32,750 nt of DNA from an uncultured Microcaldota archaeon (GTDB lineage: Archaea > Micrarchaeota > Micrarchaeia > Norongarragalinales > Norongarragalinaceae), in contig CAITNU010000026.1 of the NCBI GenBank assembly GCA_903893865.1, forward strand, positions 1 through 32,750. Reading direction: 5' to 3'. This document shows, piece by piece, positions 1 to 32,750 of the stretch. The notes under the pieces were generated by a model, which did not search any database, had not been told where the DNA came from, and was given only the letters and a program-made list of their open reading frames with translations. The position numbers were made by a program, and so were the translations under genes. Each line of letters begins with the position of its first letter. Positions within the stretch are counted from its first letter, which is position 1.

Positions 1-198
1 ACGATAGTTGAAAAAGCGCGCGTGAAGGCGGCTACTCAAATGTACGCGCACGGCGCGAGCTTGGGTAAAGCCGTGGAATTAACCGGCGCAAACAAAAAGG
101 ATTTGGCGGCGTACATCGGCGGCACTCGCTTGCAGGAACAGTATTCGACTATTAGCGCGAGGCAGCGCTTCGACAACGCGAAAAAACTGTTTTCGTGA
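1..198 (+). CDS. C-terminal part of a small HTH/antitoxin-like protein (5' truncated by window edge), paired with the downstream PIN-like gene
   Basis: Frame 1 is open from the window edge to TGA at 196-198: ...TIVEKARVKAATQMYAHGASLGKAVELTGANKKDLAAYIGGTRLQEQYSTISARQRFDNAKKLFS*. Helical, HTH-like, 27 nt upstream of a PIN-like ORF on the same strand. Confidence 0.5.
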   Translation, partial: TIVEKARVKAATQMYAHGASLGKAVELTGANKKDLAAYIGGTRLQEQYSTISARQRFDNAKKLFS

Positions 199-225
199 AA
201 CCGTTAGTATTTTCCGTGATTCAAA

Positions 226-903
226 ATGGCTTTCATCGTTTGCGATTCCAGCTCGCTCATCTCGCTCAGCGACACGTGCAACATCGACGTCTTCCGCTTC
301 CTGCGCGGCCACGGCGGCGAATTCGCGATTCCGCCCGCGGTCGAAGAAGAAATCGTGGGACACCCGTCGCAACTCAAGCAATACGCTTTTTCCGCGGTGC
401 GCTTGCGCAAGCTCGTTGAAGACGGAATAGTGCGAACTGACGCGCCCTCGCGGCTCGCGAGCGAAAAGCAGAGCATCGAGAGCGCTGCTAACACCGCAAT
501 TCGAGTTGACGGCAAGCCGCTGCAGCTCATTCACTCGGGCGAAGCCGAGTGCCTCGCGCTGCTCAAGCTTTCCTCGGAAAAGCAGAAGACGCTTCTAGTC
601 GATGAAAAAACGGTGCGCCTGCTGCTTGAGTCGCCGAATAAGCTCGTCGAACGCTTGCGCGGCGAGTACGAGGGGCGAGTAGAAATTGACAACGCGGCGA
701 TGAATTCGTTCGGCGCAGGACTCGAGCGCGTTACTGTCGTACGCAGCACTGAACTAGTTGCTGTCGCCGCTTCCCTCGGTTTTTTCGCTGATTACGGACA
801 GCTTGCGGGGGACGCGGCGCGGACCGCGCTTGGCGCGCTGCAGCTCGCGGGTTGCAGTATTTCGAGCGACGAGCTTCGCGATTACGCTTCGCTAGTCAAA
901 TAA
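226..903 (+). CDS. PIN-domain-like protein (putative toxin-type nuclease)
   Basis: N-terminus MAFIVCDSSSLISLSD, EEEIVGHP and GEAECLALLKL...LLVDEKTVRLLL match PIN-like acidic motif spacing; directly follows a small HTH-like ORF. Confidence 0.6.
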   Translation: MAFIVCDSSSLISLSDTCNIDVFRFLRGHGGEFAIPPAVEEEIVGHPSQLKQYAFSAVRLRKLVEDGIVRTDAPSRLASEKQSIESAANTAIRVDGKPLQLIHSGEAECLALLKLSSEKQKTLLVDEKTVRLLLESPNKLVERLRGEYEGRVEIDNAAMNSFGAGLERVTVVRSTELVAVAASLGFFADYGQLAGDAARTALGALQLAGCSISSDELRDYASLVK

Positions 904-921
904 AGCGTGTGGCAGTGTAAG

Positions 922-1614
922 CTATTTCCGTTTCCGTTGCGCGTCTTTGCGTATTTCTGCGAAAAATGTTTTGTACCCGAGTAAAGTTTTAAACGGCAAA
1001 TTCCTTTTGATGTACCCTTTTTGGTATTTATTCAAACGACGGCCCTTTGCTTTCCTAGCCAACCGCAGACTCTCATTAGTAGTAGGATCTCCACTATATT
1101 TCTGCGTTATGCCGCTTTTCTTGAATAACCTTAATATCGTGATTTGCCTCGCTTTACGTCCTATACCGCCGTCCTCTCCGACACGATGAAACTCGGTGCC
1201 AAGCAAAAGCTCGTAAGGCAGTCCATCAAGCCGTCTAAGCGCGTATTGTAGGTTGCTTAAAACTATCGGCGAGTTGGCAGCGTTAATGTTTAGTTCATCA
1301 AGGCTGGTCTTAACTTCTGTTTTCACTTGTCCTGAATCTGCATCCACCAAATCGGCGTGTCTGTTAAGCTCAGTAACTACCAAAAGCTTTTCATCGCCGC
1401 GAGTACTGAGCAAGCGGGCTATTTTAAGAAGCGCGTGCTCTGAGGCGCGGCTATCGGGCGCTAACTCAGTTTTCCGGATGAGAGGAGTGGTGTTAATCTT
1501 TATCTGCTCTGGTTTTGACGACGTTTTGGAAACTGGCTTTCGCACTGGTTTTGGCTGCGGTTTTGGCATTCGCTTCAGCATTTGTATCGAAACCTCGATT
1601 CTAGCGAGCAACAA
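922..1614 (-). CDS. hypothetical protein, basic N-terminus (start could be an internal Met)
   Basis: 230-aa ORF with balanced composition; no family recognised. Convergent with the PIN-like gene and divergent from the radical SAM gene. Confidence 0.55.
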   Translation of the reverse strand: MLLARIEVSIQMLKRMPKPQPKPVRKPVSKTSSKPEQIKINTTPLIRKTELAPDSRASEHALLKIARLLSTRGDEKLLVVTELNRHADLVDADSGQVKTEVKTSLDELNINAANSPIVLSNLQYALRRLDGLPYELLLGTEFHRVGEDGGIGRKARQITILRLFKKSGITQKYSGDPTTNESLRLARKAKGRRLNKYQKGYIKRNLPFKTLLGYKTFFAEIRKDAQRKRK

Positions 1615-1647
1615 TAGTTTTATTCGCGCCTGCTTTAAACCTTTTTC

Positions 1648-2427
1648 ATGAAACTCCGTTTCGCCAGCATAATCGACTGGAACGACTCCATTTACGAAGG
1701 AAAAATCGCGAGCGTCGTTTATCTCGCCGGCTGTCCCTTGCGCTGTCCCTGGTGCTACAGCGGCGCGCTAGTCACCGCTCCGAGCGAGTGTTCGAGCGAG
1801 AAACCCGTCGAGTTCTTTCTGAACCACCTCGCAAAACAGCGCGACAAATGCAACGCCGTCGTCTTCACCGGCGGCGAACCGTGCGAACAGGAAAACGCGC
1901 TGGCCGAGCTGTGCGCGAAACTGCGCGGCGAAGGATTCGCGGTTAAAATCGAAACGAGCGGCTACTATCCCGAAGCGCTCGCGGGACTAATTCCGAACAT
2001 CGATTTCGTGTCGCTCGACATCAAGACGCGCTTCGAGCAAGACGATTACGCGAAAGCCTGCGGATTCAAGGGAAACGCCGAACTCCTCGTCAGCAACGTC
2101 TTGCGAAGCATCGCGTTTCTAGAAACGCGCGGCGCGCAGTACGGCGTGGAATGGGAGGCACGAACGACGGTCGTGCCGCAGCTGAACGACGATGCGCAAA
2201 TCATTCGCGAAATCGCTCGGCACGCGAAAAACGCCAGCGCTTACGCGCTGCAAGCGCTTGAAACGCAGGACCGCGAATTCGTCGATGCGGGCTTCGCTCA
2301 AAACGCGAGCGAGCCTTCGCGCGAAAAAATGTTGGAGCTCGCGGCTGCGGCGAAGGAAGTACTGGCAGCGCTCGGTGGAAACACGAATGTCATAGTGCGG
2401 ATGAAGAACGCTGAAGCTAAAATCTGA
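1648..2427 (+). CDS. nrdG: radical SAM protein, anaerobic ribonucleoside-triphosphate reductase activating protein-like
   Basis: AGCPLRCPWCYSG (CxxxCxxC cluster motif), VVFTGGEPCEQ, KIETSGYYPE, DFVSLDIKT: NrdG/PflA-type radical SAM. Confidence 0.75.
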   Translation: MKLRFASIIDWNDSIYEGKIASVVYLAGCPLRCPWCYSGALVTAPSECSSEKPVEFFLNHLAKQRDKCNAVVFTGGEPCEQENALAELCAKLRGEGFAVKIETSGYYPEALAGLIPNIDFVSLDIKTRFEQDDYAKACGFKGNAELLVSNVLRSIAFLETRGAQYGVEWEARTTVVPQLNDDAQIIREIARHAKNASAYALQALETQDREFVDAGFAQNASEPSREKMLELAAAAKEVLAALGGNTNVIVRMKNAEAKI

Positions 2428-2456
2428 ACAGGAGAATTTGAAACGGGAGATTTTGA

Positions 2457-3209
2457 ATGGATTTCGGGGAAGCGGCGGCCGTGATTCGCAGCGCGCTTGA
2501 CGCCGAACAATTGTGCCTCGTAGTCGGTGCTTGCATCGTGCGCTACGAAGGCCGCGCTGCGAGCAAGCTCAGCGAAGGCGACCGCCTGCTCGTAATCAAA
2601 CCAGACGGAACGTTTCTCGTGCACCAGGGCAAGGGAATGACGGCGATTAACTACCAAGGCCCCGGCGCCGTAGTAAAAGCCGAAGCGACAAATGAAGAGC
2701 TCGTCGTAACCGCGGAGCGTTCGAAGCCGATGCGGGAAGTAATTGAAGCGCACTTCAAGCGAATCGACTTCGCTCAATCGTTTTACATGCGCGACGACTC
2801 GAAACTCAAGCTTTTCGGTAGCGAACGCGAACTCGCGAAACTCCTCGCGCAAGACTTGCATTTGATTGAGAAGGGGCTCGTGCCAGTGCAGGAGGAGAGT
2901 TCGCTGCCTAAGGGCGCCATCGATATTCTCGCGCGGGACGCGCTTGGACATCTCGTCGTCATCGAGCTCAAGCGCCGCGACGCGGGGCTAGATGCGGCCA
3001 CGCAACTCGCGCGCTACGTTTCCGAGTTGCGGAAACGCAAGGGAGAAGTAGTGCGCGGAATCCTTTGCTCGCCGAAAATCACGCCGAACGCGCTGAAAAT
3101 GCTTGAAGAAAAGGGTTTCGAGTGGTTCAAGCTCGACTACGAAATCGCGAATCCCAGCGCGAAAATCCGCGGGCTCCAAAAAAAACAGAAGATGATGACC
3201 GAGTTTTGA
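2457..3209 (+). CDS. nucS: endonuclease NucS (EndoMS)
   Basis: N-terminal LCLVVGACIVRYEGRAASKLSEGDRLLVIKPDGTFLVHQ and catalytic GAIDILARDALGHLVVIELKRRDAGLDAATQLARYV are characteristic of NucS. Confidence 0.9.
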   Translation: MDFGEAAAVIRSALDAEQLCLVVGACIVRYEGRAASKLSEGDRLLVIKPDGTFLVHQGKGMTAINYQGPGAVVKAEATNEELVVTAERSKPMREVIEAHFKRIDFAQSFYMRDDSKLKLFGSERELAKLLAQDLHLIEKGLVPVQEESSLPKGAIDILARDALGHLVVIELKRRDAGLDAATQLARYVSELRKRKGEVVRGILCSPKITPNALKMLEEKGFEWFKLDYEIANPSAKIRGLQKKQKMMTEF

Positions 3210-3306
3210 TTGAATTTTAACTGGGTTGTGACTGCATAGCGTTGCTGGCTTTGCGGCGAGTATTTAAAATCAAGGGCGCTTTAATGAAAGTCGAGGCGTT
3301 AAAGTT

Positions 3307-4107
3307 TTGCGCAACCTGCAAAAACAAGTATTCGTTTTGATGATTCTGTGCGCTGCAATAGCGCTCTTAGTCGGTTACCAAACCGGCGGAGTGATTTCCG
3401 CGCCCAAGCAGAGCTGCCCGGAAGCATCTGGGCAGGCGTTTCCGACCGTAATCGCGCCCAACTCGTGCTCGAAGCAAAACTTGAATGACGAATTCTCGGT
3501 GCGCTTGAAACTGCCCGCCGTCGACAGAAACGACCAAGGCGCGCTTGCCGACCTCGTAGTCGAGCGCAGCGCTGGAGACGGCGCCGTATTCGTGCGCTTC
3601 AGCGGCAGCAGCCCGTTGATTAATCCTGATACGCAAACTTCGCTGCGCACCGCTCTCGACGTCGCGCAAAGAATCTCCGGCAAAAACCTGAACGGCAAAA
3701 ACTTGTACTACTCGATTTCCACGAGTTCCGACGTAGTCGGAGGACAAAGCGCTGGCGCGGCAATGACGATCGCAACGATCGCCGTGCTTAAAGGCGAAAC
3801 GCTGCGTCCAGACGCGTTGATTACCGGCACAATCGAAGCGGACGGAGGAATCGGGCAAGTCGGCAAGGTTTTCGAGAAAGCGCAGGCCATCAAGGCAGAA
3901 GGATACTCTTTGTTCGTAGTGCCTGCAGGCGAAGGAAGGCAGAGCGTTCCAACGAATTCTTGCGAAGAAGTGCAGGCTCCGGATGGAACGACGACGCAGT
4001 CTTGCACGACCGTGTACAAGATTGTAGACGTTGGCGAGGAAACCGGTATACGCGTCGTCGAAGCCAAGAACATCCGCGAAGCTTACGCGCTAATGAAACG
4101 CGGTTGA
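3307..4107 (+). CDS. membrane-anchored stand-alone Lon-type (S16) protease domain protein
   Basis: N-terminal hydrophobic segment VFVLMILCAAIALLVGYQTG, then GGQSAGAAMTIATIAVLKGE and GQVGKVFEKAQAIKAEGYSLFVVPAGE (Ser-Lys dyad region); no AAA+ module. TTG start. Confidence 0.8.
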   Translation: MRNLQKQVFVLMILCAAIALLVGYQTGGVISAPKQSCPEASGQAFPTVIAPNSCSKQNLNDEFSVRLKLPAVDRNDQGALADLVVERSAGDGAVFVRFSGSSPLINPDTQTSLRTALDVAQRISGKNLNGKNLYYSISTSSDVVGGQSAGAAMTIATIAVLKGETLRPDALITGTIEADGGIGQVGKVFEKAQAIKAEGYSLFVVPAGEGRQSVPTNSCEEVQAPDGTTTQSCTTVYKIVDVGEETGIRVVEAKNIREAYALMKRG

Positions 4108-4195
4108 ACCGTCGATCATTCCCGCCCTTTCCTTAACGCGCTAAAACAACTGAAACTGCCGCTTTCTTAAAACGCGGGCTACTAATTCTCGCTTA

Positions 4196-4846
4196 ATGGC
4201 AAAACAAAAGCGTTCGCTGAACTTCCTGCTCGTCGCGGCAATAATCGTTTGCGCGGCCGCAGCCGCGCTATTCCTGGGCTACGCGCTTTTTCCTTCAACC
4301 AAGGAAACGCGTTTTCAAGCCGCTGCGATAGGCGATTCAGGTGAAGGCGTTATCGTCGATTTCGCGTTGCGCTCGCGCCCAGGCAACGGCGCGCTGCTCA
4401 TAAACGTGGAAAACGCTGAATGGCGCGCGGACGCTGAAAAGTCTTTCCGCGCAAGCCGCGAGCATGCCGAAAGCTTTCTCGGCGTTCCCCTCTCGAACCG
4501 AGATTTCGAGCTCGAGTTGCGGTCGCGGGAAGGCGGAGTGGAAGGCGAGAGCGCGGGCGCGGCGTTCGCAATAGCGATTATAGCGAATTACTTGAACGCG
4601 CAACCGCGCGAGGACGCGATTGTTTCGGCTGCGCTGGATTCAGAAAATTTAAGCAACGAAGCGCTGCTTCCAATCGGCGGAGCTGAAGAAAAAATTCTTG
4701 CTGCCGCGCGAGCGGGCAAGCGCGTTTTCGTAGTCGCGCAAGACCAGCCGTTGAAATACGAGGGCGAGCTCGCGCAGCGAATTCAAGTCGAGCGCGCGCG
4801 AACGCTGCGCGAGGCAGTGGCGTTGCTTCTCCGCCGAACGAGTTAA
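4196..4846 (+). CDS. second membrane-anchored Lon-type (S16) protease-domain protein
   Basis: N-terminal TM LLVAAIIVCAAAAALFLGYALF, then EGESAGAAFAIAIIANYLN and LLPIGGAEEKILAAARAGKRVFVVAQ; tandem with the preceding gene. Confidence 0.75.
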   Translation: MAKQKRSLNFLLVAAIIVCAAAAALFLGYALFPSTKETRFQAAAIGDSGEGVIVDFALRSRPGNGALLINVENAEWRADAEKSFRASREHAESFLGVPLSNRDFELELRSREGGVEGESAGAAFAIAIIANYLNAQPREDAIVSAALDSENLSNEALLPIGGAEEKILAAARAGKRVFVVAQDQPLKYEGELAQRIQVERARTLREAVALLLRRTS

Positions 4847-4874
4847 AAAGCCGTGAAGCAATATTTTAGTCCGC

Positions 4875-5042
4875 GCGGGGGTCGCCTAGTGGCTATGGCG
4901 GCAGCCTGCTATACGCGTTTTTCTTTGAAAAAACGCTGGTGGTAAGCTGTTAGCGCATTTCGCGCTGCGCGGGTTCGAAAGCACTTTTTTGCCTGCGGGC
5001 AAAAACCTGCGCTAAAAAGTGCCGAACGTCCCGCTCCCCGCG
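4875..5042 (+). tRNA. tRNA-Ser(GCU) with two introns: 4912..4944 (37/38) and 4980..5028 (59/60)
   Basis: Acceptor GCGGGGG(4875-4881)/TCCCCGC(5035-5041), discriminator G; 3-bp D stem GCC/GGC; anticodon stem GCAGC(4901-4905)/GCTGT(4946-4950); loop CTGCTA|A; variable arm AGCGC-ATTTC-GCGCT; T stem GCGGG(4969-4973)/CCCGC(5030-5034); T loop TTCGAA|T. Spliced 86-nt product folds as a class II serine tRNA. Confidence 0.9.
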
Positions 5043-5061
5043 CTTTTTTCTCAAACCCAGC

Positions 5062-6597
5062 TCAAGCGGAGCTTTCCAGCTGCTCTAATCTTTTTGTTAT
5101 TAGTCTAAGCCTTTTTTGAAGAGCTTCGCGATCAGTTGTTGGCGGAAAGCTCACTCCCATTCGGGGAAGAGAAACTTTTCGCAGCAGTTCTTTCAATTCC
5201 GTATCGCGCAGATTAGGCAGTCCGCCTCTAATCTTGGCTTGCTGAATGGCTATGTAATAGCCGGGCTTGCCCGACTCCTTAAATTGTTTCGCAAGCAGAG
5301 GGCGGCCAAGTTTCTTGTGAGTCGTCCTAACGAACTTCAGGATTTCAAGAATTTTTTTGCGGCTCCTAGGAGGTTTAACGTACGGATCGGGTTTTTTTAG
5401 AATGTCTAGAGCGTATAGCTCCTGCAACAAGCCTCGTCTGATAACATGACTTTGCAAACCGGGAGATAATTGTTTGAATAAAACGCGTTTGTCGCCCGTA
5501 AACTCCGTGATTCGTTTAATAACTTCTTCTTTGGAAAACGGCGGGACGCTCTTGTGACCTGAAGTTTTACTGGCTTTGTAAAGCGAAAGCACCACGCCGT
5601 GTTTTGTTTCTAAGCTCGGCTTTTCTTTTAGGACGCGCAAGTAGATTTTTGCGGCCGCACGCCTAGCCAAAAACAATTCAGACGCAATCTCGTTCAACCG
5701 CTCGTGAGAACCGCCGAAGTAGGGGGATAAACGCAAAGACAAAAACGCTGCCTCAGATCCGTGTTTTTGCGAAATTTCTTTAAAAACGCGTTGCTGGCTT
5801 TCCGTTAGATGCGGAAGGTTTTCGTAAAGCAGTTTTGCATAAAACTTGTCGGCAAATTCGGGCGGCGGCCGCGAAACTGGATCCTCTTTTTTTAATAGTT
5901 CTTTGAAGTAGGGTAGGCTTTGGTTTTCTATTTGTCTTAATCGTTCTCTTGTAAACCCCAAATCAGCTGCAATCTTTTTTCGAGGCTCATTAAGCAGTAT
6001 TCGTCTTATCGGCACGCTTGACGTTATATTGATGTTTTGTGGATTATTCGGGGGATATCGCTTTCCCAACTTATCCCAAATTCTTCGGTATGCGGCGGTT
6101 ACGTCGATGATATTCTGCGCGTAGGCCGGTGTTCGTCTGTCAGAAGCCAGCACACTTGAGGGTTTAAGAAAACCATTACCGAGTTCATCATAATAAGGCA
6201 AATTATTCGTGTTTATGCTTTGTCGGAGGTACTTTTGGTTCATAGATTGCAACCAACGAGAAAAAGTTGCATTAAACATGTCCTGTAAACTGCCTGGCTG
6301 ACTCTTTTTGGAAACAAGTTTTTTGGGGTCGAAAACGCGAAGAGTTTTATTAAAAGCATCGGGAACAATTTCCGGATGCTTGGAATGGATATAGCCTTTC
6401 ACGCGTCTTGACGATAGGTAAAAAGCCAGCGGGCGGTAAACGCGAAACAACTGTTTGGCTTTTTGCTTGAAACGAGGTGGTTGCGAGGCCAAAGGCACGC
6501 CGGGAACTCTTTCCATGAGTGTTTCGCACAACGCCTTCTCTTGGAGCAGTTTCAAGTGGCCATTGGGTTTCTGCGCGGTTTGAGCGATTTCTTTCAT
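5062..6597 (-). CDS. sigma-70-like protein (region 2-like and region 4-like segments) with extended C-terminal region
   Basis: LNEPRKKIAADLGFTRERLRQIENQSLPYFKELL closely matches sigma-70 region 4.2 (TRERxRQIE...AL.KL); YRPLAFYLSSRRVKGYIHS...DAFNKTLRVFDPKK...FSRWLQSMNQKYLRQ resembles region 2. Confidence 0.7.
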   Translation of the reverse strand: MKEIAQTAQKPNGHLKLLQEKALCETLMERVPGVPLASQPPRFKQKAKQLFRVYRPLAFYLSSRRVKGYIHSKHPEIVPDAFNKTLRVFDPKKLVSKKSQPGSLQDMFNATFSRWLQSMNQKYLRQSINTNNLPYYDELGNGFLKPSSVLASDRRTPAYAQNIIDVTAAYRRIWDKLGKRYPPNNPQNINITSSVPIRRILLNEPRKKIAADLGFTRERLRQIENQSLPYFKELLKKEDPVSRPPPEFADKFYAKLLYENLPHLTESQQRVFKEISQKHGSEAAFLSLRLSPYFGGSHERLNEIASELFLARRAAAKIYLRVLKEKPSLETKHGVVLSLYKASKTSGHKSVPPFSKEEVIKRITEFTGDKRVLFKQLSPGLQSHVIRRGLLQELYALDILKKPDPYVKPPRSRKKILEILKFVRTTHKKLGRPLLAKQFKESGKPGYYIAIQQAKIRGGLPNLRDTELKELLRKVSLPRMGVSFPPTTDREALQKRLRLITKRLEQLESSA

Positions 6598-6717
6598 TTC
6601 AAGCTAAATAATTCCGCAAAAACTAAATAAAACTAACTGTTGCCTGCAAAACGCCTATTTAAGCCAGAATTCGTAAAATAAATCGCGCGACCGCGATTAA
6701 ACGCGGTCAAACGCTGC

Positions 6718-6792
6718 GGGCTCGTAGCTCAGCCTGGATAGAGCGATTGCCTCCTAAGCAAGAGGTCGGGGGTTCGAATCCCCCCGAGCCCG
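6718..6792 (+). tRNA. tRNA-Arg(CCU), no intron
   Basis: GGGCTCG TA GCTC AGCCTGGATA GAGC G ATTGC CTCCTAA GCAAG AGGTC GGGGG TTCGAAT CCCCC CGAGCCC G; cloverleaf intact apart from A27/G43. Confidence 0.95.
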
Positions 6793-6911
6793 CTTCAATT
6801 CCTTTTGCGCATTTCGAACGTTCCGCGCATTCCTCACTCTTTTTAATGCGAAAAGCGTTACTACGCGTTACTGAAGAAAAAGCACTAACCCACTGAATCG
6901 AGGGACCTGAC

Positions 6912-9692
6912 TTGACGACGCCTGCAAACGCCGACGAAAAACAAAAACAACAAAAACAAGTTTTTCAGTGCATGAGCGCGAGCGAATCGCTGCGCGCGCT
7001 CGACTCGAACGAAAGCGGGCTCAACGCCGCGGAAGCGAAAACGCGGCTTGCGCGCTTCGGGCCGAACGCGCTGAAAGCGAAGCGCAAGCAAAGCGCGCTC
7101 GCGATGTTTTTCGACCAGTTCAAGGATTTTCTCATAATCGTCTTGATAATCGCCGCGGTAATTTCCGCGTTTTTAGGCGAAACACTCGACGCGGCGGCGA
7201 TTCTCGCGATAGTGTTGCTCAACGCCGTAATCGGCTTCGCGCAAGAATACCGCGCGGAAAAAGCCATCGAAGCGCTCAAGAAACTCGCCGCGCCTAAGGC
7301 GCGCGTCCTGCGCGACGGAAAGGAAGAGCGAATCGACGCAGCCGAACTCGTTCCAGGCGACGTTATCGTTATCGAGGAAGGCGACAAGATTCCAGCTGAC
7401 TGCCGACTGCTGGAAGCAATAAGCCTCGAGGCGGACGAAGCGTCGCTTACAGGCGAAAGCATTCCAGCGAAAAAAGACGCCGGCAGCCGAGTCGGCGAAA
7501 AAGAGCCGGTCAACGAGTGGAAGAACTGCTTATTTTTGGGAACGTCGGTGACGCGCGGCAGAGGCAAAGCCGTTATCTTCGCTACGGGAATGCAGACGCA
7601 AATCGGCGCGATTGCGACCATGGTGAGCGAAGCGGGCGAAGAACAAACGCCGTTGCAGCGCAAGCTGGACGCCATGGGCAAGCAACTCGGCATAGCAGCG
7701 CTCGCGATTTGCGTAATAATATTCATAGTCGGAGCGTTCGTGCAGAACACCCCTCTCCTCGAAATGTTTTTGATTTCAGTTTCGCTCGCCGTAGCCGCGA
7801 TTCCGGAAAGCCTTCCCGCAGTAGTCACGATTTCGTTGGCCATGGGCGTGCAGCGAATGGCGCGCAAGCACGCGATTATTCGCCGCTTGCCCGCGGTGGA
7901 AGCCTTAGGGAGCGCCACCGTGATTTGCACAGACAAGACGGGAACGCTGACGAAAAGCGAGCTCACGGCGCGCCGTTTTTTCGTTGACGGCGAGTTCGTG
8001 GACGTGAGCGGCGAAGGCTATTCGCTGAAAGGCGGTTTCGAGCAGAAAGGCAAAGCGATTTCGCCGCTCAAGAATAACGAGCTTCTCGAACTAATGCGGT
8101 GCGGCGTGTTGTGCAACAACTCGGCGCTGTCGTTCAATAAAGGAGACAAGAACGCTAGCATTGTCGGCGACCCGACTGAAGCGTGCCTGCTCGTCGCGGC
8201 GGAAAAAGCGGGAATCGACTACCGCGAAACGCAGGCCGAAAACGCTTTCGTGAGCGAAGCGCCTTTCGACAGCAAGCGCAAGATGATGACCGTTGTGCGC
8301 AAAACCGGCGACGGGCTAAAGGCGTTCGTGAAAGGCGCGCCGGAAATGGTTTTGGAAAAAAGCGCGTTCGTGCTCGAAAAAGGCAGGGAACGCAAAATAA
8401 CTGCGCGCGACCGCGAAGCGTTTCTCAAAGCGAACAAGGAAATGGCGAGCGCCGCGTTGCGCGTGCTCGGCTTCGCTTACCGCGACGTCAGCGAACGCGA
8501 AGCGAAAAATGCTGAGACAATTGAAGAAAAACTCGTTTTCGTGGGACTCGCGGGAATGATTGACCCGCCGAGGCAGGAAGCGAAGGAAGCGATTCGCGCT
8601 TGCCACGAAGCGGGAATCCGCGTGATAATGGTTACGGGCGACAATCCTTACACCGCGCACGCGATAGCGCGCGAACTCGGCATGATCACCGACGCGAAAT
8701 ACAAAATCGTGAACGGAAGCGAAATCAACGATTTGAGCGATGCCGCGTTAGCGCGAGTGGCGCGCGACGCGGTAGTTTTCGCGCGAGTGGCACCGGAGCA
8801 CAAGCTGCGCATAATCAAGGCGCTCAAGGCGAACGGCGAAGTCGTCGCAATGACTGGCGACGGAGTCAACGATGCGCCAGCGATTAAGACTGCGGACATC
8901 GGCGTAGCGATGGGCATCACCGGAACGGACGTCGCGAAGGAAGCCAGCGACATGATTATTACGGACGATAATTTCGCTAGCATCGAGCGCGCTGTCGAGG
9001 AAGGGAGAATCGTTTACGACAACATCGTCAAAGCCGTGCGTTACCTGCTTTCTTGCAACATCGGCGAGTTGTTCACGCTTTTCTTCGCGATAATAGGCGG
9101 TTTGAGGAGTCCCTTTTTAGCGGGATTGCAGATTCCGCTCATGCCCCTGCAAATATTGTGGATGAACATCATTACCGACAGTCCGCCTGCTCTCGCGCTC
9201 GCGATGAATCCGGCAGATTCCGACGTTATGAGCCGCAAGCCGCGCAACCCCAAGGAAAATATTTTATCTCGCGCGTTCTTGACTCAAATGGCTTTTGTGG
9301 GCGCGCTGCTCACGATAGTCGTGCTCGGCGTGTTCGTCGCCTACTTGAATTGGGACGCTGTCGAAGCGGCGAAAGCGGGCACGATGGCTTTCAGCGTGAT
9401 AATATTGTTCCAACAATTCTTTGCTTTCGAAGCGGGCTGCGCGAAAAACAGGAGCATTCTCGAAACCGGCTTGTTCAGGAACAAGTGGTTGTGGCTGGCG
9501 TTCGCATTTTGCCTGGCAACGCAGGTCTTGCTCACCGAGTGGGGACCCGCGCAAGCGGTTTTCAAAACCGTTTCGCTTAACGCGTTCGACTGGCTCGTCG
9601 TTCTCGCACTTTCGTCAACCGCGCTGATATTGCCCGAAATCGCGAAACTAGTTAAAAAGAAGCCTGGCGAAGCGGCGGAAAACGCTTGCTGA
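6912..9692 (+). CDS. P-type cation-transporting ATPase (Ca2+/PMCA-like, P2 type)
   Basis: ICTDKTGTLTKSELT phosphorylation motif, DEASLTGES, PESLPAVVTISLAMGVQRMA, VAMTGDGVNDAPAIKTADIGVAMG; C-terminal cation ATPase TM domain. TTG start. Confidence 0.93.
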   Translation: MTTPANADEKQKQQKQVFQCMSASESLRALDSNESGLNAAEAKTRLARFGPNALKAKRKQSALAMFFDQFKDFLIIVLIIAAVISAFLGETLDAAAILAIVLLNAVIGFAQEYRAEKAIEALKKLAAPKARVLRDGKEERIDAAELVPGDVIVIEEGDKIPADCRLLEAISLEADEASLTGESIPAKKDAGSRVGEKEPVNEWKNCLFLGTSVTRGRGKAVIFATGMQTQIGAIATMVSEAGEEQTPLQRKLDAMGKQLGIAALAICVIIFIVGAFVQNTPLLEMFLISVSLAVAAIPESLPAVVTISLAMGVQRMARKHAIIRRLPAVEALGSATVICTDKTGTLTKSELTARRFFVDGEFVDVSGEGYSLKGGFEQKGKAISPLKNNELLELMRCGVLCNNSALSFNKGDKNASIVGDPTEACLLVAAEKAGIDYRETQAENAFVSEAPFDSKRKMMTVVRKTGDGLKAFVKGAPEMVLEKSAFVLEKGRERKITARDREAFLKANKEMASAALRVLGFAYRDVSEREAKNAETIEEKLVFVGLAGMIDPPRQEAKEAIRACHEAGIRVIMVTGDNPYTAHAIARELGMITDAKYKIVNGSEINDLSDAALARVARDAVVFARVAPEHKLRIIKALKANGEVVAMTGDGVNDAPAIKTADIGVAMGITGTDVAKEASDMIITDDNFASIERAVEEGRIVYDNIVKAVRYLLSCNIGELFTLFFAIIGGLRSPFLAGLQIPLMPLQILWMNIITDSPPALALAMNPADSDVMSRKPRNPKENILSRAFLTQMAFVGALLTIVVLGVFVAYLNWDAVEAAKAGTMAFSVIILFQQFFAFEAGCAKNRSILETGLFRNKWLWLAFAFCLATQVLLTEWGPAQAVFKTVSLNAFDWLVVLALSSTALILPEIAKLVKKKPGEAAENAC

Positions 9693-9709
9693 AACTCGCA
9701 ACGCCGCCG

Positions 9710-9979
9710 CTACCTTTTTTTCTTGAGCGCTTTAAGCAGCGAATCCACGCGCTCGTCGAGGTAATGCTTGTCTATCTTGTTGTCGAGAGCCGAATCGATT
9801 TTGTCGAGTTCCTTCTTCAATGCGATCGCCGCGTCTTCCAGCCCAGCAATTTTGTGTTCGACGTCGGCGAAACCTGCGTCCGCAGCCTTGCGAAAATCGT
9901 ACATCGTTTTGACGAGCCAAGCGAAAACGCCGAGAATAACGACTACGAGCACGAAAGCGATTACTCCGAAGTCACTCAT
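9710..9979 (-). CDS. small single-pass membrane protein with coiled coil
   Basis: MSDFGVIAFVLVVVILGVFAWLVKTMYDF TM followed by heptad-rich helix. Confidence 0.65.
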   Translation of the reverse strand: MSDFGVIAFVLVVVILGVFAWLVKTMYDFRKAADAGFADVEHKIAGLEDAAIALKKELDKIDSALDNKIDKHYLDERVDSLLKALKKKR

Positions 9980-10036
9980 TCAAACCACCCGCCCTTCCAA
10001 CCAAAAATAAAAAACTAATTCGAAAACCCGTTCCGC

Positions 10037-10393
10037 TTAATCCTTATCCTCGCGCTCTTTACCTTGCTTCCGCTTTCCAGTCGCGCGCACTGCGACGACC
10101 CGCTCGCGCTGTTTCTGAAGTTGCTGCAACTCTTTCTCCTCTTCTAGCTCGCGCGCCGCATCAACAAGCTTTTTTTCGACGAGCGTGGCCGTAACCTTCT
10201 CAGAGGCTTTGACGCCCAGCTTAGCCATGGATTTGCGGAACTCGTTCAAGTAAAAACTGATTTCGCCCAACCGGCTGTTGGCGTCGCCGAATCTGCGCCG
10301 CGTTTTCCGCGAAAACCAGTAAAGCGCCAGCGCGTAAGCTACTAATCCGAGAAGAAAAAAGCCCACGACGATGGCGAAAAGCTCTATTGCGTC
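10037..10393 (-). CDS. small single-pass membrane protein with coiled coil
   Basis: ORF track starts at 10429, but internal MDAIELFAIVVGFFLLGLVAYALALYWF (start about 10393) gives an N-terminal TM followed by a charged helix. Confidence 0.6.
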   Translation of the reverse strand, partial: DAIELFAIVVGFFLLGLVAYALALYWFSRKTRRRFGDANSRLGEISFYLNEFRKSMAKLGVKASEKVTATLVEKKLVDAARELEEEKELQQLQKQRERVVAVRATGKRKQGKEREDKD

Positions 10394-10505
10394 CATCAAC
10401 CCACCCAAAAAAAAACTGCGAAACGTCAAACGCGTTCAATTCTTGTGCAACGACGTATTTAATTGTTGTTTATAATTGTTTTTCACTCAGAGATTGCTCT
10501 GCCGC

Positions 10506-11399
10506 TCATTTCAAGTTTCCGCCGCGAATCGCCGCCGCGTTCTGCCGAATCTTGAAAACAGCGATGCAAAGCAGCGCAACGCAAACGAACGCGAGAAGGA
10601 AAAGCCAGTCCGCACTCGCCGGACGCACGACGTTCAACTGCAGGTAAGCGCGTCCGAATACAGATTCGCCGCCGCCAGAAACCACCGCGTTAGTCACGAA
10701 ATTCCCTTCAGCGCTCGGCGTCCACTCGACTTGAAGCACGCGCTTTTCGCCAGGCCCGACTTGCAATACCGGCGACTCGAACGAAGCAACGATTTCGCCG
10801 TTCTCGCCGCCGCTAGCGCCGTTCTCGTTTGTCGCGTTGGTTATCGCAATTTTCAGCGAGACGTTTAGCGCGTTCGAGCCGTCGTTCGAAAACAGCGCCG
10901 CAAACTTCACCGTGCGCCCAGGGTTAGCGCGCCACGAAGCGACGAGCGCATTTTCCTCGTTCTCCGCCCCGCTCATCACGACGAACCCAGAGAGCGAACC
11001 AGAGTTTTCAGGTAGGGAAGCGATAGGAGTCGAGTCGTTTGCCGTCGCAGCGGTCACGGTAAGGGAGCGCGTTTCGCTCTCGTTTTGCGCGTCTTCAGCG
11101 TCAACGCATTTGACTGACCAAATTCGTTCGCCTTCGGAAACGCTAGCGTGAACGAGGACTGGTAGGTTTTTGTAAGCCGTAATGTCCGAGAGCGCAACTG
11201 CGCCGTCTACGAGGAGGGAGCACGACAGCGGCGATTTTCCGGAAGCGCTGAATTCGAACTTGTTGTCCCCAGCTGAGGCGGTCGCGTTCGCCTCGGGTTT
11301 TTGCAGCGCGATTTCGAAAGCGCCAGCTGAACGCACAAGGAACGCGGAAGCAAGAAGCGCAAACAAAATGATGAAAGCGAAAAGCCGCACTTTCTCCAA
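10506..11399 (-). CDS. secreted/membrane-anchored protein with beta-rich ectodomain and C-terminal TM
   Basis: Signal peptide MEKVRLFAFIILFALLASAFLVRSAGAF; C-terminal DWLFLLAFVCVALLCIAVFKIRQ; middle resembles CARDB/Ig-like repeats (VSLKIAITN...GPGEKRVLQVEWTPSAEGNFVTNAVV). Confidence 0.7.
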   Translation of the reverse strand: MEKVRLFAFIILFALLASAFLVRSAGAFEIALQKPEANATASAGDNKFEFSASGKSPLSCSLLVDGAVALSDITAYKNLPVLVHASVSEGERIWSVKCVDAEDAQNESETRSLTVTAATANDSTPIASLPENSGSLSGFVVMSGAENEENALVASWRANPGRTVKFAALFSNDGSNALNVSLKIAITNATNENGASGGENGEIVASFESPVLQVGPGEKRVLQVEWTPSAEGNFVTNAVVSGGGESVFGRAYLQLNVVRPASADWLFLLAFVCVALLCIAVFKIRQNAAAIRGGNLK

Positions 11400-11542
11400 C
11401 CCGCGTTTTTTTACGCTCGAGAGATTAAATAAAGCCTTCGATTTCGGCTTCGATTTCGAACTCGCGCGCCACCGATAATGTTTTTAAAAGGCTGGCACTA
11501 ATTCCCCCCACCGATTTTTTAAGATAGAGTGTTGTTTTCGAA

Positions 11543-12163
11543 ATGCCTTTCCACGGATTATTCGCTTGGCTGCGCGGCTTGTTCGGCTCGCGCAAGACCT
11601 TCAGCCTCGGGCTTTACGGCAGCACCAACGTTGGCAAGACCACTCTCGCGAACCGCATTTCAATGGATTGGACGGGCGAACCAGTAGGCACCGTCAGCGA
11701 GATTCCGCACGAGACGCGCGCCGTGCAGAAAAAAGAGCGGATCGAAATCAGCGTGGACGGCAAACGCTTGACGATGAATCTCCTCGACATGCCTGGAATC
11801 GCGACGAAAGTCGATTACCGCGAATTCGTTCGCTTCGGAATGAAGCCGCAGGAAGCGCAGCAGCGCGCGAAGGAAGCGACGAAAGGAATCGTCGAAGCGA
11901 TAAAGTGGCTTGAGCACGTGGACGTCGCTCTCGTCGTGATGGACGCGTGCCAAGACCCTTACACTCAAGTGAATCTCACTATTCTCGGGAATCTCGAGGC
12001 GCGGAACATCCCTGTCATAATCGTAGCGAACAAGATCGATAAAAAGAATTCCAAGCCCGAGCGCATTCGCGCGGCTTTCCCGCAGCATCGCGTAGTCGAA
12101 ATCAGCGCGTTGAAGGGAGACAACATTAACTTGCTTTACAAGGAAATCGCCAAAACGGCTTGA
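11543..12163 (+). CDS. Era-like small GTP-binding protein (archaeal)
   Basis: GSTNVGKTTL (G1), DMPG (G3), NKID (G4), EISAL (G5). Confidence 0.9.
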   Translation: MPFHGLFAWLRGLFGSRKTFSLGLYGSTNVGKTTLANRISMDWTGEPVGTVSEIPHETRAVQKKERIEISVDGKRLTMNLLDMPGIATKVDYREFVRFGMKPQEAQQRAKEATKGIVEAIKWLEHVDVALVVMDACQDPYTQVNLTILGNLEARNIPVIIVANKIDKKNSKPERIRAAFPQHRVVEISALKGDNINLLYKEIAKTA

Positions 12164-12209
12164 AAACGGAAAAAGAATTTGGAAAATTAAAAAAACCGAG
12201 TGAACGCGA

Positions 12210-12560
12210 ATGTCAGTTCAAATAGAATTCGTTTCCGCCGCGACTCTTGCGAACAAGACTGGCGCGGAAAAAATCAGGTTCATTTTGTCGACCGTACGGC
12301 AGGACAAGATAATCGTTCTCGAGCAGGCGCTCACGCCTGCAGAGGAGAAGGAACTAATCACGCAAACCATGGGCAGCGTGTCGAAGCGTTTTCCGGGAAT
12401 CGAGGTTTCGTCGCTCAGCGACGCGCCAGCGCAGGATTTGCGTTCGATGCTCATAAAAATGCTCGGCGGAAAAACGGGACTCACGGTGGTCGGGCCGTCG
12501 AATCTCGTCAAGCAAATCAAGCGCGACCCCGGCAAACTGCGGCTGCTCACCAACGGTTGA
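12210..12560 (+). CDS. DUF2073 family protein
   Basis: MSVQIEFVSAATLANKTGAEKIRFILSTVRQDKIIVLEQALTPAEEKELITQTM; size and neighbourhood (after an Era-like GTPase) fit the family. Confidence 0.75.
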   Translation: MSVQIEFVSAATLANKTGAEKIRFILSTVRQDKIIVLEQALTPAEEKELITQTMGSVSKRFPGIEVSSLSDAPAQDLRSMLIKMLGGKTGLTVVGPSNLVKQIKRDPGKLRLLTNG

Positions 12561-12623
12561 AAACGCGCGAAAAACTAAAAACTGAAAACTAAACGAATTA
12601 AGCGATTGAAGGGATTATGCGTT

Positions 12624-13046
12624 ATGCCTCACAAGTGCGTGCGATGCGGGAAAGTCTTCGTAAACAACTCGCCTGAACTGCTGAAAGGCTGCAATTGCGG
12701 GAGCCGCGTGTTCGTTTTTTTGCGCGACGACCAGATTACGCTGCGAGAGCTCGAGCAAAGCGGCATAACGCCCACCGCGGAACAAAAAGAGAAGGCGGCG
12801 GAAGAGGCGATTGACTCGAAGGAACTCGCGTGGCTTGAAGAGGAGCTCGCACCGCTGACTGTCGAAAAACCCGTGTCGATCGATTACGATGCGGCCGAGA
12901 ATCTGCGCGTGCTCGAGGAAGGAGCGTACGAACTCAACATTTCTTCGTTGATGCATGGAGACCCGCTCGTCGTCAAGAGCGAGAAAGGCGTTTACTACAT
13001 TCGTTTGCCCGAATTCGCGAAGCGCCGCGTCAGAAAGAAAAAGTGA
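12624..13046 (+). CDS. Zn-ribbon containing protein of the archaeal GTPase/DUF2073 cluster
   Basis: MPHKCVRCGKVFVNNSPELLKGCNCGSRVFVFLR (CxxC...CxC) followed by an acidic linker and a small C-terminal domain. Confidence 0.75.
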   Translation: MPHKCVRCGKVFVNNSPELLKGCNCGSRVFVFLRDDQITLRELEQSGITPTAEQKEKAAEEAIDSKELAWLEEELAPLTVEKPVSIDYDAAENLRVLEEGAYELNISSLMHGDPLVVKSEKGVYYIRLPEFAKRRVRKKK

Positions 13047-13110
13047 AGAAGTCGAGAATAGTCGGGAATTCTGATTTCGCGTTTTTCAGCAAAACAGCGC
13101 AAAACCAAAT

Positions 13111-14532
13111 CTAATTGTCGTTCGCGGTTTTTCCGGTTTCGGCAAGAGGCGCGTCATAAAAACAAGGCGAGCCGGCAGACTCAAACGTTTCGTCGCCCAA
13201 ACCGCAAGACGGTTTCGCCGAACACACCGCGTATTCCTGGACGCAAGTCGCCCGTCGGTAGAAAACCACTACGCCACCGAAGTTTTCAGCGCTTTCCGTA
13301 GTGAAACCGTTCGGGCAAGGCGACAAAAACGGGAGTACGAGGCGGTAAGGCACAACAATTTTTTTCCTGCAGCGAACCTCGGTTCCGGCAACGCGCTTGC
13401 GTTCAACCGGCGTCGGCGTCGCCTCCGGGCTGGTTTGTTCAGCGGGCTCGGGATTGGAAATGGCTTCAGTTGATTGAGGCTTGCCTTCCAGAGAAAATTT
13501 CACTTCAGCTTGAAACGGATTAGTGCTCTTGCCGGAAACGTGTTTAGATTTAATCAGCTTGATGTTAACAGACTTGAGGGATGCTTCGGGGTTTTGCGAA
13601 ACCAGTAGTATCTGCTCGCCACTTTTTTTCTCTTCTAAACGAACGCCGCCCTCGGAAAAGTCGTTTGCTTGAAAACTCATTCCGCCGATTGCAACCGAAT
13701 CGCCTTCGCACAAACTGAAAACGCCAGAACCGCGGTAATTGTTGCTTAAAACCTTCAACTGCGCTTCCTCGTGAACGCCGAATTCAATTGAATCAACCTT
13801 TATTCGAGCGTCGTTTTCCGCAATCCACGGCTGATTGAGAGCCGCTTCTGCTGCGTTGCCCGTCAGTTTGACGTGGATGGTTGAGTCGGACGGCCAGTCT
13901 CGCCAATCTCTGCTAGGCTGCTGCGTTTCTTTTTGGGGTCTTCCTTTAATGCATTGATTGCCTTGAAGCACAGTCAACGCGTTTGCATTAGTAATCTTCG
14001 TTCCAGAGTTACTGTAATAAGCATCTGTTTCTCTTCCATCGGTGACAATAGTTTTTTTAAAGTAAATGCCAGACGGAAGATAATCGAAGCTGCGCACGCA
14101 AACGATTTTCGTGCTTAAAGTAACCGTTTGCGAGCCGTGTTCTTGCGAAACCTCGCCCGGCAAAAATGAAAACAGTTGCGCTGGATACGCATAAACGCCT
14201 TTCGAGTCACTTCGACTAATCTCGAGAAACGAGTCGGAAAACACTGTCTTCGTTTCCGCGTCATTGTTCGTCAAATACACTGACGACAAACTGACTTGTC
14301 CGCATTTCTTGACGGTATAAACTAGCGCGTTGGATTCGCTTCCGCTTCCGCCGTTTCCAGCTTCTCCACCTGCAAATGGAAAACCATTTGCCTGAGTCGC
14401 GCCCCTAAACTCTAAACTCACGCTAACGCTGGGCGTGGGAGTCGCTGGAGAAGCGTCTGCGTTAACCGCCCCAGCAAACAAAAAAACAGTCAGGCAAGCC
14501 GCGATGAAGCAAGCGACAGCAAAACGCACCAT
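13111..14532 (-). CDS. large secreted Cys-containing protein (hypothetical)
   Basis: Signal peptide MVRFAVACFIAACLTVFLFAGAVNA; low-complexity GGEAGNGGSGSES and PTPTPVERK linkers; Cys-rich C-terminus. Confidence 0.65.
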   Translation of the reverse strand: MVRFAVACFIAACLTVFLFAGAVNADASPATPTPSVSVSLEFRGATQANGFPFAGGEAGNGGSGSESNALVYTVKKCGQVSLSSVYLTNNDAETKTVFSDSFLEISRSDSKGVYAYPAQLFSFLPGEVSQEHGSQTVTLSTKIVCVRSFDYLPSGIYFKKTIVTDGRETDAYYSNSGTKITNANALTVLQGNQCIKGRPQKETQQPSRDWRDWPSDSTIHVKLTGNAAEAALNQPWIAENDARIKVDSIEFGVHEEAQLKVLSNNYRGSGVFSLCEGDSVAIGGMSFQANDFSEGGVRLEEKKSGEQILLVSQNPEASLKSVNIKLIKSKHVSGKSTNPFQAEVKFSLEGKPQSTEAISNPEPAEQTSPEATPTPVERKRVAGTEVRCRKKIVVPYRLVLPFLSPCPNGFTTESAENFGGVVVFYRRATCVQEYAVCSAKPSCGLGDETFESAGSPCFYDAPLAETGKTANDN

Positions 14533-14560
14533 GTTTTTCGCCGATTAAATTCTTGAGCAG

Positions 14561-15124
14561 TTACTTCAAATACCTTTTGATGCGGCGCTTCTCGTTGTTC
14601 TTGAATACCACTGTGCCCGTCGCGTTGTTCGTCGTGCGTTCTCCGAAACCGCGCGCCCGCGCTAAATCGATTTCGCTCGCTTCCCACCCGCCTTGCCGCG
14701 TTTTTTGCGCTACTATCGAAAGCGTGTTTACGACGCGACCGCCCGCCTCGCCAGCGGCGCGCACCACGTCGCTCACGGCGGCGCGCGAGGCTTCGCCGTA
14801 ACACGCTGAAAACAAAGCGATTTTCTTGTTGCGCCAAACGCCTCCGCATTTCTTTCCATTTTCTTGGTCTTCTTCTTTTCCCTTGCCGTTTTCTTTGCCG
14901 CGCAGCGCGCGCAGAACGCAGTCGCTCGCGTAATTCCAGAAGAATCGGCGGTGGGAAGTGAAACCAAGAAAAACTAGTTCCGCTTCGTTCAAGCAAGGCT
15001 CGCAAGCGTTTTTCGCGGTGGCGGGTTGTTCGCCTGCTTCGCGGCAGCCTTCGGCGATTTCGTGCGCCAAACGCAGCAAAACTTCGTCTTGCTCGCAAGC
15101 CACAACAACGATTTTCAAGTGCAA
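14561..15124 (-). CDS. flavodoxin-like fold protein (tentative)
   Basis: MHLKIVVVACEQDEVLLRLAHEIAEGCREAG...AELVFLGFTSH...KIALFSACYGE resembles flavodoxin beta-alpha-beta; low-complexity charged insert. Confidence 0.45.
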   Translation of the reverse strand: MHLKIVVVACEQDEVLLRLAHEIAEGCREAGEQPATAKNACEPCLNEAELVFLGFTSHRRFFWNYASDCVLRALRGKENGKGKEEDQENGKKCGGVWRNKKIALFSACYGEASRAAVSDVVRAAGEAGGRVVNTLSIVAQKTRQGGWEASEIDLARARGFGERTTNNATGTVVFKNNEKRRIKRYLK

Positions 15125-15198
15125 CGCCTCCCGTAAATATCAGCAAGCGCCTATTAACCAGCAGCTATTAAACGACTTTTAAATATTAACGCAGCGTA

Positions 15199-15984
15199 TT
15201 GCAAGGCGGTGGGTTTGAAGTGGGCGCAAAGAAAACAAAGAAAAACAGCACAAAATTCAAAACCAAAGCTAAAGCAAAGCGCAAGAGCGAAGTGCTGGCG
15301 CGCCGCGTTTTCGTTTCTCCGAGCGTTCTAGCGATTGACTACGGGCACGCGGCGGACGAGATTCAAAAAGCCGAGCGGCTCGGCGCGGACGCGTTTCACT
15401 TCGACGTTATGGACGGGCATTTTGTTCCGAATATCTCGTTCGGCCCGGATTTCGTGCGCGACTTGCGCAAGGCAAGCAAAAAACCGTTTACGGTGCATTT
15501 GATGATTAGCGAGCCCCAGCGTTACTGGAAGGAATTCGCTAAACACCTCCGCAACGGCGACTGCATTGAATTCCACGTTGAAGCTGCGGGCGAGGAAGGC
15601 GAAGCCAACAAGTTGTTGAGTGAGATTCGTGGTTTCGGCATGCACTGCGGAATCGCGATAGACCTCGACACGCCCGCAGAACGCGCGCTGCCTTTCGTGG
15701 CGTTTGTTGACGAAATCCTCGTCATGAGCGTGAAAGCCGGCTTCGGCGGACAGTCGTTTCACCTCGGTGCTGTAGAAAAAATCAGGAAGCTGCGCGGGGC
15801 AATCGACGCGTTGCCGCGCGGCTCGAAACGGCCGTTGCTTTCAGTCGACGGAGGAGTCAACGCGGAAAGCGGCGCGATGGCTGCGCGGGCCGGCGCGGAC
15901 GTTCTCGTCGCGGGAACTAGCGTCTTCAAGGCGCAAAACGTGGGCGACGCGATTAAAGCGTTGAAGCACGCCGGCGGCGCTTGA
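15199..15984 (+). CDS. rpe: ribulose-phosphate 3-epimerase
   Basis: VSPSVLAIDYGHAADEIQ, HFDVMDGHFVPNISFGPDFV, VHLMISEPQRYW, VMSVKAGFGGQSF, LSVDGGVN. Lys-rich N-terminal extension; true start uncertain. Confidence 0.92.
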   Translation: MQGGGFEVGAKKTKKNSTKFKTKAKAKRKSEVLARRVFVSPSVLAIDYGHAADEIQKAERLGADAFHFDVMDGHFVPNISFGPDFVRDLRKASKKPFTVHLMISEPQRYWKEFAKHLRNGDCIEFHVEAAGEEGEANKLLSEIRGFGMHCGIAIDLDTPAERALPFVAFVDEILVMSVKAGFGGQSFHLGAVEKIRKLRGAIDALPRGSKRPLLSVDGGVNAESGAMAARAGADVLVAGTSVFKAQNVGDAIKALKHAGGA

Positions 15985-16027
15985 AAACATATTTTTAATT
16001 AGTAGCGAATACAACAACTATTTAGAG

Positions 16028-16444
16028 GTGGTGATATTGGGTGCTCCACGCATCAAACAAAAGCCATTCACAATTAGCATAACCCGTTTTCCAGCGCATA
16101 TAGTAAGAGAATCAAATCTGGCCACGTTTGGGAGTGGCGAATTTCGCAAAGCTTTAACCGAAGAAATTAGTACACACTTGCTGACTGAAAAGATTATTCA
16201 ACACGTGTCGTCAGCGTTAATAAGCGCCGAGGAAAAAAGCAAACTCATTGAATTCCTGCGAAAAAAACTGCAAACGCACGGTACCAAAGAAGTTCTTGAT
16301 GCGTTTGGTGGGAAATGCCCGACGCACGTGCGTGGAAGCCGAACAGAAGTAGGCAAAATAGAGTTTTTCTTTGCTCCAAAGTATAAAGACGAAAAGATTC
16401 GGGTTGGAGTATTTTCTTTCGCACAACCATTAAAATACGACTAA
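16028..16444 (+). CDS. hypothetical protein
   Basis: 138-aa ORF preceded by a GAGGTG SD-like sequence; start may be TTG at 16037. No family recognised. Confidence 0.5.
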   Translation: MVILGAPRIKQKPFTISITRFPAHIVRESNLATFGSGEFRKALTEEISTHLLTEKIIQHVSSALISAEEKSKLIEFLRKKLQTHGTKEVLDAFGGKCPTHVRGSRTEVGKIEFFFAPKYKDEKIRVGVFSFAQPLKYD

Positions 16445-16537
16445 ACGCTAGCTTAAACCACTCTAAAACGCTTCCCAGCGCCTCGACGCGCAATCATTTT
16501 AAAGTCGCGCTTCATTTTATGGCGAGAAGGTGGTTTT

Positions 16538-17197
16538 TTGGAAACCGCGCAAGGCACGGAAAAAACCGGAAACGAAAATGTTGACTACGCAGCTGAATTC
16601 TGCCGCGAGTTTTTCGAAGCGGGAATCGTCAAGTTCGGTTCTTTCACGCTGAAATCAGGAATGCAGTCCCCGATTTACTTGGATTTGCGCTTGCTCGTCT
16701 CGCGTCCGAAGCTGCTCAAACGCGTTGCAGCTGCGTTGTGCAGGAAAGCGCGCGGCGACAAGATTCACTACAAGCGCTTGGCTGGAATTCCTTACGCGGG
16801 CATTCCCATCGCAGTCGCCATGAGCCTCAAAAACGGAAAGCCGTGCGTTTACGCGCGGAAGGAAGTCAAGGATTACGGGACGAAGCAGGCGGTGGAAGGC
16901 GAGTTCAAGGAAAAAGAGAAGATCCTCGTAGTAGACGATTTGATAACGACGGGCGCGAGCAAAATCGAAGCCGTCGCTCCCTTAACTGCGGTTGGACTAA
17001 AAGTGCATGATTTCATCGTCATCGTCGACCGCGAACAAGGCGGCCGCGAGGAGCTCGAGGCGAAGGGTTACGCGCTTCACGCGCTGATTAAAATAACTGA
17101 TTTGCTTGCCGCATTGAAAGCGCAAGGGCTCGTCGATGATGCGAAATACGCTGAAACCGTTTCGTTCATTCAGCAAAACAAGGTGAAGCCCGCTTGA
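16538..17197 (+). CDS. pyrE: orotate phosphoribosyltransferase
   Basis: FGSFTLKSGMQSPIYLDLRLLVSRP, AGIPYAGIPIAVAMSL, YARKEVKDYGTKQAVEG, ILVVDDLITTGASK (PRPP motif). Confidence 0.93.
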   Translation: METAQGTEKTGNENVDYAAEFCREFFEAGIVKFGSFTLKSGMQSPIYLDLRLLVSRPKLLKRVAAALCRKARGDKIHYKRLAGIPYAGIPIAVAMSLKNGKPCVYARKEVKDYGTKQAVEGEFKEKEKILVVDDLITTGASKIEAVAPLTAVGLKVHDFIVIVDREQGGREELEAKGYALHALIKITDLLAALKAQGLVDDAKYAETVSFIQQNKVKPA

Positions 17198-17919
17198 CGA
17201 TAATAAAGGAAAAGAAGAGCGTTGTTCCCGCGTGCGATGTCGCGACTCTCAACGAGCTTGAAGCTCTAGTCAAGGCAGTAGATTCAGTGAAAGGCATCGG
17301 CGGTTACAAGGTCGGTTTCTCGCTTGCTTTGCCTTACGGCTTGCCCGCAGTCGTTAAAGCGATTCGCGTTCACTCGCGCAAGCCGATTATTTACGACCAC
17401 CAGAAAGCGGGAACGGACATTCCGGATACTGGCGCGCAATTCGCTGCAGCTTGCGCGGCCGCGGGCGTTGACGCGGTTATTCTTTTCCCTCAAGCTGGAC
17501 CTGAAACCGAGAAAGCGTGGATTCAACACTGCCAAAAAGCTGGATTGAAAATCATTGTGGGCGGGGAGATGACGCACCCCGCTTTTCTCGCGAAGGACGG
17601 CGGCTTCATAAGCGATGACGCCCCGCGCAGGATTTACGAACTCGCGGCTTCGCTCGGCGTTACCGACTTCGTCGTGCCAGGCAACAAGCCCGACAAAATC
17701 CGTTTTTACAAGGAAATAATCGAAAAAGCGGGCTGCGCTTCGCCCGTTTTCTATTCTCCGGGGCTTGTCACGCAAGGCGGGGACGTCACTGAAGGCGCGC
17801 GAGCCGCAGGCGAGCGTTGGCACGCGATAATCGGAAGAGCGCTTTACGGCGCTGGCGACGCTGCGGCGGTGCGCGCTGCTGCGGAAAAATTGTGCGCGAA
17901 ACTAGCGAATAGTGTTTAA
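17194..17919 (+). CDS. pyrF: orotidine 5'-phosphate decarboxylase family protein (variant active-site spacing)
   Basis: VPACDVATLNELEALVKAV...GYKVGFSLAL, YDHQKAGTDIPDTG, FYSPGLVTQGGD, IIGRALYGAGD; overlaps the pyrE stop. Confidence 0.88.
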   Translation: MTIIKEKKSVVPACDVATLNELEALVKAVDSVKGIGGYKVGFSLALPYGLPAVVKAIRVHSRKPIIYDHQKAGTDIPDTGAQFAAACAAAGVDAVILFPQAGPETEKAWIQHCQKAGLKIIVGGEMTHPAFLAKDGGFISDDAPRRIYELAASLGVTDFVVPGNKPDKIRFYKEIIEKAGCASPVFYSPGLVTQGGDVTEGARAAGERWHAIIGRALYGAGDAAAVRAAAEKLCAKLANSV

Positions 17920-18113
17920 CAATTTTTATTCCAGAACGGACAGTTGTGGCTTTCACTTTGAACTCCGTTGGCGCCAACTTGCGTGCTTGATTTTTCAACC
18001 CAAAGTCCGTTGTCTTTGCTTGATTGCGCTACCGTGCATCCGGATAAAACGACGGAACCGAGAAGTAGCCCAATCAACAGCACTAAAACGACGAGTTTTT
18101 TCACGCGTTTCAC
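17916..18113 (-). CDS. small lipoprotein
   Basis: MKRVKKLVVLVLLIGLLLGSVVLSGCTVAQSS: lipobox LSGC; 65 aa. Confidence 0.6.
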   Translation of the reverse strand: MKRVKKLVVLVLLIGLLLGSVVLSGCTVAQSSKDNGLWVEKSSTQVGANGVQSESHNCPFWNKNC

Positions 18114-18114
18114 C

Positions 18115-18777
18115 TCAGCTGCATTCTTGACGGTACTTCGTAACTGGACGGTATTTCGTTACTTCGTGGCAGTCTTGTCGCGTCTTGATTACGTCGCGAC
18201 AAACTTGTTTAGTCGGAATAGTGCCTTCATTGCAATAACAGGCTGTCGAATCCGCTTTTACGGAGTACTTGAAAGCATGAGACGTTTGGGGGTAGATATA
18301 GCTGGATTGTTGTTCTCCGACATTACTGCCCGATACGACGGCGCCTATGCTAACGGAGAACGTTCCGCCTTCAGAATCCAAGTTGTTTATAGTGCATTTT
18401 GTTACGGACCAGTCGCCTATCAAACCCTCGCGGGTACAAGTAAAATCGGTTTTTGAGTAAACGAGGGCTTGTTGTGCGCATTCCGTGTCGGTGTAAGGAA
18501 CAGTCTGGCATTCTTGGTCTTGGTATGCTTCCGTATCTTGATAGGCTACTTGTCTGCATTGAGGCGCTTGCTGAACGTTGTTTTGCGCACCTTGCTGCGG
18601 TTGGTTCGCAGCGAAGGAATTTTGCGGGGAACTCGAAAATCCGCCGACAACCCAGAAAATCAACGCGATTGCGATTATTACGCCGACTAAAGCCAAGACG
18701 TTTTTGCTAATCGCAACGTGCGTTTTCTTATCGCCCTCTGTTGTTGCTTCGTCAGCCAATATTTTGGTTTTTCCCAT
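18115..18777 (-). CDS. single-pass membrane protein with repeated Cys/Tyr motifs
   Basis: TM VLALVGVIIAIALIFWVVGGF; CRQVAYQDTEAYQDQECQTVPYTDTEC and C-terminal CRDVIKTRQDCHEVTKYRPVTKYRQECS. Confidence 0.7.
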   Translation of the reverse strand: MGKTKILADEATTEGDKKTHVAISKNVLALVGVIIAIALIFWVVGGFSSSPQNSFAANQPQQGAQNNVQQAPQCRQVAYQDTEAYQDQECQTVPYTDTECAQQALVYSKTDFTCTREGLIGDWSVTKCTINNLDSEGGTFSVSIGAVVSGSNVGEQQSSYIYPQTSHAFKYSVKADSTACYCNEGTIPTKQVCRDVIKTRQDCHEVTKYRPVTKYRQECS

Positions 18778-18864
18778 TCAACCGCCCCCGTAACCCAAAT
18801 TTATCAAGTATGTAGAATATAAATACCTTCTTAATATTCCAAACCCTAATTATTTTAGGTCAGG

Positions 18865-19056
18865 GTGGTGCTTTTGATGGACGACACCTTGACCAAGCGA
18901 GTAAAGAAAGTCATTCACTGGGGAAAAGGACTCGCGGTCTTCATTACTACTGAAGCAAAGCAACTCAAGTGGACGGACAAGGATTACGTGACGGTTTCAA
19001 TCGTGCGGGACGGCAAAGAAGAAAAAATAGTCATAAAGAAAGCTCGAATAGAATAA
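18865..19056 (+). CDS. AbrB/SpoVT-like small DNA-binding protein (start possibly 18877)
   Basis: VKKVIHWGKGLAVFITTEAKQLKWTDKDYVTVSIVRDGKEEKIVIKKAR resembles a swapped-hairpin AbrB fold. Confidence 0.55.
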   Translation: MVLLMDDTLTKRVKKVIHWGKGLAVFITTEAKQLKWTDKDYVTVSIVRDGKEEKIVIKKARIE

Positions 19057-19114
19057 AGTTCATCGAATCCGTTTGTGGCGTTCTTCATTTTTTCTTGTAG
19101 CCGAACTCGCGGTC

Positions 19115-19573
19115 TTAATCCGAACGCCTCATGATTTCGTAAAGCGTTTCCGTAGTCAAAACCTTTACCCCGAATTTCTGGAAGAATACGCCCTCTTTCT
19201 CGACGAAATGCTTGTCATTGCTCCAAATACCGCAATCCCCATCCCGACTCACAGTAGCGCTCAAAGCTATCGCCAAAGCCGCGAACGGCACGTCGCCAGA
19301 ATCGCTGACTACCTTTCGGGCTTCCAGAAAATATCCTTCGTAAGCCCGCTTCGGAACGACCTCTAAAACCCGTTTCAAAACGAAAACGAAAACGTCGAAT
19401 TCGTCGTCAGTTATCCCCGCTTTCTCCTCGATTTCCTTCCGGTGTTCCTCCAGTTCTTCGAACAAGTATTCCGGCGCGTAAAGCTTCAACGCTGGATAAA
19501 ACAACATTTCCCGCGTCCTCGAGTTTTTCACTAAAGCCGAGAAAACCACGTTTGTATCCACTACGAGCTTCAT
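19115..19573 (-). CDS. vapC: PIN-domain toxin (VapC-like)
   Basis: MKLVVDTNVVFSALVKNSRTREML, YLFEELEEHRKEI, DSGDVPFAALAIALSA, GIWSNDKHF: PIN acidic residues. Confidence 0.85.
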   Translation of the reverse strand: MKLVVDTNVVFSALVKNSRTREMLFYPALKLYAPEYLFEELEEHRKEIEEKAGITDDEFDVFVFVLKRVLEVVPKRAYEGYFLEARKVVSDSGDVPFAALAIALSATVSRDGDCGIWSNDKHFVEKEGVFFQKFGVKVLTTETLYEIMRRSD

Positions 19574-19800
19574 CCAACCAGCCCATGGCGCTTGGCGACG
19601 CCCCGCTTTATTTTTTCCGCGAGTTCAATCGCGTCGCTAGCGCTCAACTTGCTTTTTCCCGCGATTTTATCTAGCGCGTCAAGCAAGTCGAGCCGCTCAT
19701 CAATGGCTTTTCTTGCGACTTCGCTCCACTTTATTTCTGGGTGCGTTCGCATTCGAGCGTGAGCGTCATCCGTTACCGACAGAGTTATGTTCTTAGACAT
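19570..19800 (-). CDS. vapB: VapB-like antitoxin (RHH-type)
   Basis: From internal Met: MSKNITLSVTDDAHARMRTHPEIKWSEVARKAIDERLDLLDALDKIAGKSKLSASDAIELAEKIKRGVAKRHGLVG; overlaps the toxin start by 4 nt. Confidence 0.8.
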   Translation of the reverse strand: MSKNITLSVTDDAHARMRTHPEIKWSEVARKAIDERLDLLDALDKIAGKSKLSASDAIELAEKIKRGVAKRHGLVG

Positions 19801-19809
19801 CACATCACC

Positions 19810-19841
19810 CACATAATTATGTGAGTTCACATATTTAAGTG
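19810..19841. promoter_or_regulatory. two palindromic operator-like sites overlapping the vapBC promoter
   Basis: CACATAATTATGTG (19810-19823, perfect palindrome) and CACATATTTAAGTG (19828-19841, imperfect copy), 18 nt apart start to start; the second contains a TATA-like CTTAAATAT on the minus strand. Confidence 0.6.
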
Positions 19842-19878
19842 TTTCGTTCATGGGTTTCGCCTCTGTTGCGTTCGTTCT

Positions 19879-20151
19879 TCACACTTCGAGTCCTTCCGTG
19901 ATCGCTTTCTTCAACCGAGCGTTGCTGCTGCGAATCCAGACTAAACCTTTCCTCCCGTCAAGAATCCAACCGCGTCCTTCCAGGCAGTCAAGCGCGGCTT
20001 CAAGCGTCGAACGCTTCGTCCCGGCAGGCAACGCCTTCAAAACGTCTTTGCGAGTCACGATCAAATTTTCACTGCTCTTTATCGCGCGTTCTACTGCCTT
20101 CAAGGTCTTCTTCAAAACCGGGTAATCGCACTTCGCCGTCACTTCAACCAC
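19879..20151 (-). CDS. hypothetical small winged-helix-like protein
   Basis: 90 aa; VTRKDVLKALPAGTKRSTLEAALDCLEGRGWILDGRKGLVWI resembles a helix-turn-helix plus wing. Confidence 0.5.
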   Translation of the reverse strand: MVEVTAKCDYPVLKKTLKAVERAIKSSENLIVTRKDVLKALPAGTKRSTLEAALDCLEGRGWILDGRKGLVWIRSSNARLKKAITEGLEV

Positions 20152-20249
20152 CTCGCCAAAAATCGAGCAGTTGTTGAGCGCAACACGGTTTTTAAGGCGA
20201 GCGCCGCCTCGCTTCCGGTGAATTCCGACGGTAAAAATAAGTTATTCGC

Positions 20250-21551
20250 TCACTCGCGCTCGAAAACGATTTCGCCGCTCGCAACCGTTGCGACAGGCCA
20301 GCCGACTAGCTTTTTGCCTTCAAAAGGAGTCCACTTGCTCTTGCCGTGCAAGTCTTCCCCGCGAACTTTGCGCTCCATTTTCAAGTCGACGAGAACGAAG
20401 TCCGCGTCCTTGCCTTTTTCGATTACGCCTTTGCCTTCAAAACCGTTGATTTTAGCGGGAAGCAAAGCCGTTGCCTGAACCACTCGCTCTAGCGACAGCT
20501 TGCGCTCGCTCACCGCGTTGAGCAGCAGCGGAAGCATTGTTTCGACGCCCGGAAATCCTGCGGGTGCTTTCCAGTAATCCTGCGCTTTCTCGTAATCGCA
20601 ATGCGGAGCATGGTCGCTCGCCGCGATTTCTATTACGCCTGTTGCGAACGCCTTGAAAATCGCCGCGCGGTCCGCTTCGCTTCGAATCGGCGGATTCACT
20701 TTCGCGTTGTTGCCGATTTTGCGGGCTTCTTCGGAGTTCAAGAACAAGTGGTGTGGCGTTGCCTCGCACGAAACCGCAACGCCTTTTTTTCTAGCTGCCT
20801 CGATTAAAACGATTTCCTCAGCGCAGTTCAAGTGGCAAACGTGCAACCGCGCCTTGTGCTTTTCCGCGAGTTCTAGCGCTTTCTTCGTTGCTTCCACGGC
20901 GCACTTCGGCGGCCTCACCGCGTTGTGGTCGGTAACACCTTTCTTTTGAGCTTGCTCTCGAAAATGCTTTACTAATTCTTCAAACTCGGCGTGAACGAGA
21001 ATGCGCTTCTTGAGCTTCGCCGCAAGGCTGAACGCTTTCTCAAGCACTTCGCCTTGCACTAACAGCGGGCCTGTGCTCGAGCCCATGAAAACTTTGAGTG
21101 CGACGAAGTCCGCAATTGCTTTCTTCGCTTCGGCTGAATTCACGTTTTTGCCGTCTTTCGATTCGACTCCGAAATGCGCGTAATAATTCACGCAACAATG
21201 ATGCCTCGCTGCGGTTAGCTTGGCTTTGAGTGTCGCAGCGCTCGTCGTCGGAGGAACGCAGTTCGGCATATCGCAAACAGTCGTCACTCCGCCTGCCGCC
21301 GCCGCAGCGCCTCCGCTAGCGAAATCTTCTTTGTAATCCCAAGCGGAATCCGCGCCGCCGGAGGCGCGAAAGTGCACGTGCGAGTCGATGACGCCAGGAA
21401 GAAGCGCCAGTCTATGCCCTTCCAGTTTTTCATCGAAAGCAGCGTTGATTTCCTGGCGGCTGATTTTCGTAATCTCCGCTTCGCACAAAACGTTGACGTC
21501 CTCGAAAACGCCATTTCGGAGGATCTTTGAGTTTTTTATTAAGAGCGTCAT
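20250..21551 (-). CDS. pyrC: dihydroorotase
   Basis: LLPGVIDSHVHFRASG, GGVTTVCDMPNCVPPTT, LKVFMGSSTG, LHVCHLNCAEEI, EATPHHLFLN, IAASDHAPHCDYEK. Confidence 0.93.
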   Translation of the reverse strand: MTLLIKNSKILRNGVFEDVNVLCEAEITKISRQEINAAFDEKLEGHRLALLPGVIDSHVHFRASGGADSAWDYKEDFASGGAAAAAGGVTTVCDMPNCVPPTTSAATLKAKLTAARHHCCVNYYAHFGVESKDGKNVNSAEAKKAIADFVALKVFMGSSTGPLLVQGEVLEKAFSLAAKLKKRILVHAEFEELVKHFREQAQKKGVTDHNAVRPPKCAVEATKKALELAEKHKARLHVCHLNCAEEIVLIEAARKKGVAVSCEATPHHLFLNSEEARKIGNNAKVNPPIRSEADRAAIFKAFATGVIEIAASDHAPHCDYEKAQDYWKAPAGFPGVETMLPLLLNAVSERKLSLERVVQATALLPAKINGFEGKGVIEKGKDADFVLVDLKMERKVRGEDLHGKSKWTPFEGKKLVGWPVATVASGEIVFERE

Positions 21552-22372
21552 AACGGCATCACCGCGCCGCTGGCGTCGCGCCGCGTTTTCCCGAAGTCGA
21601 CGAGTTCCGGCAAATCTCGCGTCTCAAAAACCGGTCCGTCCGAACAAACGAGTTTGCTGCCGCACGCGCATTGCCCGCAAACTCCGTAACCGCACTTCAT
21701 GAAACGCTCCAGCGAAAATTGCACGTTCACTTTATGCGTTTGGCAAATTTTCACTGCGGCTTGCATCATGCGTTCGGGCCCGCAAGCGAAAACCGCATCG
21801 ATTTTCTCCTTCTTTAACGCTTCTTCCAACAAAAGCGTGCAGTAACCCTTGAAACCCGCGCTGCCGTCGTCGGTCGCAACGCGAAAATCAACGCCGAGAG
21901 AGCGCAAACGCTTTTCGAGAATAACGTTCGCCTTCGTCCTAGCGCCCTCGATGAAAACCACGCCAACGCGCTTAGCGCGCAAGCGCTGCGCGAGGAAAGC
22001 GAGGGGAGCCGCGCCGAAACCGCCTGCGACGAGGGCAACGCGCTTTGCGCGCTTCGGGATTTCGAAGGGTTTGCCAAAAGGCCCTTGAATGCCGACGCGA
22101 TTCCCTTTCTTTAAGGCGAACATTTTTTTGGTGAACGCGCCAACGTTAGCAACCGTAACCGCAAAACCGCCTCGCGCCTTTCCCGTTTGACTCATTACGC
22201 CGAACGGCTTCGCGTCGACTCGCGGAATCCAAAGCATTACGAACTGCCCGGGTTCCGCGTTGAGCGAAGCTTCGAAGTAGAATGTCTTGACTTTAGGGTT
22301 TTCGTTCTCCACGCCGGCGATTTCAAGAAACGCGAGGTCATCCTTCTTCACGAAGGCGTCACTTTTTTTCAT
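21548..22372 (-). CDS. pyrK: dihydroorotate dehydrogenase electron transfer subunit
   Basis: GQFVMLWIP, GNRVGIQGPFGKPFEI, ALVAGGFGAAPLAFLA, ACGPERMMQA, MKCGYGVCGQCACGSKLVCSDGPVF (2Fe-2S). Confidence 0.93.
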   Translation of the reverse strand: MKKSDAFVKKDDLAFLEIAGVENENPKVKTFYFEASLNAEPGQFVMLWIPRVDAKPFGVMSQTGKARGGFAVTVANVGAFTKKMFALKKGNRVGIQGPFGKPFEIPKRAKRVALVAGGFGAAPLAFLAQRLRAKRVGVVFIEGARTKANVILEKRLRSLGVDFRVATDDGSAGFKGYCTLLLEEALKKEKIDAVFACGPERMMQAAVKICQTHKVNVQFSLERFMKCGYGVCGQCACGSKLVCSDGPVFETRDLPELVDFGKTRRDASGAVMPL

Positions 22373-23324
22373 GAGCCAAACCCACCAAATCGCTCGTGCG
22401 GCCGAAACCGTTTTCCTTCATCCACGACGCCATTTCTTCGCAAACCAATGAAAAGACGGTCAAGCCGCGGTCGTAAACAGCTGTGCCGATTCCAACAGCG
22501 CTCGCGCCAGCCTCGAGCATTTCAATCGCGTCGCGCCCGCTTGCGATTCCGCCTGTTCCGATTATCGGGATTTCGAGCTTTTCGTAGAGAGAGTAAACGC
22601 AGCGCAGCGCGATTGGCTTGAGAGCGGCGCCGCTTACGCCGCCGACTTTGTTGCTTAGAACCGGCGCGTGCGCTTCGGCGCTTATCACCATTCCGGGCCC
22701 GAGAGTGTTTACGGCGGTTACTGCGTCCGCTCCGGCTTCCTCGCAAGCGAGCGCAACGTCAACGATGTTCGGCGCGTTAGGCGATAATTTTACGCTCAAA
22801 GGGATTCGCGGCGCAGCTGCTTTGACTTCCTCGACGATCCGCGTGCAAGCTCGCGCATCAAACGCGAACGGTCGCCCCAAATCGCTTTCCACGTTCGGGC
22901 AGGAAACATTCGCCTCGAGCAGGGACGGCTTTGCGGCAGCGAGAACGCGAGCGACTTCTGCAAACTCTGCCGCGCTCGCGCCGAAAAAGCTCGCGATAAG
23001 CGGCGCGCGCAAGCGCGCCGCGTCGAGCTCGCGCTTGGCTGCAGCTATTTCGCGGGCTTCTTCTTCGGCGCCTGGATTCGAAAGACCGACGGCGTTGATG
23101 AAGCTGGCGGAGCGAGGCAAGGGAAGCATGACGGGGTTCGAGTGCCCGCGGCGCGGCTGCAGGCAACATGATTTCGTGGTGACGGCGCCGGCTCCGCCTT
23201 CGCGGGCGGCGCGCACGAGCACGCTCGCGCTTACGCCTAGAACGCCTGAAGCGAGAATCGTGGGATTGCGCAAACGCGCGTTGCATAATTCGGTTTCGAG
23301 TTTAACGATTTTTGTTCCCACCAA
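22359..23324 (-). CDS. pyrD: dihydroorotate dehydrogenase (NAD-type, catalytic subunit)
   Basis: NPTILASGVLG, FINAVGLSNPGAE, LEANVSCPNVESD, VKLSPNAPNIVDVA, GTGGIASGRDAIEMLEAGASAVGIGTA. Confidence 0.94.
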   Translation of the reverse strand: MVGTKIVKLETELCNARLRNPTILASGVLGVSASVLVRAAREGGAGAVTTKSCCLQPRRGHSNPVMLPLPRSASFINAVGLSNPGAEEEAREIAAAKRELDAARLRAPLIASFFGASAAEFAEVARVLAAAKPSLLEANVSCPNVESDLGRPFAFDARACTRIVEEVKAAAPRIPLSVKLSPNAPNIVDVALACEEAGADAVTAVNTLGPGMVISAEAHAPVLSNKVGGVSGAALKPIALRCVYSLYEKLEIPIIGTGGIASGRDAIEMLEAGASAVGIGTAVYDRGLTVFSLVCEEMASWMKENGFGRTSDLVGLAHEKK

Positions 23325-23397
23325 GACACCTTATAGTTTTACCCGAACTGATTAAAAAGCGGTTCTGCTTAAGCGACTTAAGACGGCGTAGGTAATT

Positions 23398-23724
23398 TTG
23401 GTGTTTCAATTGAAGAACGGCTTAATCGCGCTCGCGTTCTCTTTACTGTTTTTAGTCCCGTTAAGCGGCTGCTTGAAAGAAAAAACGTCTGATTTAAGCC
23501 CTACCGGAATTATTTTGATTGGAGCGCTTGAAGACGAGAAAGAGGAGTCAATCGACGAAGCTTGTTCGAGAGCTTTTTCCAACTACTTGCAAAGTCCAGG
23601 TTACAGTAACTCGAGATTCAGTAACTGTAGCCTTGTTGAAAAAAAGATTGGCCTTAACGACCGCGAGTGTCTTGGTAATTTTTCTGTGACCGGATGCTAC
23701 ATCTGCGTTGTCGAGTGCAAGTAA
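23398..23724 (+). CDS. small lipoprotein
   Basis: Hydrophobic N-terminus and lipobox: ALAFSLLFLVPLSGCLKEKTSD; Cys-rich C-terminus. Confidence 0.6.
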   Translation: MVFQLKNGLIALAFSLLFLVPLSGCLKEKTSDLSPTGIILIGALEDEKEESIDEACSRAFSNYLQSPGYSNSRFSNCSLVEKKIGLNDRECLGNFSVTGCYICVVECK

Positions 23725-23778
23725 TTTCAAGCCTCGACTGCGGCGGCTTCGGCGCAACATTTAAAGGCGCGCGGCGCG

Positions 23779-24411
23779 TTGTTTTTTCGGATTTTCATGG
23801 TCGCTGTTGCTGAAGTAATCAAGAAAATGCGGGCCGACGGAATGACGCGCGAACAAATAATCGAGAGCCTGACCGAACTCGGTTTTCCCAACGCTGAAGA
23901 GTTGTACGACAAAAACGCGGCAGGCGCCAAGCCGTTAGTTCCGCAAGCTCCCGCGCCTAAATCTTTCGGTTTAGCGGAAGCTGCGGAGAAAGAAGAAAAC
24001 GAGGAAAACGAGAAGGAAGAGGAAGCCGAGCCGCAGGAAGAAACAGAACCGCAGGAAAAACCTTTGTTTGATAAAACGAAAGAAAAGGAAACCGAGGAAG
24101 AATCTGTAGCCGCATCCGGCGAACAGGAAAACCCGCGAGCGCTAAGCATAACGCAAGTGGGTGACGACGGGCTTGAAAAGACGGTGAGCATCGAAGACAT
24201 GCTCTCCAAAGAGACGCAAACGAGCGCAGGCGGCGCGGCGAACGCAGGCGGCGTGAGCGCTGCAACGCGCTTCGAGACAGCTTCGCTGCGGGCGAAACTC
24301 GATGAGACGAACGCGTTGTTGAAGGCGTTGTCGGACGTGAACAAAAAGATTCTCGAGACGGATCGCGAAGTTCTAATGCGGTTGAAGGCAAAGGAAACGA
24401 AACCGGCATAA
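23779..24411 (+). CDS. hypothetical acidic/coiled-coil protein with short N-terminal helical motif
   Basis: VIKKMRADGMTREQIIESLTELGFPNAEELYDK, Glu-rich low-complexity middle, C-terminal coiled coil. Confidence 0.65.
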   Translation: MFFRIFMVAVAEVIKKMRADGMTREQIIESLTELGFPNAEELYDKNAAGAKPLVPQAPAPKSFGLAEAAEKEENEENEKEEEAEPQEETEPQEKPLFDKTKEKETEEESVAASGEQENPRALSITQVGDDGLEKTVSIEDMLSKETQTSAGGAANAGGVSAATRFETASLRAKLDETNALLKALSDVNKKILETDREVLMRLKAKETKPA

Positions 24412-24444
24412 TTCGCTAAAATTCTGAAAAAAGTGGTTTTTCGC

Positions 24445-24801
24445 ATGACTGAAGAATTCGATTTCCCGAAACGCGTTTTCTCGCCGAACCTCGTTTTCGG
24501 CAGGCACGCGGACACGACGCCAGTCCGCTCGCTAGTCGAACGCTGGGCGCGAACCGGCGCAAAACGCGAAACGAACCCGTTCGACGACGCTGACTTGCTC
24601 GCGAAAGCGCTCGAGGAAAGCGAGTGGGGCGACGCCGTAGTTCGTTACCCGCCTTTGCCCGACAAATCCTTGATTCCTTACGCGCGGCAATACTACTTGT
24701 TCCTGCGAGGCAGGACGGTCGCGCAACGCGGTAAAGGCAAGCACGCGGCAATCGCCAAGGCGAAGGCCAAAGCCAGGCTCGGCCGCGCAAAACGAAGGTA
24801 A
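24445..24801 (+). CDS. hypothetical protein with basic C-terminus
   Basis: ORF from 24433 (GTG) or more likely ATG 24445; C-terminus KGKHAAIAKAKAKARLGRAKRR. Confidence 0.5.
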   Translation: MTEEFDFPKRVFSPNLVFGRHADTTPVRSLVERWARTGAKRETNPFDDADLLAKALEESEWGDAVVRYPPLPDKSLIPYARQYYLFLRGRTVAQRGKGKHAAIAKAKAKARLGRAKRR

Positions 24802-24852
24802 CGCAAAGAAGGCAAAAAGGAAAACAAGGCAAAATAAGGCAATGGCGAGCGC

Positions 24853-25173
24853 TCAAGCCATGCCTACGGACGCTAAAACCATTATGACGAAAGCGCACAA
24901 TATCCACGCTACGGCGCCGTCGCCGAGCAGCTTGCCCAAGCCTTGGAAGTAAAACAACATTGCTATGATGAGGACAGGCAAGAGTATGCCTAAGCCGGCG
25001 CTGGTTAACGCGGACATCGCAGCCATGACAACGCCTAGAAACATGGCGAAACCCCATACCAGCGGATTATCGCCGTAAGTGCCGTTGCCAGTCCAAACGA
25101 GCAAAGCTACGAGTACGAAGAAGAAGATGACCGTCGTGTCTTCACTCCAACCGCTCAACGGCAGCCAACCCAT
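24853..25173 (-). CDS. small multi-pass membrane protein
   Basis: 106 aa, at least three hydrophobic segments (VIFFFVLVALLVW; FAMFLGVVMAAMSAL; ILLPVLIIAMLFYF; AVAWILCAFVIMVLASV). Confidence 0.6.
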   Translation of the reverse strand: MGWLPLSGWSEDTTVIFFFVLVALLVWTGNGTYGDNPLVWGFAMFLGVVMAAMSALTSAGLGILLPVLIIAMLFYFQGLGKLLGDGAVAWILCAFVIMVLASVGMA

Positions 25174-25297
25174 TTTTTCAAAACACCTTTTCCGCCAGCC
25201 GCTGGCGCTCTGCGGCTTACGCCTGCGCCTGATGCTGGCTTAGCACTACTGTTAGGTAGTAACATGTTTAAAAAGGTTTCGCTAGGAGCTAGGAGCT

Positions 25298-25882
25298 CTA
25301 GCGCCTAGAAACGGGTTTGCCTAAATTGCCTTTTGCTTCAAGAGCCTTAAAGAGCCTAGACTGCCAAGGTGGTTTTCCCGATATTCCATACGCCGCCCAG
25401 AAATCGGTTACAACATTTACTTTTTGGAAATGGTTTGTTAACTTCTTGCGGAACTCGCTGAGACGATAAAAATCCTTTATGGATTCCGACCTACCTTCCT
25501 TTGCAGACCTTAAACGGCCAAAGGCATAACGGCACACTGCACCCAAAGCAGGTTCTCCGCCCGTTCTTCGTTCATCATCGATTTCCTTTTCAAATTTGGT
25601 TATGTCATTTTCCCATCTATTTATCCAGTGTTCTGATTCATACATTCCGTTTTCAGTGACTTTTAAAACATCGCCTATTGTTTTGCACTTTTCTAGATAT
25701 TCTGAAAAAGGGCGATATTCCTTCTCTAATTTGAGACTAACACCAGAGGCGCCTGTTTTTTCAGCCGTCTTTTTAATTACAGTCAAATGCTCTGGTTTGA
25801 GTTGCAGTTTTAAGAGTTGTTGGGGTATGCGCCTAGTGGAAAGGGTTTTGACAGCAATAGTCCGACGAACGTTCATGTGCAA
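25298..25882 (-). CDS. hypothetical protein
   Basis: 194-aa ORF, lower-GC composition than neighbours; no family recognised. Confidence 0.5.
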   Translation of the reverse strand: MHMNVRRTIAVKTLSTRRIPQQLLKLQLKPEHLTVIKKTAEKTGASGVSLKLEKEYRPFSEYLEKCKTIGDVLKVTENGMYESEHWINRWENDITKFEKEIDDERRTGGEPALGAVCRYAFGRLRSAKEGRSESIKDFYRLSEFRKKLTNHFQKVNVVTDFWAAYGISGKPPWQSRLFKALEAKGNLGKPVSRR

Positions 25883-26017
25883 TCACCAACGCTTACCAGC
25901 AGTACGGATAGTCAACATTATGAATTGAACTATTTAAAAATAAGACTTATTATTCAAAGCTGTTCGAGGCGGCTTTGCACACAAATTCGGCTGGTCGGCT
26001 TGCGGTTCTGCTCGGCG

Positions 26018-26518
26018 TCAGTCTTCCTCGTCTTCTTCGCGCCTGCGCTTGTAACCGGGCACGTGCTCGAGGTCCTTGCGCAAGTCCTTGAGTTCACTGC
26101 GTTGCTCGCGCAAGAGGCGCATCAAATCTTCTCTTTCCTTCTCCTCGTCCGCGTGCCTCTTCTTCTCCTGGGGAGTCATGAAGTGCGGGAAAGAGTGCTT
26201 TATGCTTTCCTCGAGTATTCCGTGCGTCAAACCCTCGGAGTGAGCCGGCGGCTGGACTATTATTATCGGCCTGCGAATTTTTTTCTTCTTTCTCGGCAGC
26301 CCCGGCGCTTGCATTTGATGCATGCCTTGGTGCATGCCGTGAGCCTGGATTTGGTGCGGCGCAGCCATTCCGGCAGGCAGCGGCCGCGAAGCTGCAGAGC
26401 GCGAGCCTGCGAGCGCGGTCAAAAGCAATGCGGCGAAAGCGACGTACAACAGCCATTCCGCCTGCAGCAATAGCGCCGCGGCCGCGATTACGATTATGAG
26501 CGCGTAAGCAATCTTCAT
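26018..26518 (-). CDS. membrane protein with N-terminal TM hairpin and charged coiled-coil tail
   Basis: Internal Met: MKIAYALIIVIAAAALLLQAEWLLYVAFAALLLTALAGS; His/Met-rich HQIQAHGMHQGMHQMQ; charged helical C-terminus. Confidence 0.6.
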   Translation of the reverse strand: MKIAYALIIVIAAAALLLQAEWLLYVAFAALLLTALAGSRSAASRPLPAGMAAPHQIQAHGMHQGMHQMQAPGLPRKKKKIRRPIIIVQPPAHSEGLTHGILEESIKHSFPHFMTPQEKKRHADEEKEREDLMRLLREQRSELKDLRKDLEHVPGYKRRREEDEED

Positions 26519-26636
26519 TTTCACTGCGCGGTCGCCTCTCAACTCGCTTCAAATTCGCCTCAACGAAAACAAACGAAAACAAACGAAAAACGCGAAAAAA
26601 CACAACTCGTTCGCGCGCCTGACGCGCTTGCGCGGC

Positions 26637-27026
26637 TCAACCGATGAACTCGGGCTCTTCCTCGGCGCCGCCTCCGCGCGGCTTGCCGTACTTTCCGCCG
26701 CTCGCGAAGCGCGCGATGCTTCTCCCGAGAACGTCGATCATTTCGCCGTCAGCCGCAAACATGTCTTCGAAAAGCGTGTTAGCCTCCCAATTCGGCTTGA
26801 CTTTGATGTCGATATTAGAAGGGATATCCGGCTCTTCCTGTTCAAGAATCACGTCGGGACCCCCGCTTTCGCCGGCGAACGCCTGCGACGACTCGCGGCT
26901 GGGCGTGGAACCGCCGAGCGCTGCGAGCACTAGGAGCACGAGCGTGATGAAAGCAAGGAAAATCAAGCCTTCGTTTACGAAGAAGAACGCCAATGCAGCG
27001 AGCAGTAAAACCAGCAACAAATTCAT
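26637..27026 (-). CDS. small membrane protein of the array (shared C-terminal motif)
   Basis: MNLLLVLLLAALAFFFVNEGLIFLAFITLVLLVLAALGG; IDIKVKPNWEANTLFEDMFAADGEMIDVLGRSIARFASGGKYGK. Confidence 0.65.
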   Translation of the reverse strand: MNLLLVLLLAALAFFFVNEGLIFLAFITLVLLVLAALGGSTPSRESSQAFAGESGGPDVILEQEEPDIPSNIDIKVKPNWEANTLFEDMFAADGEMIDVLGRSIARFASGGKYGKPRGGGAEEEPEFIG

Positions 27027-27051
27027 TGACGTCTTTCACCCCTGCGCTCTC

Positions 27052-27471
27052 TCAACGCCCTCTCATCATTTCGTCGGTCTGGATATCCTTACCCCGTTCG
27101 CTATGCTTGCCGCTTGCTACGCGGTACGCTGTGCCTCCGAACACGTTCAATACTGGTCCCAAAAAGTTTTTGCCGAACTCGTCCCACATGCTGCGGTTCT
27201 CCCAAGTCGGGTAGATTCGCACGCGGTAGAGTTCAGGGTGCTTCTTGTGCTTTTGTCCGAGTTGCACTACCATCGGGCCCTCGCTTTGCACTCGGCCGTG
27301 AGCACCGCCGCGCGCGGTGCCGTGCGCTTGCATGGCGCGGTTGTCGCCGCTGGAATAGTAGTAGAGAACGATGACGAGTCCAACGACGCAGACTACGGCG
27401 AGCGAGAGCATGTCGCTCATTAGGAAATAAAACGCTGCTAGTGCGAGCAATGCGACGACGAGCAAATTCAA
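27052..27471 (-). CDS. small membrane protein of the array (shared C-terminal motif)
   Basis: MNLLVVALLALAAFYFLMSDMLSLAVVCVVGLVIVLYYYSSG; YRVRIYPTWENRSMWDEFGKNFLGPVLNVFGGTAYRVASGKHSERG. Confidence 0.65.
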   Translation of the reverse strand: MNLLVVALLALAAFYFLMSDMLSLAVVCVVGLVIVLYYYSSGDNRAMQAHGTARGGAHGRVQSEGPMVVQLGQKHKKHPELYRVRIYPTWENRSMWDEFGKNFLGPVLNVFGGTAYRVASGKHSERGKDIQTDEMMRGR

Positions 27472-27626
27472 GTTTAACCGCCCTTATTCTCCTTACGCTT
27501 TCTTTCCGCTTTTTTCGTTTGTGTTTTTCAGTCTCTTAGTTTATTGCGTCGAGGCGGTTTTAATGCCTTGCGTTTGAGGGCTGAAGGCTCGGATTCAAAT
27601 TCCTGTCAAAGCGCGGAAGCGCAGCG

Positions 27627-27923
27627 TCACATGCCGCCGTAGCCGCCGTACTGGTCCGGCGTAGGGTGCTCGGATTCCTTGCGCGAAATCAAGATTAGAA
27701 TGAGAAACAAACCGCCCACGATAAGCCAAAGCCGGTATTCGCCTAAATCGGGAGTCAAGTAAACTAGGGCGGCGAGCACGCCGCCTACTGCCGAAGCGGC
27801 GATCAAGTACTTGCTTTTGCTCGTAACGAGCAGGACGACGAACAACCCGGCTGCTATCCACCACAAGTTGCTTTTGACGGCGAGCAGCATTAGCACGATT
27901 ATGAAGAGGAAAGTGAAGTCCAA
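27627..27923 (-). CDS. small multi-pass membrane protein of the array (no soluble domain)
   Basis: 98 aa; MDFTFLFIIVLMLLAVKSNLWWIAAGLFVVLLVTSK followed by two more TM segments. Confidence 0.6.
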   Translation of the reverse strand: MDFTFLFIIVLMLLAVKSNLWWIAAGLFVVLLVTSKSKYLIAASAVGGVLAALVYLTPDLGEYRLWLIVGGLFLILILISRKESEHPTPDQYGGYGGM

Positions 27924-28011
27924 AACTCAAAACCCCGAAAGCTTCTTTTTAGTTTCTCGCAGTTCGTTTATGCGCGCGCCTTTTAAACACGCTGCGAAAC
28001 GCTCTGCGTCG

Positions 28012-28452
28012 TCACCTGCCGCGGCCGGCTTTCCAAGGCTTCTCGCCCTCGTGCACGTGCCCGCCTGAAACCAGCCTGAACATCGAACCGAAAACCGTGT
28101 CGAGAACGTCGCCGGTGCTTTGCATCGTCATCTCCCAAGTGTTGCGGCGCTTGCTCTTCGGTTTGATGCGAATGTGCATTGATTTCGGAATCTTTCCGAC
28201 CTTGTTGCGGATGAGTATTTTTTCCTCTTCATACTCGTCCTCATCGTACTCCTCGTCTTCCTCTTCTTCGGCGCTAGCTTGCGCGGCGCGCAACGCAGCT
28301 GCGCGCGCTGCCGCCTGCCTGCGGCGCTGGGAATAGTCGAGGACGACGATTATTACGAGCAGAATGAGGCACGCTACGCCGAGGAAGAAAATGTCCGCGT
28401 AAAAGAAGAACAAGGCGCAGGCGAGCAAAAGGAAGTAAGCGAGCGGATTCAC
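28012..28452 (-). CDS. small membrane protein of the array (shared C-terminal motif, acidic linker)
   Basis: MNPLAYFLLLACALFFFYADIFFLGVACLILLVIIVVLDY; EEEEDEEYDEDEYEEE; MHIRIKPKSKRRNTWEMTMQSTGDVLDTVFGSMFRLVSGGHVHEG. Confidence 0.65.
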   Translation of the reverse strand: MNPLAYFLLLACALFFFYADIFFLGVACLILLVIIVVLDYSQRRRQAAARAAALRAAQASAEEEEDEEYDEDEYEEEKILIRNKVGKIPKSMHIRIKPKSKRRNTWEMTMQSTGDVLDTVFGSMFRLVSGGHVHEGEKPWKAGRGR

Positions 28453-28503
28453 GGCGCGTCACCGAAAGTCTTTACGCGTCCCGAGGTTAAAAGCGTTTTA
28501 CCG

Positions 28504-28608
28504 GAACCGCAGAGCATCGAAGGAACCTGGAAGCAGTGGGGGAATCAGGAAAACCCTTGAACTGAAGGGGGAGGAGCGAAGCGCGGCCCCCTGCGGTTCG
28601 GGGTTCAG
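28504..28608. ncRNA. possible structured RNA or cis-regulatory element (low confidence)
   Basis: GAACCGCAG (28504-28512) is complementary to CTGCGGTTC (28591-28599) and encloses GGGGG (28567-28571)/CCCCC (28587-28591, sharing one C) with an inner GCG/CGC hairpin; alternative closing CTGAA/TTCAG (28562-28566/28604-28608). Confidence 0.25.
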
Positions 28609-28825
28609 AAAGCCTTAAAAACCCGTTTCGTCATTAACGAACACGCAATTCTTTGTTTTTTAATGGCTACTGTGCTTCGGGAGAGCAGCCGATTTTTTGA
28701 GTCTTTAATCCTTAAACTTTCAAGGCGGCAGCTTGACGAAAACGGCGAGAAAGGAAAAAGCGCTTTTTTGCGTTTGTTTTTACGGTTGTATTTTGCGTTT
28801 TTAAATTCAAGGAGAGTGGTTAGCG

Positions 28826-29449
28826 ATGACTGAAAACGAGAAACAGTTTTTGAAGGGTACGACGACGGTCGGCATCACGTTCAACGGAGGCGTAGTCCTT
28901 GCTGCCGACAAGCGCGCTACGATGGAGACGTTCATCGCGGCTAAGGAAGTCGACAAAATCCACGTTATCGGAGACAAAATCGCGATGACACTCGCGGGAA
29001 GCGTCGGGGACGCGCAAGCCCTCGTGCGCATGATGCGCGCGGAAATCGAATTGTATAAATATTCCAAGGGAAGCGACATCACCGTTTCAGGCGCAGCGAC
29101 GCTGCTCGCGAACGTCCTGCAAGGAAACAAGTATTACCCGTACCTCGTCCAACTCATTATCGCTGGTTTCGACGAAAAGCCGCGTTTGTTCGATTTAGAT
29201 CCGTTAGGCGGGCTTCTTCCAGAAAAATACGTTTCAACTGGAAGCGGCTCGATCACGGCGTACGGACTCCTCGACGAGAACTTCAAGGAAGGAATGAACG
29301 AAGGCGAAGCCGTGCGCCTGGCAGCGAAAGCTGTTGCCGCAGCAATGAAGCGCGACAACGCTACTGGCGAAGGAATCGACGTCGTCGTCATTACGGGAAA
29401 GGGCTCGCGCCGAATCGCGAAGAACGAAGTCGCGAACATCATCGCCTGA
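28826..29449 (+). CDS. psmB: proteasome beta subunit
   Basis: Short propeptide MTENEKQFLKG before TTTVGITFNGGVVLAADKRATM; Asp17 and Lys33 equivalents present. Confidence 0.95.
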   Translation: MTENEKQFLKGTTTVGITFNGGVVLAADKRATMETFIAAKEVDKIHVIGDKIAMTLAGSVGDAQALVRMMRAEIELYKYSKGSDITVSGAATLLANVLQGNKYYPYLVQLIIAGFDEKPRLFDLDPLGGLLPEKYVSTGSGSITAYGLLDENFKEGMNEGEAVRLAAKAVAAAMKRDNATGEGIDVVVITGKGSRRIAKNEVANIIA

Positions 29450-29550
29450 AAAAAGAAAACGCGAAACGCATAAACGCAAAACACGAAACGCGCTGAAACG
29501 CACTAGTACTCAAACTCAATTAATTATTCAGTCAACCCGCAGGTGCTTTA

Positions 29551-31479
29551 TTGGTCACAAACAACGAACAAAACAACAAGGACGCAAAAAACATCATCAA
29601 GGAACTCCAAAAGCAAATCGAGGAAGTCCTCCCGCCGCAATGCGAACTCGCGCGAATCGAAGTCGAAGGCCCGCAAATTGTTCTCTACTTGAAGAACCTA
29701 AAATCGTTTTACGAAGACGAGAATTTAATAACGAAAATCGCGGGCAAAGTGCGCAAGAAAGTGTTGCTGCGAACTGACGAGACGGGACTCCACCCGCCTA
29801 CAGAGTCGCTCGCGTTCATCAAAAGCGCGATTCCGCCTGAAGCGGGCGTGCAAGACATTAAATTCGACCCGATTTTCCACGAAGTCGTAATCGAAGCGCT
29901 CAAGCCCGGACTCGCGATAGGGAAGAAAGGCGTAGTCCTCAAAGCCATTATTTTGAATACGGGTTGGAGCCCGCGCGTGCTGCGCTCGCCGACGAGCTCG
30001 AGCGAAGTTTCGAAGGCGGTTCGCAGCGCGCTCCTCGTGAACGCGGAAGAACGCAAGAAATTCTTGACCACGCTTGGAAAGAAGATTCTCGCGCCGAGCC
30101 AAGGCTGCGAGTGGATTAAGATTACGGCGCTCGGAGGCTTCAAGGAAGTCGGCCGCTCGTGCATGCTGTTGCAGACGCCGAAAAGCAACGTGATCATCGA
30201 CTGCGGAATCAACGCGGATACCAGCAACCCGCAAAAAACGTACCCTTACCTTACCGCGATGAATCTCGCTCTCGAGCAAATCGACGCAGTGATACTCACC
30301 CACGCGCACCTCGACCATTCCGGTTTTATTCCGTATCTTTACGCTTACGGTTACGACGGGCCGATTTACTGCACGCCGCCGACTCGCGATTTGATGGTTC
30401 TCCTGCAGCAGGATTGCATCAACGTCATGAACAGCGAAGGCAGCGGCGCGCCTTACGGCGAACGCGAAGTCAAGAAGGAACTCAACCACGTCATCACGCG
30501 AGAATACGGGGAAGTAACGGACGTCACGCCCGACGTGCGCTTCACGTTCCACAACGCGGGACACATTCTCGGCAGCGCCATGGTGCACCTGCATATAGGC
30601 GAAGGACTCCAAAACATCGTCGTTACGGGCGACTTGAAGTACGGCAGAACGAATCTGTTCGACAGCGCTGATACGCGTTTCCCGCGCGTCGAGACGCTCA
30701 TTATGGAGAGCACTTACGGCAGCCGCGAAGACATCATGCCTCGCCTCGAGGAGTGCGAAGCGCGGCTCGCGCAAACCATTCGCGCGACCGTGGCGCGGCG
30801 CGGGAAAACGCTTATTCCTGTTTTCGCGGTTGGGCGCTCGCAGGAAATCATGCTTGCGCTCGAACAGCAGTTGCGCAACGACAACGTTTTGTGTTACATC
30901 GACGGAATGGGGCTCGAGGCTAGCGCGATTCACACGATTTACCCTGAATATTTGCGGCACAACGTGCAGCGCCGCATTCTGCAGAACAACTCGCCTTTCG
31001 ACTCGCCCATGTTCAAGCGCGCGAACTCGAAAGACCGCAAGGACATCGTCGAGCGCGACGAGCCTTGCGTGATTCTCGCGCCCAGCGGAATGTTGAGCGG
31101 CGGGCCGAGCGTTAGTTTCTTAAAGCTCATGGCTCAGGACGAGAAAAACGCGCTTGTCTTCGTCGGTTATCAGAGCGCGCTATCGCTCGGACGCAAGATT
31201 CAGGACGGAGCGCGGGAAGTGCCTATTCTCGACGCGGTTTCGAAGAAGCAGGAGTCGCTGAAAATAAACATGAGCATTCACACGGTCGAGGGCTTCAGCG
31301 GGCACAGCGATTACTCGCAGCTCCTCGCATTCGCGAAAAACATCAGGCAAAAGCCAGCGCGCGTTATTACCGTGCACGGGGACGAGAACAAGACGGATAA
31401 TCTCGCGCGCACGATTAACCGCATGCTTCACGTTGAAACGCGCGCGCCCATGAACCTTGACACGATTCGCTTGAGGTAA
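29551..31479 (+). CDS. archaeal CPSF1-like ribonuclease (KH-MBL-beta-CASP; aCPSF1/FttA)
   Basis: KH-type N-terminus (GLAIGKKGVVLKAI), MBL LTHAHLDHSGF, NAGHILGSAMVHLHI, GDLKYG, beta-CASP IPVFAVGRSQEIML, VEGFSGHSDYSQL, VHGDENKT. Confidence 0.95.
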   Translation: MVTNNEQNNKDAKNIIKELQKQIEEVLPPQCELARIEVEGPQIVLYLKNLKSFYEDENLITKIAGKVRKKVLLRTDETGLHPPTESLAFIKSAIPPEAGVQDIKFDPIFHEVVIEALKPGLAIGKKGVVLKAIILNTGWSPRVLRSPTSSSEVSKAVRSALLVNAEERKKFLTTLGKKILAPSQGCEWIKITALGGFKEVGRSCMLLQTPKSNVIIDCGINADTSNPQKTYPYLTAMNLALEQIDAVILTHAHLDHSGFIPYLYAYGYDGPIYCTPPTRDLMVLLQQDCINVMNSEGSGAPYGEREVKKELNHVITREYGEVTDVTPDVRFTFHNAGHILGSAMVHLHIGEGLQNIVVTGDLKYGRTNLFDSADTRFPRVETLIMESTYGSREDIMPRLEECEARLAQTIRATVARRGKTLIPVFAVGRSQEIMLALEQQLRNDNVLCYIDGMGLEASAIHTIYPEYLRHNVQRRILQNNSPFDSPMFKRANSKDRKDIVERDEPCVILAPSGMLSGGPSVSFLKLMAQDEKNALVFVGYQSALSLGRKIQDGAREVPILDAVSKKQESLKINMSIHTVEGFSGHSDYSQLLAFAKNIRQKPARVITVHGDENKTDNLARTINRMLHVETRAPMNLDTIRLR

Positions 31480-31495
31480 CGCTGGCAAAGAGGTA

Positions 31496-32125
31496 ATGCC
31501 TATGAACAAGCGCGGCAAACCTCGAAAAGGAAAATTTTTGCGCCCAGTCTTGCGTCCAGTCCTGCGCTTAATCATCACAGGCACGCCTGGAACCGGGAAG
31601 ACGGCGATTGCGAAGGCGCTGGCGAAGGCGAGCGGCGCCAAACTGATTCAAGCAAACGAAATCGTCAAGCGCAAGCGATTGTGGTTCAACCGCGCGAAGC
31701 ACGAAGCCGACTTGCGAGCGCTCAAAACCGAAATTCTTCGGGAAATCAAGGCTGCAAAAAAAAGCGGCGCCGGTTTCGTCGCGGAAGGACACCTAGTTTG
31801 CGAGTTCGCGTTGCCGTGCGACGAGTGCGTCGTGTTGCGTTGCGAACCCGCCGCGCTCGCCCGCCGACTGAAAAAGCGCGGTTACGCGCGCAGCAAAATC
31901 GCGGAAAACGTGCTTTGCGAAATACTCGATTACTGCGTAATACGCGCGGAGCGCGCTTACGGAGAGAAGCGCGTCGTGCAAATCAACGCCACCAACCGCG
32001 TTTCACCCGAGAAACTTCTCGAAGCGTTGCAAGCGAACGGACCTAAAAAATCGAGGCGCGAGGAGTGCGATTGGAGCTCCCTTTTGCTTGACGAAAGGTT
32101 TAAAAAAGGGTTGGGCTTATCATAG
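31496..32125 (+). CDS. putative adenylate kinase, AK6/Fap7 family
   Basis: LRLIITGTPGTGKTAIAKALAKASGAKLIQANEIVK; VAEGHLVCEFALPCDECVVLRCEPAALARRLKKRGYARSKIAENVLCEIL. Confidence 0.88.
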   Translation: MPMNKRGKPRKGKFLRPVLRPVLRLIITGTPGTGKTAIAKALAKASGAKLIQANEIVKRKRLWFNRAKHEADLRALKTEILREIKAAKKSGAGFVAEGHLVCEFALPCDECVVLRCEPAALARRLKKRGYARSKIAENVLCEILDYCVIRAERAYGEKRVVQINATNRVSPEKLLEALQANGPKKSRREECDWSSLLLDERFKKGLGLS

Positions 32126-32225
32126 CGTTTCCTCCGGCGCTAGCCGAGGGCGTAACCGCGAACGCAGTCGCGAAAGCACTGCTCGCACGCAGCTCGCAAA
32201 GCGCGTCAAGAGGTGGGACTTTTTG

Positions 32226-32336
32226 GTGGCCAAGAAAAAGCAGGAAGAAGATTTAGACGAAGAAGAAGATTGGGACGAGGACGAAGAGTGGGGCGAAGAA
32301 GACGAGGATGAAGAAGTGGAGGAAGGCGACGAATAA
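32226..32336 (+). CDS. very acidic microprotein
   Basis: GTG start after GAGGTGGG SD-like sequence: MAKKKQEEDLDEEEDWDEDEEWGEEDEDEEVEEGDE*, 36 aa. Confidence 0.45.
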   Translation: MAKKKQEEDLDEEEDWDEDEEWGEEDEDEEVEEGDE

Positions 32337-32534
32337 CCCCTCAAACGATTCCTTGATTTTAAAGAATTTCTTGTTTTTCGCGGCGCAGGCTCATGCAGCC
32401 GCGCTCTCCACGCGCTTTTCGCGCGCTAATTCTCGAAGATTTTCAAGCGGTTTTTCAGCGGTTAGCGGAGCGGCGGCGGAAAGCGGCGGAAAGTCTTGAA
32501 AGCGTTTATTAATGCGCGGCGCTTGATTTCAAGC

Positions 32535-32750
32535 GTGGCAAAAAAAACCGCGATCCGCAAAACTAAAGCCGGAAAAGCGAAAGCAAACGCAAAGAAAGCC
32601 ATCAGCGCTGCAGTGCACTTGCGCCGCGACGCTTTCGGGGTAACGCGAAGCGTCACCGCTTTGTGCGACGCTGAACTCATCGGCAGCGTGCTGAAATCGG
32701 GCAGCGTAGGCGGATGCGTCATCGACTTGCAGAAATACAAGGCGTTTTAC
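32535..32750 (+). CDS. DUF424 family protein, 3' truncated by window edge
   Basis: GTG start: MAKKTAIRKTKAGKAKANAKKAISAAVHLRRDAFGVTRSVTALCDAELIGSVLKSGSVGGCVIDLQKYKAFY; VTALCDAELIGSVLKSG resembles DUF424. Confidence 0.6.
   Translation, partial: MAKKTAIRKTKAGKAKANAKKAISAAVHLRRDAFGVTRSVTALCDAELIGSVLKSGSVGGCVIDLQKYKAFY

Follow-up and report, generated by a model that had tools for sequence, protein, structure and literature searches.

Positions 4875-5042 of the window, by which we mean the whole 32,750-nucleotide stretch of DNA that was analysed, hold a tRNA-Ser(GCU) gene that is interrupted by two introns, one at 37/38 in the anticodon loop and the other at 59/60 in the T loop. Exon 1 is supported by ARAGORN on the spliced form and by alignment with nine intronless orthologues from related genomes. 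The parts of the gene, all on the forward strand, are as follows:

4875..4911 (+): exon 1 of tRNA-Ser(GCU), comprising the acceptor 5' strand, the D arm, the anticodon stem 5' strand and GCU, up to position 37
4912..4944 (+): intron 1, 33 nt, at 37/38, with a relaxed bulge-helix-bulge (BHB)
4945..4979 (+): exon 2, positions 38-59, comprising the anticodon stem 3' strand, the long variable arm, the T stem 5' strand and the T loop to A59
4980..5028 (+): intron 2, 49 nt, at 59/60 in the T loop, with a canonical BHB
4981..5022 (+): core of a dispersed intron/repeat family within intron 2, GCACT-X-loop-X'-CCTGC(A/G)CT-X''-GTGC
5029..5042 (+): exon 3, comprising position 60, the T stem 3' strand, the acceptor 3' strand and discriminator G73

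Joining exons 4875-4911, 4945-4979 and 5029-5042 yields an RNA of 86 nt, which ARAGORN identifies as tRNA-Ser(gct) with all stems complete, and removal of the introns thus leaves a complete class II tRNA, as is expected of a substrate for the splicing endonuclease EndA. When exon 1 was fixed and each intron was allowed a length of 0-100 nt, a constrained search returned a single solution, identical to the structure proposed in an earlier sequence-only reading of this DNA. Both introns, the anticodon GCU, the class II architecture and the discriminator G that had been proposed there are confirmed. By comparison, a solution of any kind arose in 118 of 20,000 trials that joined exon 1 to random places in the window, and a cloverleaf of any kind in 8 of 5,000 shuffles of its own downstream sequence. 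A T stem with 5/5 pairs combined with a central BHB helix of 4/4 and an inner helix of 4/4 occurs once on the two strands of the window, at the 4980-5028 intron. The precursor is predicted to fold at -81.4 kcal/mol, whereas shuffles average -62.1 (z -4.87), and none of 200 equalled the observed value. The ends of intron 1 are ambiguous by up to 2 nt leftward, since removal of 4910-4942, 4911-4943 or 4912-4944 gives an identical product. Placement of intron 2 at 58/59 would likewise leave a plausible T loop, and 59/60 is preferred because the canonical BHB geometry favours it.

The warning that tRNA callers may miss this gene proved apt. Within the window, ARAGORN and Rfam cmscan both call tRNA-Arg(CCU) at 6718 alone and miss tRNA-Ser(GCU). 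The unspliced precursor elicits no ARAGORN call, and if intron 2 alone is taken out the program reports a false tRNA-Thr. Just upstream of the gene lie two neighbouring proteins (3307-4107 and 4196-4846, both +) with weak Lon_C (S16 protease) matches. Facing it is a 511-aa protein (5062-6597, -) whose sole Pfam match, to SAP, is sub-threshold, and in which a RKKIAADLGFTRERLRQIENQ stretch presumably resembles sigma region 4.

The two introns differ in how closely they conform to a canonical BHB. At intron 2, the central helix TTCG/CGAA and the inner helix GCAC/GTGC are each complete (4/4) and are separated by 3-nt bulges, AA|A and CG|T; this BHB is also seen in the MFE fold of the precursor. 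The central helix of intron 1 (CTGC/GTGG) has 4/4 pairs, two of them G-U, and is flanked by bulges TA|T and TA|A. Its inner helix is offset by a 2x2 mismatch that leaves 2/4 pairs beside the bulge, and the MFE hairpin, with a competing 6-bp pairing, is favoured over the BHB fold by 6.6 kcal/mol. Splicing at intron 1 would, on this model, depend on the broad specificity of the endonuclease. Pairing between exon and intron is maintained among relatives at both positions. In nine 37/38 introns, from tRNA-Ser of the window and of its relatives, 31 of 36 pairs of the central helix are kept, and in eight 59/60 introns (seven Ser and the host's own Ala) 31 of 32 are kept; shuffles average about 14 in each case, and at neither position did any of 5000 equal the observed value. 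Exon TTCG goes with intron CGAA or CGGG (in one case CGAC, a single mismatch), and exon TTCA goes with intron TGGA.

The enzymes that would process such a transcript are present in the host genome. A 194-aa EndA fragment at a contig end matches residues 199-387 of the ARMAN-2 chain (4fz2, 9w2k; E 2.3e-81) and spans the C-part of alpha together with betaC. By alignment, the catalytic residues Tyr236, His251 and Lys282, numbered as in the available text of PMC12397907, are identical. Because the contig end cuts the gene, this fragment shows neither the N-terminal unit nor the lysine loop. In the same-family genome G003, EndA is full-length (E 5e-129 to 4fz2/9w2k; aligned to 4fz2 residues 12-387), and the ARMAN-specific loop, which lies outside the host's own fragment, carries an identical Tyr160-Lys161. 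The family occurs in 36 of 40 genomes, in 31 of those 36 with frames of 378-442 aa, and the epsilon2 reference architecture is one chain of about 390 aa made of three units, alphaN-alpha-betaC. Judged by homology, the splicing endonuclease of the host is of the epsilon2 type, its own copy being fragmentary and the gene being complete in relatives. Broad substrate specificity is ascribed to this enzyme in those parts of PMC12397907 and PMC6379350 that are available. An RtcB is also encoded (E 1.6e-169), and we infer that tRNA-Ser(GCU) is spliced in the cell.

The window is contig C26 of a MAG (G000) of 1.01 Mb in 102 contigs that is 78.47% complete. A window protein that we take from its sequence to be a beta-CASP protein is 64-74% identical to its counterparts at 23 of 26 matching loci, nearly all from Ca. 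Micrarchaeota or archaeon MAGs; the other three loci are bacterial (29-34% identity). By these protein similarities, the host is a Micrarchaeota archaeon. The 1.01 Mb of the MAG were searched for another, intact tRNA-Ser(GCU), which the sequence-only reading had named as part of the evidence that would count against it. BLAST of the spliced form found no second tRNA-Ser(GCU) in this 78%-complete assembly, and the sole match to the exon-1 pattern in the genome is the one on C26.

Among the tRNA loci examined in this genome, Ser(GCU) is the sole two-intron tRNA. Intronless genes are those for Val(UAC), Lys(UUU), Arg(CCU), Gly(UCC), Pro(UGG), Ala(CGC), Thr(GGU), Ser(CGA), Leu(CAG) and Leu(GAG, two loci), and many other loci have one intron at 37/38. 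Non-canonical introns, placed by script or by eye, are found in the T loop of Ala(UGC) (62 nt), at 30/31 of initiator Met, and in the D arm of both Gln loci, both Asp loci and Phe (the last by eye, the script's top solutions for Phe being wrong). The two tRNA-Asp(GUC) genes (L041 on C87 and L042 on C43) have identical exons and slightly different D-arm introns, and are either strain variants or a true duplication. The proposal of a DPANN-like genome with permissive splicing stands well with its Ca. Micrarchaeota relatives, its ARMAN-2 epsilon2-like endonuclease, and the canonical and non-canonical introns of its other tRNAs.

Orthologues reveal how variable the intron content of this gene is. 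The exon-1 pattern has matches in 40 of 98 genomes; 30 loci were listed, and the 24 that hold tRNA-Ser(GCU) were all kept (L136, L069, L073, L074, L083 and L084, which do not, were left out). Nine of the 24 are intronless, eight have an intron at 37/38 only and five at 59/60 only; the window alone combines 37/38 with 59/60, and in G009 (L096), where the script found no solution and the structure was assigned by eye, a variable-arm intron accompanies 59/60. The window's own family, f1, includes several of these states, and therefore introns of tRNA-Ser(GCU) come and go fast. The spliced window tRNA and the nine intronless orthologues align over 86 columns with a mean column identity of 83%. Two of the orthologues (L133 in G011, L134 in G023) have C33 in place of the near-universal U33.

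Some of these loci also carry sequences that resemble tRNA 3' ends. The tRNA-Ser(GCU) at L130 (G018) has a 153-nt T-loop intron holding T-arm-like words (GGGTTCGAATCC), which looks as if it had been built by repeated 3'-end duplication. At three of the 24 loci (L091 in G008, L094 in G006 and L096 in G009), the final 14 nt of the gene recur, exactly or with one mismatch, 95-146 nt downstream of its 3' end, as might be left after integration of an element; copies of the 5' end were found at none of the 24. G007 has the downstream gene of G009 without the 3'-end copy. An origin of T-loop introns from duplicated tRNA 3' ends was considered and set aside, there being no such copy at the window locus.

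BHB introns in the T loop are common in Micrarchaeota, an observation new in this work. In 98 genomes, the pattern GGTTCRAA-N13-43-YGRANNTCC gives 213 matches and its reversed control gives 57; the genomes matched number 80 against 37. Of 72 matches examined in 71 loci, 57 splice to a tRNA, representing many isotypes; this is a biased rate because 40 of the regions were chosen partly for look-alike introns, and some isotype labels (e.g. Pyl) are surely miscalls because of further introns. In the host genome the pattern matches the window alone, the intron of Ala(UGC) exceeding its length range. When the 57 intron cores were compared, 62 of 1378 pairs (14 within one genome, 48 between genomes) scored above all of about 27,560 shuffled pairs, with the proviso that the cores are T/A-rich and the shuffles keep single-base composition only.

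The core of intron 2 also has relatives well beyond the T loop. Compared with introns of G042, a genome from another family, it scores 23.5 with tRNA-Lys(UUU) and 22.5 with tRNA-Gly, where the null maximum is 14 and none of 2000 shuffles reached the observed values. A degenerate pattern of the core finds eight places in 5 of 301 genomes of the phylum and none in a control: the window gene, the 37/38 introns of the host's own Gly(CCC), of Arg(CCU) in G007 (by eye), of Gly(UCC) in G002 and of Gly(CCC) in G013, and three places in G042. The G013 gene (L239, on C21) has, by eye, apparent D-arm and T-loop inserts besides its 37/38 intron. A model, R1, was built from seven of the eight places. It scores the window core (4981-5022), itself one of the seven training rows, at 58.2 bits, and at E<=0.01 it finds matches in 35 of the 301 genomes and none in the other 266. 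Twenty genomes match at E<1e-5, and training rows came from five of them. Of 23 named archaeal loci one matched (L045, from the MAG CG08_land_8_20_14_0_20_59_11; E 2.3e-5), and among 17 viral and bacterial loci (169 kb) used as a negative set the best E was 0.073. A viral origin was considered: the degenerate pattern has 14 matches in viral_contigs, which were treated as chance because they lack tRNA-like flanks (by eye) and because of this best R1 value.

R1 copies in the host genome reside at 59/60 of Ser, at 37/38 of Gly(CCC) and of Arg(UCU), and in the 16S rRNA gene. Homologous introns thus occupy different isotypes, as in transpositions of the Thermoproteales type, and different positions within the tRNA. 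The 16S copy is a 49-nt insertion after GGCGAA relative to the Rfam model, and by eye it forms a BHB (GGCG/CGCT, bulges AA|A and GA|A). Against the Rfam archaeal model, this genome also has a 16S gene with a second insertion, of about 87 nt (L269; G000:C47:11900-12600). Among 60 R1 matches examined across genomes, 12 lie in T loops and 11 in anticodon loops at 37/38 (one of which, L274, is doubtful), four start in the last bases of tRNA-Leu, and 33 received no tRNA assignment by rule; therefore, an intron is only one of the settings of R1. By eye, these 33 include the 16S copy, the Arg(CCU) intron, three units in tandem outside tRNAs (G025 C12) and four dispersed copies in G085. The G085 copies (L246, L277, L278 and L279) also lie outside tRNAs and have like flanks on both sides, and the repeated unit there is therefore longer than the core. 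Within family f1, the number of matches varies from 0 to 20 per genome.

The copies of R1 share an unusual architecture. Forty-one distinct copies parse as GCACT-X-loop-X'-CCTGCACT-X'', and three of 48 aligned copies did not fit. X pairs with X' at 252 of 258 positions over 43 copies. X'' is the direct, non-reversed complement of X at 224 of 246 positions, where 5000 permutations gave a mean of 183 and a maximum of 199, the copies being related to one another; therefore, X'' mirrors X'. In the 19 copies that have C early in X, and hence can discriminate, the direct complement accounts for 110 of 114 positions and the reverse complement for 66 of 114. Ordinary antiparallel pairing does not demand this rule, which a purine third strand lying on the X-X' helix would. 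An alternative long pairing in the window's own fold, of GCACTTTTT with AAAAAGTGC, is workable where X is all T. RNAalifold found no two-sided covarying pair in a core alignment of seven sequences, in which an inserted C/G pair is out of register.

Near-identical small repeats in tRNA genes, in 16S rRNA and between genes suggest that introns move around these genomes. Were the gene an ordinary two-intron tRNA, the likeness of intron 2 to other introns could be convergence on T-run/A-run hairpins, which are good as BHB inner helices. The cores are T/A-rich hairpins, many T-loop introns share their BHB ends alone, and the pairs above the null are those 62 of 1378. However, convergence does not readily explain exact words outside the helix (GCACT and CCTGCACT) in all 41 distinct copies, a pattern with eight places in 301 genomes and none in the control, or the three tandem units of G025 C12, which sit outside tRNAs where a BHB is not needed, and we consider it quite improbable. 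Instead of a mobile repeat, R1 might be mainly a conserved functional RNA, such as a small RNA released from introns or an attachment or termination structure at tRNA 3' ends, and its presence in many introns would then reflect function. The strictness of the GCACT-X-loop-X'-CCTGCACT-X'' order, the 252 of 258 hairpin pairs, and an X'' rule that is kept while X changes would all suit such a role, but copy number and place vary freely between close relatives (0 to 20 per genome in f1) and some copies stand in tandem arrays, which makes a mainly functional role unlikely.

The gene itself might be a decaying or pseudo tRNA if an intact tRNA-Ser(GCU) were hidden in the unassembled 22% of the genome, and with a MAG of 78.47% completeness in 102 contigs there is room for one. 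Against this, the spliced form has all stems complete, the exons are as conserved as in the intronless orthologues, intron 2 keeps a strict BHB, and relatives carry introns at the same two places of tRNA-Ser(GCU). Such decay is very hard to credit. We prefer, with a probability of roughly 85%, a working single-copy tRNA-Ser(GCU) that is processed by EndA and RtcB and whose intron 2 is a copy of a family spread through tRNA, 16S and intergenic sites of Micrarchaeota. The gene structure, the BHB of intron 2, the presence of the enzymes, and the homology of copies across isotypes, positions, genomes and families are results of computation that carry this reading, and the places and copy number of R1 point to its probable mobility.

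In the working tRNA gene that we favour, the transcript would be cut at both introns by the Micrarchaeota epsilon2 endonuclease, and RtcB would join the exons into the 86-nt tRNA. Within the phylum, the family of about 42-nt cores would have spread to tRNA genes, to 16S rRNA and to intergenic sites, with copies tolerated in tRNA and rRNA because a copy and a few matching flanking bases form a BHB that EndA removes. Movement might proceed by DNA transposition, by recombination with tRNA 3' ends, or by reverse splicing and recombination. The best reading of R1 is a transposing intron/repeat family that is excised by EndA. More tentatively, and at somewhat short of even odds, it may be a lineage-specific mobile element of about 42 nt with a three-stranded GCACT-X-loop-X'-CCTGCACT-X'' structure, which perhaps arose from recombination at tRNA-Leu 3' ends (CCTGCA) and exists both as free or tandem repeats and as EndA-excised tRNA and 16S introns.

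The origin and multiplication of archaeal tRNA introns have long been debated, mostly on evidence from Thermoproteales. A compact family that has copies as introns at two tRNA positions, in rRNA and outside genes, and that is present in genomes as close as one family, offers a traceable system in which one could date insertions, find empty sites and test the tolerance of the endonuclease. On the more tentative reading above, R1 would be a transposable unit that can be spliced out and would account for the filling of DPANN tRNA genes with introns. There is also a practical consequence, in that common tools under-call the tRNA sets of DPANN archaea and can thereby bias tRNA inventories drawn from them. 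New here is the membership of the intron 2 core in a repeat family that comprises introns at 37/38 and 59/60 in tRNAs of many isotypes, a 16S copy, copies at tRNA-Leu 3' ends, and intergenic or tandem copies. No description of this repeat family appeared in listings of the open-licence literature.

Multi-intron tRNAs have more precedent outside Thermoproteales than the sequence-only reading allowed, since the accessible text of PMC4033280 already lists ARMAN-1 and ARMAN-2 among archaea that have them. These two (Ca. Micrarchaeum) share with the present host the phylum, the epsilon2 enzyme, and canonical and non-canonical introns, several per gene, as far as the portions at hand of PMC4033280, PMC12397907 and PMC6379350 describe them. 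The present case concerns another genome and lineage of the phylum, and here intron 2 belongs to a sequence family that extends over isotypes, positions, 16S rRNA and intergenic DNA, for which no corresponding statement on ARMAN was found in those portions. Two introns in tRNA-Ser(GCU) are thus ordinary for Micrarchaeota; what is not ordinary is that one of them is a copy of a spreading family.

Thermoproteales provide the closest parallel for spread. Large-scale tRNA intron transposition is reported there (Fujishima et al. 2010, as described in PMC4033280, partial text), with similar introns in different isotypes, multiple introns per gene and an endonuclease of broad specificity. They belong to another phylum and have an (alphabeta)2 enzyme, whereas R1 copies are also found outside tRNA and have the GCACT/CCTGCACT architecture with its X'' rule. 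Intron density is a further point of reference, archaeal tRNA genes having on average 0.21 introns each, and those of Thermoproteales 0.84, according to the authors of tRNAscan-SE 2.0 (PMC8450103, excerpted). A mobile-element model of tRNA intron gain proposed for Caldiarchaeum similarly ties gain to an element whose integration at tRNA ends leaves behind repeats of tRNA fragments (PMC3293823, in the sections available); that element is a 1.8-kb insertion with a recombinase, in contrast to cores of about 42 nt without coding capacity. Finally, archaeal 16S introns are known from Thermoproteales (PMC4496867, from the text that is accessible), whereas here the 49-nt 16S insert is homologous to the tRNA introns of its own genome.

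Follow-up and report, generated by a model that had tools for sequence, protein, structure and literature searches.

Sigma-70 factors in DPANN archaea were described in 2021, mostly from Woesearchaeota and with mis-binning excluded (Castelle et al. 2021, PMC8204110), and we found no later study of them in the literature searched. DPANN sigma factors as such are therefore not new, and the premise of a preliminary description of the present locus, that archaea lack sigma factors, fails for DPANN in view of that report and of the recurrence of such proteins across the phylum considered here. Our subject, P0001, is encoded in the window (the whole stretch of 32,750 nucleotides that was analyzed) from an uncultured Micrarchaeota archaeon. 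Like the DPANN family fam00359 (PMC8204110), it is a sigma-type protein in a DPANN archaeon that is not mis-binned; fam00359 proteins are classed as sigma-70, whereas P0001, in a comparison made by description only, has part of the sigma signature. With region 4.2 of RpoS and SigA (PF04545) it has in common the same helix-turn-helix and the same TRERxRQIE recognition helix, but it is without detectable region 4.1 and region 2 and carries 265 extra residues at its C terminus. It shares its phylum and a region-4.2-type helix with Micrarchaeota proteins that combine sigma2 and sigma4 (for example, L057, L059, L067, and L091), yet these have a clear region 2, often also region 3, and no full-length similarity to P0001. 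ECF sigma factors such as SigW and SigE offer a two-domain layout without region 3, which has been proposed for P0001 as well; here region 2 is unsupported in P0001, and the helix-turn-helix is nearer to that of RpoS and SigA than to that of ECF factors.

Across the phylum, 35 of 301 genomes have Sigma70_r2 above the Pfam cut-off, as against none of four archaeal control genomes. The order to which the P0001 genome belongs is represented by 28 other genomes, and 11 of these (counted from our table) have Sigma70_r2 over the cut-off; one of these same-order matches (G003), whose contig is 3 kb long, may represent contamination. The sigma gene of L082 stands about 3.5 kb from that of the archaeal resolvase Hjc on a long contig with archaeal genes, and a 136-kb contig (G017:C15) has, besides its sigma gene, a gene homologous to that of the P-type ATPase in the window. 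Intact sigma factors occur in the phylum, as do sigma4 proteins without detectable region 2 (L016 and L116).

Other sigma proteins of the phylum have been rearranged. Two array proteins from the same genus, for which there was a single weak phage match, consist of 1010 aa with about eight region-4 modules and region 2 too (L082:5059-8091 in G067:C30; Sigma70_r4 80.7 bits) and of 993 aa with about six region-4 modules (L116:4730-7708 in G048:C21; 80.5 bits). Repeats of the HNH_repeat type are fused to sigma region 2 and/or 4 in L066:571-1896, L069:7337-9031, L076:6609-8345, and L092:4592-5749, scoring above the Pfam cut-off in L066 and L069 and below it in L076 and L092. Sigma-like genes also occur in tandem, two or three together, in L063, L068, L069, L082, and L094. 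The lineage retains many rearranged sigma proteins in the form of region-4 arrays and HNH-repeat fusions, and this material, which lies outside the window, is more striking than what the window holds.

The P0001 reading frame is a real coding gene. It runs for 511 codons from an ATG at 6597 on the minus strand (open frame, 513 codons), whereas no more than 188 open codons arose when its 1536 bp were shuffled 300 times, and its GC content by codon position (0.52, 0.39, and 0.46) follows the pattern of coding DNA. Both the frame and the peptides quoted from it in the preliminary description are borne out. The features of the locus are collected in the table.

Table. Features of the P0001 locus, in window coordinates
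Feature	Coordinates	Strand	Basis or remark
Orphan protein P0001, 511 aa	5062..6597	-	pI 10.3, GC3 0.457
Possible, unproven region-2-like helices, residues 43-128 (YRPLAFYLSS ... HPEIVPDAFNKTLRVFDP ... FSRWLQSMNQKYLRQ)	6214..6471	-	near-chance profile scores
Sigma70 region-4.2-type helix-turn-helix, residues 207-237 (KKIAADLGFTRERLRQIENQSLPYFKELLKK)	5887..5979	-	profiles and PDB matches
Possible second, interrupted region-4-like helix-turn-helix, residues 255-325	5623..5835	-	weak sigma4 score
SAP-like motif, residues 462-497	5107..5214	-	Pfam SAP (PF02037) E 0.0044, 17.1 bits vs cut-off 23.9
tRNA-Arg (CCT)	6718..6793	+	divergent neighbour, upstream of P0001 gene
Candidate tRNA gene, with one intron in the anticodon loop and one in the T arm	4873..5043	+	sequence and fold

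The contig that bears P0001 is clearly archaeal, as had been supposed: it encodes a proteasome subunit, FttA, OapC, Lon-like proteases, and a P-type ATPase, and the nearest FttA homologues in named genomes are nearly all from Candidatus Micrarchaeota, at 64-74% identity. The GC content dips across the P0001 gene, whose GC3 compares with values of mostly 0.6-0.7 in its neighbours, a few others being about equally low. A further low-GC frame of the window (25298-25882, GC3 0.39) is without a Pfam match. The dip is what an assembly chimera or bacterial contamination might produce, but we consider either highly improbable, as both flanks belong to one archaeal contig with the genes just named, two separate joins would be needed to make a chimera, and searches of bacteria, phages, and plasmids yielded no source matching P0001. 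The low GC3 suggests an accessory or acquired gene. P0001 is flanked by the tRNA-Arg gene and by the candidate intron-bearing tRNA gene, which lies about 20 bp past the P0001 stop codon and was missed by both ARAGORN and Rfam; low GC together with this position between two tRNA genes fits an acquired origin. No mobile-element gene was recognized among the neighbours examined. The flanking regions examined in relatives do not repeat the window's gene order around the P-type ATPase and so revealed no empty site.

The sigma signal in P0001 is confined to about 31 residues, the only ones that can be aligned, and within them it goes well beyond chance. A profile built from 17 sigma proteins of the phylum matches P0001 with an E-value of 1.8e-6 as its sole match among the 181 frames of the window, the second-best frame reaching 0.35. 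Residues 191-245 reach 22.9 bits with a sigma4 profile, for which the best of 3000 shuffles has 9.0; the alignment covers profile positions 36-66 of 67, that is, the 4.2 half only, and the profile does not detect region 4.1 helices ahead of the helix-turn-helix. Weak matches came from Pfam Sigma70_r4 (E 0.019, below the Pfam cut-off), from the RpoS model TIGR02394 (E 0.006), and from PHROGs (a sigma match, E 0.14), and PADLOC gave no match. When the 57-residue stretch 189-245 was searched against the PDB, sigma factors made up 21 of the 26 matches, headed by RpoS and SigA with E-values from 0.015 upwards, and KKIAADLGFTRERLRQIENQSL of P0001 aligned with EEVGAYFGVTRERIRQIENKAL of SigA. The TRERxRQIE recognition helix is unchanged, retaining the residues with which this helix of sigma70 contacts the -35 element. 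The region 4.2 signature reported earlier is accordingly well founded. Alternatively, a general helix-turn-helix of an unrelated DNA-binding protein could have come to resemble region 4.2 by chance or convergence, as might be argued from the lack of homologues, the mere 31 matching residues, and a Pfam score under the cut-off. We hold this to be quite unlikely, however, given a profile score far beyond the shuffles and PDB matches that are specifically to sigma rather than to other helix-turn-helix families.

Searches with tblastn, HMMER, and back-translated patterns covered 85,462 prokaryote genomes, the phylum's 301 genomes, and phage, plasmid, and viral-contig collections; they revealed no homologues of P0001, such matches as arose being due to chance only or to the common helix. 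Two Micrarchaeota sigma proteins used as queries also found nothing in viral contigs. Because P0001 has no homologues, there is no conservation pattern to draw on.

Region 2, with which sigma factors bind the core polymerase and recognize the -10 element, is where the preliminary description went too far. It had described a resemblance to this region "in order and spacing" upstream of the 4.2 signature, but across a mixed profile and an ECF-only profile, applied to several segments of P0001, scores are about 0 bits and 4-12% of shuffles are as good (170/3000, 359/3000, 218/5000, 229/5000, and 286/5000 matching or beating P0001). Two whole-sigma profiles give negative scores on residues 31-140, Sigma70_r2 has no match in P0001's own genome, and the DLVQE-type motif of region 2.2 is not retained. 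With region 2 near chance level, the name "sigma-70-like protein" is too strong, since region 4.2 alone is supported. A region 2 could nevertheless exist in P0001 and have diverged past detection.

In its fullest version, that possibility makes P0001 an ECF-like sigma factor that has diverged very far and would dock on the archaeal RNA polymerase at its clamp, with region 2 at residues 43-128, region 4 at 207-237, and a 70-residue linker. The order of helices and the layout without region 3 are as this would have them, and the phylum contains intact sigma factors. Structure prediction had been proposed as a check. A single-sequence AlphaFold run yielded no usable model (pLDDT 39.8), and Foldseek on this poor model returned no sigma matches. 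When residues 31-245 were modelled with an alignment of nine viral ECF sigma sequences, mean pLDDT was 58, with about 55-74 in the region-2 helices, and nearly all Foldseek matches were sigma factors, including region 2 of sigmaE (2map; TM-score by target 0.56, rmsd 3.2), although every E-value was 0.02 or worse. Because the alignment was picked as sigma and draws the model towards that fold, the guided model indicates compatibility with sigma and is not proof. Together with the near-chance region-2 scores and the lost DLVQE-type motif, these results leave an ECF-like factor a conceivable but doubtful reading.

The C-terminal 265 residues, put at about 250 and called unexplained in the preliminary description, give weak hints only of a second sigma4-like stretch and a SAP-like motif. 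Residues 246-330 score 6.6 bits with the sigma4 profile, a value reached or exceeded by eight of 3000 shuffles for one among four stretches tested; the signal is noteworthy because the phylum has other proteins with several region-4 modules. An HNH_repeat (PF18780) at residues 418-451 was rejected at 13.4 bits (cut-off 26), 482 of 3000 shuffles being as good with a repeat profile built from the sigma fusions of the phylum. The zinc ribbon and cyclin repeats of TFB have no Pfam match in P0001.

On balance, we think that P0001 is probably an orphan, lineage-specific, sigma-derived DNA-binding protein with a regulatory or accessory-element role, and not a complete initiation factor. Of the options raised earlier, we still prefer that of a regulator which binds DNA and re-uses the sigma fold, given the 4.2 helix and a region 2 near chance. 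P0001 would be a basic, mostly helical protein with a sigma70 region-4.2 helix-turn-helix at its core, presumably derived from the sigma-factor-like genes scattered across the phylum. Judging from the sequence of the 4.2-type helix, it may bind DNA, probably at -35-like (TTGAC) sequences, and the remainder may have diverged from sigma region 2 or never have been such. It would then regulate transcription or serve an accessory element; this role is favoured over full bacterial-type initiation because the part of a sigma factor that holds the polymerase was not found in P0001. That it acts as a diverged sigma-type factor in cooperation with the archaeal RNA polymerase, or directs the polymerase to -35-like sites beside TBP/TFB, seems to us unlikely.

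If sigma-type proteins do function in archaea, one polymerase would be the meeting point of bacterial and archaeal initiation factors, and the divergence of both initiation systems would become testable. P0001 is a weak example in this regard, and better test cases are offered by the sigma proteins, both intact and rearranged, that other members of the phylum carry.
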